In this document: one piece after another, positions 1-64,000 of the stretch | Position numbering within the stretch: the stretch's first letter is position 1 | Layout: each line of letters opens with the position of its first letter | Assembly: GCF_005849285.1 (NCBI RefSeq) | Contig: NZ_CP040517.1 | Location: forward strand, 1,184,501-1,248,500 | Direction: 5' to 3' | DNA length: 64,000 nucleotides | Source of the DNA: Luteithermobacter gelatinilyticus | GTDB lineage: Bacteria > Pseudomonadota > Alphaproteobacteria > Sphingomonadales > Emcibacteraceae | Notes under the pieces: model-generated | What the model was told of the DNA's origin: nothing | Databases searched by the model: none | What the model saw: the letters and a program-made list of their open reading frames with translations, nothing else | Translations under genes and position numbers: made by a program

Positions 1-63
1 CGAAAAAAGCGCATGCCGGTGTTCCGCTAATTCCAGGGTTTTGGTGTAAAGTTTGTTCAGCAT
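1..63 (-). CDS. DedA/YqaA-like membrane protein, N-terminal fragment
   Basis: A minus-strand reading frame opens with ATG at 63 and runs off the left edge, giving 21 residues that begin MLNKLYTKTLELAEHRHALF. The pattern LYxxTLxLAxHRHA resembles the N-terminus of alphaproteobacterial YqaA/DedA-like (VTT domain) inner-membrane proteins, which are implicated in lipid translocation and membrane homeostasis. Only this short stretch is visible, there is no membrane segment yet, and no strong ribosome binding site precedes the ATG, so the assignment rests on resemblance alone. The gene would be divergent from tRNA-Leu. Confidence 0.4.
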   Translation of the reverse strand, partial: MLNKLYTKTLELAEHRHALFS

Positions 64-100
64 AGATCTGTTCATCTGTGATGTAGTGAGTTAGCTACTT

Positions 101-136
101 AGAATGACTTGTGAATAGGTTGGCTCAATTCACTAG
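101..136 (+). repeat. CTAG-bounded palindromic repeat, degenerate copy
   Basis: The right half (GTGAATAGGTTGGCTC then AATTCACTAG) matches the dispersed repeat seen intact at 30157-30196 and 57822-57861. The left arm has decayed (AGAATGACTTG in place of AGAGTGAATTG). Its terminal CTAG is shared with the start of the next hairpin. Confidence 0.65.
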
Positions 137-208
137 TCTTCTGACTCTGAAATTCGTATCATATTTGTAGCAGGCTATTCGAATTTCAGAGTCAACAAGA
201 AGACTAGT
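132..208. repeat. Long imperfect inverted repeat 1 in a hairpin cluster
   Basis: The left arm at 132-156 (ACTAGTCTTCTGACTC, TGAAATTCG) is complementary to the right arm at 180-208. Pairing is perfect except for four extra bases in the right arm, and the loop is about 23 nt. Both ends carry CTAG. No protein frame of note covers it. Confidence 0.7.
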
Positions 209-221
209 TAATTATTTGACT

Positions 222-299
222 CTAGTGTGGTTTCTGAATTTGAAGTTCCTAAGTCATATGACATAATCAATAACAGGAACTTCAAATTCACCACACTAG
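222..299. repeat. Long imperfect inverted repeat 2 in a hairpin cluster
   Basis: The left arm at 222-250 starts CTAGTGTGGT and ends GAATTTGAAGTTCCT. The right arm at 275-299 is its complement apart from a 4-base bulge (TTCT) in the left arm. The element is bounded by CTAG on both sides, like the neighbouring palindromes. It could be a decayed miniature mobile element. The rest of 1-417 shows no other gene. Confidence 0.7.
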
Positions 300-417
300 G
301 GTCAGGACCCTAAAACAAAATCTTTGCCAAAACATTATTTTTTTGCATTTGTTCGCCGTTTCCTTGTTGACCGTCGCCGTCTCATGAGTAATATGCGGGA
401 AGTTTCTTCGCCTCAGA

Positions 418-504
418 GCCCCTGTGGTGGAATTGGTAGACACGCTGGATTCAAAATCCAGTGGCTTCACGGCCGTGAGGGTTCGAGTCCCTCTGGGGGC
501 ACCA
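418..504 (+). tRNA. tRNA-Leu (CAA anticodon)
   Basis: This is an 87-nt tRNA with an encoded CCA end. The acceptor strand GCCCCTG pairs with TGGGGGC before ACCA. The anticodon stem CTGGA/TCCAG (445-449 and 457-461) encloses the loop TTCAAAA, giving anticodon CAA at 452-454. The T arm contains GGTTCGAGTCC, and a long variable arm (GGCTTCACGGCC) marks it as a class II tRNA, as expected for leucine. It reads UUG codons. Confidence 0.97.
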
Positions 505-693
505 CTTTTCCAGTTAGAGTGAATTATTGGCAGAGCCAAAACTGGTGTTGATACAAGCAGATAAAGTTTGGCTGTAACTTCCCGTTTTTTCTTATACTTT
601 TCATGAAATTCTCCTTGAAATATGGGCCGGGCTTGCCCACAATTTGCATCTGCATTTTGGTGTTGTGATTTTTACACATATTGGAGGCGGAAG

Positions 694-1467
694 ATGACGG
701 AACAAAAACTTGTGGGGCATACGGTTTTCGGGTCCGGGCCGGAAAAGGTGATCGTGCTGCATGGTTGGTGGGGGGATCATTCTGCCTATGCCAACATTTT
801 TCCTTATCTGGACACGGACACATTTTCTTACGTGTTTATGGATTACCGCGGCTATGGAAAATCCCGTTCCATGACGGGCGAACACAGCATAAAGGAGATT
901 GCTCAGGATGTGCTGGCGCTGGCCGATCATCTGGGGTGGCCGAAATTCCATGTCATGGGGCATTCCATGGGCGGCATGGTGGTGCAGCGGCTGATGGCGG
1001 ATGCGCCGACGCGGCTCAAAAGCGCCGTGGCGGTCACCCCGGTACCGGCGTGTGGCGCGCCGCTGGATGATGAGGGGAAAGAATTGTTTCACAATGCCGC
1101 GTCACAGGATGAAAACCGGCTGGCCATTCTTAACTTTCTGACTTCGGGCAGGCTTTCTGAAAGCTGGTATCGATATATGGTCCGCCGGTCGCGCGAGACC
1201 ACAACGGAGGCGGCTTTTCATAAATATATGCTGGCTTGGACGGAAACCGATTTTGCGGAAGACGCGCGTGGGGCCGAAGTGCCGCTTCTGTGTCTGGTGG
1301 GTGAATATGACCAGGCCATTACCGCCGATGCCATGCGGCAGACCTGTCTGGAATGGTACCCGAAGGCCACGTTGGACGTGATGGCGAACAGCGGTCATTT
1401 TCCCATGATGGAAACGCCGGTGCAATTGATCACCATGGCCGAAACCTATATGAAAAAACATTGCTGA
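694..1467 (+). CDS. Alpha/beta hydrolase fold protein
   Basis: This 257-residue cytosolic protein has the alpha/beta hydrolase (Abhydrolase_1) layout. An HGWWGD oxyanion segment lies near residues 23-28, the nucleophile elbow GHSMG has Ser91, a late acidic residue sits in GEYDQ, and the catalytic His is in SGHFPMME near the C-terminus. The start at 694 was chosen because GGAGGCGG lies just upstream; the frame is open further upstream but without such a site. The substrate cannot be read from the sequence. Esterase, lactonase or C-C hydrolase activities are all possible. It stands alone between the tRNA and mgtE. Confidence 0.85.
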   Translation: MTEQKLVGHTVFGSGPEKVIVLHGWWGDHSAYANIFPYLDTDTFSYVFMDYRGYGKSRSMTGEHSIKEIAQDVLALADHLGWPKFHVMGHSMGGMVVQRLMADAPTRLKSAVAVTPVPACGAPLDDEGKELFHNAASQDENRLAILNFLTSGRLSESWYRYMVRRSRETTTEAAFHKYMLAWTETDFAEDARGAEVPLLCLVGEYDQAITADAMRQTCLEWYPKATLDVMANSGHFPMMETPVQLITMAETYMKKHC

Positions 1468-1589
1468 ACGCTGGGGGCTGAGCCTTAATTTCAATTCGGG
1501 ACTGTAAAAAACCGGTGAAAGTTTGGTCGTGAGCTTCAGAAGCAGGCATGACCTGACACCAGGATGGCCCGCAGGCAGGGTAACATAGG

Positions 1590-3011
1590 ATGAGCGAACC
1601 AGAGATCGCGGACGACGTCAGAAAAACAAAAAAGAAAAAAAAGAAAAAAATGAAAAAGCTGAAACAGATGTTGTTTCAGCATTCGCCCGAACTCGTTCGC
1701 GAGGTTCTGCATGCCCTGGAAAGCGGGGATGAAGAGCAGCTGGATTATCTGCTGAGTTCCCTGCATTCGGCGGACCTGGCCGACCTGATTGAACAGCTAG
1801 GCAGCACCGACCGCCAGGCGTTGATCGCCTATCTCGGCCGGGATCTGGACCCGGATGTGCTGACGGAACTGGATGAAAGCGCCCGGGATCATGTGATTAC
1901 CCAAATGGATGACAAGGATGTGGTCGCGGCCATGACGCGCCTGGAATCCGATGACGTCATCCATGTGTTGGAGGACCTTGACGAAGAGGACCGCCAGCGG
2001 ATTATTGATGCCTTGCCGAAAGATAACCGGCTGGCGGTGGAACAGGGGCTGTCTTATCCCGAAGACAGCGCCGGGCGGCTTCTTCAGCGCAAGCTGATTG
2101 CGGTACCGGGCCTATGGTCGGTGGGACAGGTGATCGACTATCTGCGGGAAGAAACGGACCTGCCCGAAGAGTTTTATGAAATTTTCGTCACGGATCCGCT
2201 GCATCACCCGATCGGCACCGTGCGGCTCAGTCATCTGTTGAGAACCAAGCGGGATGTGAAGATCAGTGAAATCATGGATCCGGACCCCAAAGTGGTGCCT
2301 GTGGACATGGACCAGGAAGAGGTGGCGTTTTTGTTTCGCCAATATGACCTCACGTCCATGGGGGTGGTGGACAAGGCCGGCCGGCTACTGGGGATGATCA
2401 CCGTGGATGACGTGGTTGACGTGATTGACGAAGAGGTCGAGGAGGACATCCTGCGCATGGCCGGGGTGCAGGATTCGGATATTTCCGAAAGTGTGTTTGA
2501 AGCATCCCGAAATCGCATCATCTGGTTGCTGATCAATCTGGGTACTGCGCTTCTGGCCTCTGTGGTGATTGCTCAGTTTGATGCGACCATCGAGCAGATG
2601 GTGGCGTTGGCCATTTTGATGCCGATTGTGGCGTCCCTTGGGGGCAATGCGGGTAATCAAACCATGACGGTGGCAGTGCGGTCTCTCGCCACGCGGGAAC
2701 TCACCTCGTCCAATGCCCGGCGGGTGGTCAGCCGTGAATTGCTTATTGCCCTGCTCAATGGGGCCGCGCTGGCGGTGCTGATTGGTATTCTGGCAGCGTT
2801 ATGGTTTAACAATCCGGCCCTGGGCGGTGTGATTTCGCTGGCCATGATCGTCAATATGATCTTTGCCGGATTGGCCGGAATTGTGATTCCGATTACCCTG
2901 CAACGATTGAAAATCGATCCGGCGCTGGCGAGCACGGTGCTGGTGACGGCGGTGACTGATGTTATCGGGTTTTTCGCGTTTCTGGGCCTTGCCGCCCTGT
3001 TATTGCTGTAG
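1590..3011 (+). CDS. mgtE: Magnesium transporter MgtE
   Basis: This 473-residue protein has the MgtE order: an N-terminal superhelical domain (roughly 30-140), a tandem CBS domain (about 150-300) that senses cytosolic Mg2+ in this family, and five C-terminal membrane helices from about residue 325. The conserved pore-region segment GGNAGNQTM is present. It should import Mg2+ across the inner membrane. Oddly, residues 13-23 are almost entirely lysine and are encoded by long A tracts; an in-frame ATG at 1650 lies just after them and could be an alternative start. DUF1489 follows after 12 bases. Confidence 0.93.
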   Translation: MSEPEIADDVRKTKKKKKKKMKKLKQMLFQHSPELVREVLHALESGDEEQLDYLLSSLHSADLADLIEQLGSTDRQALIAYLGRDLDPDVLTELDESARDHVITQMDDKDVVAAMTRLESDDVIHVLEDLDEEDRQRIIDALPKDNRLAVEQGLSYPEDSAGRLLQRKLIAVPGLWSVGQVIDYLREETDLPEEFYEIFVTDPLHHPIGTVRLSHLLRTKRDVKISEIMDPDPKVVPVDMDQEEVAFLFRQYDLTSMGVVDKAGRLLGMITVDDVVDVIDEEVEEDILRMAGVQDSDISESVFEASRNRIIWLLINLGTALLASVVIAQFDATIEQMVALAILMPIVASLGGNAGNQTMTVAVRSLATRELTSSNARRVVSRELLIALLNGAALAVLIGILAALWFNNPALGGVISLAMIVNMIFAGLAGIVIPITLQRLKIDPALASTVLVTAVTDVIGFFAFLGLAALLLL

Positions 3012-3023
3012 CAGGGGGACGGA

Positions 3024-3452
3024 ATGACGGTGCACCTGCTGAAATTATGCGTCGGCGTGGATAGCGTGGAGCATCTTGTGGAATTGCGCCAGGGCCGCCC
3101 ATTGCACCGGGCAGCGGATGGCACGCCGTGCAACAGTCATGTCACCCGTTTTATGCCGAAACGTGCCGAAGAGCTGCTGGATGGTGGTTCGTTATACTGG
3201 GTGATCAAGGGATTTATTCAGGTGCGCCAGAAAATTATCGGGTTTGAGCCGGTGAAAACCGATCAGGGAATTAAATGCCGCATCCTTCTCGATCCGCAAT
3301 TGGTGCGGACCGAAAGCCAGCCGCGCCGCCCGCATCAGGGCTGGCGGTATCTGGAGCCCAAAGATGCCCCCCGGGATCTGCCGCATGGCGCGCAGGGGGC
3401 GGACCTGCCGGCAGAACTGCGTTCTGAGCTTCAGGAGCTGGGGCTGATCTGA
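3024..3452 (+). CDS. DUF1489 family protein
   Basis: This 142-residue protein matches the DUF1489 family, which is widespread in alphaproteobacteria and has no assigned function. Its features include LLKLCVGVDSVEHL at the N-terminus, a central GGSLYWVIKG, and the C-terminal segment HQGWRYLEPKDAPRDL. There is no signal peptide or membrane segment. It is 12 bases downstream of mgtE on the same strand and probably co-transcribed with it, and it converges on hisN. Confidence 0.85.
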   Translation: MTVHLLKLCVGVDSVEHLVELRQGRPLHRAADGTPCNSHVTRFMPKRAEELLDGGSLYWVIKGFIQVRQKIIGFEPVKTDQGIKCRILLDPQLVRTESQPRRPHQGWRYLEPKDAPRDLPHGAQGADLPAELRSELQELGLI

Positions 3453-3489
3453 GACACTGGCAAAACCGCCGGGGTCTTTGGAGCTGACC

Positions 3490-4308
3490 TTATCCGTTGA
3501 GCAGATCAAGAACCTGGGTATGAAGCCGCGTGTCACCGCAGGCGACGACCTGTCCCCCCTGATCCGCCGGCCCGCCCTCCCAGGTGGTGACGACCCCCCC
3601 CGCATTTTCCACAATCGGGATCAACGCCTGAATGTCATAGGCTTCAAGACCGCTTTCGATGACGATGTCGATGAAACCGCAGGCCAACATGGCATAGGCA
3701 TAACAGTCATACCCGTTGCGCATCATGGTGGCCCGGGCGGCCACCCGCTCGAACGCGGCGCGATCTTCCTCGGTGGCGAAAAGCTGGATCGGATCGGTGG
3801 TGGAAATGGTGGCAGCACCAATATCGGGGCAGGCCCGGGTATGGATAGGCGTGCCGTTGAGCATGCTGCCTTCCGGCGTGCCAATAAAACGTTCCTTGAG
3901 GTAAGGTTGGTCCAGCATGCCGATCACCGGTTGCTGCCCGTCGTTGAGGGCAATGAGCGTGCCCCAGAGCGGAATGCCGGTGATAAAGGCCCGCGTGCCG
4001 TCGATCGGATCAATGATCCAGGACCATCTTTCGACCCAGCCTTCGGCGCCGAAATGTTCGCGGCCGAGTTCTTCCCCCACCAAATCATGTTCTGGGTATC
4101 GTTGATGGATCAGGGTCCGGATCACCTGTTCCGCTTCCTTGTCTGCTTCTGTTATTGGATCAAAATCAGTGTTGAGTTTCCGCCCTTTGTTGGCCACATC
4201 AAGCGGCTGGCGAAAGGATTTCAGGGTCACTTTTGCCGAGGCTTCGGCGAGCGTATCCAGAAAATTTATATATTCCCTGATTTTGTCGGATGTCAGAGTT
4301 TCGGACAT
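3490..4308 (-). CDS. hisN: Histidinol-phosphatase, inositol monophosphatase family
   Basis: This 272-residue member of the inositol monophosphatase superfamily has the metal-binding GEE motif (VGEELG, about residue 78) and DPIDGTRAFITGIPLWG (about 100-116). The FITGIPLWGTLIAL form is typical of the HisN-type histidinol-phosphatases, which dephosphorylate L-histidinol phosphate in histidine synthesis. A second metal and substrate segment, EAYDIQALIPIVENAGG, is near the C-terminus. No other his gene is nearby, so a different sugar or inositol phosphate substrate cannot be excluded. Confidence 0.82.
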   Translation of the reverse strand: MSETLTSDKIREYINFLDTLAEASAKVTLKSFRQPLDVANKGRKLNTDFDPITEADKEAEQVIRTLIHQRYPEHDLVGEELGREHFGAEGWVERWSWIIDPIDGTRAFITGIPLWGTLIALNDGQQPVIGMLDQPYLKERFIGTPEGSMLNGTPIHTRACPDIGAATISTTDPIQLFATEEDRAAFERVAARATMMRNGYDCYAYAMLACGFIDIVIESGLEAYDIQALIPIVENAGGVVTTWEGGPADQGGQVVACGDTRLHTQVLDLLNG

Positions 4309-4398
4309 GGAACACGTTTCCCTGAATTGTCACGAAGTGTTGCGATGAATGATTTGAATTATCTGATTATTTGAATTATCAGGGCGGAGCCTATATCT

Positions 4399-4509
4399 AT
4401 GTTCGGGATAAGTAAAGTTTTGTCAAGTAAAGCCGGAACCGGCGTCATGATCCCTTACGGGACGAGGCGGTGCTTTCTGGAAAACGGTATCACGTATGAA
4501 AAGCTGTGA
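4399..4509 (+). CDS. Possible 36-residue leader peptide
   Basis: An ATG at 4399 follows GGAG at 4386-4389 with 9 bases of spacing and opens a 36-codon frame beginning MFGISKVLSSKAGTG. Its stop lies 14 bases inside the start of the next gene, in another frame. The arrangement would couple its translation to the flavoprotein, whose own ATG lacks a clear ribosome binding site. I recognise no family. It could equally be chance. Confidence 0.3.
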   Translation: MFGISKVLSSKAGTGVMIPYGTRRCFLENGITYEKL

Positions 4510-5638
4510 TTTTCTCATTATCGGCGGGGGCATTGCCGGGGCGTCGGCGGGGTATTTCCTGAGCCCCCACGGCAAGGTTCTTGTGCTGGAAAAAGAACAG
4601 GTGCCCGGGTATCACACCACCGGGCGTTCTGCGGCTTTTTTTGCTGAAACCTATGGTAATGAGGTGGTTCAGAAGCTGACCCGAGCTTCCCGAAGCTTTT
4701 TCGAGACCCCCCCGGAAGGATTTTCCGATACACCGCTGCTGTCCGATCGCGGCGCGCTTTATGTAGCGCGGCCGGAACAGGAAGAGGCGCTGATCCGGGA
4801 CTATAGGTATAAAAAAAAGGTCAGTCCTGATCTGGAGTTTTTGTCCGCAGCGGAAATCGAGGCGATGGTGCCTTGTCTGAAAAAGAACTATGCGGTGAGC
4901 GGGTATCGGGAGCCGGGATGCAAGGATATTGATGTGCATGCCCTGCATCAGGGATATCTTAGGGGTCTGAAGAAACAGGGCGGCGAAATATTATGCCAGA
5001 CCGAAGTCTGCCAGATGGAAAAAACACGTGAGGGAGCCTGGCACGTATTGACGGGGACCCACGAGATAATGAGCCCGGTGGTGATCAATGCGGCCGGGGC
5101 TTGGGGAGATGTGGTGGCTCGGCTGGCGGGGGTGCGGCCGGTGAGGCTTCAGCCCAAACGCCGAACGGTGTTGACACTGGCGCTGAACGGGACCCCTTAC
5201 GAGACCATTGTGCCGGCCGATATGCCCCTGACCCTGGATGCAGAGGATGACTTTTATTTCAAGCCGGAAAGTGGCGGTTTGCTGCTCAGCCCCTGTGACG
5301 AAACGGATTGTCCGCCCTGCGACGTGCAGCCGGATGAAATGGATATCGCCTATGCCATGAATCGCCTGGAGCAGGCCACACATATTCGCCTTAGGCATAT
5401 CGAACGCAAATGGGCGGGATTGCGCACCTTTGCGGCCGACCGGGCGCCGGTGATCGGATATGACCCGACACGGGAAAATTATTTCTGGTGTGTGGGGCAG
5501 GGCGGTTTCGGGATACAGACCTCGCCCGCGCTTGGGCGTCTGGTCAGGGATCTGGTGTTGCGCCGCAATGTTGCGGGCCATTTGCAGCTGATGGATCTGA
5601 AACTGACGGAACTTACTGTTGAAAGACTGAGAGGTTAA
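4496..5638 (+). CDS. FAD-dependent oxidoreductase (DadA/DAO family)
   Basis: This 380-residue protein has an N-terminal FAD-binding Rossmann motif IIGGGIAGASAGYFL (about 8-22), followed by the GRSAAFFAETYG segment typical of glycine/D-amino-acid oxidase-like enzymes. A C-terminal GQGGFGIQTSPALGRL closes the flavin site. Family members oxidise D-amino acids, sarcosine, 2-hydroxyacids or similar substrates; the specific substrate here is unknown. Its stop codon overlaps that of the convergent small gene in the shared tetranucleotide TTAA at 5635-5638. Confidence 0.85.
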   Translation: MKSCDFLIIGGGIAGASAGYFLSPHGKVLVLEKEQVPGYHTTGRSAAFFAETYGNEVVQKLTRASRSFFETPPEGFSDTPLLSDRGALYVARPEQEEALIRDYRYKKKVSPDLEFLSAAEIEAMVPCLKKNYAVSGYREPGCKDIDVHALHQGYLRGLKKQGGEILCQTEVCQMEKTREGAWHVLTGTHEIMSPVVINAAGAWGDVVARLAGVRPVRLQPKRRTVLTLALNGTPYETIVPADMPLTLDAEDDFYFKPESGGLLLSPCDETDCPPCDVQPDEMDIAYAMNRLEQATHIRLRHIERKWAGLRTFAADRAPVIGYDPTRENYFWCVGQGGFGIQTSPALGRLVRDLVLRRNVAGHLQLMDLKLTELTVERLRG

Positions 5639-5916
5639 CCCTTTTTGCCAATCCGCGGCCGGTCGGCCGAGTGTGGCCCGAAACTTCTTTCAAGGGTTTG
5701 CGAGCTGTCTTCAGCAATGGAAATAGCCTCACTCAACAGTCCCAGAATGGTAATATTGTTGTTGAGCACGTGACGCGCTTCGGGCCGGTCGTCATCTGTG
5801 ATCAGCGTGGCGCGTTTGATAATATCCTTGCGGATGATATGCAGAATATCCTCCAGCTTGTACCCTTCTGGGTTTTCTGCCGTTTTCAGAAAATGCGTCA
5901 TAACCAGATCCCTCAT
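5635..5916 (-). CDS. Conserved-looking hypothetical protein, 93 residues
   Basis: I do not recognise this family. The start at 5916 is supported by AGGGGG 8 bases upstream; the frame extends a little further upstream without such a site. The predicted protein is soluble, mostly helical and mixed in charge, with TLITDDDRPEARHVLNNN in the middle. A TTTA-N7-TTAA site (5964-5978, read on the minus strand) lies about 50 bases upstream and is one base from the CtrA consensus, so cell-cycle regulation is possible but unproven. Confidence 0.55.
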   Translation of the reverse strand: MRDLVMTHFLKTAENPEGYKLEDILHIIRKDIIKRATLITDDDRPEARHVLNNNITILGLLSEAISIAEDSSQTLERSFGPHSADRPRIGKKG

Positions 5917-6007
5917 AGATGATCCCCCTATTTCGGGGACCACTACACTCTACGGGAAAGCCGTTAAGGTTCGGTAAATTCAGGGACAACTTGCTGGAGT
6001 GGGGTAA

Positions 6008-6033
6008 GGGATGTTCCTTTTGCAGAACATCCC
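6008..6033 (-). terminator. Hairpin downstream of typA
   Basis: A perfect 9-bp stem (GGGATGTTC with GAACATCCC, 8-nt loop) lies 24 bases beyond the typA stop. No clear T tract follows on the minus strand, so it is either a weak terminator or a 3' stabilising hairpin. Confidence 0.4.
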
Positions 6034-6056
6034 CCTGAAATTCCGGAGGCGGCTTC

Positions 6057-7886
<1,830 letters not shown>

Positions 7887-8100
7887 ATTTTCACTCGTCA
7901 CATTTGAAACTATTGATCTGCCTTAAAAACTGTTGATCAATAGGCTGTCAGGGCCTATTTATATCGCAGTGCAAAACGGCATAAAATTCGGCGCAGTATA
8001 GTCATCTTTGTCTGTTTGTCCACGTGAATCTCCGGGAATAGGGGAGGATGAATTTCACAAGCGGATGGCGGAAGAGGCAAAGGGGCGGCCAGTATGGGAC

Positions 8101-8148
8101 CATAAATTCAGCGTCCCATAAATTCTGCACCGCATAAATTCTGCACCC
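8101..8148 (+). repeat. Tandem repeat, 3 copies of 16 bp
   Basis: Three direct copies begin at 8101, 8117 and 8133, each of the form CATAAATTC followed by a GC-rich heptamer. Copies 2 and 3 differ only at the last base; copy 1 has three changes. The array ends 19 bases before the ATG at 8168 and so lies in the 5' leader or promoter of the quinone reductase gene. Confidence 0.85.
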
Positions 8149-8167
8149 AAGGAAAAGGAAAGCTGCC

Positions 8168-9142
8168 ATGAAAGCCATGATTGTTCGGGAATGTGGACCT
8201 CTGGAAAACCTGAAGCTGGAAGAGGTTCCCGATCCGCTTGCAGAGCCCGGGAAAGTTGTGATTGACATCAAGGCCTGCGGTGTCAACTTTGCTGACAGCC
8301 TGATGGTGGGCGGGACCTATCAGGTCAAGCCACCCTTGCCCTTTAGCCCCGGCCTGGAGGTGGCGGGATACATTGCGGAGGTTGGCCCCGGCGTCGAAGG
8401 CTGGCAGGTGGGGGACAGGGTCCAGGCCCTGACCAACTGGGGCGGATTTGCGGAAAAGGTGGCTGTGCCCGCCGAGGTGCTGATCCGGATCCCGGAAAAC
8501 ATGTCTTTTGAAGATGCAGCGAGTTTTGTGGTGGCCTATGGGACAAGTCATGTGGCGCTGGATTACCGGGCGCGGTTAAAGGCCGGAGAATGGCTGGTGG
8601 TAACCGGTGCTGGCGGCGGCGTGGGGTTAACAGCCGTGGAAATCGGCCATTTGATGGGCGCGAGGGTGATAGCACTTGCCGGGGATGATGAAAAACTGGC
8701 CGTCGCCCGGTCCAAGGGAGCAGAATTCACGGTCAATTACAAACATGAAGATGTTCGTGATCGTGTTAAGGAAATCACGGAAGGCGCTGGCGCCAATGTG
8801 GTGTATGATGCGGTGGGCGGGGATATTTTCCGGGCCTGTTTTCGGGCCATGGCGCCTGAGGGCCGCATGATGATCATTGGTTTTGCCAGCGGCGATGTGC
8901 CGCAGGTGCCTGCCAATCATCTTCTGGTGAAAAATATTGAACTGATCGGGTTTTACTGGGGCGCTTATAAGGAATTCAAACACCAGGTTCTGCTGGACAG
9001 CGCCACCGACCTGTTCCGTTGGTATGCCGAGGGGAAAATCAAACCGCATATTAGCAAGACCTTTCCGTTGGAGCAAGCCGTGGAGGCGATCCGCAGCCTC
9101 AAGGAACGGAAGTCTTCAGGTAAGGTGGTTGTCACCATGTAA
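8168..9142 (+). CDS. NADPH:quinone oxidoreductase family protein (zinc-less MDR)
   Basis: This 324-residue medium-chain dehydrogenase/reductase has the N-terminal GroES-like fold with CGVNFADSLMVGG, then a Rossmann fold with AGGGVGLTAVEIGHLMGA (about residues 144-161) for NADPH. The zinc-ligand cysteines of alcohol dehydrogenases are absent, which places it with QOR-type enzymes that reduce quinones or enones. AAGGAAAAGG lies upstream of the ATG, directly after the 16-bp tandem repeats. It converges on the Tat flavoprotein gene. Confidence 0.88.
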   Translation: MKAMIVRECGPLENLKLEEVPDPLAEPGKVVIDIKACGVNFADSLMVGGTYQVKPPLPFSPGLEVAGYIAEVGPGVEGWQVGDRVQALTNWGGFAEKVAVPAEVLIRIPENMSFEDAASFVVAYGTSHVALDYRARLKAGEWLVVTGAGGGVGLTAVEIGHLMGARVIALAGDDEKLAVARSKGAEFTVNYKHEDVRDRVKEITEGAGANVVYDAVGGDIFRACFRAMAPEGRMMIIGFASGDVPQVPANHLLVKNIELIGFYWGAYKEFKHQVLLDSATDLFRWYAEGKIKPHISKTFPLEQAVEAIRSLKERKSSGKVVVTM

Positions 9143-9172
9143 AATGAGAGGGGCCAGAGGCCGCTCCGGAAG

Positions 9173-11083
9173 TCAAAGAACCTGCGCGCGCAGTAGCCGA
9201 CAGGCTCTTGCCCCTTCCGCGGCGGCAGGGCCCCAGTGTTGATTGCCCCGCAATTCCGAATGCCCGATGGCGATTCGTCCGTGACGTTTTCGGATAATGT
9301 CGGGCGGGGCAGGCATGTCGTCACGCCCGGTATAAAATCCCGGTTCGGGAAGAACATAGGCATGTCCCCACCGGTTCAGGATGATGCCGGCGATGTCTCG
9401 CTGGTCATCAAAACCATGCGCGGCAAAAAGTTTTGTCATCAGCCGGCGTATTTTTTTCTCATATGTGGAAAAACTGGTGGATAAGAGCTCTGTGCGTCCC
9501 ATCAGGCTTTGTTCCCGGGCCGAATGGCCGGGGTAATAGAACGGGATGTAAAAGGACAACACAGCCGGCGTGTCCGGTCGGAACGGTGGACGATAATCGC
9601 CCACATACATGGGGCGTTTCACAAGGGCGGCGAAGCCAAGATCACCGGTCCAGCGAAACCCCGAAATACCGAGTTTTTCAAGGAATTGCCAATGACGGAC
9701 GGCCACATTCGCCACCAGCATAGGGGTATGGATAAAATGGGAATAAGCCGCGTGATGGGACGCAGGCAGGTCCTTGATGATGTATTTGTTGATCCAGCCC
9801 CCCGTGGCCATCACCACGGCACGGGCCCGGATTTTGAACAGGCGGCGGTCCTTGACATAGGTGATGGTGACATATTCCGCGTTCTCGGGGGCGCCTTCGT
9901 GCTGGACATTGGTGACGGTCGCTGACAGCCGCAGGCGTACTGGATTGTCTTTTTTATCCAGTTCCGAAAAACGGACCGAAGCCGTGATAATTTCTTCAAA
10001 AGAATCGCCGCCGGATAAGGCGTTGGGCAAAATTGCTTTCATGAAGCAGCGGGCAAAACCGTCATTGCCACCTGGAAAGGAATGCCGTTCCCCCAACGCA
10101 AAACCGTCTTCATAGAATGTATTGACCCCGGGCATGCCGATGGCATAGGCGGAATAGGCCGACAAAACATCCGAACCGCCGCCTGCGGCACTGGCCAAAA
10201 TGGGATCCGCAAACTGCAACACGCCGGCATCAAGCCCCATAACATCTACAACAAATTGCCGGTAGGTCATGCTGTCCAGCCATTGCGCCAGATTTGCCGG
10301 GGCCTGGGGGCGTGTGGTCCAGTTTCGCCACCGCAGCGCCGCCTCACGCAGCTTTTGCGGCAGCGGTGTGTCCTCAAGATTGTTCTGCCAGGGATTTTTT
10401 ACCCACACAGCTGCGCTATCATGGGGTGTTTGATCAAAAAAATATCCAATATCAATGTCATTTTCCAACCAGTACAGGAATCCGTAATCATCCTGGCCGA
10501 AGCGAATATCCTGTATGGACCGCGAAGCGGGGGGATAGTGGAAGGCGCGCGGAATATTCAGTTTGGCATAATAATACGCGTCGCCGGCTGCAAAGCTTTT
10601 TTCAGCTCGTTCAGGTATGGAAAACCCGTTTGCCCCTTGCGGCGCAATCAGGCGGACCCCATCGACCAGAAATTCGTTCCTTTTTGACTCTCCGCCAAAT
10701 ACGGGATGGTTTTCCAGGAGAAGCGCCTTTTCACCGCTTTTCCGGTTTTCGACAAACTCCAGCGCGGCGCCCAGACCGGCCATGCCGCCCCCCACAATAA
10801 CAAGATCATAGATCTCGCCGGTGTCTATGGCGTGGCGCTCCAGTTCCGCCCGACCGTCACGAATGCTGTGGGCGCGAAAGACGACTTCCGGCGTATTGCC
10901 GTGAGAGTGCCGATAATCGCCGACTCCGCCATATCCGTACCACTCATCCCCAAGGTCACTGGCCGGGAGAAGGTCTTCGCTGGCCTGTGCGCCTTGCAGC
11001 AGGTCTAGTGGTGAGATGTCTGCACAAAGTACCGTTCCCATGCCAAGAAGTGAGGCGTTTAAAAAGTCGCGGCGGGTGATCAT
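9173..11083 (-). CDS. Tat-exported flavoprotein resembling spermidine dehydrogenase
   Basis: This 636-residue protein starts with a twin-arginine signal (TRRDFLNAS, residues 3-11), so it should be exported folded. WYGYGGVGDYRHSHGNT (about 48-64), the FAD-binding VIVGGGMAGLGAAL (95-108) and a LENHPVFGGESKRNEF segment follow the order seen in the SpdH-type periplasmic spermidine dehydrogenases, which oxidise polyamines. The specific substrate is an inference; related NAD(P)-binding amine-oxidase-like proteins of unknown function share this layout. It is a single gene on the minus strand. Confidence 0.7.
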   Translation of the reverse strand: MITRRDFLNASLLGMGTVLCADISPLDLLQGAQASEDLLPASDLGDEWYGYGGVGDYRHSHGNTPEVVFRAHSIRDGRAELERHAIDTGEIYDLVIVGGGMAGLGAALEFVENRKSGEKALLLENHPVFGGESKRNEFLVDGVRLIAPQGANGFSIPERAEKSFAAGDAYYYAKLNIPRAFHYPPASRSIQDIRFGQDDYGFLYWLENDIDIGYFFDQTPHDSAAVWVKNPWQNNLEDTPLPQKLREAALRWRNWTTRPQAPANLAQWLDSMTYRQFVVDVMGLDAGVLQFADPILASAAGGGSDVLSAYSAYAIGMPGVNTFYEDGFALGERHSFPGGNDGFARCFMKAILPNALSGGDSFEEIITASVRFSELDKKDNPVRLRLSATVTNVQHEGAPENAEYVTITYVKDRRLFKIRARAVVMATGGWINKYIIKDLPASHHAAYSHFIHTPMLVANVAVRHWQFLEKLGISGFRWTGDLGFAALVKRPMYVGDYRPPFRPDTPAVLSFYIPFYYPGHSAREQSLMGRTELLSTSFSTYEKKIRRLMTKLFAAHGFDDQRDIAGIILNRWGHAYVLPEPGFYTGRDDMPAPPDIIRKRHGRIAIGHSELRGNQHWGPAAAEGARACRLLRAQVL

Positions 11084-11219
11084 GGGGCTGTCCTTTTGAT
11101 GGTCTGGTTGTCCATAAAAAGCCAGATAAGGTCTGGACGTGATCTTCCGGCTTGAGACCCATTATAATGACACTCCCCGCAAATAGAGAAGCCCTGTTTC
11201 TCCTGGCGCCATCAGCACA

Positions 11220-12131
11220 TTATGACTTGGGCCGGATCGGCATATTATCAATCAGGCGGGTATTGCCGACAATCGCGGCCACCAGCACCCGACATGGACG
11301 ACTGAGATCATGGACTTCCTGCAGAGTTTCGTCGTCTCGCACCTCAAGATACTGCACTTCCTTGCAGCCGGCAGCGATCAGGTGGTTGCGGCCCTGTTTG
11401 ACGGCAGCGGCGATGGAGGTACGCCCTTGTTCCAGGTCATGGGCAATCTTGGCGAGGGTTTTGGGAATTTCTAGCGCGATTTTGCGTTCCTCCGGCGTGA
11501 GATAAACGTTGCGCGAAGAGGTCGCAAGGCCGTCTTCATCCCGTACAAGTCTGCCGGCCACGACTCGCACCGGGATATCCAGGTCCCGGACCAGACGCTT
11601 CAACACGGTAAGCTGCTGATAATCCTTTTCCCCGAAAATGACCACGTCGGGCTGACACTGGAGCAGCAGCTTGGTGACCACTGTGGTCACCCCGTCGAAA
11701 TGGCCGGGTCGCATGGCGCCACACATATAGTCCGTAAGCTTGTCAATGGATACGGTGGTCAGGAACCCCGGAGGGTACATATCTTCCACGCTGGGCGCAT
11801 AAAGCAGCTCAACCCCCGCTTCATCCAGTTTGGCGGCGTCCTGGGCTTCTTGCCTGGGATATTTGTCAAGATCTTCGCTAGGGCCAAACTGCATGGGATT
11901 GACAAAAATGCTAACCACGACCCGGTCACATTCCGCCTGCAATTGCTTGACAATGGAGATATGACCATGATGCAACGCGCCCATGGTTGGTACCAGGCCC
12001 ACAGTCAGACCGGCTGTTTTCCACTCCTGCACCTGCTGGCGCAGATCGGGAACGGTCCTGACAATTTGGAGGTTTTTGAGCTTGCCTGCTGGCGACGGGG
12101 TTTCGGCGGACGGAACGTTTTTCGGTGGCAT
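11220..12131 (-). CDS. panC: Pantothenate synthetase (pantoate-beta-alanine ligase)
   Basis: This 303-residue protein joins pantoate and beta-alanine with ATP to make pantothenate, the CoA precursor. Diagnostic motifs are VPTMGALHHGHISIV (the ATP-site HxGH-type signature), FVNPMQFGPSEDLDKYPR, GEKDYQQL and SSRNVYLTPEER. The start at 12131 is supported by AGGA 8 bases upstream and gives an extension of about 20 residues before the usual family start. No panB or panD is adjacent. Confidence 0.95.
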   Translation of the reverse strand: MPPKNVPSAETPSPAGKLKNLQIVRTVPDLRQQVQEWKTAGLTVGLVPTMGALHHGHISIVKQLQAECDRVVVSIFVNPMQFGPSEDLDKYPRQEAQDAAKLDEAGVELLYAPSVEDMYPPGFLTTVSIDKLTDYMCGAMRPGHFDGVTTVVTKLLLQCQPDVVIFGEKDYQQLTVLKRLVRDLDIPVRVVAGRLVRDEDGLATSSRNVYLTPEERKIALEIPKTLAKIAHDLEQGRTSIAAAVKQGRNHLIAAGCKEVQYLEVRDDETLQEVHDLSRPCRVLVAAIVGNTRLIDNMPIRPKS

Positions 12132-12170
12132 ATATGAATCCTGTGGCTTTTTGGAATTTAAACTTAAACT

Positions 12171-13100
12171 TTATTGTGGTTTTAGTGAGACCCGGTCGAA
12201 ATCCTGTAGTCTGTTCACCCGGATTATAGTTTTCAGGGTTTCCACATAGTCTCTGCCGCGTTCGGAATATTTGTCCAGGGTTTCCACCAGCGGCATGACC
12301 CTGATGTGCCCATTTTGCGCCTCACGAGCCCGGACTTCGCGGAATCTTGCGTAGGCGGGATGGGTGTTCAGATTTCTCATATACCCCTGAACGGCCTGAA
12401 TAAGATAGGGAAAACGTTTGATTTTGTGATTTTTGCCGTCCTCCCTTCTCCGGGGCACCATGCCGTCATCATTGCCAAAGGTCCACTGGCCGTAAAGGGC
12501 GTTGCCCTTCTGGGCAAAGCGCGAGGTCCCCCAGCCGCTTTCAATAGCGGCCTGGGTCAGGGCAAGGGAAGGAGGAATCGCGTTCATGCGACAAAGCAGC
12601 CGGTACAGGTTTTCTTCTTTCATACGGTACTGTTTCAGCTTGCGCCGAATCCAGAACCATTCGCTCATGCGCAAATCGAGCCCGCTTTCCATTCTGCGGA
12701 TCAGGCTGATAAGTTTTTTGCGATCCGCCAGAATCTGCTCGTTCGCCTTCAGAATCAACGGCAACATGGTGGCAATGAAGAGCTTTTTGCGTTCATCAAT
12801 GTCCTGCATTCGGGGCAGTTCACGAGGCAGGCGGTCCAGATATAATCGCGGCACATCCGCCAAGCCTCTGCGAATGCTGGACAGATCATATCCGTATACG
12901 GCAAAATATTTTATGGCGCTGGTATTTTCAGGCAGCTTTAAGTGATGAACCAAAGAGGCTGGTGCAAAAAGAGTTCTGCTTTTTTCCACCTGATCAATGG
13001 CCACATATAATGGCAGCAGGAAAAAAAACACTATTGCAAAGGCCGGCGGAATAGTGTTTCTGATAAGGCGGTTATGGCGTTGTATCATATTCCGGGGCAT
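12171..13100 (-). CDS. Bax-like glucosaminidase domain protein
   Basis: This protein of about 309 residues has one N-terminal membrane segment (PPAFAIVFFFLLPLYVAI) and a C-terminal glucosaminidase domain of the Bax (COG2992) type. The domain carries AAIESGWGTSRFAQKGNALYG, with a glutamate expected to act as the catalytic acid in peptidoglycan hydrolysis. It is probably anchored in the inner membrane and faces the periplasm. The start is uncertain: ATG at 13100 and ATG at 13088 both lack a good ribosome binding site, and the frame is open to 13190. Confidence 0.78.
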   Translation of the reverse strand: MPRNMIQRHNRLIRNTIPPAFAIVFFFLLPLYVAIDQVEKSRTLFAPASLVHHLKLPENTSAIKYFAVYGYDLSSIRRGLADVPRLYLDRLPRELPRMQDIDERKKLFIATMLPLILKANEQILADRKKLISLIRRMESGLDLRMSEWFWIRRKLKQYRMKEENLYRLLCRMNAIPPSLALTQAAIESGWGTSRFAQKGNALYGQWTFGNDDGMVPRRREDGKNHKIKRFPYLIQAVQGYMRNLNTHPAYARFREVRAREAQNGHIRVMPLVETLDKYSERGRDYVETLKTIIRVNRLQDFDRVSLKPQ

Positions 13101-13256
13101 AGGGATCTGGCATGTTTTACTTAACGAACTGTTGTCAGCGGTACAAATATATACGCATAAGTATTCCTGAATGCCAGACCCTTGATGCATAAAGCGCCAT
13201 CGAGTGGGATTGGTTATTGAAGAACTATGAGACTACGGGTGTAAAGGGGATAGGGA

Positions 13257-14111
13257 ATGACTGAAACGACATTGCCCAGAAAAATGTCCAAAACTCATGT
13301 GATTGTTGTCGGCAATGAAAAGGGGGGATCGGGCAAGTCCACCACCGCCATGCATATTGTTGTCAGTCTGTTGAAAAGAGACTTTCGGGTGGCGGTCATT
13401 GATCTGGATGCCCGCCAGAAATCCCTGGCTCGGTATCTGGAAAACCGCGAAAATTATGCCCGGGCCCATAAACTCAAACTGACTATGCCGGATGTTCATG
13501 TGCTTCCAAAAGCCACAGAAGGCACCCGCGAAGACATGGAGCGGGATGAAAAAAACCGGTTTGATACGTTGCTACAGCAGTTGCGCCGGGATTATGACTT
13601 TGTTCTGATTGACTGTCCCGGAAGTGACGTTCATCTGTCCCGCCTGGCTCATGCGGTGGCGGATACTCTGATTACGCCGATTAACGACAGTTTTGTGGAT
13701 CTTGATCTTCTGGCGCAGGTCAATGCGGATAATTACAAGGTGGAACGGTTAAGCCTGTATAGCGAAATGGTCTGGAATGCACGCAAGCAGCGGGCGGTGG
13801 CGGACCGCGGTCAGATTGACTGGGTGGTGATGCGCAACCGGACGTCGGCCCTGGATGCGAAAAACAAACGGCGGGTGCATGATGCGCTCAAACAGTTGGA
13901 AAAACGTGTCGCATTTCGTTATGTAGCGGGGCTTGGTGAACGGGTGATTTACCGGGAACTGTTTCCCAAGGGGCTCACTCTTGTGGATTTTCGTGATAGT
14001 GGCCAGGATAAAATGACCATGTCCCATGTTGCTGCGCGCCAAGAAATTCGCCGTCTGATGGAAGATCTGAAACTTCCCGGTTGGACCGAAGCGGCCGTGG
14101 CAGCAGAATAG
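13257..14111 (+). CDS. mipZ: Division-plane positioning ATPase MipZ
   Basis: This 284-residue ParA/MinD-type ATPase has the deviant Walker A motif KGGSGKST at residues 22-29, DLDARQKSLARYL as Walker A', and DFVLIDCPG as Walker B. In alphaproteobacteria MipZ forms a bipolar gradient from ParB at the origins and inhibits FtsZ polymerisation away from midcell. The length and the C-terminal segment FRYVAGLGERVIYRELFP match the family. A strong AGGGG lies before the ATG. It is followed by a J-protein and phosphomannomutase with short spacings, suggesting an operon. Confidence 0.93.
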   Translation: MTETTLPRKMSKTHVIVVGNEKGGSGKSTTAMHIVVSLLKRDFRVAVIDLDARQKSLARYLENRENYARAHKLKLTMPDVHVLPKATEGTREDMERDEKNRFDTLLQQLRRDYDFVLIDCPGSDVHLSRLAHAVADTLITPINDSFVDLDLLAQVNADNYKVERLSLYSEMVWNARKQRAVADRGQIDWVVMRNRTSALDAKNKRRVHDALKQLEKRVAFRYVAGLGERVIYRELFPKGLTLVDFRDSGQDKMTMSHVAARQEIRRLMEDLKLPGWTEAAVAAE

Positions 14112-14130
14112 GGGATAAAGCGGAAAAATC

Positions 14131-14616
14131 ATGCCTTATCTCCTTATCCTGATCGGTCTTCTTTTTTTGCTTTATGTGGCGTTCAAATATCTGCAGCAGG
14201 CGGATGCGGCTCGTCGGTCGAAACTGGGGCGATATGTCTTGGCCTTGTTGCTTGGCGGGTTGTCTCTGTTTGTCCTGCTCAGGGGCAATATTCCTGTTGC
14301 TATTGTTCTGGCCACCGGCGCCGTATTGGCCTGGCAGGGCGTTCTGGGTAAATATCTCGCCGCCCGGGCCGGGGTGGGAGGGAAGGACGGTTCTGGTCAG
14401 AAGACAGAACCGAAGAAAAGCTATATGAGCCAGGAGGAGGCCCTGGAAATTCTTGGCCTTCAGCCCAACCCCACCGCTGCTGAAATCAAGGAAGCCTATC
14501 ACCGGCTGATGCTGAAAATTCATCCGGATCAAGGCGGGTCCGACTATCTGGCCTCAAAGATCAATCAGGCCAAGGACGTTCTGCTACAGGAACACAATAG
14601 ACGAAACAGAGGATAA
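14131..14616 (+). CDS. Membrane-anchored DnaJ-domain protein
   Basis: This 161-residue protein has two hydrophobic segments in the first 60 residues ([18 protein letters not shown], then [16 protein letters not shown]) and a C-terminal J domain (about 106-158). The J domain carries the HPD motif in [13 protein letters not shown], so it should stimulate an Hsp70 at the inner membrane, as TIM14-like bacterial proteins do. It lies 19 bases after mipZ and 1 base before the next start, implying translational coupling in a three-gene operon. Confidence 0.85.
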
Positions 14617-14617
14617 C

Positions 14618-16006
14618 ATGGCCCATACATTTAATCCTACGGTTCTTAGAGAGTATGACATTCGAGGTATCGTTGGCAAAACGCTTGGAACAGGTGATGC
14701 CCGGGCATTGGGACAGGCGTTCGGCTCCATGGTCCGCCGTCAGGGCGGCAAGACGATCTGTGTCGGTTATGACGGGCGGCTGAGCTCTCCGGATCTGGAG
14801 CAGGCGCTGGTTGAAGGAGTATGTGCCGCAGGAGTGGATGTGATCCGGGTGGGGCGCGGCCCCACGCCCATGCTGTACTTTTCGGTTTACGAACTGGATA
14901 CCGATGGCGGAATCATGATTACCGGATCCCACAATCCGCCGCATTATAACGGGTTCAAGATGATGATCGGCAAGGCTTCCTGTTTTGGAGAAAAAATTGC
15001 CGAACTGGGCCGGATGAGCGCGGCAGGGGATCTGGAACAGGGAACAGGCACAGTACGGGATGAAAATATCCTGGAGCGTTATGTGAAGCGGCTTTTGCAG
15101 GATGTGGACTTGCCGGCATTGGAAAAAGCCGGCCTGAAAGTGGCATGGGATACCGGTCATGGGGCGGCGGGCGAGGTGGTGAGCGCCCTAATCAGGGAAC
15201 TTCCGGGGTACCATGTCCTACTGAACGGTGAAATTGACGGTACCTTTCCGGCGCATCATCCCGATCCCACGGTTGAAGAAAACCTGGTCCAGATCCAGGA
15301 CTGCGTGGCACAGGAAGAGTGTGATCTGGGCCTGGCCTTTGATGGCGACGGAGACAGAATCGGGGCCATTGATGGCGCCGGCCGTGTGGTTTGGGGCGAC
15401 CAGCTTCTGGCCATTCTCTCGCGGGAGGTGCTTGAGGATCTGCCCGGCGCGACGATTATTGCAGACGTGAAGGCCAGCCAGGTCCTGTTTGATCATATTG
15501 CCGAACTTGGCGGACGCCCGCTGATGTGGAAAACCGGTCATTCGCTGATCAAAAGCAAAATGGTGGAAACCGCGGCACCGCTTGCGGGAGAGATGAGCGG
15601 TCATATTTTTTTCAAACATAAATTCTACGGTTTTGATGACGCCATTTATGTGGCGCTGCGTCTGTTGAATGAAGTGGCCCGGACCCCGGGCGGGCTGAAG
15701 GCGTTGAAAGATAGTTTGCCAAAGGTGGTTAATACGCCTGAACTGCGTTTTCCTTGTGAAGAGGAACGAAAATTCCATATCGTACCCGAGGTTCACCGGC
15801 GTCTTAAGGCGGCAGGTGCTGATGTGGATGCAACAGATGGGGTAAGAGTGAAAACCGCGGACGGATGGTGGTTGTTGCGCCCTTCCAATACCCAGGATGT
15901 ACTGGTAGCGCGTTGTGAGGCCGCGGATGAGGAGGGGCTCGCGCGGCTGAAGGCTATTCTCGCCGAACAGCTCAAAGCCAGTGGTATCGAACCCCCGCCC
16001 ATGTGA
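14618..16006 (+). CDS. Phosphomannomutase/phosphoglucomutase
   Basis: This 462-residue alpha-D-phosphohexomutase has the phosphoserine loop [13 protein letters not shown] (Ser104), the metal loop [12 protein letters not shown] (about 241-252), a sugar-ring segment GEMSGHIFF and the phosphate-binding RPSNTQDVL near the C-terminus. It interconverts hexose 1- and 6-phosphates (mannose and/or glucose) for GDP-mannose, LPS or exopolysaccharide precursors. Family names include ManB, AlgC and PgmG, and the sequence alone does not choose between them. It ends the mipZ operon; a palindromic repeat starts 6 bases after its stop. Confidence 0.9.
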
Positions 16007-16012
16007 AACTTC

Positions 16013-16051
16013 CGGGGTGAATTGAGCCAATCGATGCACAATTCACTCTAA
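16013..16051 (-). repeat. CTAG-type palindromic repeat, inverted orientation
   Basis: Read on the minus strand, the segment TTAGAGTGAATTGTGCATCG then ATTGGCTCAATTCACC matches the dispersed family (arms AGAGTGAATTG and CAATTCAC, conserved asymmetric centre TTGGCT). The outer CTAG is partly lost. It lies 6 bases after the phosphomannomutase stop. Confidence 0.8.
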
Positions 16052-16150
16052 GGCCCCCGTGAATGGCGGAACCGTTTTATTGCGGAGTCGCCTTTTGATG
16101 TGATCGTGTTTCAGGAATGTGAAAATATTATTGCACCGCACAAAATTATC

Positions 16151-16180
16151 TTGACAAAAGTCAGCCAGGATATATATAAA
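16151..16180 (+). promoter_or_regulatory. Sigma-70-type promoter of the phasin gene
   Basis: TTGACA at 16151-16156 is followed by an AT-rich block TATATATAAA (16171-16180) that can supply a -10 hexamer at 16-18 bp spacing. It lies about 125 bases before the phasin start, leaving a long leader. Confidence 0.5.
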
Positions 16181-16303
16181 TATCCATGTTGCAGCGCACA
16201 AATCCCAGTAAGGTCGTTGTTCTGGACTGGTTCAGAGTACCCGGATGATGTGTGCGAAAGTTGGTAAAAAAATCTTGGGAACTTATTCGGTGAGGTGAAG
16301 AAC

Positions 16304-16870
16304 ATGACCACTACTACGACGAAGAAAACGGCATCTTCTACGAAAAAAGATGATATGAAGACAGCTGAGAGCATCAAGGCCGCGCAGGAAAACCTGCAAA
16401 AAGCCGTTGAAGCTGGTAAAGAAAACCTGGAGAAAGCGGTAAAAGCCAGCACGGAAACCGTTCAGAAAAATCTTGAGAAGTCTGTAGAAATGTCCAAAAA
16501 ACAATTTGAAGAAATCTCCAAAGGCTATGATGAAGCCGTGGCGTTCAACAAAGAAAATTATGAAGCGGCCGTGGCCGCCGGAACTGCAGCTGTAAAGGCC
16601 TTTGAAACCTTGAACGGCGAATGGCTCGCGGCCTCTAAAAAGGCTGTGGAAAGCAATGTTGAAGCAATGAAAAATCTTTTTTCCGCTAAAACACCGGCAG
16701 AATTTTTTGAAATCCAGTCCGGTCTGATGAAAGAACGTTATGACGAAATCGTGGCGGAAAGCACACGGCTGAATGAAGTGGTGACAAAGGCCGGCAAAGA
16801 AGTGGCTGAGCCGCTGAAGGCGCGTTATGAAGCCATTGCGGAAAAATTCAACCTGCCGCTGGCCAGCTAA
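16304..16870 (+). CDS. Phasin family protein
   Basis: This 188-residue, highly charged, helical protein is rich in lysine, glutamate and alanine, with coiled-coil-like heptads throughout (for example NLEKAVKASTETVQKNLEK). Phasin_2-type features are TLNGEWLAASKKAVESNVEA and AKTPAEFFEIQSGL. Phasins coat polyhydroxyalkanoate granules; no PHA synthesis genes are in the window. The ATG at 16304 has GAGGTGA 5 bases upstream. A promoter and terminator enclose the gene, so it is probably monocistronic and highly expressed. Confidence 0.88.
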   Translation: MTTTTTKKTASSTKKDDMKTAESIKAAQENLQKAVEAGKENLEKAVKASTETVQKNLEKSVEMSKKQFEEISKGYDEAVAFNKENYEAAVAAGTAAVKAFETLNGEWLAASKKAVESNVEAMKNLFSAKTPAEFFEIQSGLMKERYDEIVAESTRLNEVVTKAGKEVAEPLKARYEAIAEKFNLPLAS

Positions 16871-16923
16871 TTGATCCGGCTTGTTGGCCAGGTAAGTTTT
16901 ACGGTCAAAAATATTTTCGAGAA

Positions 16924-16947
16924 GGCCCGGATTTACCGGGCCTTTTT
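16924..16947 (+). terminator. Rho-independent terminator after phasin
   Basis: GGCCCGG and CCGGGCC form a perfect 7-bp GC-rich stem with a 5-nt loop, followed by TTTTT. It begins 53 bases after the phasin stop. Confidence 0.9.
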
Positions 16948-17000
16948 GTGTTTTCCAAACACGTGATACGGATAAAAATTGCAGGGCGATCCGCCTTTTG

Positions 17001-17015
17001 TTAACCTGAAGTTAA
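17001..17015. promoter_or_regulatory. Candidate CtrA-binding site upstream of clpS
   Basis: TTAA, seven bases (CCTGAAG), TTAA exactly matches the TTAA-N7-TTAA consensus of the alphaproteobacterial cell-cycle regulator CtrA. It lies about 160 bases before the clpS start and 54 bases after the phasin terminator. A perfect match to an AT-rich 8-base pattern can occur by chance, so this remains a candidate. Confidence 0.4.
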
Positions 17016-17032
17016 GGCAATAAATCATACCA

Positions 17033-17072
17033 TTAGAGTGAATTGTGATGAGGTTGACGCAACTCACTCTAA
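17033..17072 (+). repeat. CTAG-type palindromic repeat
   Basis: The left arm TTAGAGTGAATTG (17033-17045) pairs with the right arm CAACTCACTCTAA (17060-17072) with one mismatch. The centre TGATGAGGTTGACG is a diverged form of the family centre. The outer CTAG has become TTAG/CTAA on both sides, so pairing is kept. It lies about 100 bases upstream of clpS. Confidence 0.8.
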
Positions 17073-17172
17073 GACCGGTAAGATGCTGTTTTTCCGCCGG
17101 GTATTCTTTACAAAGCCGTTCTGCATTCTAACTATGTGAAGAGAGCATTCTAGCGAAGATGGTGTAGCAGCA

Positions 17173-17499
17173 ATGAGTGAAGAACATAAAAACGGACAGG
17201 GTGATCTTGAAACCGGTATCTTGACCCAGACCAAGCCCAAAACGAAAAAGCCCTCGTTATACAAGGTCTTGATGCTGAATGATGACTACACACCAATGGA
17301 TTTTGTTGTCCATGTTCTTCAGAATTTTTTCGGCAAGCCCGAACCCGAAGCCGTACAGATCATGCTTCAGGTACATCAGAAGGGGGTAGGCGTGTGCGGT
17401 GTATACAGTTTCGAAGTGGCGGAGACCAAGGTGGCTCAGGTCATAGATTACGCCCGCAAGCATCAGCATCCTTTGCAATGCACCCTGGAAAAGGAATAG
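17173..17499 (+). CDS. clpS: ATP-dependent Clp protease adaptor ClpS
   Basis: This 108-residue protein has a flexible charged N-terminus of about 30 residues followed by the ClpS core, including [17 protein letters not shown] (substrate-pocket region) and [18 protein letters not shown]. ClpS binds N-degron substrates and delivers them to the ClpA N-domain. The next gene is clpA, as in most alphaproteobacteria. A candidate CtrA box and a palindromic repeat lie upstream. Confidence 0.95.
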
Positions 17500-17612
17500 G
17501 GGTAACGGACAAATAGCCTCTAAGGACATGAGATAAAAAAACATGGAATAAAATAATCAGGCAGACCGGGATATGGAAAAGTTGAATATGGAAAGAATAT
17601 AGGAAGACGAAC

Positions 17613-19919
17613 GTGCCAACATTTTCACCTAATCTTGAACATACCCTTCACCGCGCTATTGGTGAGGCCAATAAAAGACAGCATGAATTTGCCACGCTGG
17701 AGCATCTGCTGTTGGGACTTCTGGATGATCAGGATGCGGTGGCTGTGTTGCGCGCCTGTGACGTGAATATTCCCCAGCTCCGCGCCGAAATCAAAGCTTA
17801 TCTGGATGTAGAGCTGCAAAACATCAAAACCGACAGAGGGGTGGAAGCTTCGCCGACGGCCGGTTTCCAGCGCGTTATCCAGCGCGCCATTTTGCATGTG
17901 CAAAGTTCGGGCCGGGAAGAGGTCACAGGCGCCAATGTGCTGGTTGGCTTGTTTTCCGAACGGGAAAGCCACGCGGTCTATTTTCTGCAACAGCATGACA
18001 TGACCCGCCTGGATGCGGTTAGCTATATTTCGCACGGGTTGGCCAAATCGGCTGCCTATAGTGATCCCCGATCGCCTCACGGTCAGGAAGAGGTTGAGGA
18101 AACGGAAGAACAGGGAGATACGGCCCTGGACAAATATTGTGTCAACCTTAACCACAAGGCCCGGCAAGGGCGGATTGACCCGCTGATCGGTCGGGAAAAT
18201 GAAATCAACCGGACGATCCAGGTTCTGTGCCGGCGCTCCAAGAATAACCCGCTTTATGTGGGGGATCCGGGGGTGGGCAAAACCGCTATTGCCGAGGGGC
18301 TGGCCCGGCGGATTGTGGAAAAGGATGTGCCGGAGGTATTGCAGGATTCCACCATTTTTTGTCTGGATATGGGTGCGCTTTTGGCCGGGACCCGCTATCG
18401 GGGAGATTTTGAAGAGCGCCTGAAAACCGTCATGCGGGAGATCGAAGAATATGACGGCGCAATTCTGTTTATTGATGAAATTCATACCATCATCGGTGCT
18501 GGCGCTACCAGCGGCGGGGCAATGGATGCGTCAAATCTGCTGAAACCCGCCTTGGCCAGCGGCGCGATCCGGTGCATTGGGTCCACGACTTACAAGGAAT
18601 TCCGGTCCTATTTTGAAAAAGACCGGGCCTTGCTGCGGCGGTTTCAGAAAATCGACGTGGTGGAACCGACTGTCACCGAAACCAAGGAAATTCTCAAAGG
18701 CCTGCGTAAATATTTTGAGGAACATCACGACGTCAAATATAGCGACGAGGTGATTGAGGCGGCGGTGGACCTTTCCGCCCGGTATATCAATGAACGCAAA
18801 ATGCCGGACAAGGCCATTGATGTGATTGACGAGGTAGGCGCCAGCCAGAAGCTTCTCCCTGCGGCCAAACGTAAAAAAACGGTTACGGTCGCGGATGTGG
18901 AAAATGTCGTCTCGAAAATGGCGCGCATTCCGCCGAAATCGGTTTCCAAGGATGATAAAGCCATTCTCAAGACCCTGGAGACGGATCTCAAGCGGGTTGT
19001 GTTTGGACAGGACAAGGCCATCGAGGTGCTGTCGGATGCCATCAAGCTGAGCCGGGCCGGTCTGCGCGAGGATGACAAGCCGATCGGCTGCTATCTGTTC
19101 AGCGGGCCGACCGGGGTCGGCAAGACGGAGGTTTCCAAGCAACTGGCCAGCCTTCTGGGGGTGGACCTGCATCGGTTCGACATGTCGGAATATATGGAAC
19201 GGCATTCCGTCTCCCGCCTGATCGGTGCGCCGCCGGGATATGTGGGATATGATCAGGGCGGTTTGCTGACCGATGCCGTAGACCAGACACCGCATTGCGT
19301 GTTGTTGCTGGATGAAATCGAAAAAGCCCACCCGGATCTGTTCAACATCCTGTTGCAGGTGATGGACCATGGTAAACTTACGGACAGCAATGGCAAGAAA
19401 GTGGATTTCCGTAATGTCATTCTGATTATGACCACCAATGCGGGGGCTACGGAAATGAGTAAGGAAGCCATTGGGTTCGGGTCTTCCGTACGTGAAGGCG
19501 AAGATGAGGAAGCCATCAAGCGTCTGTTTACGCCGGAATTCCGCAACCGCCTGGATGCCGTTGTTCCGTTCAGCAACCTGTCGCCAGAGGTTATTAATCA
19601 GGTGGTGGACAAGTTCATCCTCGAACTGGAAATGCAGCTTGAGGACCGGCATGTTCATATTGAACTCACACCGGCGGCCCGCAGCTGGCTGGCGGACAAA
19701 GGGTATGACCGCCATTATGGCGCCCGGCCACTGAAGCGGGTGATCCAGGAACATATCAAAAAGCCATTGGCCAACGAACTGCTGTTTGGCAAACTCCTTG
19801 GCGGTGGAGAAGTGACGATCCGGGTCAAGGACGGCGAATTGCAGTTTGATATTGTGCCGGGGAACTATCTGCCCAAACCCACTGGCGGCGGACAGGATAA
19901 GGAAGAACTGGTTAAATAA
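17613..19919 (+). CDS. clpA: ATP-dependent Clp protease ATP-binding subunit ClpA
   Basis: This 768-residue AAA+ unfoldase has an N-domain with two Clp repeats (about 1-145), a D1 module with Walker [14 protein letters not shown] (about 217-229) and Walker [15 protein letters not shown], and a D2 module with [14 protein letters not shown] (about 498) and [13 protein letters not shown]. It lacks the ClpB middle domain, so it is ClpA. It partners ClpP (not in the window) and receives substrates from ClpS. It lies 113 bases after clpS and ends at a strong terminator. Confidence 0.96.
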
Positions 19920-19944
19920 CGGTTTTACCTGCCGGTTTTCTGAA

Positions 19945-19982
19945 AAGGCGGGGTTAGGTGTTGACTTAACCCCGCCTTTTTT
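19945..19982 (+). terminator. Rho-independent terminator after clpA
   Basis: A long stem of AAGGCGGGGTTA with a near-perfect complement (TAACCCCGCC) is followed by a run of six T. It lies 26 bases past the clpA stop. Confidence 0.93.
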
Positions 19983-20085
19983 GGCGATAGGTTGACCAGG
20001 CCTTATCCGGTTTATTCAGCTATTGTTCAGCCTGCCTGTAGTATTCTATACTTCATCCAAGCGGTTAACGGCGAAGGAAAGCGAT

Positions 20086-20517
20086 ATGAAAAAGGTATCC
20101 GTAAAGATGTTCGTTCTGGCTGGTCTCCTGGGTCTGTTGGCGAGTGCTGCCAGCGGCGCGGCAGAAGACAGCACGGAGTCTGACGATCCGTTGAAGGAAC
20201 TGGATAAATTCACCCGAACGGGAAAATATGAAAACTGTGTGACCTTGACACAAATCGACTCAACCAAGGTTCTGGATGACCAGCATATCCTGTTTGAGAT
20301 GAAAGGGCGGAAATATTATCTCAACAAGCTGCCGCACAAATGCAGCCGGTTAGGGTTTGAGAAATCCTTTACCTATCGGTTGTCCATCAACCGGCTTTGT
20401 AACGTGGATATTATTACTGTGATTGACACAACATCCGGAATTGTCGGTCCCAGCTGCGGCCTTGGGAAATTTGAACTTCTGGAGATGAAAAAAGACACGG
20501 CACAGAAAGAGAAATAA
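20086..20517 (+). CDS. Secreted small protein, DUF6491-like
   Basis: This 143-residue protein has a Sec signal peptide (KKVSVKMFVLAGLLGLLASAASGA, residues 2-25). The mature part has four cysteines, in ENC, HKC, RLC and SCGLGKF, that could form disulfides in the periplasm. The pattern of a cysteine, a DDQHILFEM segment, LPHKCSRLGFEKSF, CNVDIITV and a terminal CGLGKFEL resembles my memory of DUF6491 proteins; function unknown. The ATG at 20086 is preceded by AAGGAAAG; longer forms would bury the signal peptide. Confidence 0.7.
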   Translation: MKKVSVKMFVLAGLLGLLASAASGAAEDSTESDDPLKELDKFTRTGKYENCVTLTQIDSTKVLDDQHILFEMKGRKYYLNKLPHKCSRLGFEKSFTYRLSINRLCNVDIITVIDTTSGIVGPSCGLGKFELLEMKKDTAQKEK

Positions 20518-20522
20518 ACCGT

Positions 20523-21692
20523 TTATGGTGTCTTTTTAAAAGGAGTGAAGTCCCAAAGATATTCCATATCTTCGCGGAGTGCGGCTCTTTCCCGTTGCAG
20601 ATATGCGGCCACGGCCTGCCGGAAGGCAGGATTAGCAATCCAGTGAGCGCTGTAGGTTTCTATGGGGACATAGCCGCGGGCGAGTTTGTGTTCGCCCTGG
20701 GCCCCGGCTTCCACCTTCTTCAGGCCGGTCTGAATCGCATAGTCAATGGCCTGATAATAACAGACTTCAAAATGCAGATAGCGGTGGTCTTCGATACAGC
20801 CCCAGTAACGGCCATAGAGCGTTTCATCCCCCAGAAGGTTCAAAGCCCCGGCGATATACCGCCTGTTGCGGCGGCACAGGATCAGTATGACCCGGTCCGC
20901 CAGGGCGGCGCCAAGATGTGAAAAGAACTCACGGTTAAGGTAAGGCCTACCCCATTTGCGGTTGGCCGTGTCCATGTAAAAAGTGAAATAACTGTCCCAG
21001 TGGCTTTCGGTGATATCGGAACCGGTCAGTATTTCCACGCTAATCCCGTCCGCCAGCGCCTCCCGCCGCTCCTTGCGAATGTTTTTGCGTTTGCGGGAGG
21101 AGAGAGAGCCCAGAAAATCCTCAAAACTGTTATATCCCTGATTGATCCAGTGAAACTGCTGATCCTGTCGTTTAAGCAGACCACAGCGGGCCATCAGGTC
21201 CCATTCCGGCTTTTCGGCAAAGGTGACATGCAGGGAGGATACCTGCCGGGCTTCGGCAAGCGCTAGGGCGGCATTGATCAGGCGTTTGCGCATTTGGGAG
21301 GGGTCCTGATCAGGATGGACCAGAAGTCGCGGGCCGGTTACCGGGCTGAAGGGCACGGAGGCCTGAAGTTTGGGGTAATAGTGCCCACCGGCTCTATGGT
21401 AGGCGTCAGCCCAGCCATGATCAAACACATATTCGCCATAAGAATGGGATTTAAGATACAGCGGCATGATGCCCAGCGCTATTCCCGCGTCATTTTCCAG
21501 AACAATATGTTGGCCCAGCCATCCGGTTTCGGCGGTGGCGCAGCCGCTGTCTTCCAGCGCTTTCAGAAACTCGTGGGAAACAAAGGGGTTATGGCCGCTG
21601 TCAGGATGCAAGGCACAGCGATTCCACGTCGCGCGGTCGATGGCGGACAGGGAGGTCAAAACGCGCATGTTCAGAGGTGAAGTGGTGGTCAT
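20523..21692 (-). CDS. COG3146-type acyltransferase-like protein (GNAT/FemAB fold)
   Basis: This 389-residue protein resembles the COG3146 (DUF482, 'peptidogalycan biosynthesis') family. NPFVSHEFLKALEDSG is near the N-terminus, an AGGHYYPKLQASVPFSPVTGPRL segment is in the middle, SSRKRKNIRKERR lies at about 200-212, and GRYWGCIEDHRYLHFEVCYYQ is in the second half. The fold is GNAT-like and the substrate is not established. It is convergent with the secreted protein gene (5-bp gap). The same neighbourhood (clpA, this gene, GDPD, RidA) recurs in alphaproteobacteria. Confidence 0.82.
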   Translation of the reverse strand: MTTTSPLNMRVLTSLSAIDRATWNRCALHPDSGHNPFVSHEFLKALEDSGCATAETGWLGQHIVLENDAGIALGIMPLYLKSHSYGEYVFDHGWADAYHRAGGHYYPKLQASVPFSPVTGPRLLVHPDQDPSQMRKRLINAALALAEARQVSSLHVTFAEKPEWDLMARCGLLKRQDQQFHWINQGYNSFEDFLGSLSSRKRKNIRKERREALADGISVEILTGSDITESHWDSYFTFYMDTANRKWGRPYLNREFFSHLGAALADRVILILCRRNRRYIAGALNLLGDETLYGRYWGCIEDHRYLHFEVCYYQAIDYAIQTGLKKVEAGAQGEHKLARGYVPIETYSAHWIANPAFRQAVAAYLQRERAALREDMEYLWDFTPFKKTP

Positions 21693-21735
21693 GGCCGAAG
21701 TGTAGCGTTATGTGCCATAGATTTCCCAGAGATTT

Positions 21736-22467
21736 CTATGTCGGCAATTCAAAAATTTTTGCATCGCAGAAGGTTTCTGCCCGTTTGTGCTGCGCAGGTG
21801 TTCTGACGGTCCAGGTCAGCACGGGGATCTTGTGATCCCGGCAATAGGCGGTGGCATCATTTGGCAGGCTGCAAATATCATAGGCGAGAAAATCCGCGTC
21901 AAGTCTCTCTATAAGTTCAATATGCCGGGCCGGAGAATAGGCATCCGCGTTTCGTCGTCGTGAACACAGGGGTTTTTGGGTAGTTGCGACCAGTCCACGG
22001 CGGATCTGTGGCGCGTGGTCGCGAAACCAGGCCACGATTTTCTCCTCAAAAGACATGATGGCCGCAGGACCGGTATAGGACCCTATGGCCGCACAAGTGG
22101 CGGCAGCAATTTCCCCTGGGCATTCCTGGTCCCCCTTGATTTCGATCAGTACGGGCACCCGCCCTGCGGTGTGGTCAAGGACGCTTGTAAGCAAAGGAAT
22201 GGTATCGGGACCGCCCAGAAGTTTAAACCGCTGCAGCTCGGCGGTATCGTAATCATCAATATTTCCCTTTTGCCCGGTCAGGCGCGACAGGTGACGGTCA
22301 TGAAACACCACCGGGGAGCGGTCTTTGCTCAACAGCACATCCAGTTCAAAACCATATCCTTTCTGGATGGCGGCCCGGAAGGCGGAGAAGGAATTTTCCA
22401 CAAAGCCAGTTGCCGGGCCATGGAGCCCCCGGTGGGCGTAATTCCATGTTGTCAGCCAGTCGCTCAC
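21736..22467 (-). CDS. Glycerophosphodiester phosphodiesterase
   Basis: This 243-residue cytosolic GDPD has the catalytic pattern YAHRGLHG (His12), VENSFSAFRAAIQKGYGFELDV (the metal-binding Glu-x-Asp), and FHDRHLSRLTGQKG. It hydrolyses glycerophosphodiesters to glycerol 3-phosphate and an alcohol, probably in phospholipid turnover. There is no signal peptide, so it resembles cytosolic UgpQ-type enzymes. It lies 15 bases after the RidA gene and is probably co-transcribed with it. Confidence 0.9.
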   Translation of the reverse strand: MSDWLTTWNYAHRGLHGPATGFVENSFSAFRAAIQKGYGFELDVLLSKDRSPVVFHDRHLSRLTGQKGNIDDYDTAELQRFKLLGGPDTIPLLTSVLDHTAGRVPVLIEIKGDQECPGEIAAATCAAIGSYTGPAAIMSFEEKIVAWFRDHAPQIRRGLVATTQKPLCSRRRNADAYSPARHIELIERLDADFLAYDICSLPNDATAYCRDHKIPVLTWTVRTPAQHKRAETFCDAKIFELPT

Positions 22468-22482
22468 TGTATTGAGCCAGGG

Positions 22483-22953
22483 TCAGGAAATTTCGATTAG
22501 GGCGTCGATTTCCACCGGCACATTGAGCGGCAGGGCATTGACGCCGACGGCAGAGCGGGAGTGTCTGCCCTTCTCGCCAAATATTTCAACCATCAGATCG
22601 GAAGCTCCGTTAATGATCGCGGGTTGCCCCTCAAAACCATCTGTGCAATTGACAAACGCGCCGAGCTTGACAATGCGGCGGATGCGGTTGAGGTCGCCGT
22701 CACAGGCGGCCTTGGCCTGGGCGATAATGTTTATGGCGCAAAGTCGGGCTGCTTCGCGGGCCGTCTCTTCATCCAGATCCTGGCCGACCTTTCCCTGAAA
22801 GGCAAGACGCCCGTCTGCACTCAAGGGAATCTGGCCCGAAATGGAAATCAGATTGTTCGTGACCACATAAGGCACATAATTGGCCACCGGCTTTGCAGGT
22901 TCCGGTAGGGTAAGGCCCAGTGCCGCCAGTTTTTCCTCAACAGGACTTGTCAT
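22483..22953 (-). CDS. RidA/YjgF family protein
   Basis: This 156-residue protein carries the RidA signature near its end (RSAVGVNALPLNVPVEIDA), including the arginine that binds the carboxylate of enamine/imine intermediates, and ISISGQIPLSADG near residue 37. Family members deaminate reactive enamines or act in related catabolism. This longer form (about 155 residues, against about 128 for classical RidA) belongs to the YjgF subgroup common in alphaproteobacteria. It is first in a two-gene unit with GDPD. Confidence 0.9.
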   Translation of the reverse strand: MTSPVEEKLAALGLTLPEPAKPVANYVPYVVTNNLISISGQIPLSADGRLAFQGKVGQDLDEETAREAARLCAINIIAQAKAACDGDLNRIRRIVKLGAFVNCTDGFEGQPAIINGASDLMVEIFGEKGRHSRSAVGVNALPLNVPVEIDALIEIS

Positions 22954-23034
22954 GTTCTTCTTCCGTTTTGTAGGGTTGAACTTCCGTATATTGCAAAGGA
23001 GATTACCCTTTTCGCTAGCGGAAGGGAAGGAAGA

Positions 23035-23739
23035 TCAGGCCCTGATGCGGGACTTTTGTGGTTGGCCTTTTTTGTGGCGATACATGTCCCGGTCGGCGTG
23101 GTTGAGGATCGCGTCAATGGTACTGTCCGAAGCAATTTTCGCGGAGCCAAAGCTGGCGCTGGCCCATAATTTTTGGCCCTTGAACAGGCAGGGGGTGTTT
23201 TCCAGAGACTGCAGGATATGCCTGATTCTGGCGGCCGCCTGTTCAGGGATACAACGGCTTAAAAGCAGCCCGAATTCGTCTCCTCCCAGCCGGGCGGCAT
23301 AATCCGTTGAACGCAGGGAACTTTTCAAGCATTGGGCGACATGCTGAAGCAAGGCATCGCCCGCTGCATGGCCATAAGTGTCATTCACACTTTTGAAATC
23401 ATTCAGGTCGATATAGACAAAAAGACCTTGATCCCCATAGCGTTGGGAAGCAGCCAAGGCATGCTGTAATTCCATTTCAAGGCCGCGGCGGTTCAGCAGG
23501 CCAGTGAGCGCATCGCTGGCAGCCAGAGACTCCAGCTCTTCAATGCGTTTCTTTTGTTCGGCTATAGTTTGTTCCGCTTCTGCGGCGAAATGCAGTATTT
23601 GGGTCAGCAGTGATTTGTTCTGCCTGGAATGGGTTTCTTTGGAAAAATCGAATTTGTGGACCAGTTCCCCCGCGAGCTGGTCTAAGACAGATGCATGATT
23701 AACGGCCTTGTGTCGCGATGGCATAGTGAGCTGGTTCAT
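23035..23739 (-). CDS. Diguanylate cyclase (GGDEF domain)
   Basis: This 234-residue soluble protein has an N-terminal helical region (about 1-85, coiled coil around EQTIAEQKKRIEELESLAA) and a C-terminal GGDEF domain. The active site is LGGDEFGLL, and an RSTD motif exactly five residues before GGDEF forms an I-site for product inhibition. It should make c-di-GMP. No sensor domain is recognisable. The ATG at 23739 (MNQLTM) was chosen because AAGGA lies 7 bases upstream; an ATG two codons earlier is too close to that site. Confidence 0.9.
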   Translation of the reverse strand: MNQLTMPSRHKAVNHASVLDQLAGELVHKFDFSKETHSRQNKSLLTQILHFAAEAEQTIAEQKKRIEELESLAASDALTGLLNRRGLEMELQHALAASQRYGDQGLFVYIDLNDFKSVNDTYGHAAGDALLQHVAQCLKSSLRSTDYAARLGGDEFGLLLSRCIPEQAAARIRHILQSLENTPCLFKGQKLWASASFGSAKIASDSTIDAILNHADRDMYRHKKGQPQKSRIRA

Positions 23740-23897
23740 AGGCATTTCCTTGCTGTTACTCTCCAAATACATTTACAGGATCCGTTATTAGCAATGCCCG
23801 TGCCAAAATTTAATTTGTTGATATTTAAGGAAAAATATCAATGTGGGGAAATGTCATGGAAAATATTGCCGTTCGTGCTGGGAAAAAAGTCCCCAAA

Positions 23898-23920
23898 TAT
23901 GGTTAACAAAATTAACCATA
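23898..23920. promoter_or_regulatory. Perfect palindrome, possible operator
   Basis: TATGGTTAA (23898-23906) and TTAACCATA (23912-23920) are exact inverted repeats around CAAAA. It lies 158 bases upstream of the diguanylate cyclase start and about 35 bases past the VOC gene stop. It could be a repressor site; the AACCAT core recalls CtrA half-sites but the N5 spacing is wrong for CtrA. Confidence 0.4.
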
Positions 23921-23955
23921 AGGCACAGATTTTCAGCGACACTTTTACTTATATT

Positions 23956-24345
23956 TTAGCTGCTGAGTGGGCTGCCGATGGACCAGGAATGTCCAAAAGG
24001 ATCTTTTAAACGGCCATAACGCGCGCCCCAGAACTGGTTATCAATCGGCATTTCAATTTCGGCCCCGGCTTCCACAGCGCGTTGCCACCATTTGTCGGCA
24101 TCGTCCACTTCCAAATGCAATGTTACCCCGGTTGGAGGCACGGGGGTCATCCCAAATTCGGGAAAAATATCATGCATCATAAGATCACAGCCATTGATGC
24201 GTAAATGGGCATGCAACAGACGTTCGCCGTCTTCGGCTGCATGGCGCTCAACTTCCGTGGCGCCAAAAGCTTTTTTATAAAAGTCGATGGCGGCTTTGGC
24301 GCCGTCAACGGCAAGATGAGGAATAAGTCCGTCATGGAGAGGCAT
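23956..24345 (-). CDS. VOC/PhnB-like glyoxalase-fold protein
   Basis: This 129-residue protein has the vicinal-oxygen-chelate fold of the PhnB-like group: an N-terminal IPHLAVDGAKAAIDFYKKAFGA, then HLEVDDADKWWQRAVEAGA, and the C-terminal FWGARYGRLKDPFGHSWSIG. Members are metal-dependent enzymes or binding proteins with unknown natural substrates. The start at 24345 has AAGGA 8 bases upstream; the frame continues upstream without support. Confidence 0.85.
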   Translation of the reverse strand: MPLHDGLIPHLAVDGAKAAIDFYKKAFGATEVERHAAEDGERLLHAHLRINGCDLMMHDIFPEFGMTPVPPTGVTLHLEVDDADKWWQRAVEAGAEIEMPIDNQFWGARYGRLKDPFGHSWSIGSPLSS

Positions 24346-24479
24346 ATTGGGGGTCCTTTTCTGGCAAGAAACGGCCTTGACTGGTGGTATGCACGGGCCT
24401 TGGGACAATATAAAAGTACAACTATAAAGGTTATTTCTGAAGCCGGCAAGGTACAGGTACAACGGGCTGAGCGGTTCCG

Positions 24480-25766
24480 TTAAGACAGGGTGCGGCCCTT
24501 TTTGATAATATCCGTTCCAAACTTATGACGCAATTTGTCGATTGTACGTTCCGTGCGGATTTTCCGGGACATGCCGTCATTCAGCAGCCCGGGCTGATCG
24601 GCGTCTTCCGCCGGACACAGATTGGACACACCGATTCCGATCAAGCGGTATTCAAGCCCCTGACATTCGGGGCGCAGCAGATAAAGCCCGTACTGGAATA
24701 AACTTTCCGCCATTTGTGTGGGGCTGTCCGGAGTGACGGAACGGCTCACCTGGCGGAAATTGGCGGTTTTGAGTTTCAGGGTAATGGTGCGTCCAGCGAT
24801 TCCCTGTTTTTTGAGCCGGGCGGAAACCTTTTCACACAAGGGCCAGAGCAGTCTGCGTAATTCCTCAAAATCCGAGACGTCCTTATCCAGGGTGATTTCA
24901 TTGGAAATGCTTTTGATATCTCCTTCGGGGCTGATGGTGCGACTGTCTTCCCCGCGGGAAAAATGATACAGGCGTTCTCCCAGGCGACCATATTTTTTCA
25001 TCAGGGCAGCTTTATCCATATGTTGTAACTGCCCGATCCGGATGATGCCGTCCCGTTTCATCTTTTGTTGGGTGACCTTGCCGACGCCCCACATTTTACT
25101 GATCGGTTGTTGGGCAAGGAAACCCAGGGTCTCGGCTTTGCCAATCACGGAAAACCCCCGTGGTTTGTTCAGGTCCGAAGCCATCTTGGCGAGAAACTTG
25201 TTATGGCTGAGCCCGACGGAAACGGTGATGCCGATCTCCTGTTCAATTTGCCGGACGACACGGCACAGGGTCACGGCCGGGCAGGCCCCATGCAATCTTT
25301 CTGTGCCCCGAAGGTCCAGAAATGCTTCATCAATGGACAACGGTTCCACGTCGGGCGTAACGGCATCAAAAATGGCGCGGATTTCCCGGCTCACCTGTTT
25401 GTATTTTGCCATGTCAGGGGGCATCACGACGGCCTCTGGACATAATTTCAGCGCCTGATACATCGGCATGGCGGAATGTACGCCGAATCCGCGCGCCAGA
25501 TAACAGGCGGTGGACACCACCCCTCTTTTGCCACCGCCGATAATCAACGGCCTGGAGAGCAAGCTTGGATCATCGCGTTTTTCAATACTGGCATAAAAGG
25601 CGTCACAATCAATATGGCTGATGCCAAGCTGGTCCAGTTCATCATGCAGGATCAGTCGGGGGCTGCCGCAGACCGGGCAGGTCTCAGAGGTCTCAGGCCA
25701 CTTGGTTCCGGCCGATATGGCCTGAGCCGTTTCATAAAACAGGCAGTCACGGCACAACAGCATCAT
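24480..25766 (-). CDS. dinB: DNA polymerase IV with N-terminal zinc ribbon
   Basis: This 428-residue Y-family polymerase performs error-prone translesion synthesis. Residues 1-40 hold two CxxC pairs (LLCRDCLFYE and CPVCGSPR) that form a zinc ribbon, an extension typical of many alphaproteobacterial DinB proteins. The catalytic palm follows, with HIDCDAFYASIEKRDDP and PLSIDEAFLDLRG (the DE pair), then the thumb and little-finger domains. Its ATG overlaps the stop of the fructokinase gene by one base (TGATG), implying coupled translation. No LexA box is obvious in the shared upstream region. Confidence 0.93.
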   Translation of the reverse strand: MMLLCRDCLFYETAQAISAGTKWPETSETCPVCGSPRLILHDELDQLGISHIDCDAFYASIEKRDDPSLLSRPLIIGGGKRGVVSTACYLARGFGVHSAMPMYQALKLCPEAVVMPPDMAKYKQVSREIRAIFDAVTPDVEPLSIDEAFLDLRGTERLHGACPAVTLCRVVRQIEQEIGITVSVGLSHNKFLAKMASDLNKPRGFSVIGKAETLGFLAQQPISKMWGVGKVTQQKMKRDGIIRIGQLQHMDKAALMKKYGRLGERLYHFSRGEDSRTISPEGDIKSISNEITLDKDVSDFEELRRLLWPLCEKVSARLKKQGIAGRTITLKLKTANFRQVSRSVTPDSPTQMAESLFQYGLYLLRPECQGLEYRLIGIGVSNLCPAEDADQPGLLNDGMSRKIRTERTIDKLRHKFGTDIIKKGRTLS

Positions 25767-26674
25767 CAGTTTCCTTCCGCCTGGGCTGCCGGCCAGAGCC
25801 AGGCGGCGCCCCGAACGCCACTGGAAGGGCCAAAACGGGCTCTGACCAGCCGGGTTGTTACCACGTCGGAGAAAACGTAGTCCTGCCACAGCTTAGGCAC
25901 AATCTGATACAGGCTGTCAGTTTCCGACATGCCGCCGCCCAGAACAATCACCTCCGGATCAAGGATGTTGATGACCAAGGCCAGGGCTTTGGCCAGTCTG
26001 ACCTGGTAGTGGTACAGCAGGGTATGACACAGGTCACAGCCCTCAGTGGCCCGTTTTACAATATCCTGCGGGGACAGCCCGTCTGGATGGGTGGCGGTCA
26101 AAGCCGGACCGGAGAGAAAGGTCTCAATGCATCCTTGCCGGCCACAGTAACAGGCCGGTCCGGGCCATTCCCCCCATGAGGGGTTCGGCCAGGGCAGGGG
26201 GTTGTGCCCCCATTCTCCGCCTATGGCATTACTGCCCACAACACATTTGCCGTCAATGACAATGCCGCCACCGACCCCGGTGCCGAGAATGACGCCAAAA
26301 ACGTTATGATAGCCTGCCGCGGCTCCATCTGTGGCTTCGGACAGGGCAAAACAATTGGCGTCGTTATCAACCCGAACCGGTCGTTGAAGGAGCTGTTCCA
26401 GGTCCTCTTTCAGAGGGCGATCGTTGAGCCAGGTGGAGTTGGCATTTTTGACCCGCCCGGTTTTCCGGGACAGGGCACCGGGAATGCCAATTCCGAGACT
26501 GCCGGGCCGGTGCAGGTGCTGTTCGGCCTCGCGAACCAGCCGGGCGATGGTCTGCACGGTACCGTTATAATCGTTGCGCGGCGTGGGACAGCGTTTGCGC
26601 CAGATTTCCTGCCCCCCGGCATCCAGCGCAATAATCTCAGTCTTGGTTCCGCCAAGGTCAACGCCAAGTCGCAT
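25766..26674 (-). CDS. mak: Fructokinase, ROK family
   Basis: This 302-residue ROK kinase has the phosphate-binding N-terminus VDLGGTKTEIIALD, the catalytic-site segment NDANCFALSEATDGAAAG, GTGVGGGIVIDG, and the zinc signature GEWGHNPLPW followed by CYCGRQGCIETFLSG. Similarity to E. coli Mak extends through DPEVIVLGGGMSETDSLYQ and the terminal SSGVRGAAWLWPA. It phosphorylates fructose and possibly other hexoses. Five 17-bp repeats with ribosome-binding-site-like cores precede it, and dinB overlaps its stop. Confidence 0.9.
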   Translation of the reverse strand: MRLGVDLGGTKTEIIALDAGGQEIWRKRCPTPRNDYNGTVQTIARLVREAEQHLHRPGSLGIGIPGALSRKTGRVKNANSTWLNDRPLKEDLEQLLQRPVRVDNDANCFALSEATDGAAAGYHNVFGVILGTGVGGGIVIDGKCVVGSNAIGGEWGHNPLPWPNPSWGEWPGPACYCGRQGCIETFLSGPALTATHPDGLSPQDIVKRATEGCDLCHTLLYHYQVRLAKALALVINILDPEVIVLGGGMSETDSLYQIVPKLWQDYVFSDVVTTRLVRARFGPSSGVRGAAWLWPAAQAEGN

Positions 26675-26680
26675 CCTGCC

Positions 26681-26765
26681 AGTTCCTTACCCCAGTCAGT
26701 TCCTTACCCCAGTCAGTTCCTAAACCCCGTCCGTTTCTTAACTTTGCCCGTTTCTTAACGTTGTG
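26681..26765 (-). repeat. Tandem repeat, 5 copies of 17 bp, upstream of mak
   Basis: Copies start at 26681, 26698, 26715, 26732 and 26749. The two nearest mak are identical (AGTTCCTTACCCCAGTC on the plus strand) and the others diverge with distance. On the minus strand the identical copies carry TAAGGAACTG, so each presents an AAGGA ribosome-binding-site core. The copy next to mak ends 6 bases before its ATG. The array fills most of the space between the HAD gene and mak. Confidence 0.85.
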
Positions 26766-26787
26766 TGCGGATTTGACACGACATCCT

Positions 26788-27444
26788 TTAGGCAGATTGT
26801 TCCTGAATATGCTGTTCCACATGGTGGCGGATTTCATCCCAATGGTCACAGCGATGATGGCTGTCCGGGGCGGGATCAGCTATCCGCCGGAGCCCTTCAT
26901 GGGCAATGAAATGCAGGCGTAGGGAATGCGGCACATGTTCTGCCACCGAAGTGATATGCCGGGCAATGTCGTCGATGAAAATCACCGGCTTACGGGTAGG
27001 GGCGGCAATCTCCCGGGCCACGGGACCTTTCAGGCCGCTGCTAGAGACAAGTGGGTAGTCCAGGCCGTGTTTTTTCATCAAATCCCGCCGTCGTTCCGCG
27101 AAGGCATGGGGAATATTGGTCAGGATCACCACTTCACAATTTTCCGACAACCGGTCCAGATTTTCACGGGCTCCGTCCACGAGATGTTGCCGGTCCACGG
27201 AATAATCAAAAAAGTCATCCAGCAGTCGTTCAAGTTCCGCAACGGGAAAGGCAACATCGCTGTCCAGATAACGGATATTTCCGGCCAGTTTGTAGCTTTC
27301 CAGACGGAGATACATCCCCCGTTTGCGCAGAAAGTTATCCAGCAGCTCTGTAAAATGCAGCAATACTTCATCGGCGTCGCTGATAATCAGGGCGCGTTCG
27401 GGGTCAAGGTTTATTTGTTTGATTTGTTCCAGGGCGATCTGCAT
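26788..27444 (-). CDS. HAD-superfamily hydrolase-like protein
   Basis: This 218-residue protein shows the four HAD motifs: IISDADEV (motif I, Asp23 and Asp25), VVILTNIP (motif II, Thr), a lysine in SSGLKGPVA (motif III) and VIFIDDIARH (motif IV, acidic pair). The cap is helical. Phosphatase activity is likely from the intact DxD, and the substrate is unknown. The histidine-rich end (SHHRCDHWDEIRHHVEQH) is unusual. DUF3572 precedes it by 12 bases, so the two are probably one transcript, possibly continuing into mak and dinB. Confidence 0.75.
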   Translation of the reverse strand: MQIALEQIKQINLDPERALIISDADEVLLHFTELLDNFLRKRGMYLRLESYKLAGNIRYLDSDVAFPVAELERLLDDFFDYSVDRQHLVDGARENLDRLSENCEVVILTNIPHAFAERRRDLMKKHGLDYPLVSSSGLKGPVAREIAAPTRKPVIFIDDIARHITSVAEHVPHSLRLHFIAHEGLRRIADPAPDSHHRCDHWDEIRHHVEQHIQEQSA

Positions 27445-27456
27445 AGTAACCTTTAA

Positions 27457-27735
27457 TTAACCATGAGTTATGTATTCTGAATCGGGGAAGGCTGTCCTGG
27501 CCTGGCGCGGCAGTGCGGGGCTGATACCGTGAATTGAACAGAAATGCATCAGACGTTTTTCATCCTGCAAGATAAAATCAAGAATGCTCGCCAGCGTCGC
27601 TGGTTCGCCAGCCGTTTGAGAGAGAGTTTCCGGGGTCATGCCGCTCAAACGCAAAAACGCCGTCAGGGCATCGCCGTCTTCGGCCAGGTAAGTAAGAACC
27701 CGAAGGGCCAGAACTTCTGCGTGTTCCCTATGCAT
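27457..27735 (-). CDS. DUF3572 family protein
   Basis: This 92-residue soluble protein is of the alphaproteobacterial DUF3572 family, recognisable from ALRVLTYLAEDGDALTAFLRLSG and LASILDFILQDEKRL. Function is unknown. It is divergent from divK across a 158-base intergenic region and leads the minus-strand run DUF3572-HAD-mak-dinB. The same small gene often sits beside divK in alphaproteobacteria. Confidence 0.82.
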   Translation of the reverse strand: MHREHAEVLALRVLTYLAEDGDALTAFLRLSGMTPETLSQTAGEPATLASILDFILQDEKRLMHFCSIHGISPALPRQARTAFPDSEYITHG

Positions 27736-27893
27736 GACTGAGGACCCAATTTAATTGGTAAAGATGGAAAAAACTGGAAAAATAAAATGTTAACCGCTTT
27801 TTCATATCATCTTATTATACATGCTGATATGTAACAAGGGAATGATTTGTGGCCGGTATATGTTAGGGCGCATTATACATAACGAGACAAAGT

Positions 27894-28259
27894 ATGCCTA
27901 AAAAGATTCTTGTCGTGGAAGATAACGAACTTAACATGAAGTTATTTTGTGACCTTCTTGAGGCGCATGGGTATGAAACCATACAGACTCAGGAAGGCAT
28001 GAAGGCCCTGGAACTGGCACGAACGGAAAATCCTGACCTGATTCTCATGGATATCCAGTTGCCCGAAGTTTCCGGTCTGGAAGTCACCAAATGGATCAAG
28101 GAGGATGACGAGCTTAACGCCATTCCGGTCATTGCTGTGACGGCATTTGCCATGAAGGGAGATGAGGAAAAAATCCGCGACGGGGGGTGTGAAGCCTATA
28201 TTGCCAAACCAATTTCCGTCAGCCAGTTTATTGAAACCGTTAAAAAGTTTGTAGGATAA
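27894..28259 (+). CDS. divK: Cell-cycle response regulator DivK
   Basis: This 121-residue stand-alone receiver has the acidic pair VVEDNELN, the phosphorylated aspartate in [13 protein letters not shown] (about residue 53), the conserved Thr/Ala switch in [12 protein letters not shown], and the lysine in YIAKPIS. In alphaproteobacteria DivK controls the DivJ/PleC/DivL-CckA network upstream of CtrA. pleD follows after 9 bases, the standard divK-pleD operon. The leader has TTAACC half-sites but no full TTAA-N7-TTAA box. Confidence 0.95.
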
Positions 28260-28268
28260 ACCCAAAGG

Positions 28269-29642
28269 ATGACGGCCCGAGTATTAGTCGTAGATGACGT
28301 AATCCAGAATGTGAAGTTGCTGGAAGCCAAATTGTCCAGCGAATATTTCGATGTGCTGACAGCCATGAACGGGGAAGAGGCGCTGGCCGTCATCGAAAAG
28401 GAACAACCGGATCTTGTTCTGCTTGATGTCATGATGCCCGGCATGGACGGTTTTGAGGTTTGCCGGCGCATTCGTCAAAACCCGGCGTCCTCGCATATTC
28501 CCGTCGTGATGGTAACGGCCCTGGATCAGCCGAAAGACCGCGTGGCGGGGCTGGAAGCCGGGGCCGATGATTTTCTGACCAAACCGGTGCAGGATTTGCC
28601 GCTTTTTGCCCGGGTGCGCTCGCTGGTGCGGTTGAAGGTTCTAATGGATGAACTGCGCATGCGTGAGACCACCGGCATGAATTTCGGTCTCCACATCGCC
28701 AATGATGCCGGGAAAAATATCAATCTGTCCAATGCCCGAACGTTACTGGTGGAAGATTATGCCCGGGTGGCGGAGCGCATCAAACGCTATCTTGACGGGC
28801 TGACCCGGGTGGATATAGATGCTGTCGAAAATGGTGAGATCACCACGGAAGGTTTGGAAAAGTATGACCTGTTTATTGTCAGTCTCAGCCTTGCCAATGC
28901 TGACGGGCTGAGACTGTGTTCCCATTTGCGTTCAATGGAGAGAACCCGGCATACCCCGATTCTGGTGCTGGTGGATGAGGGGGATGATGCCCAGATGGTG
29001 CGGGCGATGGATATGGGGGTGAACGACTACATTACCCGTCCTGTCGACAGCAATGAACTTGTGGCGCGGGTAAAATCACAAATTCGCCAGAAACGTTATG
29101 CCAACCGGTTGCGGCGCAATATGAAGAAAAGCATGGAAATGGCTATGACCGATGCCGTGACCGGCCTTTACAATCGGCACTTTCTGTCTTCTCACCTGGA
29201 TAACCTGATGTCGCCGGAAAATGACAAACGGCGTACGGTGTCCGTATTAATGATGGATATAGATCACTTTAAACCGATTAACGACAAATACGGTCATGCT
29301 TCGGGAGATGAAGTGCTATATGAATTTGCCCAGCGTATTTCCGATAATATCCGCAGTATTGACTTGGCGGCACGATTCGGGGGGGAAGAATTTGTTGTGG
29401 TGATGCCGGAAACCGATCTGGAATTTGCTTATTTTGTGGCGGAACGCTTGCGCAAGAGCATATGCAATGAACCGTTTGAAATTTCGGGATCTGATGAACC
29501 GATCAACGTTACCGTCAGCATTGGTGTCGCCATTTCGGGAGACAAGAATCTCAGCAGTTCGAAACTTCTCGTTGCGGCAGACAAGGCGCTATATCAGGCC
29601 AAAGAGACAGGCCGTAACCGGGTTTGCGGTTATGAGCAATAA
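28269..29642 (+). CDS. pleD: Response regulator/diguanylate cyclase PleD
   Basis: This 457-residue protein has two receiver domains. The first (1-120) has VVDDVIQN and LVLLDVMMPGMDG; the second (about 150-275) is an adaptor with a degenerate acidic region. A C-terminal GGDEF domain follows with active site FGGEEFVVV and an RSID I-site five residues before it. Phosphorylated PleD dimerises and makes c-di-GMP at the differentiating pole. It is co-transcribed with divK. Confidence 0.94.
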   Translation: MTARVLVVDDVIQNVKLLEAKLSSEYFDVLTAMNGEEALAVIEKEQPDLVLLDVMMPGMDGFEVCRRIRQNPASSHIPVVMVTALDQPKDRVAGLEAGADDFLTKPVQDLPLFARVRSLVRLKVLMDELRMRETTGMNFGLHIANDAGKNINLSNARTLLVEDYARVAERIKRYLDGLTRVDIDAVENGEITTEGLEKYDLFIVSLSLANADGLRLCSHLRSMERTRHTPILVLVDEGDDAQMVRAMDMGVNDYITRPVDSNELVARVKSQIRQKRYANRLRRNMKKSMEMAMTDAVTGLYNRHFLSSHLDNLMSPENDKRRTVSVLMMDIDHFKPINDKYGHASGDEVLYEFAQRISDNIRSIDLAARFGGEEFVVVMPETDLEFAYFVAERLRKSICNEPFEISGSDEPINVTVSIGVAISGDKNLSSSKLLVAADKALYQAKETGRNRVCGYEQ

Positions 29643-29689
29643 TCATCCTGTCTTCAACCCCTGTCCGGGTTAATATATACAATTCTGTG

Positions 29690-29802
29690 CCCTCTGGGGT
29701 CCGATACGGGAAAACCTGTTCGGCATGGTGGATGCCGCCAGTGACGCAAAACGGCGGAAATGGCTAGAAAAGGTCGAGGGTCTGGGCCGGAAAGGGGGCT
29801 GA
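29690..29802 (+). pseudogene. Possible 3' remnant of a coding sequence
   Basis: Between pleD and rpmG one frame reads for about 37 codons as plausible protein (LWGPIRENLFGMVDAASDA, then KRRKWLEKVEGLGRKGG) before TGA at 29800. It has a stop upstream, no ribosome binding site at its only ATG (29725) and no recognised family. A degraded gene end is the simplest reading, and chance is possible. Nothing else is evident in 29643-29810. Confidence 0.2.
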
Positions 29803-29810
29803 AACTGAAA

Positions 29811-29835
29811 CCGGCCGGTAAAAATTACCAGCCGG
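29811..29835 (-). terminator. Hairpin downstream of rpmG
   Basis: CCGGCTGGTAA and TTACCGGCCGG (minus strand) form an 11-bp stem with one wobble and a 3-nt loop, followed by GTTT. It lies about 32 bases after the rpmG stop and is a probable terminator with a weak T tract. Confidence 0.5.
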
Positions 29836-29867
29836 ATCAACAAACCTGGGTCATGGAACAGAAGGCC

Positions 29868-30035
29868 TTATTTGATTTTGGCTTCCTTGAATTCCACATG
29901 TTTACGCGCAATGGGATCATATTTCCGCATCACCATTTTTTCGGTGATGTTGCGCGGATTTTTCTTGGTTACATAAAAATAACCTGTGCCAGCCGTGCTG
30001 ACGAGTTTGATTTTTACACTAGCGGGTTTGGCCAT
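29868..30035 (-). CDS. rpmG: 50S ribosomal protein L33
   Basis: This 55-residue L33 reads [20 protein letters not shown] and continues with [21 protein letters not shown] and AKIK, the cysteine-free form. It sits on the 50S subunit near the E site. The ATG at 30035 is preceded by GGAG; a longer upstream frame is unsupported. A single-gene unit between pleD and rnr is common in alphaproteobacteria. Confidence 0.95.
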
Positions 30036-30156
30036 TTTTGTGGCTCCGATCTTTATGTTCAAAAAATACGTGAGCGGAAAATACAGCTATTGCCCGTGAA
30101 GTCAAGTCCTCTCGTGGGAAATGAACAAAAAACTTGCTCCAGAGCATCGCTGGATC

Positions 30157-30196
30157 CTAGAGTGAATTGTGAATAGGTTGGCTCAATTCACTCTAG
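30157..30196. repeat. CTAG-bounded palindromic repeat, intact copy
   Basis: This 40-bp element has perfect 13-bp arms CTAGAGTGAATTG (30157-30169) and CAATTCACTCTAG (30184-30196) around the asymmetric centre TGAATAGGTTGGCT. It lies 9 bases after the rnr stop and about 120 bases upstream of rpmG. Confidence 0.92.
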
Positions 30197-30205
30197 TCAG
30201 AAGGA

Positions 30206-32455
30206 TCACTTCCGGGAACGCCGTTTTCTGGATTTCGCCGGGCGATCTTTTTTGGCTTTTTTGGGGGCGCGTTTGCGTCCCCGGGCCTGGAGAAGTTCCT
30301 CGTCCAGAAGTTCAAGCATCAGGCCGCCGGTGATCGGATTGGCCTCCCGCAGGCGCACCATAACCTTGTCCCCCAGTTGGTAGACAATATTGGTGTATTC
30401 CCCTTCCAGGAGATGCAGATCCGCATCGTAAATGAAATAGTCGCCCACAAGGGAAGACATGGGGACAAAACCGTCCCCGCCGCTCTCATCAAGGGTGATG
30501 AACAGGCCCGCCCGGCTGACCCCGGAAATCTTGCCCTCGAAGATGTCTCCCACATGAGCAGCCATATAGGCGGCCACATAACGGTCGGTGGATTCCCGTT
30601 CAGCCAGCATGGCCCGTCTTTCCGTGTCGCTGATATGTTCCGCAGTATCCTGAAACAGCTCACGGTCCTGTTTGCTCAGGCCATCATCGCCCAGTTTCAG
30701 CGCCCCGATCAGCGCCCGGTGTACCATAATATCCGCATAACGGCGAATGGGTGAGGTGAAATGAGCATATTGGCTCAGCGACAAGCCGAAATGCCCCAGA
30801 TTTTCAGGGGAATAGATGGCTTGGGACTGACTGCGCAACACCATGGTATTGACCAGTTCATCATGGGGAGTGCCATCGACCTGGCGCAGGATATTGTTAA
30901 ACACCTTGGGCAGCATGACCTGTCCGCGCGCCAGTTCGATATTCAGGCTTTTGAGAAACTCCCTGAGCGATTCCAGTTTTTCCAGAGACGGCGGTTCATG
31001 CACCCGGTACATGCAGGGCCAGCCCTTCATGGACAGTTCCTGCGCTGCCGAGACATTGGCCTGAATCATATATTCTTCCACCAGCTTGTGGGCCGGCAGA
31101 CTGATGCGCGGCTGGATCGAGAGAATATGACCTTCTTCGTCCAAAGTGATTTTGCGTTCGGGCACTTCAAGATCAAGGGGTTCGCGCTTGTTGCGTCCGA
31201 TCATCATGCATTCGAAAGCCCCGAACAGCGGCCGGATCACCTCCTCAAGCAAGGGGGCAGCCCTGTCGCTGACTTGACCCTCCATGGCGCGTTGGACTTC
31301 CTCATAAGACAGGCCGCCGGCAGACCGCATCAGGCCACGGACAAATTTGTGGCGCAGTTTCTTACCGTGCTGATTGAACCACATATGGACAGCAAAACAA
31401 TATCTGTCTTCCCCTTCTTTCAGCGAGCACAGGCCGTTGGACAGGCGTTCGGGCAGCATGGGCACAACCCGATCAGGGAAATATACACTGTTGCCACGCG
31501 TGCGGGCCTCCCGATCCAGGGCGGAGCCGGGGCGGACATAATGGGCCACATCGGCAATGGCGACGATGACGTGCCAGCCGCCTTCATTCTTGGGATCCGG
31601 ATCTGGTTCCGCCCAGATGGCGTCATCGTGATCGCGTGCATCCTGTGGATCAATGGTGATCAGGGGAATGTCCCTGAGATCTATCCGATCGCCCAGGACC
31701 GGCGGTTCCGAACGATCGGCTTCCGCCAGGGCTTCGTCACTGAAATCAAGGGGGATGCCATGCGCATGGATGGCGATCAGACTGATGGAGCGGGGTTCAT
31801 CCATGGTGCCTAGACACTGTTTGACCCGGGCCGGGCGAGGGCCTGCACGGCGCCGGCCGGCACGCTGGATTTCCGCCAGTACCAATTCGCCGTCTTCGGC
31901 CCCGTTCCAATCCGCCTTGCCGATGACATAAACATCCCGGTTCTTTTTGTCTGTGGGATGCACCATGGCAATGTTTTCATCCATGCGGCGGAAAAACCCC
32001 ATAACGAGACCGCGGCTGCTTTCCAGTTTCCGGATGATGCTGGCGACATACCCTTCTCGGGCTTCCCGGTGACGGCTGAGGCGTACCAGCGCCCGGTCGC
32101 CAATGCCGAGCGTGGCCTTCTTGTCATGCGCAAACAAGGTGATAGGCGGGGGCGGGCCGCTTTCGTCCCAGTTTGTAGGGCGGGCCACCAGATCACCCAT
32201 CCTATCGACGCCGGTAATTTCGATTACGGTGATCGGCGGCAGCTCCCCGCCCACATGCACCTGCTTCTTATGCCCCCGGTCAAGAAGACCTTCTTCGGTC
32301 ATTTCCTTGAGAAGTTTTTTCAAACGAATGCGGTCGTCCCCGCGAATATGAAATGCCTTGGCAATTTCTCTTTTGGAGACCTTGCCAGGGCTTTGTTTCA
32401 AAAAGTCGAGAATGTCGTCCTTTGTGGGAAAGGAAATATGTTTTTTGGGACTCAT
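30206..32455 (-). CDS. rnr: Ribonuclease R
   Basis: This 749-residue 3'-5' exoribonuclease has an N-terminal winged helix (about 10-65), cold-shock domains, an RNB catalytic domain with DPQDARDHDD (269-278) providing the Mg2+-binding aspartates, an S1 domain (about 640-720) and a Lys/Arg-rich tail that aids RNA unwinding. It degrades structured RNA and faulty mRNA and matures rRNA. topA is 19 bases upstream, so topA-rnr are likely co-transcribed. Confidence 0.95.
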   Translation of the reverse strand: MSPKKHISFPTKDDILDFLKQSPGKVSKREIAKAFHIRGDDRIRLKKLLKEMTEEGLLDRGHKKQVHVGGELPPITVIEITGVDRMGDLVARPTNWDESGPPPPITLFAHDKKATLGIGDRALVRLSRHREAREGYVASIIRKLESSRGLVMGFFRRMDENIAMVHPTDKKNRDVYVIGKADWNGAEDGELVLAEIQRAGRRRAGPRPARVKQCLGTMDEPRSISLIAIHAHGIPLDFSDEALAEADRSEPPVLGDRIDLRDIPLITIDPQDARDHDDAIWAEPDPDPKNEGGWHVIVAIADVAHYVRPGSALDREARTRGNSVYFPDRVVPMLPERLSNGLCSLKEGEDRYCFAVHMWFNQHGKKLRHKFVRGLMRSAGGLSYEEVQRAMEGQVSDRAAPLLEEVIRPLFGAFECMMIGRNKREPLDLEVPERKITLDEEGHILSIQPRISLPAHKLVEEYMIQANVSAAQELSMKGWPCMYRVHEPPSLEKLESLREFLKSLNIELARGQVMLPKVFNNILRQVDGTPHDELVNTMVLRSQSQAIYSPENLGHFGLSLSQYAHFTSPIRRYADIMVHRALIGALKLGDDGLSKQDRELFQDTAEHISDTERRAMLAERESTDRYVAAYMAAHVGDIFEGKISGVSRAGLFITLDESGGDGFVPMSSLVGDYFIYDADLHLLEGEYTNIVYQLGDKVMVRLREANPITGGLMLELLDEELLQARGRKRAPKKAKKDRPAKSRKRRSRK

Positions 32456-32474
32456 CTGGGCCGTTCTCTATCGG

Positions 32475-35021
32475 TCAGGCCGTTTTCTTACGGGACCGTT
32501 TGGTTTTGCCCCTGGCAGCGCGGGCCTTCAGAAGTTCCAGGGCCTCTTCCATGGTGATTTCCTTAGGATCCTTGTCCTTGGGAATGGTCGCATTGGTTCG
32601 TTTATGCTTGACATAGGGACCGTATCGACCGTCCAGAACCTGGACAGGTTCGCCGTCTTCAGGATGCGCCCCCAGTTCCTTGATCGTGGCGGCCCCGCCT
32701 TTTTTCTTTTTCCGGCCTTCTTCAATCAGTTCGACAGCTCGGTTGATCCCGAGGGTAAAGACCTCTTCGGGATCCTTGAGACTGACAAAAACGCCATTAT
32801 GGGCGACATAGGGGCCATAGCGGCCAATGGCGGTCGTGATCGGCCCGCCGTCTTCGGGGTGTTTGCCCACTTCCCGGGGCAGGGACAGCAGTTTCAGCGC
32901 CCGTTCAAGATCCACGCTGTCCACGGACATGCCTTTCGGAATCGAGGCCCGTTTGGGTTTTTCTTTTTTGTCCACCGGTTCGCCTAACTGGACATAGGGA
33001 CCAAACCGACCACTGCGCAGGGTCACTTCCATGCCGCTTCCGGGATCAATCCCCAAAAGCTTGACCCCGTCTTCAAGCGGCTCTTCCGCCCCGTTCTGTT
33101 CGCCGTTTTTCATATGCCGGGTGTAATTACAGTCGGGATAGTTGGAGCAGCCGATAAAGGCACCGAATTTTCCGGTTTTGAGGCTCAGACGACCATCCGT
33201 GCATTTGGGACAGGCCCGCGGGTCCTTACCGTCTTCGGTTTCCGGGAAAATATAGGGAGCCAGCACATTGTTCAGAGTTTCCAGAACATCTGCGACGCGC
33301 AGTTCCTTGGTCTCGTCCACAGCTTTGCTGAATTCCGCCCAGAAGTCATTCAGAACTTTTTTCCAAGGGATTTGTCCTTCGGAAATCTGGTCCAGAAGTT
33401 CTTCCATGCCGGCGGTAAAGTCATATTCGACATATTTGCCAAAATAGTTTTCCAGAAAGGCGATCACCAGCCGCCCTTTGTCCTCGGGGACAAAGCGGTT
33501 CTTGTCCATGATCACATAGTTGCGGTCCCGCAGGACGGACAGGATCGAGGCGTAGGTGGACGGCCGGCCAATGCCCAGTTCTTCCATTTTCTTGACAAGA
33601 CTTGCTTCTGTATAACGCGGCGGCGGCTCGGTAAAATGCTGATTGGCCTCGACCTTTTCCTGATTGACCGGATCCCCCTTGTCCAGTTTTGGAAGACGGC
33701 CACCATTTTCCTCGTCGTCCTCATCATCCTTGCCTTCCTGATACAACGTCAGGAAACCATCGAAGATCTGCACCGTGCCGGTGGCGCGCAGGCCCTGTTG
33801 GCGATCCTCGGAGATCAGGTCCACCGTTGTGCGTTCCAGTTGGGCCTCACTCATCTGCGAGGCGATGGTCCGTTTCCAGATCAGTTCATACAGCCGCCGC
33901 TGGTCCTCGTCCAGGTAACGCGCCATATCCTTGGGCAGGCGAGACAGATCCGTCGGGCGGATGGCTTCATGGGCTTCCTGCGCATTTTTCGCCTTTGACT
34001 TGTAGACCCGTGGGGATTGGGGCAGATATTTTTCGCCAAAATCACGGGAAATAACACTACGTGCCCCCTGAATGGCTTCCTGGGCAAGGGTAACGCCATC
34101 GGTTCGCATATAGGTGATCAGACCGACGGTTTCGCCACCAAGATCGACACCTTCATAAAGTTTCTGGGCCACACGCATGGTGCGGGTGGCATTGAATCCC
34201 AGTTTGCGGGCCGCTTCCTGTTGCAGGGTCGAGGTGGTAAAGGGCGGGGCGGGATAGCGTTTTGTCGGTTTGCTTTCCACGGAAGCCACCGAAAAAGCCG
34301 CCTGTTCGATCTTCGCCTTGGCGGCCAGGGCGTCCGTTTCATTGGTCAGAGTGAATTTCTGAACCTTGGCCCCGTCAAGCAGGCTAAGGCGGGCCTCAAA
34401 GGCCGCGCCGGCTCCGGTTTTCATTTTGGCAAGAATGGACCAGTATTCACGGGGCTTGAATTGCTCAATCTCCAACTCCCGGTCACAAATCAGCCGCAAG
34501 GCCACTGACTGCACCCGCCCGGCAGAACGTGAGCCCGGCAGTTTGCGCCACAGCACCGGGGAGAGGGTAAAACCAACCAGATAATCCAGCGCGCGTCGGG
34601 CCAGGTAGGCTTCCACCAGTTTGTCGTCGATATTGCGCGGTTCTTCCATGGCCTTGAGAATGGCATTTTTGGTGATTTCGTTGAACACCACACGCTTTAT
34701 GGCTTGGTCCTTAATCACACCACGGCGCTTTTTCAGCAATTCCAGCACATGCCAGCTGATGGCTTCCCCTTCGCGGTCCGGGTCGGTGGCCAGAATGATC
34801 TCGTCGGATTTTTTGGCGGCCTCAGCAATTTCCTTGATGCGTTTTTTACTGTCATTGTCCACCTGCCATTCCATAGCGAAATCTTCGTCAGGTTTGACGG
34901 AACCGTCCTTAGACGGCAAATCACGCACATGGCCAAAACTGGCCAGAACCTGATAGTCCTTGCCCAGATATTTATTGATAGTTTTGGCCTTGGCCGGAGA
35001 TTCAACAACAACCGTTTTCAT
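32475..35021 (-). CDS. topA: DNA topoisomerase I
   Basis: This 848-residue type IA topoisomerase has a TOPRIM domain (VVVESPAKAKTINKYLG, then ATDPDREGEAISWH at 78-91) and the active-site Tyr304 in LITYMRTDGV. One four-cysteine zinc-repeat (CPKC and CSNYPDC) lies at about residue 635, followed by lysine-rich C-terminal repeats, each carrying GRYGPYV or GRFGPYV. It relaxes negative supercoils. Upstream dprA and downstream rnr form the usual alphaproteobacterial block. Confidence 0.96.
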   Translation of the reverse strand: MKTVVVESPAKAKTINKYLGKDYQVLASFGHVRDLPSKDGSVKPDEDFAMEWQVDNDSKKRIKEIAEAAKKSDEIILATDPDREGEAISWHVLELLKKRRGVIKDQAIKRVVFNEITKNAILKAMEEPRNIDDKLVEAYLARRALDYLVGFTLSPVLWRKLPGSRSAGRVQSVALRLICDRELEIEQFKPREYWSILAKMKTGAGAAFEARLSLLDGAKVQKFTLTNETDALAAKAKIEQAAFSVASVESKPTKRYPAPPFTTSTLQQEAARKLGFNATRTMRVAQKLYEGVDLGGETVGLITYMRTDGVTLAQEAIQGARSVISRDFGEKYLPQSPRVYKSKAKNAQEAHEAIRPTDLSRLPKDMARYLDEDQRRLYELIWKRTIASQMSEAQLERTTVDLISEDRQQGLRATGTVQIFDGFLTLYQEGKDDEDDEENGGRLPKLDKGDPVNQEKVEANQHFTEPPPRYTEASLVKKMEELGIGRPSTYASILSVLRDRNYVIMDKNRFVPEDKGRLVIAFLENYFGKYVEYDFTAGMEELLDQISEGQIPWKKVLNDFWAEFSKAVDETKELRVADVLETLNNVLAPYIFPETEDGKDPRACPKCTDGRLSLKTGKFGAFIGCSNYPDCNYTRHMKNGEQNGAEEPLEDGVKLLGIDPGSGMEVTLRSGRFGPYVQLGEPVDKKEKPKRASIPKGMSVDSVDLERALKLLSLPREVGKHPEDGGPITTAIGRYGPYVAHNGVFVSLKDPEEVFTLGINRAVELIEEGRKKKKGGAATIKELGAHPEDGEPVQVLDGRYGPYVKHKRTNATIPKDKDPKEITMEEALELLKARAARGKTKRSRKKTA

Positions 35022-35130
35022 GTATTTGACTTTTAGTTCTATCCGTTATTTCCATCCGCAGCGGGAACACCGCGACATATAAAGTTCTAAACAAGAGTCT
35101 GTGGCTTATAATGGGCTCTAGCACAATTTG

Positions 35131-36264
35131 TCAGCAAAAAGCTACCCTGTTTCCGGGATGACGCACGATTTCTCCCGCCAGTTCCAGTTCCAGAAGCACC
35201 GTATGCAGCACGGCCGGGGGGAGGGCGGTTTGCCGGATCAGTTCGTCTATCTGGACAGGCGTATGGCTCAGTTTTTCCCGAATTACAAGCCGTGCATTGT
35301 GCAGATCTTTTTCCTCTGGGTCGGACCAGAGCGGGGGGGTGAAGTGATCCATATCGGGTTCTCCGATAATTCTGTCCTGCTGAAGGTGCAGAACGTCAAG
35401 AATATCGTCGGCCGTTTCGGTCAGGACGGCGCCTTGGCGAATCAGACTGTTTGGTCCCTTGGCGCGCGGATCCAGCGGTGAGCCGGGAATGGCGAAAACC
35501 TCACGCCCCTGTTCTAGCGCCAGCCGGGCGGTAATCAGGGATCCGGATTTGTGGGTGGCTTCCACCACCAGAAGCCCCAACGAAAGACCGGAAATAATCC
35601 GGTTACGGCGGGGAAAATGCCGGGCCTGGGGCTGGATGCCGAGCGGCATTTCCGACAGCAGCAGGCCAGTTTCCCTGATTTGATGATAAAGAGGCTCATT
35701 TTCTCTGGGATACGGCACATCGACACCGCCGGCCAGCACAGCAACAGTCCCGCTGGACAGGGCCCCCTCATGGACGGCGGCGTCAATACCGCGGGCCATG
35801 CCGGAGATGAGCACATATCCTGCCTGCCCCAGCGCCTGCGCCATATGGCGGGCCAGGCGCAGGCCGACAGCGGAAGCGTTACGGGCACCGACAATGGCAA
35901 AACACGGTTTTTCGAGGAGGGAGCGGTGCCCAAGGGCAAAAAGCACCGGTGGGGCGTCTTCTGTCGCGGCGAGTGCGCGGGGATAGGATACATCCCCGAA
36001 AACAATTATCTCCCCTTCAAGGCGTTTCAGCGCGGCAAGTTCTGCCCGCGCTGCCTTTTCGGCATAGGCGATGAGCGGCTTGCGCCGACCCCCGCGCCGG
36101 GAAAGTTCAGGCAGCATTTTAAGGGCTTGTCTGGCGCTGCCATAGCGGGCGAGAAGGTGGCGGAAAGTCACCGGCCCGACATTTTCGGTGCGGATCAATC
36201 GCAGACGGGACAGCTTTTCTTCGGCTGTCAAAGGCGTTGGCGCAGCATCTTTGTGTCCATTCAT
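35131..36264 (-). CDS. dprA: DNA-processing protein DprA
   Basis: This 377-residue protein has an N-terminal SAM-like region and the Rossmann-fold core with AIVGARNASAVGLRLAR, SGMARGIDAAVHEGAL, GGVDVPYPREN and FPRRNRIISGLS. A C-terminal winged helix (about 310-375) follows. DprA binds incoming single-stranded DNA and loads RecA in natural transformation; in non-competent bacteria its role is less clear. No other competence gene is in the window. Confidence 0.94.
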   Translation of the reverse strand: MNGHKDAAPTPLTAEEKLSRLRLIRTENVGPVTFRHLLARYGSARQALKMLPELSRRGGRRKPLIAYAEKAARAELAALKRLEGEIIVFGDVSYPRALAATEDAPPVLFALGHRSLLEKPCFAIVGARNASAVGLRLARHMAQALGQAGYVLISGMARGIDAAVHEGALSSGTVAVLAGGVDVPYPRENEPLYHQIRETGLLLSEMPLGIQPQARHFPRRNRIISGLSLGLLVVEATHKSGSLITARLALEQGREVFAIPGSPLDPRAKGPNSLIRQGAVLTETADDILDVLHLQQDRIIGEPDMDHFTPPLWSDPEEKDLHNARLVIREKLSHTPVQIDELIRQTALPPAVLHTVLLELELAGEIVRHPGNRVAFC

Positions 36265-36322
36265 TTATTCCCCCAATCGTGTGTTCCCCCAATCATGTAG
36301 CTCCCCCCAAAAAAAAGCGTGG

Positions 36323-36925
36323 TCAGCCTTTTTTGCCGATCCGGGGTTCTGTGCCATCCAGCAGGCGTTTGATATTATCCTTATGACGGATAAAGATTAG
36401 ACTACACAATATACCGCTTAAAATTGCAAGCCCTATATTGTCAATATAATAAGAGTAGAGTGGGGAAAGTGCTGCTGCAACAAGCGCGGAAAGCGACGAA
36501 ATTCTGAACAGCAGCGCCGTGATAAGCCAGGTCAGACATGCGGCGAGGCCCACCGGCCAGCCTAGCGCCAGAAGAGTGCCAAGGAATGTGGCAACCCCTT
36601 TCCCACCTTTAAATTTCAGCCAGACGGGATAGATATGTCCGACAAACGCGGCGCCTCCGGCATACAGTCCCAGTCCCGGCAGATACGTTTCGGCCAGCAG
36701 GGCCGCAGCGGCTCCCTTACCGCCATCCAGCAGGAGGGTGAGAAGGGCCAGGGCTTTATTACCGGTGCGCAGGACATTGGTTGCCCCGATATTGCCTGAC
36801 CCGATTTTCCGGATATCCCCCAGCCCTGCCAGACGGGTGAGCAGTAGACCGAAAGGAATGGCGCCCAACGCATAGCCGGCCAGGATGGCCAAAAGGATGG
36901 TTTGGTAAGCTAGGGGCTCGCTCAT
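36323..36925 (-). CDS. plsY: Glycerol-3-phosphate acyltransferase PlsY
   Basis: This 200-residue polytopic membrane protein has the PlsY signatures IPFGLLLTRLAG, the phosphate-binding GSGNIGATNVLRTGNK, and KFKGGKGVATFLGTLLAL. It transfers acyl groups from acyl-phosphate to glycerol 3-phosphate, the first step of phospholipid synthesis in the PlsX/PlsY system. About five membrane helices are visible. It lies 13 bases downstream of the dihydroorotase-like gene. Confidence 0.95.
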   Translation of the reverse strand: MSEPLAYQTILLAILAGYALGAIPFGLLLTRLAGLGDIRKIGSGNIGATNVLRTGNKALALLTLLLDGGKGAAAALLAETYLPGLGLYAGGAAFVGHIYPVWLKFKGGKGVATFLGTLLALGWPVGLAACLTWLITALLFRISSLSALVAAALSPLYSYYIDNIGLAILSGILCSLIFIRHKDNIKRLLDGTEPRIGKKG

Positions 36926-36938
36926 GCATTATCCCCGT

Positions 36939-38228
36939 TTATGCGGCGTTATAATCAAACACCGTTTGTCCGCCGACAACGGTTCGCAAGACGCGGCCCT
37001 GGACCGGGCGACCATCAAAAGGGGTATTTTTGGTAATGCTGATCAGGTTGTCTGCGTCAATTTTGTATGGGGTGTCGGGATCGAACAGACACAGATCTGC
37101 CGGCGCGCCTTCTGCGAGCACTCCCGTTTCCAGCCCCAGGATTCTGGCTGGATTACAGGTCATCTTGGCGAGCACCTCCAGCAGGCTGAGATGGCCATTG
37201 TGATAAAGCTCCAATGCCACGGGCAGCATGGTTTCCAGTCCGATAACGCCGGCTTCGGCCTGCTCAAAGGGTACACGTTTGTTTTCCGGGTCCTCCGGGT
37301 CATGACCGCTGACGATCACATCGATGATGCCGTCTTTCAGGGCCTCTACCACAGCGACCCTATCGTCCTCGCTCCTGAGCGGCGGGGAGACTTTGGCGAA
37401 GGTGCGATAATCTTCGATGGCAAATTCGTTGAGGGCAAAATGCGGCACTGCCACCCCGGCGGTAATGCGCAAGCCGCTTACCTTGGCGGCTCTCATGACT
37501 TCAATGCTGTCCTGGCAGGTGATCTGGGAAGCATGATACCGGGTGCCGATTTTTTTCAGCAAGCGGATATCCCGTTCCAGCATGATGGTTTCGGCTTCTG
37601 TGGGGATGCCGGGCAGACCGAGGCGCGTGGCCAATTCCCCGTCGTTCATACAGCCATTTGCCGACAGGCTGGGTTCGGCAAGATGCTGGATCACCAGCCC
37701 GTCAAAATAGGACATGTATTTCAGGATACGCCGCATGAGTGTGGCGTCGGGGATGCTGACATTCCCGTCGGTGAAAGCTTTAATCCCCGCCCGGCTCATC
37801 AATCCGATTTCGGTCATTTCCTTGCCCTTGAGCTGTTTGGTCAATGCCGGGAAGGTCAGAAAGCGGACTTTGGCCTGACGGGTGCGGCTCATCACATATT
37901 CCACTCGCGCCAGGTCATCAATAATAGGCGAGGTGACAGGTTGGACGCAGACTGTGGTGACCCCCCCGAAAGCCGCCGCATCGCCGGTGTTCTGGATAGT
38001 ATCGCGATAATCTGCCCCCGGAATGCCAATAAAGACGCGCATGTCAATCAGGCCGGGGGCCAGGCATTTGCCCTGACAGTCGATGATGGTGATGTCGTCC
38101 TTGGGAACGGTGAGTTTTTCGCCGATGGCGGCAATGATTTTACTGTCGACCAGAAGTTGTCCCAGCCGGTCCAGGCCGCTGGCCGGATCAAGAAGGCGGG
38201 CGTTGTCATATAGCGTGTAACGGGTCAT
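36939..38228 (-). CDS. Dihydroorotase-like protein, probably non-catalytic (PyrX type)
   Basis: This 429-residue protein is of the dihydroorotase family, encoded just after pyrB with a 4-base overlap. The first metal-binding HxH of active enzymes is missing: residues 62-68 read DMRVFIG followed by IPGADYRDT. The later TRYHASQ and SGHDPED also differ from the usual histidine-rich ligand motifs. Such proteins (PyrX, PyrC') are known as inactive partners needed for assembly of the aspartate carbamoyltransferase complex. Some class I enzymes have unusual ligand sets, so inactivity is an inference. Confidence 0.85.
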
Positions 38229-39217
38229 TTGCCGGCCTCCTGAACCTGGTTGCGTTTTTCCCGGGTCAGAAGGTCGAGACAGGCCATACGTACAGCAACC
38301 CCCATTTCCACCTGTTCCTGGATCACACTACGCGTGAGATCGTCGGCCACGGCGGCGTCAATCTCCACTCCCCGGTTCATGGGGCCCGGATGCATGATCA
38401 GGGCATCGTCCTTGGCCACGGACAGTTTGTCATAGTCCAGCCCGTACAGGGTAAAAAATTCACTGATGGACGGAAAATAACCGCCCTGCATGCGTTCGGT
38501 CTGTACCCGCAACATCATGATGATGTCACAATCCTTGAGTCCTTCCTTCATGTCGTAGAAAACTTCTACACCAAGCCGCTCCACTCTGGCCGGAATCAGG
38601 GTCGGCGGGCCGATCAGGCGCACCCGCGCGCCCATGGTGGTCAGCAGGTAAATGTTGGAGCGGGCCACCCGGCTGTGGGCGATATCTCCGCAGATGGCGA
38701 CCGTCAGGCGTGCCAGACGTCCCTTCCGCCGGCGGATGGTGAGCGCGTCCAGCAGGGCCTGTGTCGGATGTTCATGCCGCCCGTCGCCGGCATTGAGCAC
38801 GGCGCAGCTTACTTTTTGCGACAACAGATTGACGGCTCCGGACTGACCGTGCCGGACCACCAGAAGATCCGGTTTCATGGCATTGAGGGTGAGGGCTGTG
38901 TCCAGCAGGGTTTCCCCCTTTTTCAGGGAAGAGGTGGAGGTGGACATATTGATTACATCCGCGCCAAGCCGTTTTCCCGCCAGCTCAAAAGACATGCGGG
39001 TGCGGGTGGAGTTTTCAAAAAACAGATTGATCTGGGTGAGACCCTGGAGGATGTTTTTCTTTTTATTGGTCTGCCGGTTTTGTTCCACATACATATCGGC
39101 GACATCCAGAATCTGGGTAATCTCCCGTTCCTTGAGCCCCTCTATCCCCAAAAGGTGCCGGTGTGGGAACGGCAGATTATTCGTCGCCAGAGAAGACGAT
39201 GGCGCGGCGTGTGACAT
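38225..39217 (-). CDS. pyrB: Aspartate carbamoyltransferase catalytic subunit
   Basis: This 330-residue transcarbamylase has the carbamoyl-phosphate motif [18 protein letters not shown] (STRTR at 70-74), [12 protein letters not shown], and the aspartate-binding [10 protein letters not shown]. It commits carbamoyl phosphate to pyrimidines. There is no pyrI. The 4-base overlap with the downstream dihydroorotase-like gene suggests the two proteins assemble together, as known for PyrB-PyrX systems. Confidence 0.95.
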
Positions 39218-39294
39218 GCTTCAGTCCTTGTTATGGGTAGTTCTTACTGAAGAGCTATTTTATAGAGGGCGGGGGCATTCAGGGCAAGAGGAGA

Positions 39295-39756
39295 TTATAA
39301 TTGCGCGAGATTGTCCAGTGCGCCCTGTAAAATAAAGGCGGCGGCCATTTTATCCACCAGTTCCCGACGTCTTTTGCGGCTGGCATCGGCTTCTAGCAGC
39401 GTGCGGGTGACAGCCATTGTCGACAGACGCTCATCCCACAAAACAAAAGGAATGTCAGTTTTTTTCATCATATTGGCGGCGAACTGACGCGTGGACTGGC
39501 ACCGGGGGCCTTCTGTGCCGTCCATATTGATTGGCAGACCCAGAATGATCCCGCCCACATTTTGTTCTTTAATGATTTGCAACAGCCGCTCGGCATCTTT
39601 GGTGAATTTTGTACGTCGGAGAGTTTCCATGGGACTGGCAATAGAGCATTGTATATCTGACAAGGCAATGCCAATGGTTTTGCTCCCCAAATCCAGCCCG
39701 AGCAGGCGTTGGCCCTTTTTAAGGCGGGATTTCAGGTCTTTCATCTCAATAATCAT
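39295..39756 (-). CDS. ruvX: Putative Holliday junction resolvase RuvX/YqgF
   Basis: This 153-residue RNase H-fold protein has the N-terminal metal-binding GLDLGSKTIGIALSD, GLPINMDGTEGPR and LWDERLSTMAVTRTL, plus the late acidic residue in LVDKMAAAFIL. The family takes part in 16S rRNA 5' maturation and is proposed as a Holliday junction resolvase. The ATG at 39756 has AGG a few bases upstream; the frame extends six codons further. Confidence 0.92.
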   Translation of the reverse strand: MIIEMKDLKSRLKKGQRLLGLDLGSKTIGIALSDIQCSIASPMETLRRTKFTKDAERLLQIIKEQNVGGIILGLPINMDGTEGPRCQSTRQFAANMMKKTDIPFVLWDERLSTMAVTRTLLEADASRKRRRELVDKMAAAFILQGALDNLAQL

Positions 39757-39842
39757 GGAACCTACATAGCTCATTGGATGTTATTTGCAATATTTTCTTG
39801 AAATACCCCCCGGATATAATATTAATGGACATAATATATATT

Positions 39843-39930
39843 CCTAGGGGTGCCATGCGGCTGAGAGGCAGTTTTCCTGTCGACCCTTAGAACCTGATCC
39901 GGTTGATACCGGCGTAGGGAAGGGATAGCG
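39843..39930 (+). promoter_or_regulatory. TPP riboswitch upstream of thiC
   Basis: The THI-box core is complete. AGGGGTGCC starts the element, CTGAGA (39861-39866) is the pyrimidine-sensing loop, ACCCTTAGAACCTGATC follows, then GGTTGATACCGGCG and the closing AGGGA. It lies about 80 bases upstream of the thiC start. Thiamine pyrophosphate binding should reduce thiC expression. A near-consensus -10, TATAAT at 39815-39820, lies just before it. Confidence 0.96.
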
Positions 39931-39933
39931 TGA

Positions 39934-41886
<1,953 letters not shown>

Positions 41887-42122
41887 CTATTTGAAATCAA
41901 TGTGAATTAGGGTGCGGTTCTGGTGTGAGACATTGGTGCCGCGCTCTTTTTTTGTCTTTTGTGAGCCTTCGCTTCATGAGCATTGTTACTGTGTTTAAGC
42001 ACGTATAAAATTTAAATAATGCATCTATTTTCTGTAAAAAAGAATGATTTTTTCATTTTTGATAGAATTATCAACGGCAGTATGGTAGTAAATAAATGGT
42101 ATGTGTGAAAACGGGGAGCTTT

Positions 42123-42209
42123 ATGCTTTTTCGTCACTTGCGTAAGACGCAGAACAGCCATTTCTTAAGTTTGGGACTTTTGGGGCTGTGTTTTTCTTCG
42201 CGGGGGTAG
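42123..42209 (+). CDS. Possible 28-residue small protein
   Basis: The ATG at 42123 follows GGGGAG with 4 bases of spacing and opens a 28-codon frame: a basic start (MLFRHLRKTQ), then a hydrophobic stretch (FLSLGLLGLCFSS) and stop at 42207. The layout suits a small membrane or signal-like peptide. The structured RNA element starts 15 bases after its stop, so it could be a leader peptide on the same transcript. A weak promoter (TTGATA 42059, TATGGT 42081, 16-bp spacing) precedes it. No homologue is recognised. Confidence 0.35.
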   Translation: MLFRHLRKTQNSHFLSLGLLGLCFSSRG

Positions 42210-42224
42210 TTACCACAGATCCTT

Positions 42225-42301
42225 GATAGCTATTCACCCACACAGGAATAGCTATCCTCCGTAGGAGAACTGGCTGCCGTCTTTTGACGGCAGCCTTTTT
42301 T
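42225..42301 (+). ncRNA. Structured RNA element with terminator, copy 1
   Basis: This 77-nt element has stem 1 (GATAGCTATT 42225-42234 with AATAGCTATC 42247-42256, perfect), then CCTCCGTAGGAG, which can form a tiny CTCC-GTA-GGAG hairpin. A perfect 10-bp terminator stem GGCTGCCGTC/GACGGCAGCC (42272-42295) with six T closes it. Copy 2 at 54510-54585 shares the core ATCCTCCGTAG, the loop CACACAG and the terminator stem. It is the only strong structure in 41887-42564, apart from the small frame just before it; 42302-42564 shows nothing definite. Confidence 0.65.
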
Positions 42302-42564
42302 ACTTCGGGTGTTCATGTTCGCCGATCCGTTGAGTATTGAATGGCCCATAAAATATTAAGACCCTTAAGATCGATAAATCCGCCAGTAGACAATTATTTT
42401 TTTTGAATTTACCTTTTGCCTTGATTTTCTGCAGTTTTCTGTGGGAAAGGCCATTGTGATTTTACTGAGAAACACAGGGTAAAAGGCTATAAATCTTTTT
42501 ACGGAGGAAGCCGGAGATTTGCGGGACGTAAGTTCTGTACATCCGTAATTTCTGGCACATAGAG

Positions 42565-43155
42565 ATGAAAGATAACAATAAAAATCTCCAACATAACAAC
42601 AGCCTTGTGGAAGGGCTGTACAGGGAACACAGCCAGTCCCTGAAAGGGTATGTGTATAACTTCCTGCAATCTGAAAATGAGGCAGAGGAGCTGACACAGG
42701 AAGCTTTTTTAAAGTTCCATAATGCAAAAAATCCGGAAGCAATCCGGTCTCCGAAGGCGTTTTTATTTCGGATCGGGCACAATTTGGCCATGAAGGCGCT
42801 GCGCCGGAAAAAAATCGTAAAATTTGAAAATGGCCTGGATCTTGATCAAATGACATTAGAAAGCAGGGAGCCTTTGGCCGATCAGCGTCTTAGCTCAAAA
42901 CAGGAATATCGGCTGTTTTGTGAGGCGGTGCTGAGCTTGCCGCCCAAATGTCGGCAGGCGTTTACACTCAGAATGATTTACCGGATGTCTTATAAAGATA
43001 TTTCTGACAAACTTGGCATTTCCGTCAGTACGGTTGAAAAACACGTGCTGAAAGGCATGCGGGATTGTCAGCAGTATATGGAAGCTCGAATGAAACAGAC
43101 TTCTCCCGCGCACAACCAAAAAACTGCCAAGGGTGATGCTGTTCGTTCTTCATAA
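42565..43155 (+). CDS. ECF RNA polymerase sigma factor, FecI-like
   Basis: This 196-residue sigma-70 family protein has region 2 at about 15-85 (LYREHSQSLKGYVYNFL, then EAEELTQEAFLKFHN) and region 4 at about 115-165 (LPPKCRQAFTLRMIYRMSYK, then ISVSTVEKHVLKGMRD). The FecI-like form of region 4 and the FecR gene 90 bases downstream indicate cell-surface signalling: the sigma factor is held or activated by FecR and transcribes TonB receptor genes. The ribosome binding site (AGAG) is weak. Confidence 0.92.
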   Translation: MKDNNKNLQHNNSLVEGLYREHSQSLKGYVYNFLQSENEAEELTQEAFLKFHNAKNPEAIRSPKAFLFRIGHNLAMKALRRKKIVKFENGLDLDQMTLESREPLADQRLSSKQEYRLFCEAVLSLPPKCRQAFTLRMIYRMSYKDISDKLGISVSTVEKHVLKGMRDCQQYMEARMKQTSPAHNQKTAKGDAVRSS

Positions 43156-43245
43156 AAACAGTAAAAGAAATAAAACAAACAATAAATATAATATACAATA
43201 ATATAATAATAAAAAGACAAAACAACCTACGGAAGAGATGAGAGT

Positions 43246-44403
43246 ATGGGTGGTAAAATATCTGTAGAAGATCAGGCCAGACAGTGGTATCTGCGCCTGC
43301 AGGAAGGGGTTGATGATGACCAGGTCAGAGGGGAGTTTGAGCGCTGGCTCAAGGCGGATGAAAGGCATTTTGCCAGTTTTAAAAAGGTTGCTGTCTTTTG
43401 GGGCACCATTGAGGACCTTCCTGATCTGATCTCTTGTGGTGCGGCCGCAAGGCAAAAAGAACCGGATCCAGACCTGTTTCTCAAATTGGCCAATGCTAAT
43501 GAAACAGACCAGGCTATTCAGGCCGGGATGGCTAAACAGCCAGCGAAAGAGGGGGCGCGTGTCGTTCCTGTTAGGTGGTGGAAAAAGCGCCATCGGGGCT
43601 GGTTTTTCTCAGATTTACAAAAAAAGTACGCTGCGGCGGCAGCGTTTCTTCTGGTGGGGGTGTTCTCCTATTATTTATACCAATCATGGATGCCGGAGGG
43701 GACGTTCAGAACCGGTGTAGGCGAGCAGTTGACCGTCACACTTGATGACGGGTCGGTTATGCGCCTCAACACAAATACGCGGGTGCGGGAAGAATATTCA
43801 GAAAAACTGAGGAAGGTACGACTGTTACGGGGGGAAGCCAGCTTTGAGGTGAGCAAAGATGAAACGCGTCCCTTTGTTGTGGAAACGGATCACGGGGTGA
43901 TCATGGCCGTGGGGACGTCTTTTAACGTCTATGAAACTTCGGGCAAGGTGGAAATCATTGTTCTCGAGGGTACTGTTGCCGTAGGTCAGGGGCAAACTCT
44001 GCCGCATATGCAGCCGCTTGCGGTTCAGGAAAAGATCAAACAAGAAAAGAGCCGCCCAAGGGACAGGGATATGGTTTTGCTGTCTGCAGGTGAGAAGGTC
44101 TATGCTTATGAAAACAAACTGGGGTTAGTGGGGCGGGCCAGCCAACTGGAACTGGATAAAAAAACACTATGGCCGCAGGGAAAAGTGATTTTCCGGGGAC
44201 AGGCTTTGGCCGAAGTCGTAGAGGAAATGGCCCGATATAGTAACCGTAAAATTATCATCACTGATCGCAGAGCCAAAGACATGAAAATGGGCGGCGCTTT
44301 CGAAATTGATGACTTCGACGCCTTTATCAGTGCCGTAGAGGACGCTTTTCCGGTAAAAGTTATTCGTATTACCCCCTTGCTTACGGTTATTGTGGAAGCA
44401 TAG
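43246..44403 (+). CDS. FecR-family anti-sigma/transmembrane sensor
   Basis: This 385-residue inner-membrane regulator has a DUF4880-type cytoplasmic region (about 5-60, QARQWYLRLQEG), one membrane helix near residue 135 (YAAAAAFLLVGVFSYYLYQSW region), and a periplasmic FecR domain (about 155-250, FRTGVGEQLTVTLDDGSVMRL). A C-terminal STN-like domain (about 305-385) should contact the signalling domain of the receptor. It relays receptor occupancy to the sigma factor encoded just upstream, and the receptor with the STN domain follows 33 bases later. Confidence 0.92.
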   Translation: MGGKISVEDQARQWYLRLQEGVDDDQVRGEFERWLKADERHFASFKKVAVFWGTIEDLPDLISCGAAARQKEPDPDLFLKLANANETDQAIQAGMAKQPAKEGARVVPVRWWKKRHRGWFFSDLQKKYAAAAAFLLVGVFSYYLYQSWMPEGTFRTGVGEQLTVTLDDGSVMRLNTNTRVREEYSEKLRKVRLLRGEASFEVSKDETRPFVVETDHGVIMAVGTSFNVYETSGKVEIIVLEGTVAVGQGQTLPHMQPLAVQEKIKQEKSRPRDRDMVLLSAGEKVYAYENKLGLVGRASQLELDKKTLWPQGKVIFRGQALAEVVEEMARYSNRKIIITDRRAKDMKMGGAFEIDDFDAFISAVEDAFPVKVIRITPLLTVIVEA

Positions 44404-44436
44404 ATCATTCGGTAGACTGGAATTAAGCAGAAAAAT

Positions 44437-47400
44437 ATGTTTCCATTACGCTTTCATGAATGGAAAAACCGCTACAGGTTTTACAAAGACACCGTTGTGT
44501 CTTTGTGTTTTTTTTGTGTTTTGGGCGTTGCTGCAACGTTATTTCCGGAAAACGCAGCTTTTGGCGCACAAGACTCTGTTGTGCCTGTTGAGCTACCCCA
44601 TCCAGTTCAGGAAATTCATATTAGGAAGGACTTGGCCACCCTTGCGGATACACTTCTTCTATTTGCCCAACAGACCGGTGAAGAGATTATTTTCCCTTAT
44701 GACAGAGCCCGGCAGTATCCGGCCAAAGGTCTGAAAGGGCGTTATACGTCAACCGGGGCATTGGCGGTGCTGCTGAAAGACACGCCGCTCATTGCTTATC
44801 GCAATGCAGAGAATATTATCATTATTCGGTTTGATCAGGCCAAAGCCCGGGGCCTGCGGGAGAAACGCCGACAACGACCCCGGTCCTCTCAGCCAGACAA
44901 TTTGTCTGCCTCTCTTACAGAAACTGTAGAGCTTGATGCCGGGGATCTTCCCGTAGAAGAATTAGTAATTACCGGCTCCCGTCTTGAACGTAAGGAGTTT
45001 GTCACACCTACTCCCCTGGCGATCATTTCGTCTGACCTAATCAGGACAACTGGAAGCACGAATGTGGAAACCATTCTCAATAAGTTTTCTCAGGTACTTC
45101 CGGGCTTGACCGCTCATTCCAATAATCCGGGAGATGGCACTGTAACGCTGGATCTCAGGGGGCTGGGGACGAGCCGCACATTGGTGCTGGTGGATGGAAA
45201 GCGTTATGTGGCCAGTAATCAGGCGGGGATTATTGATCTTAATGCCATTCCCACTGTGTTGGTCAAAAAGGTTGAAATCGCCACGGGCGGAACTTCCGCG
45301 GTCTATGGATCAGATGCGATTTCCGGCGTGGTGAATTTTATTCTCAAAGATGACTTTCAGGGCGGTCTGCTGGACACTCAATACAGTATTTCCAATGCAG
45401 GAGATGCCGAGAAATGGCATGCAGATGCGGTGTTTGGCGGCGATATTGCCCAAGGCAGAGGCAATTTGTTTTTGCATGTTGGGTATCTTGAAAGGCAGGC
45501 ATTATTGCAGGGGGAAAGGAGGTTCTCCAGTTATGCGTTGGGTGATGGATTTATTGTGCCAGGCAGTGCCGATCCGGATTTTGGCTTTGGTCTTCCATCC
45601 CGTCCGAGTGAAGGCGGCGTTCCCGGATTGATCCGTCTGGGAAGCGGCGCTATTCCAGAAACCCGGATAATTGGTGTATTTCCTACGGGCCCTTATCCGG
45701 GTCTTGAGCGCTTTGGACCTCAAGGGGAGTCCCTGCCCTATAGAAGTGAGGAACACTCTTTCAATTATGCGCCCGATAACTTTCTTCAGCTGCCACAAAA
45801 AAGGTGGATGACTACCTTGGGTGGTAAATATGAGATTTCGGACGCTTTGCGGCTGCAAAGCCGATCGACCTTCGTGCATAATAGGGTTGACACAAAACTG
45901 GCGCCAACCCCAGCTTTTATGGGGGAGGTTCTGGTCCCGGTGGAGAATCCCTTTCTTGCCGAGGACAGCCGGGCGGCGCTGCGAGGTCTTGACTGGTATG
46001 GCACGGGGGACATTATTCAAGCTCGAAATGGGGCTGGCGAGCTTTTGTTTCATGCGGATGGAACGCCGGTACAGGCGCGCCAGGCGTTGGGTGTTGTCTA
46101 TGATGAGCAAGGAAATGTTCTATCAACCCAGGCGCTCTGGAATGATAATGGAACACCAGTGGTTGCGACAGGTGTGCCGGACCCTGATGTGACCGGCAGA
46201 CTGTTGTTCCAGGCAGATGGCAAAGCACTTATTCCGTTTCTGGGGCGGCGCATTCAGGAAATCGGGACACGAAAATCTTTAAATGACCGAGACAGTTTTA
46301 ATACGGTTTTCAGTTTTGAGGCCGATCTGTCCGCGCGCTGGCAGTGGTCGGGATATTATAATTACGGCCATTATTCCCATGAACAACACAATATCAACGA
46401 TGTTTCGGAACAGAAGCTGCGTCAGGCGCTGAACATTATAGAACTGGACGGAGAATATGTTTGTGCGGATGAGGCGGCGCGTGCAAAAGGGTGTGTGCCG
46501 GCAAATATTTATGGAGCGGGCAACCTTTCACCTGAGGCTTTGGCGTATATTGGCATCAATACTTTCAGCAAGACCACATATGAGCGACAGGTGGCAAGTA
46601 CTCAGATTTCCGGCTTTCTTGATATGTCATGGTTGGGGGGAGAGGAAAAAGAGCCAGCACAGTTTCTGTTCGGGGCGGAGTGGCGCAAGGAAAGCAGTCA
46701 TTTTAAAACCGATGAGGCGGTCAGTAGCGGGGATGTTCTGGGATTTAATATCAATCAGGGGGCCAATGGCAGTTATGCTGTGCTCAGCCTGTTTGGCGAA
46801 TTTGCTCTCCCGCTGATTTCAACCGGGGCCGACGGACAGAAGCTGGAACTTTCCGGGGCTTTCCGATACTCCGATTTCCAGACGTCTGGGGTTAACTGGT
46901 CCTATGCGGCAGGGGTTTTCTGGTCCCCGGGAAGTGGGATAAGTTTGAGAGGGCAGTATCAGCGGGCGGTTCGCGCTCCCAATATTGACGAGCTTTTTTC
47001 CGGTAAAATGGAAACGTTTAGTGAAGTTATGGATCCTTGTGCGGCACGTTATGCGGAGGCTTCTGAAATGCTTGTTCCGCTATGTGAAGCGACGGGGGTG
47101 CCTGCTGGTGAAACAGGGCATTTTACCCAGGCTAGTGGCCTGATTAGAATTAGTTATTCTGGTAACCCTAATCTGAAAGAAGAATTTTCGGATACTTTTA
47201 CGACCGGTCTGGTGGTGCGTCCGGATCAGTTTGGAAACTTTCAACTGACCCTGGATTATTATGATATCACCCTGCATGACCGGATTGATATTCTGGCCGG
47301 TGGCGCTGCAAATGTTTTTGCCCTCTGTTATTCCGGTAATAATCCTGAGAGTCCTTATTGTCAGGCGATTCACCGTCTTCCGGATGGCAATCTGAATTAT

Positions 47401-47958
47401 CTGGACCTCACCCTTGAAAATCAGGGCAAGGCCCACACCAATGGATTTGATTTGCAGATATTCTATTCCCGGGCGGTGGAATGGGGATTGTTCACTGGAG
47501 GCAGCAATCTGGATTTTTATTTTCAGGGCAGCTATGTGCTGGGCTTTCGCCTTGATCCAGCGGTAGGTCTTCAGGGCCCCGATTGTGTTGGCTTTTTTGG
47601 TGGGATTTGCGGAGATCCCTATCCGCGGCTGCGGTTTATGCAACTGACCAGATGGGAGACAGGACCGCTAAGCCTGACATTAAGGTGGCGTTTTATGGGA
47701 GCTGTCAAAGATGCGGCTCAACTGGAGGGCCTGCGACCGGATCAACTTGCTGTGCCGGATATTCCTGCACAACATTATTTTGACCTCTATGCCACATATG
47801 AGGTTTCTGAGCAGATTTCTCTGCGTGGCGGGGTGGACAATTTATTGAACAATATGCCGGAGTTTATCGGATCAAGCCAGCAGCAGGCGAATACCTTTCC
47901 AAACGTTTATGACGTATTGGGGCCTTATTTTTACATGGGCCTTCAGCTCAAATTTTAA
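44437..47958 (+). CDS. TonB-dependent transducer with N-terminal STN domain
   Basis: This 1173-residue outer-membrane protein has an N-terminal signal peptide (to about residue 44), an STN (secretin/TonB short N-terminal) signalling domain at about 58-132, a linker, a TonB-box-like EELVITGSR (174-182), a plug domain (about 185-300, with LDLRGLGTSRTLVLVDGKR and SAVYGSDAISGVVNFIL), and a large 22-strand-type barrel ending in a terminal Phe (YFYMGLQLKF). The STN domain marks it as the transducer for the upstream FecR/sigma pair. The ligand is unknown. It lacks the strong GGAGG of the next two receptors. Confidence 0.93.
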   Translation: MFPLRFHEWKNRYRFYKDTVVSLCFFCVLGVAATLFPENAAFGAQDSVVPVELPHPVQEIHIRKDLATLADTLLLFAQQTGEEIIFPYDRARQYPAKGLKGRYTSTGALAVLLKDTPLIAYRNAENIIIIRFDQAKARGLREKRRQRPRSSQPDNLSASLTETVELDAGDLPVEELVITGSRLERKEFVTPTPLAIISSDLIRTTGSTNVETILNKFSQVLPGLTAHSNNPGDGTVTLDLRGLGTSRTLVLVDGKRYVASNQAGIIDLNAIPTVLVKKVEIATGGTSAVYGSDAISGVVNFILKDDFQGGLLDTQYSISNAGDAEKWHADAVFGGDIAQGRGNLFLHVGYLERQALLQGERRFSSYALGDGFIVPGSADPDFGFGLPSRPSEGGVPGLIRLGSGAIPETRIIGVFPTGPYPGLERFGPQGESLPYRSEEHSFNYAPDNFLQLPQKRWMTTLGGKYEISDALRLQSRSTFVHNRVDTKLAPTPAFMGEVLVPVENPFLAEDSRAALRGLDWYGTGDIIQARNGAGELLFHADGTPVQARQALGVVYDEQGNVLSTQALWNDNGTPVVATGVPDPDVTGRLLFQADGKALIPFLGRRIQEIGTRKSLNDRDSFNTVFSFEADLSARWQWSGYYNYGHYSHEQHNINDVSEQKLRQALNIIELDGEYVCADEAARAKGCVPANIYGAGNLSPEALAYIGINTFSKTTYERQVASTQISGFLDMSWLGGEEKEPAQFLFGAEWRKESSHFKTDEAVSSGDVLGFNINQGANGSYAVLSLFGEFALPLISTGADGQKLELSGAFRYSDFQTSGVNWSYAAGVFWSPGSGISLRGQYQRAVRAPNIDELFSGKMETFSEVMDPCAARYAEASEMLVPLCEATGVPAGETGHFTQASGLIRISYSGNPNLKEEFSDTFTTGLVVRPDQFGNFQLTLDYYDITLHDRIDILAGGAANVFALCYSGNNPESPYCQAIHRLPDGNLNYLDLTLENQGKAHTNGFDLQIFYSRAVEWGLFTGGSNLDFYFQGSYVLGFRLDPAVGLQGPDCVGFFGGICGDPYPRLRFMQLTRWETGPLSLTLRWRFMGAVKDAAQLEGLRPDQLAVPDIPAQHYFDLYATYEVSEQISLRGGVDNLLNNMPEFIGSSQQQANTFPNVYDVLGPYFYMGLQLKF

Positions 47959-48025
47959 ACTAAATACAGAATTTCTGATATTTTTGAAATTTTGTTTTGA
48001 AAGTATCCGCAAAAACAAAATTTTC

Positions 48026-48219
48026 ATCAAAGTTGTTGAAAAAGAAGTATTTTTTTCATTTTGACATGGTGGTTTCCGCTCCTTTGAGGGTCTTGGGTTT
48101 CAAGAAATAAAGATTCAGGAGGACGCCTTGCGCAGGGAAAGTATATCCTGCAGCATTCAGCTGTGCTTTTGGCGTTCCTCCAAAAAAGAATCACTAAAAC
48201 CCAACCTACAGGAGGAAAA
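48026..48219 (+). promoter_or_regulatory. 5' leader of receptor 2, duplicated with receptor 3
   Basis: Blocks shared with 51251-51433 include AAGTTGTTGAAAA, TGGTGGTTT, a GTCTT...AAGA...AAAGATTC stretch and CCAACC before the ribosome binding site (ACAGGAGGAAAAATG). The shared order suggests that the promoter and leader were duplicated with the gene start. A second AGGAGG at 48117-48122 lies inside the leader but no ATG follows it closely. No other gene is seen in 47959-48219. Confidence 0.55.
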
Positions 48220-51045
48220 ATGCCTAAAACCTTTTTTCATATTAACAGATATTTGAAAACCGGTGTGTCCGCGTTTGCGGTCCTCGGGACCTTATCTGTT
48301 GCAACTACTCCTTTCACAGCTATAGCTGCGGAAGAAGAAGAGCTGACCCTTGAAGAGGTGGTTGTTACCGGTTCCCGTATCAAGCGTAAGGATCTGACAG
48401 CCCCGAGCCCGGTTACCTTGCTTGACAGCAACGATGTAAAGGTTTCCGGTCTGAACCACGTTGGTGAACTGTTGAACCGGTTGCCGTCCGCAGGTGTACC
48501 GCCGGTATCCGATACCAACTCAAACTTCACCACAACTGCGACCGGGGCAACTATCCTGGACCTGCGTGATCTGGGTTCAGAAAGGACTCTGGTTCTTGTA
48601 AACGGCCGGCGTCACGTTGGCGGTTTGGCTGGTGGTCCGCAGGTGGACGTGGCGATGATTCCGACGGCAATGATTGATAGAATCGAAGTGGTCACTGGCG
48701 GGGCTTCTGCCGTGTATGGTTCTGAAGCCATTGCCGGCGTTGTAAACCTGATCCTGAAAGACGACTTCGAAGGCGTTGAGTTTAACAGCCGCTTCGGTAT
48801 CAGTGATGAAGGTGACGGGGAAGAATACGACCTTGGGGCTACTGTTGGTGGAACCTTCGGGGATGACCGCGGTAGCGCCATCCTGCATTTCAGCTATAAC
48901 AAGAAGGAAATGATCGAGTCCAAGGATCGTGATTTCTCCAAGTCAGATACGTTCCTGGATGACAATCAGGCCTTTAGCTCCTTCCCTCCGCAGGGGCATT
49001 TCTTTATCCCGGGACAGTTGCGCGGTTTTACACTTGATCCGGCAACCGGCCTCTTTAATAAGCCCTTTGTTAGTTCTGAAGACGGCTTCAACCGGAATGC
49101 TTTCCGTTTGATCCGCGTTCCCACAGAACGTTATCTGATGAGCGCTAAAATTGACTACGATATCGCTGATGGTCACGAGTTTTTCATTGAAGGCGCTTAT
49201 TCAAGACTTCAGTCAGATTCTCGTCTGGAGCCGACCATCACGGGGCAGTTCATTTCTGTGGGGAATATCCCGAACATCAACCTGCCGGTTGATAACCCGT
49301 TCATTCCGGCTGAACTTCTGGCTCTTATCCCTGATGGGACAGAAGAGATTACCTTCCGGAAACGTTTTCTTGAGCTAGGCCCGCGGACATCCGATGCCCA
49401 GCGTCAGACCTTCCGTGTAGCCACCGGCTTCAAAGGGGACATCGATGAGAACTGGTCTTATGATACGTATTATACGTTTGGGGTTACTACCCAGGATCAG
49501 ATCAATGGCGGTGTGTTCAACTCCCAGAACTTCCTCAATGGCCTGAATGTGGAAGCCGATCCGGATAACCCTGGTCAGTTCCGCTGTAAGGATGCGCTGG
49601 CACGTTCACAGGGGTGTGTTCCGATCAACGTCTTTGGTGTAGGCAGCATCTCTCAGGAAGCGATCGATTATGTAAGTACGCCTGAGTCATTCACCTCTCG
49701 CTTGACCCAGCATGTGGTTGCAGGATCTGTTACCGGTAATCTCCTGACGCTTCCCGCTGGTGATGTCGGTGTTGCTTTGGGTGCTGAGTATCGCAAGGAG
49801 AAAAGTGAAGACAATCCGGATGCTCTGGCTCAGCTTGGGATTACCTCAGGTAACTCCACACCTGCTACCAACGGTGAATATGATGTGAAAGAATTCTTTA
49901 GCGAAGTGCGGGTTCCCGTGCTGGCTGATGCGGCTTTCGCAGAATATTTAGGAGTTGAAGGGGCAATCCGTTATGCGGACTACAGCACTGTTGGCGGTGT
50001 ATGGTCCTATAAACTCGGCGGTGAATGGTCTCCGATTTCGGATGTGCGTATCCGCGGTGGGTATTCCCGTGCCGTCCGTGCTCCTAACATCGATGAATTG
50101 TTTAATGAAGGTTCTGAAACCTTCCGTTCTGTTGATGATCCATGTACCAAAGGCGGTGAGGGGCAGCCCCAGATCGTTAAAGATCGCTGCGCTACAATTC
50201 CGGGTGTGGACGAAAACTTCGATCCGGGGGCCGCAGGGATCCGGAGCGCCGGTGGTTTTGCCTCAGGCAATCCTGACCTGAATGAAGAAACCGCCGACAC
50301 GTGGACTATTGGTGCGGTTGTTCAGCCGGAAGCTGTCCCGGGTCTGTCTCTGACTGTTGATTATTTCAACATCACTGTTGATGATGCGATCAACAGTTTC
50401 TCAGCTCAGACAACTGCTGAACAGTGTCTGCTGCAGCCGGATTTCCCCAACAACCCGTTCTGTGAACTGATCCAGCGTGATCCTGTCACAGGGCTGATCC
50501 TGCGCATTGATGCCAAGGAAATCAATGTGGCCACGTTTAAAACGGACGGCATTGACTTCTCTATCAATTATGACGTTGATGCGGATGTATTAGGTCTGGG
50601 TGAAGGGGACTTCAACTTCAACGTCATCGGCACTTATATGTTCTCCAACAACTTCACGCCGTTTGAGGGGGGTGAGGTCATTGAAGAAGCCGGTGAAGTT
50701 GGGCTCAGCAAACTGAAATTCAATACGCGGGTTACCTACAACCGTGACAATTTCAGCATTTCCTGGGGAACAAGGTTGATTGGCTCTGCTGTTATTGACA
50801 ACACCATCACGACCGACGACTTTGCCGGTAATGATGTTGGCGCACAGTGGTACCACGACCTTTATGCCAGCTATAATGTGCTTGAAAACGTTCAGCTTTT
50901 TGGTGGTGTAAACAACGTGTTTGATAAAACACCGCCGGCCGTTCCGGCTCCCTTTGACCAGAATGTGACGGGTACTGTTACCGCCGCTGACGTTTACGAC
51001 GCCGTAGGCCGGTACTTCTATTTCGGTGTGACCTCACGGTTCTAA
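48220..51045 (+). CDS. TonB-dependent receptor 2
   Basis: This 941-residue outer-membrane receptor starts at 48220 (GGAGG 4 bases upstream). The signal peptide runs to about residue 37, then acidic EEEELTLEEVVVTGSRIKRK supplies the TonB-box region (45-53), a plug follows (about 55-170, LDLRDLGSERTLVLVNGRR and SAVYGSEAIAGVVNLIL) and a barrel ends YFYFGVTSRF. There is no STN domain. The signal peptide is nearly identical to that of receptor 3 while the barrels differ. The substrate is unknown; siderophore, carbohydrate or oligopeptide uptake are all possible. Confidence 0.93.
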   Translation: MPKTFFHINRYLKTGVSAFAVLGTLSVATTPFTAIAAEEEELTLEEVVVTGSRIKRKDLTAPSPVTLLDSNDVKVSGLNHVGELLNRLPSAGVPPVSDTNSNFTTTATGATILDLRDLGSERTLVLVNGRRHVGGLAGGPQVDVAMIPTAMIDRIEVVTGGASAVYGSEAIAGVVNLILKDDFEGVEFNSRFGISDEGDGEEYDLGATVGGTFGDDRGSAILHFSYNKKEMIESKDRDFSKSDTFLDDNQAFSSFPPQGHFFIPGQLRGFTLDPATGLFNKPFVSSEDGFNRNAFRLIRVPTERYLMSAKIDYDIADGHEFFIEGAYSRLQSDSRLEPTITGQFISVGNIPNINLPVDNPFIPAELLALIPDGTEEITFRKRFLELGPRTSDAQRQTFRVATGFKGDIDENWSYDTYYTFGVTTQDQINGGVFNSQNFLNGLNVEADPDNPGQFRCKDALARSQGCVPINVFGVGSISQEAIDYVSTPESFTSRLTQHVVAGSVTGNLLTLPAGDVGVALGAEYRKEKSEDNPDALAQLGITSGNSTPATNGEYDVKEFFSEVRVPVLADAAFAEYLGVEGAIRYADYSTVGGVWSYKLGGEWSPISDVRIRGGYSRAVRAPNIDELFNEGSETFRSVDDPCTKGGEGQPQIVKDRCATIPGVDENFDPGAAGIRSAGGFASGNPDLNEETADTWTIGAVVQPEAVPGLSLTVDYFNITVDDAINSFSAQTTAEQCLLQPDFPNNPFCELIQRDPVTGLILRIDAKEINVATFKTDGIDFSINYDVDADVLGLGEGDFNFNVIGTYMFSNNFTPFEGGEVIEEAGEVGLSKLKFNTRVTYNRDNFSISWGTRLIGSAVIDNTITTDDFAGNDVGAQWYHDLYASYNVLENVQLFGGVNNVFDKTPPAVPAPFDQNVTGTVTAADVYDAVGRYFYFGVTSRF

Positions 51046-51082
51046 TCCACGACGTCTTAGACGTTCTATAATAGATCATTTT

Positions 51083-51116
51083 GCAGCGTTCCTCTTATAG
51101 GGGAGCGCTGCTTTCA
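51083..51116 (+). terminator. Hairpin terminator after receptor 2
   Basis: GCAGCG and CGCTGC plus flanking TCCT/AGGG pairs form a long stem around TCTTATA, followed by TTTCAT. It lies about 40 bases after the stop. The T run is short. Confidence 0.65.
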
Positions 51117-51250
51117 TATCGATAGACCCCTTCGCCATTTTGGGGTTCATTTCTCCCTCTTTGAGACTTGCGACTTATTCAAAACTTATTGCGTTATGAA
51201 TGCTAATTTTGGAATTAAATTCTATCAATATTCGAAAAACAGAATATTAA

Positions 51251-51433
51251 TTGAAGTTGTTGAAAAGGTTGCGTTTTTCTCCGTATTTTTCTGACGGGCG
51301 TATGGTGGTTTTTCTTCGTCAGAGAGTCTTAGGGGTAAGAAAAAAGATTCCGGAGAACGGCTTATACCAGGATTCATGTCTTGCCGCTCTTTGACACAAG
51401 GAATTACCAAAACCAACCCTAAGGGAGGAAAAT
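51251..51433 (+). promoter_or_regulatory. 5' leader of receptor 3, duplicated with receptor 2
   Basis: This is the counterpart of 48026-48219, with the shared blocks TTGAAGTTGTTGAAAA, TATGGTGGTTT, GTCTTAGGGG and AAAAGATTCCGGAGAA, and AAAACCAACC before AGGGAGGAAAATATG. It follows an AT-rich stretch (51181-51250) that could hold the promoter. No gene is visible in 51117-51433. Confidence 0.55.
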
Positions 51434-54370
51434 ATGCCTAAAGCTATTTTTCATATAAACAGACGTCTGAAAACCGGTGTGTCCGCACTTGCGGTCCTCG
51501 GGAGTTTATCTGTTGCGACATTCCCGCTCACGGCTGTGGCAGCGGAAGAAGAAGAGGAATTAACCCTCGAAGAAGTGGTGGTGACGGGTTCACGCATTCA
51601 ACGTGAAGACCTGACAGCCAACAGCCCGGTTTCTGTGCTTGAGGCCGGTACCATTAAAATGACCGGCACCACCAATGTGGAAGAATTCCTGCGCGACATT
51701 CCCCAAGCTGTAGCAGGCATTGGGGCCCAGGCCAATAACGGCAATGACGGCGGCGCCACCGTTGATTTGCGAAACCTGGGTGAAGAACGCACGCTTGTCC
51801 TGGTGGACGGCAAACGTTTTGTGCCGTTTGATAACCAGGGGTTTGTGGATCTCAGCATGATCCCCACCAGCCTGATCGAACGGGTTGAAGTGGTCACCGG
51901 CGGGGCCTCTGCGGTGTATGGGTCTGACGCTATTGCCGGTGTTGTCAACTTTATCATGCGCGACGACTTCGAAGGTCTCGAAATGGATGCCCAATACGGT
52001 ATTTCCGAGCGGGGTGACGGTGAACGAGCTGATTTCAGCGTGACCGTCGGTGGCAGCTTTGCCGGAGATCGCGGCCATGCGGTGCTCAATATCGGCTATA
52101 CGGACCAGAAAGCCGTGACCCAGGGTGATCGGGAGTTTTCCGAATTTGCCCTGGCCGCAGCAGACTTTTCTCCGGGCGGCAGCTTCACCACGCCGGACGG
52201 GGTGATTGATGGCACCTTTGCGCTGGTTCCCGATCCTAATGGCGATCAAGCGGTCTCCTTTGATCAAAACGGCAATCTGGTGCCGTTCGCAGGCACTTTC
52301 AACTTCAACCCCTTTAACCTGCTGCAAACGCCGCAGAAAAAATGGACCGCCACGGCGTTGGCCACCTATGACGTGACCGATAATATCGAATTCTACAGCC
52401 GGGCGTCCTTTGCCAACAACCAAGTACGCACCATCATTGCGCCGACGGGAACCTTTTTCTTCCCGTTCTCGCTGAACCTGAACAACCCGTTCCTGTCTGC
52501 GCAAGCGGTGAATGCGCTGACCGATCAGGATGGAGATGGTGTTGTTGATGCCGAGTTCGATGCCGACAGTGACGGTGTGGTTGATCCTGATGCCAATATT
52601 GATATTGCTTTCGGACGGCGTTTGCCGGAAATTGGCACGCGTGATTCCATTTATGAAAATACCGCTTATCAGTTTGTTGGCGGCTTTACCGGAGACCTTA
52701 GCGACGGCATTGTCTGGGATGTGTTTGCCCAGTATGGTCGTACCAAACGGACCCAGAACTTCGTCAATGACGTTAGCTTCAGCAAGGCCCAGCAGGGCAT
52801 GCGGGCAATTACGGATCCAGTTACCGGGGAAATCGTCTGTGAAGACCCCAGCGGCGGGTGCGTGCCGGTAAACTTCTTTGGCGCCGGCAATATTTCCGAG
52901 GAAGCCGCACGCTTTATCGCCCTGAACCTGGCAGAGGTCAATAATACGGAGCAAACCATTGTGGGTGGCTCGTTGACCGGTGATTTGCCGCTGCAACTGC
53001 CGAGTGCGTCAAACCCCGGGGCGTTTGCCGTGGGCTTTGAGTACCGCAAGGAGAGCAACGAATCCCTGCCAGACGATAACCTGGTCAGCGGCAACAGCAT
53101 CGGTTTCGGCTCCAGTACGCCGGTAGATGCGAATTTTCGGGTCTGGGAATTTTTTGCCGAAACCAAGATCCCGTTGGTTCAGGACGCCACCTTTGCCGAA
53201 TCCCTGGTGCTGGACGCTGGGGTGCGTGTAGCGGATTATCAGAACACGGTTGGCAATATTGAAAATAGTTTCACCAACTGGACCTATAAGATTGGCGGGG
53301 AATGGGCGCCGATCAGTGATCTGCGCTTCCGCGGCATGTTCCAGCGGGCCGTGCGTGCGCCGAACTTGAGGGAAATCGGTTTGCCGAAAACCCCCAGTAC
53401 GGGTGACCTGACCACGGATCCTTGTGCAGGGGCCAATCCGGTCGGGAATGCGGAACTGACAGCCTTGTGTATTGCAACCGGCGTGCAGCCTGATGATATC
53501 GGTACGGTAAACGGCCCGATTTCAGGACAGATCAATAACTTCCTGGGCGGCAACCCGGAACTGGAGCCGGAAAAATCCAACACCTTCACGCTGGGGTTCG
53601 TCCTTCAGCCGGAAGCTGTGCCCGGTCTGTCCGTTGCGCTGGATTATTACAGCATCGAGATCAAGAATGTGATCACCCAGTTCGCGGAACAGAGTGTCGT
53701 GGATGCCTGTTATAACATCGAAAAGGATGCATCCGGGGAATTCTGTCAACGGATCGCCCGTAACCCGCTCAACGGGTCCCTCAACGGGGGCACCGAAACC
53801 GGGGTGGATGTATCCTTGGAAAATGCCGCCTTTGACAAGACTCAGGGCATCGACCTGTCCATCAATTACGGTTTTGACCTGAATGATGGGGAAATGGGGC
53901 GTATTGACCTGGCGTTTACCGGCACCCATGTCATCGAGACGTTGACCCGGGATGCGGACTTCCTGGAGACGGATGATTGCGCCGGACTTGCCGGAACCAC
54001 CTGTCTGCGGCCTGATCCTAAATGGCGTTTCAACCAGACCGTTCAGTGGACCTATGATGCCTTGACCGTGTTCTTGCGCTGGCAGTATCTGAGCAAGGTC
54101 ACCAATGATACGGTTGCCTTTGGCGAAGCGGATGAATCAGATTTTGTCCAGCCGGTGATCCCTGCTGCACATTATTTTGATCTGAGCGCGTCTTATACGA
54201 TCAATGATAATGTGACGGTCCGGGCCGGAATCAACAATCTGTTTGATCGCCAGCCAACGGTTGTCGGGAATGACTTCGGCGGAACCACCGAAAACAGCGG
54301 GAACGTTTACCCTGCCGTTTACGATCCGATCGGCCGGTATTATTTCTTCGGCATCAATACCCGTTTCTAA
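51434..54370 (+). CDS. TonB-dependent receptor 3 with calcium-type loop
   Basis: This 978-residue receptor has a signal peptide like that of receptor 2, the TonB-box region LTLEEVVVTGSRI (43-55), a plug (VDLRNLGEERTLVLVDGKR, SAVYGSDAIAGVVNFIM) and a barrel ending YYFFGINTRF. Residues 364-384 hold two consecutive DxDxDGxxD-type motifs (DQDGDGVVD and DADSDGVVD), a calcium-binding pattern placed in a variable loop. There is no STN domain. It ends at a perfect terminator. Confidence 0.93.
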   Translation: MPKAIFHINRRLKTGVSALAVLGSLSVATFPLTAVAAEEEEELTLEEVVVTGSRIQREDLTANSPVSVLEAGTIKMTGTTNVEEFLRDIPQAVAGIGAQANNGNDGGATVDLRNLGEERTLVLVDGKRFVPFDNQGFVDLSMIPTSLIERVEVVTGGASAVYGSDAIAGVVNFIMRDDFEGLEMDAQYGISERGDGERADFSVTVGGSFAGDRGHAVLNIGYTDQKAVTQGDREFSEFALAAADFSPGGSFTTPDGVIDGTFALVPDPNGDQAVSFDQNGNLVPFAGTFNFNPFNLLQTPQKKWTATALATYDVTDNIEFYSRASFANNQVRTIIAPTGTFFFPFSLNLNNPFLSAQAVNALTDQDGDGVVDAEFDADSDGVVDPDANIDIAFGRRLPEIGTRDSIYENTAYQFVGGFTGDLSDGIVWDVFAQYGRTKRTQNFVNDVSFSKAQQGMRAITDPVTGEIVCEDPSGGCVPVNFFGAGNISEEAARFIALNLAEVNNTEQTIVGGSLTGDLPLQLPSASNPGAFAVGFEYRKESNESLPDDNLVSGNSIGFGSSTPVDANFRVWEFFAETKIPLVQDATFAESLVLDAGVRVADYQNTVGNIENSFTNWTYKIGGEWAPISDLRFRGMFQRAVRAPNLREIGLPKTPSTGDLTTDPCAGANPVGNAELTALCIATGVQPDDIGTVNGPISGQINNFLGGNPELEPEKSNTFTLGFVLQPEAVPGLSVALDYYSIEIKNVITQFAEQSVVDACYNIEKDASGEFCQRIARNPLNGSLNGGTETGVDVSLENAAFDKTQGIDLSINYGFDLNDGEMGRIDLAFTGTHVIETLTRDADFLETDDCAGLAGTTCLRPDPKWRFNQTVQWTYDALTVFLRWQYLSKVTNDTVAFGEADESDFVQPVIPAAHYFDLSASYTINDNVTVRAGINNLFDRQPTVVGNDFGGTTENSGNVYPAVYDPIGRYYFFGINTRF

Positions 54371-54392
54371 TACGCGGAAACTATACCCAAGG

Positions 54393-54422
54393 AACTGCAG
54401 CCATTTTGGCTGCAGTTTTTTT
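54393..54422 (+). terminator. Rho-independent terminator after receptor 3
   Basis: AACTGCAGCC and GGCTGCAGTT form a perfect 10-bp stem with a 5-nt loop, followed by a T tract. It starts 22 bases after the stop, so the RNA element downstream should have its own promoter. Confidence 0.93.
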
Positions 54423-54476
54423 CTGAAATACTGGAGGGTTTTAGAACCTGAAGGGTCATAGGTTGCAGAAGCGTGA

Positions 54477-54492
54477 TGCGAAACGTTTCGCA
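54477..54492. promoter_or_regulatory. 16-bp perfect palindrome, LacI-type operator-like
   Basis: TGCGAAACGTTTCGCA is a perfect palindrome with a central CG and resembles LacI/GalR/PurR-family operators (compare the PurR box ACGCAAACGTTTGCGT). It lies between the receptor 3 terminator and RNA element copy 2, about 18 bases before the latter. Confidence 0.5.
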
Positions 54493-54509
54493 GAATTTTT
54501 GAACCCTAT

Positions 54510-54585
54510 GATAGCGATGATCCACACAGTCATGGCTATCCTCCGTAGAAGGGCTGGCTGCCGTCGCAATGACGGCAGCCTTTTT
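54510..54585 (+). ncRNA. Structured RNA element with terminator, copy 2
   Basis: This element has the same architecture as copy 1. Stem 1 (GATAGCGATGA 54510-54520 with TCATGGCTATC 54530-54540) has one internal mismatch. The core CCTCCGTAGAAG is the same except that the small hairpin is broken. The terminator stem GGCTGCCGTC/GACGGCAGCC is identical, with loop GCAAT instead of TTTT. Stem 1 differs in sequence from copy 1 but stays paired, which argues for a conserved RNA structure. It lies between receptor 3 and argG; no other gene is seen in 54371-54683. Confidence 0.65.
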
Positions 54586-54683
54586 CTTTTTACCATTTTC
54601 TTTTCGGTTGACCTTCTCCGGCGGGAAAGAGTATTGAAGACACCATATTCTGTGCCGAAACCCCTAGCTCAAGGACTAGCCTG

Positions 54684-55916
54684 ATGTCAGAGAAAATCAA
54701 AAAAGTGGTGCTTGCGTATTCCGGCGGACTGGATACCTCTATTATCCTGAAATGGCTTCAGGATACCTATGGCTGCGAAGTGGTGACCTTCACTGCCGAT
54801 CTGGGCCAGGGGGAGGAGCTGGAGCCGGCCCGAAAAAAGGCGGAACTTCTGGGCTGCAAAGAAATCTATGTGGAGGATTTGCGCGAAGAATTTGTACGCG
54901 ATTATGTGTTTCCCATGTTCCGCGCCAATGCGCTTTATGAAGGGGTTTATCTCCTGGGCACCTCCATCGCCCGACCATTGATTGCCAAACGCCAGATCGA
55001 AATTGCCGCGGCCACCGGGGCGGATGCCGTTTGCCACGGGGCAACGGGCAAAGGCAACGATCAGGTCCGTTTTGAACTTGGCTATTATGCGCTCAATCCT
55101 GACATCAAGGTGATCGCGCCCTGGCGGGAATGGGATCTCAACAGCCGCAGCAAACTGATCGCCTTTGCCGAGAAACACCAGATCCCCATTGCCAAGGATA
55201 AACGTGGCGAAGCGCCATTTTCCGTTGACGCCAATTTGTTGCATACCTCTAGTGAAGGCAAGGCGCTGGAGGATCCGTGGCAGGAGGCACCGGAATATGT
55301 CTATAACCGTATCGTCTCACCGGAAGACGCGCCGGACAAACCCACCTATATTGAGATTGAGTTTAAAAAAGGCGATCCCGTGGCCATTGACGGTGAAAAG
55401 CTCTCTCCCGCGGCTTTGCTGGCGCGTCTGAATGAACTGGGCGGGGCCAATGGCATTGGCCGTCTGGATTTGCTGGAAAACCGTTTTGTGGGCATGAAGT
55501 CCCGGGGCATTTATGAAACTCCCGGCGGCACCATTTTGCTTACCGCGCATCGGGGGATGGAAAGCATCACCCTGGACCGGGGCGCCATGCATCTGAAAGA
55601 CGAACTGATGCCGCGTTATGCGGAACTGATCTATAATGGCTTCTGGTTCTCACCGGAGCGGGAAATGCTTCAGGCGCTGATTGACAAGTCGCAGGAACAT
55701 GTGGAAGGCACCGTGCGCCTGAAACTGTATAAGGGCAACGTCATGCTGGTCGGGCGCAAGTCTCCGAAGTCGCTCTATTCCATGGAGCATGTGACCTTTG
55801 AAGAAGATCAGGTCTATGACCAGCGTGATGCGGAAGGGTTTATCAAGCTGAACGCATTGCGCCTGAGGTTGCAGAAAAAACGTGGCGATGCGGATGTTCC
55901 GCCCAGCTACGAATAA
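54684..55916 (+). CDS. argG: Argininosuccinate synthase
   Basis: This 410-residue enzyme ligates citrulline and aspartate with ATP. The PP-loop [16 protein letters not shown] (about 11-26), [12 protein letters not shown], and [11 protein letters not shown] are family signatures. AAGGAC lies 9 bases before the ATG. The next gene starts 17 bases after its stop. It marks the end of the receptor region and a return to housekeeping genes. Confidence 0.97.
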
Positions 55917-55933
55917 CCTGACGATGGGTGTTC

Positions 55934-56527
55934 ATGTCCCGGGTGGCAGCACTTCTTCTCGCGGCGGGGCAATCCCGGCGTATGGGAGAAGAGAATAAAT
56001 TGCTGCTGCCGTATCATGGTGATACGGTTGTCGGCCGAGCGGCCACCTGCCTGTTGGACTCTGCTGCCGCTCCCGTTATCGTGGTCACGGGATATCAGGC
56101 GGGTGAGATTTTATCTGCCCTAGCTCAAAAACAGGTGCAATTCGTTCATAATCCGGATTTTGCGGGTGGCATAAGCACATCACTGAAGGCCGGGCTTGCC
56201 GCCTTGCCCGGGGGAGTAGAGGCGGTCTTGATCTGTCTGGCGGATATGCCGGATATCACCCCGGACCTGCTCAATCAGATGATCGCCGCCTACAAGGCGA
56301 AACCAGGGAAAATTATTGTTCCGGTCCGTAGCGGGCGGCGGGGCAACCCAGTATTATGGGATAAAGTATTTTTTCCTGAAATGATGGCGCTCGGCGGCGA
56401 TCAGGGCGCCAGATCCCTTATGGGCACTCATGCGGATGATGTGGTTGAGCTGTCCGTCGGCACTGACGCCATCTTCCGCGATATTGACACAATGGAAGAC
56501 TATCAGAGGCATGGCGCTCAGCGCTGA
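55934..56527 (+). CDS. MocA-like nucleotidyltransferase
   Basis: This 197-residue NTP-transferase fold protein has the N-terminal nucleotide loop LLLAAGQSRRMGEENKLLLP, ADMPDITPDLLNQMI as the metal-binding segment, RRGNPVLW, and GDQGARSLM. It resembles molybdenum cofactor cytidylyltransferase MocA and CoxI/YgfJ-associated homologues. No molybdoenzyme genes are nearby, so the nucleotide and acceptor are unsure. The ATG at 55934 gives the standard N-terminus; a GTG two codons earlier is possible. Confidence 0.83.
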   Translation: MSRVAALLLAAGQSRRMGEENKLLLPYHGDTVVGRAATCLLDSAAAPVIVVTGYQAGEILSALAQKQVQFVHNPDFAGGISTSLKAGLAALPGGVEAVLICLADMPDITPDLLNQMIAAYKAKPGKIIVPVRSGRRGNPVLWDKVFFPEMMALGGDQGARSLMGTHADDVVELSVGTDAIFRDIDTMEDYQRHGAQR

Positions 56528-56553
56528 CGGTAGACTGTTTCGGGACGGGAAGC

Positions 56554-57738
56554 TTACGCCACCTCAAAAAGGCCGGCTGCACCCATGCCACCGCCGACAC
56601 ACATGGTGATGACCACATATTTCACGCCGCGGCGCTTGCCTTCAATAAGGGCATGTCCCACCATACGTGATCCGCTCATGCCATAAGGATGACCAATGGA
56701 AATGGCGCCGCCATTAACATTGAATTTTTCTAGATCAATACCCAGATGATCCCGGCAATACAGGGCCTGAACGGCAAAGGCTTCATTGAGTTCCCAAAGG
56801 CCGATGTCCTCAATTTTCAGGCCCGCCTGTTTCAGCAGTTTCGGTATGGCATAAATGGGGCCGATGCCCATTTCTTCCGGCGCGCACCCGGCCACCGCCA
56901 TGCCCCGGTAAATACCAAGCGGCGCGAGCCCCTTCTGTTCTGCGAGCCGTGCATCCATCACCACACAGGCGGAAGCGCCATCTGATAACTGGCTGGCATT
57001 GCCAGCCGTGATTGTGCCCCCCTCAATGACAGGGGGCAGACTGGCGAGACTTTCCAGCGTGGTGGAAGGGCGATTGCCTTCGTCCTTTTCCAGAGTGACC
57101 GGTACTTCGCTGATCTTGCCGCTTTCCTTATCCTTGACCAGTTTGATGGAGGGCAGGGGCACGATTTCGTCATCAAATTTACCCGCCTGTTGTGCGGCGG
57201 CTGTGCGTTGCTGGCTCGTCAGCGCATATTCGTCTTGGGACTCGCGGCTGACATTATATCGTTTGGCGACCACTTCCGCTGTTTGCAGCATGGGCATATA
57301 GGCGTTCTCGTTCATGGCCAGAACGGCGGGGTCGGTACTCTCCATGATCCATTTGAAAGCCTTATCCTGGACCAGGGAGATGCTGTCGAGACCACCAGCG
57401 ACAATGGTGCTCATGCCGTCACAGATAATCTGTTTGGCGGCGGTGGCGATAGCCATCAGCCCGGAAGAGCATTGCCGGTCCAGGGTCATGCCGGCCACGC
57501 TGACCGGGAGGCCGGCGGCAATGGCGCTCATGCGGCCAATGTTCCAGCCGGTTGTCCCTGCGGGCAGGGCGCTGCCCATGATCACATCTTCGATTTCCGC
57601 GCCGTCAAGGCCTGCACGCTGGACGGCTTCACGAACCACATGTCCGCCCAAGGTCGGGGATTTGGTGTTGTTGAAGGCGCCCTTGTAAGCGCGGCCAATG
57701 GGGGTTCTGGCGGTGGAAACGATAACGACATCTTTCAT
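56554..57738 (-). CDS. Acetyl-CoA acyltransferase (thiolase)
   Basis: This 394-residue thiolase has the full catalytic set: Cys90 in DRQCSSGL, His350 in [10 protein letters not shown] and Cys380 in TMCVGGGMG. It cleaves 3-ketoacyl-CoA with CoA (or condenses acetyl-CoA). No beta-oxidation multifunctional protein is adjacent. It may serve the catabolic operon 1 kb downstream on the same strand, from which it is separated by repeats and the host-attachment gene. Confidence 0.93.
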
Positions 57739-57796
57739 GGTCTTGTCCTTACTGGTTTGTCTCTTTAATCCTGGGGCGGGTCCCGGGTTTTATCAT

Positions 57797-57826
57797 AAAG
57801 TGAATTGTGATTAGATTGACTCTAGA
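57797..57826 (+). repeat. CTAG-type palindromic repeat, partial tandem copy
   Basis: AAAGTGAATTGTGATTAGAT then TGACTCTAG preserves the left arm, centre and outer end but has lost most of the right arm. Its terminal CTAG (57823-57826) is shared with the intact copy that follows, so the two are arranged in tandem. Confidence 0.75.
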
Positions 57827-57861
57827 GTGAATTGTGAACAGGTTGGCTCAATTCACTCTAG
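57822..57861. repeat. CTAG-bounded palindromic repeat, intact copy
   Basis: This element has perfect arms CTAGAGTGAATTG and CAATTCACTCTAG around TGAACAGGTTGGCT. It differs from the 30157 copy by one base. It lies 84 bases upstream of the thiolase start. Apart from the three repeats, 57739-58038 shows nothing I can assign. Confidence 0.92.
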
Positions 57862-58011
57862 CGCAGGGTGTTCGGGAGATCAATATAATAATCAAACGTT
57901 TGTTTAGTTATTTGAACTGTTCCATAAACAGGGGTTGCAAGCCATATTTTGTTGTATCTGTTCGGTGTCCTTTGGACTTTTACCCAGAATGACTGGTGGT
58001 GGCCCCCGATT

Positions 58012-58042
58012 GTTGAGCCAACCTATGCACAATTCACGCTAA
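58012..58042 (-). repeat. CTAG-type repeat overlapping a stop codon
   Basis: On the minus strand TTTAGCGTGAATTGTGCA then TAGGTTGGCTCAA matches the left arm, centre and part of the right arm. The edge TAG at 58041-58039 is the stop codon of the host-attachment-family gene. Confidence 0.8.
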
Positions 58043-58482
58043 AGATTATTTTGCAGGTAATTCTTCAACTCATGGGCCGACATTTTGGTCAGATCAGAGG
58101 GAATTTCGGTTTCAATCAGATCTTTCAGCTGCGGTTCCATGGCCTTGCGCATATGTCCCAGCGTTTTGGGGGCCGCAATTAGGATCAGCTTTTCAAAATC
58201 CTTGTTTCGGGCGTGTTCGTTGAGTTTTTTGACCATTTCCCGGGCAAATTCCTCTTCCGCCAGATCATGAGCGTCGTTGCGGGGTTCCATGGCATGCCGA
58301 CTGCCATTCGCGCCGCCGCTTTGACGGCCGGGCTGATCCATGTCGATTTCCCGGCTAGGCAGGCTGGGCAAGGCAAACCCTTCCAGTTCTTTCAAATCAT
58401 ATTTGGCGTTTTGTTTGAGGAAAAAACGGGCGCGGCTACCGTCTGCAACCGCAATCCAGCATTTCGGTTGGTTGATGATCAT
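58039..58482 (-). CDS. Host attachment family protein
   Basis: This 147-residue soluble protein resembles the Host_attach (PF10116, AtsE-like) family: CWIAVADGSRARFFLKQN at the N-terminus, an acidic linker with a FAREMVKKLNEHARNKDFEKLILIA segment, and APKTLGHMRKAMEPQLK near the end. Family members were named from an Agrobacterium attachment locus, but their fold is related to release-factor-1-like domains and the true role is unclear. The stop codon lies inside a palindromic repeat, so the native end may have been altered. Confidence 0.85.
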   Translation of the reverse strand: MIINQPKCWIAVADGSRARFFLKQNAKYDLKELEGFALPSLPSREIDMDQPGRQSGGANGSRHAMEPRNDAHDLAEEEFAREMVKKLNEHARNKDFEKLILIAAPKTLGHMRKAMEPQLKDLIETEIPSDLTKMSAHELKNYLQNNL

Positions 58483-58703
58483 CTTGTCTTTCCCTTTGTT
58501 TGGAAAGGCAATTATATCAAATATACGGGGGAAGATGATAGGGGGTGGCGAAGAAAATTATTTCTCCGGGGAAAGAGAGCAGAATGAAATGAAAACGTCA
58601 TCCATATCGTTCTCTTTTCGGCGTCACGCCGGGGTCACTCCGATGCCCACAGGATCGTTTGGCAAACCTTCTGAAACCTGTGGCGCTTCCCCGGGGATCG
58701 GCA

Positions 58704-58722
58704 CCCCGGATTAAGTCCGGGG
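58704..58722. repeat. CCCCGGA palindrome, common alphaproteobacterial type
   Basis: CCCCGGA and TCCGGGG flank TTAAG. This resembles the CCCGGACTTGATCCGGG-type palindromes scattered through many alphaproteobacterial genomes. It lies 26 bases beyond the end of the dioxygenase operon and could form a 3' hairpin for it, though no T tract follows. The remainder of 58483-58747 shows nothing else. Confidence 0.55.
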
Positions 58723-58747
58723 CCCCGACATCTCTTATTTCTCACCC

Positions 58748-59242
58748 CTACAGATAGATCACCAGGCTGTCGAGTGCGGCGTCACAGTTGATCAGATCTA
58801 CCCGCTTGTGACGGATTTTGAGGCCGTCCTCTGTGCGGGCGAGCACATGACGATAGGTGCCGCCGAAGACCTGCTGATTTTTGTAATAGAGCAGAGCGTG
58901 AAAATTGGAGGTCACCGTGATATCGCCTGTGGCTTCGTCAATATGTTCCACCCGGATGTTGGAAATAATGTGCGAGCAGCGTACCGGGTGATCCAGGGAT
59001 GGCGCTTTGGTTTCATGAAAATTGATCCGCCGAATATTCATCAGCAGTTTGTCATCATAAAATATCGAGATGTGATTCAGCGGGTCTTCCTGATCCGGCT
59101 TGACCGGCATCCAGTAGGTACCGTCTTCGGTATAAAGCTCATAAAAGGCGTTGAGATCCGCCCGGTCCAGACAAGAGGCCTCTTCATATAACAGGTCTTC
59201 GATTTCCCGGATGTCCGGGTTGCTTCTGATCACCGTGGTCAT
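58748..59242 (-). CDS. Aromatic-ring-hydroxylating dioxygenase beta subunit
   Basis: This 164-residue SnoaL/cystatin-like fold protein is the small structural subunit of Rieske non-heme oxygenases. Signatures include EIEDLLYEEASCLD, FYELYTEDGTYWMPV and the C-terminal RKFRHxR-like region read here as GLKIRHKRVDLIN. It forms an alpha3beta3 hexamer with the alpha subunit, whose gene overlaps its start by 4 bases. It is the last gene of the operon. Confidence 0.93.
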   Translation of the reverse strand: MTTVIRSNPDIREIEDLLYEEASCLDRADLNAFYELYTEDGTYWMPVKPDQEDPLNHISIFYDDKLLMNIRRINFHETKAPSLDHPVRCSHIISNIRVEHIDEATGDITVTSNFHALLYYKNQQVFGGTYRHVLARTEDGLKIRHKRVDLINCDAALDSLVIYL

Positions 59243-60567
59243 TCCGCTGCCTCCACTTCGCTATATTCCGGAGCTGTCATATATTCTTTCCAGGCCTTGT
59301 ACATGTTACGGAAAGACAGGTCGCTGGTCCCGATTCCACGCATGACGCCCGGTTCTTCCTCCCGGTCCTGTCCCAGATTGCGGTGCATATCAACCCAGTC
59401 GCCTGCATCGGCTTCCACACCTTCCTGAATGCGCCGGTAGCATTCAAGATCATCCGGCCCGACCATGGAGCCGGAAGAATTGATCAGGCGGCTGTAGAGA
59501 ATATTGCGCTGGAACATTTCGTCCGGCGCCCCCACCAGCCGGAAATGCCAAGTTTCAATAATCGTGCGATTGACGGCCACGGGCCGCACGACACGAATAT
59601 TCTGGATGGCCCCTTTCAGGGTCATGGATGGATAAAGGATGGTGTTATGGCGGTTGATGGACAGGATATCCTCGGTTTTTTCCTTGCCATAAGCTGCATA
59701 CATGGCGTCCAGATACCCTGGGATTTCCGAATAATCCGCATGGATGCTGGTTTTGCCGCCGGAATAACCATTGCCATAGGCGCAGGCGGTGACGCCCATA
59801 TTGTCAAAAAACTCATAACTGCTGCCAAAGGGGAAGATGATTTCCGCCTCACGGGGCGGCGGGGTGTCCTTGGGCATGGATGCCATGAGTTTCTTGGTCG
59901 CCTGGCCGACGGATTTGTGGGCCACCATCGGGTGGGTGGTGTCGTTCAGGTTATCCATGAACAGTTTCCAGTTGCAGGTGTGATCATATTTCAGCACCCC
60001 TCCATCCATCACCAGCTTACCCTCGGGCGAGCGGTCGATCATATTGTCGATGCTGGTGGCAACATGGCCCAGATATTCTTCCAGCGATGGCCCTTCGGGG
60101 CTAAGGCTGGCAAAGACAAACCCCCGGTAATCGCCGTAACGGGGCACCCGTTTCATGTTATTGGCCGGGTCCTTGATGTCAAAACCGGTGTTTTCATACC
60201 CTTTGTTATGGGGAATCCCCATCAGGGTGCCGTCGGTGGCAAAGGTCCACCCGTGATAACCACAGCAAAACACCCGCGCGCTGCCGTATTCCTGATTAAC
60301 CAGTTTGGCGCCACGATGGGTGCAGCGGTTAAACAATACATGGATTTCGCCGGATTTATCCCGCACCATGATCACGGGCTGTTTGCCGATATTGCAGGTG
60401 TAATAATCGCCGGGCTTGGGGATCTGGCTTTCATGGCCCACAAAAATCCAGGCCTTGCCGAAAATGCGGTCCATTTCCAGATCAAAGATTTCTTCATCAG
60501 TATACAGCTTGCGGTGGGTTCTGGTTTCCTGAACCATATCCGCCAGTTGTTGTATGCTATAGGTCAT
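59239..60567 (-). CDS. Rieske ring-hydroxylating dioxygenase alpha subunit
   Basis: This is the 442-residue catalytic subunit. The Rieske [2Fe-2S] ligands are Cys82, His84, Cys102 and His105. The mononuclear iron site is in DTTHPMVAH (Asp209, His212, His217), with NWKLFMDN before it. It should dihydroxylate an aromatic ring using electrons from a ferredoxin/reductase pair, neither of which is encoded here. The substrate is not deducible. Translation is coupled to the beta subunit by a 4-base overlap. Confidence 0.94.
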   Translation of the reverse strand: MTYSIQQLADMVQETRTHRKLYTDEEIFDLEMDRIFGKAWIFVGHESQIPKPGDYYTCNIGKQPVIMVRDKSGEIHVLFNRCTHRGAKLVNQEYGSARVFCCGYHGWTFATDGTLMGIPHNKGYENTGFDIKDPANNMKRVPRYGDYRGFVFASLSPEGPSLEEYLGHVATSIDNMIDRSPEGKLVMDGGVLKYDHTCNWKLFMDNLNDTTHPMVAHKSVGQATKKLMASMPKDTPPPREAEIIFPFGSSYEFFDNMGVTACAYGNGYSGGKTSIHADYSEIPGYLDAMYAAYGKEKTEDILSINRHNTILYPSMTLKGAIQNIRVVRPVAVNRTIIETWHFRLVGAPDEMFQRNILYSRLINSSGSMVGPDDLECYRRIQEGVEADAGDWVDMHRNLGQDREEEPGVMRGIGTSDLSFRNMYKAWKEYMTAPEYSEVEAAE

Positions 60568-60578
60568 TTTTCGTCTCC

Positions 60579-61298
60579 TTACAGCGTGAGCGAACCGAGG
60601 CTGGCACCGCCACAGACATACAATGTCTGTCCGGTTACAAATCCGTTATTTTCGTCCGCGAAAAACAGGGTGGCCCGGGCGATGTCTTCCGGCGTACCTA
60701 GCCGCCCTACCGGCAGTCCCTGGGCGAGGGATTTTGCTTTTTCTTCAGAGACCTGTTCGTGGAACATCTCCGTGACAATGGGGCCGGGCGCAATGGCGTT
60801 CACGGTAATGCCATGATGGCCCAGCTCCATGGCCCAGGTCCGGGTCATGCTGATGATGGCCGCCTTGGTGCCCGCATAATTGGTGCGGGTGGGCAGGCCC
60901 ACCACGGCCCGGCTTGACATGTTGATGATACGCCCGAACCGGGCTTCTTTCATGGCCGGTAAGCACGCTTGGGTCAGAAGGATCATGGCGCCCAAATGAA
61001 GATTGGTGAGATAGGTGAGGTCGTCCAGGCTGACCTCTTCAATCAGTGAGGGCCGAATAACCCCGGCATTGTTCACCAGGGTGGTCACCTTGTGTTTGGC
61101 GGTAATTTCCGCGGCCGCCTCCCGGGTGGCGGCCGGGTCGGCCAGATCTACCTCATAAGCTTCCAGATGGGCATGGTTAAAATCAGGCAGGCGGCGAGCC
61201 AGGGTAATCACATGATAGCCGGCATCCAACATCATTTGGCAAATGCCTTTGCCGATGCCGCTGCTGCCGCCGGTCACGATGACTTTACGGTTTTTCAT
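60579..61298 (-). CDS. Short-chain dehydrogenase/reductase
   Basis: This 239-residue SDR has the cofactor motif TGGSSGIGKG (9-18), NNAGV (76-80) and the catalytic Ser128/Ser129, Tyr141 and Lys145 (YAGTK). In this operon it could oxidise a cis-dihydrodiol made by the dioxygenase or a hydroxyacyl-CoA; which one is open. Its start overlaps the DUF35 gene by 14 bases, and the alpha subunit gene follows 11 bases later. Confidence 0.92.
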   Translation of the reverse strand: MKNRKVIVTGGSSGIGKGICQMMLDAGYHVITLARRLPDFNHAHLEAYEVDLADPAATREAAAEITAKHKVTTLVNNAGVIRPSLIEEVSLDDLTYLTNLHLGAMILLTQACLPAMKEARFGRIINMSSRAVVGLPTRTNYAGTKAAIISMTRTWAMELGHHGITVNAIAPGPIVTEMFHEQVSEEKAKSLAQGLPVGRLGTPEDIARATLFFADENNGFVTGQTLYVCGGASLGSLTL

Positions 61299-61680
61299 TG
61301 TTGTCTCCCAGAGAAGAAATGACTTCCGCCCAGCTCCTCACCGAAACATTTTCGGGCAGGGCGATATAAACAGGATCTGCAAAAGGGGTTGGAATGCTGC
61401 TGATGGTCACCGGCGACCCCGGCGCAGCGCAGTCCCGATGACAATAGGTGAACAGAATACCGCCGGTATCAAGTTGCACCGTGGCAATGCGCAGCGGCAA
61501 TAGGGGCCTCAGACTGTCTTCGAGACTGTGATGCAGAAGAATGCTGCCGAGCACCCGGCCTTTGTTGTTCACCGGTTGCGTTTGCAGATCTGGACTAAGA
61601 CAATTGCCGCAAATTTCCCGTGGGGGATATTGCACAGTGCCGCAGTCCTGACAAACGGGAAGAGAGAGGGGAGCAGACAT
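61285..61680 (-). CDS. DUF35 OB-fold/zinc-ribbon protein
   Basis: This 131-residue protein has a rubredoxin-like zinc ribbon (Cys10, Cys13, Cys24, Cys27) followed by an OB-fold (ChsH2/DUF35 type). Such proteins bind acyl-CoA and pair with thiolase-like enzymes such as Ltp2. The start at 61680 has GGGAGG about 10 bases upstream and lies 2 bases after the stop of the thiolase-like gene, which fits a stable two-protein complex. Confidence 0.88.
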   Translation of the reverse strand: MSAPLSLPVCQDCGTVQYPPREICGNCLSPDLQTQPVNNKGRVLGSILLHHSLEDSLRPLLPLRIATVQLDTGGILFTYCHRDCAAPGSPVTISSIPTPFADPVYIALPENVSVRSWAEVISSLGDNNEKP

Positions 61681-61682
61681 GA

Positions 61683-62864
61683 TTATTGGCCTCCCTTCCT
61701 GAGAATGGCCGCCGCCGAACACAGGCCGCGATTGTAATTGATCATGCCATAGCCGCTGATCAGCGCGGTTTCGGCCTTTTTCACCGGATTGCCGAGCGCC
61801 TGGCCGGTCAGTTGCCGGAGGCTTTCGACAACGCCCATATATCCGGCGGCTGATCCGGCCTGGCCACAGGAAAGCTGCCCGCCACAGGTATTGTGCGGCA
61901 GGCCGTCGCCGTCGAAATTTAGATTGGTTTCGCGCAAAAAGGCCGGTCCCTGGCCCTTTTCACAAAAACCGAGATCTTCCATCTGCATCAGGCTGATCAC
62001 CGGATAATCATCATAGGTTTGGAGCATGTCCATGTCTCGCGGGCCAAGGCCGGCCTTGTGATACATCTCGTCGGCATAAGCCGCCCAGCCGCCGCGGATT
62101 TGTATTGGATCATCGGGAAAGGAATTGTGCAGTTCGCCGGTGCTGAGAATTTCTGCATAAGCCAGTCCCAAATGGTGGGCCCGTTCCGTGCTCATCACCA
62201 GAAATGCCTCCGCCCCAGCGCAAGGCATGACACAGTCCAGAAGATGCACCGGCCCGGCGATGGGACGGGCGGAAAGGTAATCTTCCCGGGTCATGGGTTT
62301 GTTTCTGAACAGGGATAGGTCGAAATGATTGGCGTTGTGGCGCTGACTGAGTGCAATACGGGCGAAGTCCTCCCGCGTGGCACCGAACCGGTCCATGTAA
62401 TGCTGGGTGATCTGGGCAAAGGCCATGTTGGGCCCTCCGGCGCCGTACCAGTAGGCGGAACTGTTGGAAAAACTGCTGAAGTCATGCACCAGTTTTTTGA
62501 AACTTTCCGCATTGGCCGTATCGCCACCGATACAGGCGATAATATCTGCGTCTCCGGCCTGGACGGCACGAGCGGCCCGTTGCAGGGCAATCACCCCGGA
62601 TGCCCCGCCATAGGGGAGGTCCGCGATCCACCGGGGGCTGAGGCGCAGATATTCGGTAAGGGTAATGGTGCTGTCCGGCCGCAATGTGAAACTAGAGGTG
62701 GCCAGACCGTCAATCTGGTCTTTTTTCAGACCGCTGGTTTTAAGCAGTTCTCTGAGTGCAGAACCGATAAACCACGGAGCGCCATACGGGCTGCTTTTCA
62801 CGTAAGGCAGCGTCACCGGCGCGGTCAGCGCAACTCCCTCATATCCGCCGGATGCCTTGCTCAT
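61683..62864 (-). CDS. Thiolase-fold protein lacking the catalytic residues (lipid-transfer/Ltp2-like)
   Basis: This 393-residue protein is of the thiolase superfamily, SCP-x/lipid-transfer branch. The nucleophilic Cys of CxSG is replaced by Gly87 in YGGASGVIAL. The HPxG histidine is replaced by Gln335 in SCGQAGSAAG. The final CxGxGxG has become SGYGMINYNRG. It cannot be a normal thiolase. In steroid degraders such proteins with DUF35 partners (Ltp2-ChsH2) act as retro-aldolases on CoA-linked side chains, and this is the best inference here. It overlaps the ligase gene by 4 bases. Confidence 0.88.
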   Translation of the reverse strand: MSKASGGYEGVALTAPVTLPYVKSSPYGAPWFIGSALRELLKTSGLKKDQIDGLATSSFTLRPDSTITLTEYLRLSPRWIADLPYGGASGVIALQRAARAVQAGDADIIACIGGDTANAESFKKLVHDFSSFSNSSAYWYGAGGPNMAFAQITQHYMDRFGATREDFARIALSQRHNANHFDLSLFRNKPMTREDYLSARPIAGPVHLLDCVMPCAGAEAFLVMSTERAHHLGLAYAEILSTGELHNSFPDDPIQIRGGWAAYADEMYHKAGLGPRDMDMLQTYDDYPVISLMQMEDLGFCEKGQGPAFLRETNLNFDGDGLPHNTCGGQLSCGQAGSAAGYMGVVESLRQLTGQALGNPVKKAETALISGYGMINYNRGLCSAAAILRKGGQ

Positions 62865-64000
62865 GTGCCGGTTCCTTCGGTCTTGGGGCGTTTCTTCAGG
62901 GATCTGAGATCATAGGTCTTTCCCTGTTCGACAAGTCTGCGGCATAAGGTTTTCACCTCACCGCGTTGCAGTTTTTCGGACGGGGTTTTCGGCAGCTTGT
63001 CCACAAAGGCGATATATCCCGGCAGCTTATAATAGGCGAGCAGGGGCATGGCCGTTTCAAAAATCTGCTGGGCCAGGTCCGCAGAATCCTCGAAGCCTTC
63101 AGCCAGTTCGATGGCGGCCATGACTTCATCCCCACGCAGGTCGTCAGGAACCGCTGTGACGGCCACGGTGCCGATGGGCTCCTGCTGCTGAAGGATGGAT
63201 TCCACCTCAACGGCAGAAATGTTTTCGCCACTGCGGCGGATGATGTTTTTTTTGCGGTCTACAAAATAAAACGCCCCTTCCGCGTCCTGTCGCGCAAGGT
63301 CCCCCGTGTGCAGCCAGCCGCCCTCCCAGATTTCTTCGGTCGCGGCCGGATTCTTATAATAGCCGGAGAAGAAACCTTTTCGCGGATTGTTTCCCTTGCG
63401 CCGGACCAGAAGTTCGCCGACCTCGCCACAAGGTACATCCTGTCCCGTGTCATCTACAAGACGCGCTTCCACATCCGCCGGGGCCTTGCCAAAACAGCTT
63501 TGGCCCACATGGCGGGGTTCCACATTTGCGGTGATGCAGCCGCCGCTGCCGGATTCGGTCATGGCCCAGCTTTCAATTAGGGGAAAGCCAAAGCGTTCTT
63601 CAAAGGCGGCGTGATGTTTGGGGTTGACCCCGGCGCCAAAGCCGAACTTGACCTGATGGGCACGATCATAGGGGCCTTCCGGGATCTGCAGAAGAATAGC
63701 CGGCAGAACGCCCAGATAATGCACGATGGTGGCGTTGCTTTCCGCAATGCTTTGCCACCAGGTGCGCGGATGGAAGCGGTCCAGCTGAATAATACAGCCG
63801 CCGTTCATCATCATGCCCATGGTGGAACAGGCAAGCGCATTCATATGCACCAGCGGCAGTGGCGTGAGCAGACGTTCCTTGCCAGGCTCTAGCGTACAAT
63901 AGCCGCCAATATCCCGGTACCAATGGCCAAATTCCAAGAAATATTCGTTGCTCAGCATGCAGGCTTTGGGTTTTCCAGTGCTGCCCGAGGTGAACATCAG
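62861..64000 (-). CDS. AMP-binding acyl-CoA ligase, 5' part beyond window
   Basis: The C-terminal 379 residues of an ANL-family ligase are visible; the gene continues past position 64000. Present are the phosphate loop FTSGSTGKPK at the very edge, ESWAMTESGSGG, TGDLARQDAEGAFYFVDRKK, and the catalytic lysine region TPSEKLQRGEV. It should activate a carboxylate to its CoA thioester by way of an acyl-adenylate, the entry step for the operon. About 150 N-terminal residues are missing from view. GTG/ATG overlap with the next gene implies coupling. Confidence 0.92.
   Translation of the reverse strand: MMFTSGSTGKPKACMLSNEYFLEFGHWYRDIGGYCTLEPGKERLLTPLPLVHMNALACSTMGMMMNGGCIIQLDRFHPRTWWQSIAESNATIVHYLGVLPAILLQIPEGPYDRAHQVKFGFGAGVNPKHHAAFEERFGFPLIESWAMTESGSGGCITANVEPRHVGQSCFGKAPADVEARLVDDTGQDVPCGEVGELLVRRKGNNPRKGFFSGYYKNPAATEEIWEGGWLHTGDLARQDAEGAFYFVDRKKNIIRRSGENISAVEVESILQQQEPIGTVAVTAVPDDLRGDEVMAAIELAEGFEDSADLAQQIFETAMPLLAYYKLPGYIAFVDKLPKTPSEKLQRGEVKTLCRRLVEQGKTYDLRSLKKRPKTEGTGT

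Follow-up and report, generated by a model that had tools for sequence, protein, structure and literature searches.

The window analysed is a 64,000-nt stretch of the Luteithermobacter gelatinilyticus genome, and all coordinates below refer to it unless another genome is named. Two short elements, A and B, enclose a cluster made up of fecI (an ECF sigma factor gene), fecR and three TonB-dependent receptor genes. The thiC gene precedes element A and argG comes after element B, a neighbourhood of B that is also kept in the relative G001. The names thiC and argG come from reading the open reading frames, plus a TPP riboswitch at 39836-39937 (+) on the 5' side of thiC, with no BLAST search behind them. 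The genes between the elements are as follows.

42565-43155, + strand, fecI-type ECF sigma factor gene (Pfam Sigma70_r2 and Sigma70_r4_2)
43246-44403, + strand, fecR gene (Pfam FecR)
44437-47958, + strand, TonB-dependent receptor 1 with a long N-terminal extension (Pfam Plug at residues 190-298, and barrel)
48220-51045, + strand, TonB-dependent receptor 2 (Pfam Plug and barrel)
51434-54370, + strand, TonB-dependent receptor 3 (Pfam Plug and barrel)

The label FecI for the sigma gene at 42565-43155 rests on the adjoining fecR and receptor genes. A signalling (STN) domain is not called in receptor 1 by Pfam at E 0.001. The whole genome of 3.15 Mb holds an hfq gene and 45 TonB receptor plug-domain matches.

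The two elements share one architecture, a hairpin followed by the anti-Shine-Dalgarno (anti-SD) core (C)CUCCGUAG and an intrinsic terminator.

42225-42301, + strand, element A: hairpin 42225-42256, core UCCUCCGUAG 42255-42264, terminator stem 42272-42295 and T run
54510-54585, + strand, element B, between receptor 3 and argG: hairpin 54510-54540, core 54539-54548, terminator stem 54556-54580 and T run

From their sequence they look like a small RNA with an anti-SD core. The string TCCTCCGTAG is exact at 42255-42264 and 54539-54548, and in a fold of 42225-42303 the core of copy A is partly hidden by a CUCC/GGAG mini-hairpin. A covariance model built from seven copies, both of these among them, scores A at 99.7 bits and B at 87.1 bits. 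The core reads UAUCCUCCGU in six of the nine copies now known; the variants are UAUCCUCCGC in G024, UGUCCUCCGU in G030 and AUACCUCCGU in the second copy of G002, and the GUAG half is kept in eight of nine. As to structure, 94.5% of cells are paired and 12 cells are changed on both sides, and neither value is reached in 500 shuffles. The pairs with both-side changes (four, three of them in the terminator helix) are no better than in shuffles, 169 of 500 being as high. The existence of the element RNA family is well supported. Within the presumed 5' part of the B transcript, a short hairpin at 54477-54492 (+) is followed by a T-rich stretch.

BLASTN finds the element in five of 60 genomes, the own genome included. 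With the covariance model nine copies appear at E < 1e-9 in six of 32 family genomes, seven of the nine being training sequences, and across 296 genomes of the order strong matches occur only in those same six. Eight other genomes of the order give matches of 27-35 bits that lack the core. Nineteen weak loci were inspected. Two are elements, namely the G030 copy and the second G002 copy (L048 9973-10069, -), whose hairpin sequence is largely different and whose CCTCCGTAG core is identical. The other 17 were rejected; they are without CCTCCGTAG and look like chance terminators, and one is the reverse strand of element A. We judge the carrier genomes to be relatives of Emcibacter. The element is seen in all four genomes with a fecI orthologue of at least 61% identity, near the fecI-fecR-receptor cluster. 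In G001 two copies flank fecI, fecR and receptor 1, and receptors 2 and 3 are absent from the cluster; in G002 the copy comes after the receptor 3 orthologue (83% identity); in G008 it comes after the fecI-fecR-receptor cluster with one gene intervening. Because of this placement in G001, G002 and G008, the element tracks fecI more than receptors 2 and 3. G024 and G030 (69 and 64% complete) carry the element with no fecI orthologue detected, and BLASTP matched none of the genes next to their copies to fecI, fecR, the receptors or argG (one neighbour in G024 reads N). Likewise, no fecI orthologue was detected beside the second G002 copy.

The starting point was the claim that the core pairs with the ribosome binding sites of receptors 2 and 3 and that a small RNA controls these two receptors.

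48206-48216, + strand, ribosome binding site of receptor 2, CTACAGGAGGA, the reported match, three bases before the ATG at 48220
51419-51429, + strand, ribosome binding site of receptor 3, CTAAGGGAGGA, within which AGGGAGGAAA is the exact complement of the alpha-R8 10-mer UUUCCUCCCU

The pairing itself holds. The core UCCUCCGUAG of both elements forms ten pairs with 48206-48216 with one bulged A (duplexfold, -14.2 kcal/mol for the 10-mer), receptor 3 also has a match to the core at its ribosome binding site, and receptor 1 has no GGAGG before its start. The copy before thiC is present as CTACAGGAG, at 39994-40002, two bases off the 39996-40004 given previously. The background for the target prediction came from 460 kb of the own genome and comprised 353 gene start regions, with starts picked by best SD. 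By raw 10-mer energy receptor 2 looks special, since only 4 of 353 background genes are as good, compared with 19 of 353 for receptor 3 and 54 of 353 for thiC, and CTA(0-2 nt)GGAGGA occurs in none of the 353 background start regions. With opening costs, however, receptor 2 is equalled by 41 (A) and 78 (B) of 353, receptor 3 by 8 (A) and 13 (B), and receptor 1 by 216 (A) and 185 (B). With these costs included the pairing is thus unremarkable for receptor 2 and moderate for receptor 3, and the caution in the earlier note that the match might reflect a common ribosome binding site was justified. The element-linked receptor genes of G002 and G008 retain GGAGGA but not the CUAC extension, and in G002 the two cluster receptors are equalled by 77 and 109 of 174 background genes (opening costs). 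What survives of the proposal is a pair of genuine-looking anti-SD small RNAs; control specific to receptors 2 and 3 was rejected on the opening-cost ranks and the non-conserved extension.

Judged by complementarity, the fecI leader and a distant receptor gene, TBDR4, suit the elements better than receptors 2 and 3 do.

42494-42508, + strand, favoured target in the fecI leader, UCUUUUUACGGAGGA: 15 contiguous pairs (some G-U) with element B, -22.7 kcal/mol
43227-43236, + strand, minor target candidate before fecR, CTACGGAAGA: equalled by 14 (A) and 61 (B) of 353 background genes with opening costs; not conserved in G001

With opening costs and equal windows of -90 to +15 for all genes, the own fecI leader, which was singled out after inspection, is equalled by 2 (A) and 2 (B) of 353 background genes. 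An earlier ranking gave 0 of 352 for both copies with a fecI window of -80 to +40 that was 20 bases longer than the background window of -60 to +40; for copy B it placed receptors 2 and 3 at 42 and 35 of 352. When each relative is taken with its own RNAs, fecI is equalled by 1 (A) and 3 (B) of 83 background genes in G001, by none of 74 in G008 and by none of 174 in G002, the latter set replacing an earlier one of 11-12 genes. The ranks in the four genomes are not independent because the genomes are related. Beyond GGAGGA the match extends to 11-16 pairs across the four genomes, interrupted in G001; in G002 the duplex has 16 contiguous pairs at -30.4. CGGAG is the longest invariant run in the four-leader alignment and is found in all four fecI orthologue leaders and in none of 13 paralogue leaders (13 of 14 paralogues, as L095, cut off by the start of its contig, was left out). 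The support for the fecI leader rests on this paralogue control and on repetition in three related genomes, and we consider the leader a likely but unproven target of the RNA. The duplex ends 52-66 nt before the fecI start codon and therefore the fecI ribosome binding site is not covered. The tail bases 3' of the core show no general covariation with the leader in a cross matrix. A clear preference for the cognate RNA is seen in G002 alone, and in G008 the leader forms a better duplex with the own-genome B than with the G008 RNA; tail-leader covariation as a general pattern was rejected. By eye, the loop CCCACACAG has partial complements about 55-62 nt upstream of the fecI site in the own genome, G001 and G008, and not in G002.

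TBDR4 ranks even higher with opening costs, equalled by 0 (A) and 1 (B) of 353 background genes. Its extended SD CTACGGAGGA, perfectly complementary to the core, lies at L126 about 1100-1330 (G000:C1:405030-405260), and the finding was drawn from the 38 CTRCGGAGGA sites that six genomes have outside the elements. The exact CTACGGAGGA stands at the start of a receptor beginning MKSDxxSRLKYGVSA in the own genome, G001, G002 and G008; the G008 gene was absent from the hits of one search and is similar to the others chiefly at its N-terminus. G016 and G018, with no element detected, carry the identical start site, and the TBDR4 site is therefore not counted as evidence for the RNA. As proof of targeting it was rejected on the same ground. 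TBDR4 is a possible second target, and its site may be controlled by something else. There is no clear overall excess of CTRCGGAGGA, because its 46 sites in the six genomes, eight of them the elements' own cores, compare with 35 for the reversed control. The number is high in G008 (7 vs 2) and G030 (6 vs 0). In G002 the loci L150, L181 and L182 have identical sequence around CTACGGAGGA, perhaps a repeated mobile element.

Copy B shares an ECF-type promoter with receptors 2 and 3, a result that is well supported. Fixed-spacing GTGG-TTT...GGGTCTTG-like sites are common to the own receptors 2 and 3, two G002 receptors and one G008 receptor. A matrix trained on those five receptor sites alone, chosen and aligned by eye, was run on the 150 bases 5' of each RNA hairpin, with 1380 random and 340 gene-upstream windows as backgrounds.

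48069-48096, + strand, ECF-type promoter of receptor 2 (training site)
51305-51332, + strand, ECF-type promoter of receptor 3 (training site)
54434-54461, + strand, ECF-type promoter of element B, GAGGGTTTTAGAACCTGAAGGGTCATAG, matrix score 21.3
42356-42383, - strand, ECF-type promoter-like site that reads away from fecI, antisense toward and through element A, matrix score 10.8

The scores of 21.3 for the own B, 20.4 for G008, 18.6 for G001 B and 14.9 for G002 exceed all background windows, whose maxima are 12.4 (random) and 8.4 (gene-upstream). The G024 score of 8.3 is only suggestive because background windows reach it (5 of 1380 random, 1 of 340 gene-upstream). The own A, G001 A, G030 and second G002 copies give no promoter signal with the matrix in the 150 bases before the hairpin. 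A promoter shared with the regulon, as expected of an ECF sigma-dependent small RNA, is thus found for copy B and for copies in four relatives, weakly in G024. A search pattern tailored to the sites of B, receptor 2 and receptor 3 matches the own genome exactly at those three places and nowhere else; when one mismatch is allowed the total rises to 12, near the reversed control (9). Among the 45 own-genome receptors a strong matrix match is found only at receptors 2 and 3, and the next-best receptor scores 6.7, a value that 3 of 340 gene-upstream windows reach. The G002 orthologue of receptor 2 scores just -2.7. From linkage, the FecI of the locus would be the factor that reads the promoters of B, receptor 2 and receptor 3.

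The earlier note likened the elements to known alphaproteobacterial anti-SD RNAs, and the likeness holds for the architecture. The alpha-R8 / MmgR / SisA-D RNAs (Rfam RF00519, suhB) have in common with them the hairpin, an unpaired anti-SD 10-mer, an intrinsic terminator and a similar length. The alpha-R8 layout of weak hairpin, unpaired core and terminator is present, though here the hairpin is strong and the core of copy A partly paired. The likeness does not extend to the core, which is UAUCCUCCGUAG here and UUUCCUCCCU in alpha-R8; the alpha-R8 10-mer is absent from the elements, and eight of ten core bases are equal (by eye). Nor do the scores reach the RF00519 cut-off of 41 bits, with element A at 18.5, the G002 element at 25.4 and other sites of those genomes scoring likewise; element B has no RF00519 match up to E 5. 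Because of the score and the core, membership of alpha-R8 is excluded. Other sub-threshold Rfam matches, such as sbrA and ctRNA_p42d, were taken as chance. Among the genomes searched in the family and the order the elements are found only in Emcibacter relatives, and of six stretches matched in a collection scan two are alphaproteobacterial and four lie in unrelated phyla. They are also fecI-linked and have a shared ECF-type promoter; by contrast, no motif is common to the four Sis promoters (PMC12559287). By analogy, the elements may be placed beside alpha-R8 by architecture and presumed mode of action, not as members.

The own genome also has a canonical alpha-R8 RNA (G000:C1:2113032-2113106, -, 61.3 bits) with the core UUUCCUCCCU. 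With opening costs its pairing with receptor 3 is equalled by 3 of 353 background genes, better than that of the elements, and with receptor 2 by 59 of 353, about equal to theirs. On the fecI leaders the alpha-R8 pairing is equalled by 7 of 353 background genes in the own genome, 5 of 83 in G001, 45 of 74 in G008 and 61 of 174 in G002. TonB-dependent receptors are among the Caulobacter alpha-R8 targets, and one such RNA represses a receptor by pairing upstream of its start codon, as compensatory mutations showed (PMC12559287). Because of the exact complement, the rank of 3 in 353 and this precedent, alpha-R8 would be no weaker a candidate than the elements, should receptor 3 be controlled by an anti-SD RNA at all. 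Control of TonB-dependent receptors through anti-SD RNAs is also described for CrfA of Caulobacter; CrfA is a sponge with a G/A-rich loop, whereas the present element has the C-rich side (PMC12559287).

We lean towards the reading that the small RNA is produced under a FecI-class sigma factor and pairs with that factor's own mRNA, probably as negative feedback. Structure, distribution, promoter sharing and complementarity are computed; from them we infer the sigma factor involved, transcription and binding, the use of Hfq, and repression as opposed to activation. Elements A and B would be two copies of one trans-acting small RNA. Copy B would be made from its ECF-type promoter, presumably recognised by the locus FecI, alongside receptors 2 and 3, and its core and following bases would pair with the 5' leader of fecI mRNA over the 15 contiguous pairs, probably with Hfq. 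The pairing would most likely lower FecI synthesis and thus act as negative feedback on a surface-signalling sigma factor, the direction of control being a guess from precedent. Pairing at the receptor 2 and 3 start sites would be a side effect at most, with TBDR4 as a possible second target. FecI-class surface-signalling sigma factors have been described mainly with protein-level control. If true, the proposal would give a common bacterial uptake system a layer of RNA control and show how a few extra bases make an anti-SD core specific. A search of the literature by title, mostly outside subscription journals, on ECF factors, small RNAs and TonB receptors in alphaproteobacteria and on iron-starvation sigma factors and small RNAs, gave no title suggesting such feedback and no report of a FecI-type sigma factor with a base-pairing feedback RNA. 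The nearest parallel is provided by the sigma-E RNAs RybB, MicA and MicL/SlrA of E. coli, for which PMC4651636 and PMC8103513 describe feedback on the sigma response by ECF-driven RNAs that act post-transcriptionally on envelope genes. Those RNAs are gammaproteobacterial; here the sigma factor is of FecI type and the proposed target is its own mRNA leader.

It is unlikely that the RNA instead blocks the ribosome binding sites of receptors 2 and 3 and so represses them. The ten pairs at receptor 2, whose raw energy with copy A is matched by just 3 of 354 background genes, the opening-cost rank of receptor 3 and the Caulobacter receptor precedent speak for such repression, and the shared promoter would make the RNA a brake on the receptors. 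Against it stand the opening-cost ranks of receptor 2 and of the two G002 receptors and the unconserved CUAC extension, and G001 retains both copies though its cluster is without receptor 2 or 3. Somewhat less improbable is a general anti-SD RNA, a divergent sibling of alpha-R8 that touches many strong ribosome binding sites and has no one main target. The shared architecture and the similar core agree with it, and the 45 receptors pair better with the core than the background does (mean -9.8 vs -7.2), although receptors have more start candidates, which favours strong SDs. It is at odds with the low RF00519 scores and the preservation of the GUAG half, and alpha-R8, which is without GUAG, ranks fecI and TBDR4 lower.

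Two further explanations were weighed. The elements could act in cis and not as independent RNAs, A as an attenuator or terminator of fecI and B as one of receptor 3 or argG; each is intergenic before a gene and ends in a terminator-like hairpin. This is very improbable: receptor 3 seems to own a terminator hairpin before B at about 54393-54422 (seen by eye; the terminator scan did not list it), in five genomes copies are preceded by a promoter-like site of their own, weak in G024, the G024 and G030 copies adjoin genes with no BLASTP match to those of the locus, and core and hairpin are conserved apart from the terminator. Alternatively, the fecI leader site could be the ribosome binding site of a short leader peptide, matching the RNA by coincidence. 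GGAGGA does resemble an SD, and in G001 a GTG 5 nt after it opens 22 codons that run into the fecI start (by eye). No consistent start codon follows the site in the four genomes (by eye), however, and the match continues well past GGAGGA, so that we give this explanation little credence. Feedback of the small RNA on fecI remains our preferred reading.

The minus-strand site at 42356-42383 suggests an extension of this reading, which we put forward as a speculation that is probably wrong. FecI would drive both copy B, which pairs with fecI mRNA, and a minus-strand transcript from about 42356 through element A, whose antisense CUACGGAGGA would sponge B and A. If such a loop exists, one sigma factor would control both an RNA and its anti-RNA, and the locus would thereby tune its own gain. 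One of 1380 random windows and none of 340 gene-upstream ones score as high as the 10.8 found here, and the site has one mismatch to the three-site pattern. A counterpart scores 14.1 in G008 and a weak 0.3 in G001, and is seen in G002 by eye only. Elsewhere in the window, a 40-nt palindrome-like repeat family around GAGTGAATTGTGAATAGGTTGGCTCAATTCACTC occurs at 99-138, 16012-16051, 17033-17072, 30157-30196, 57795-57834 and 57822-57861.
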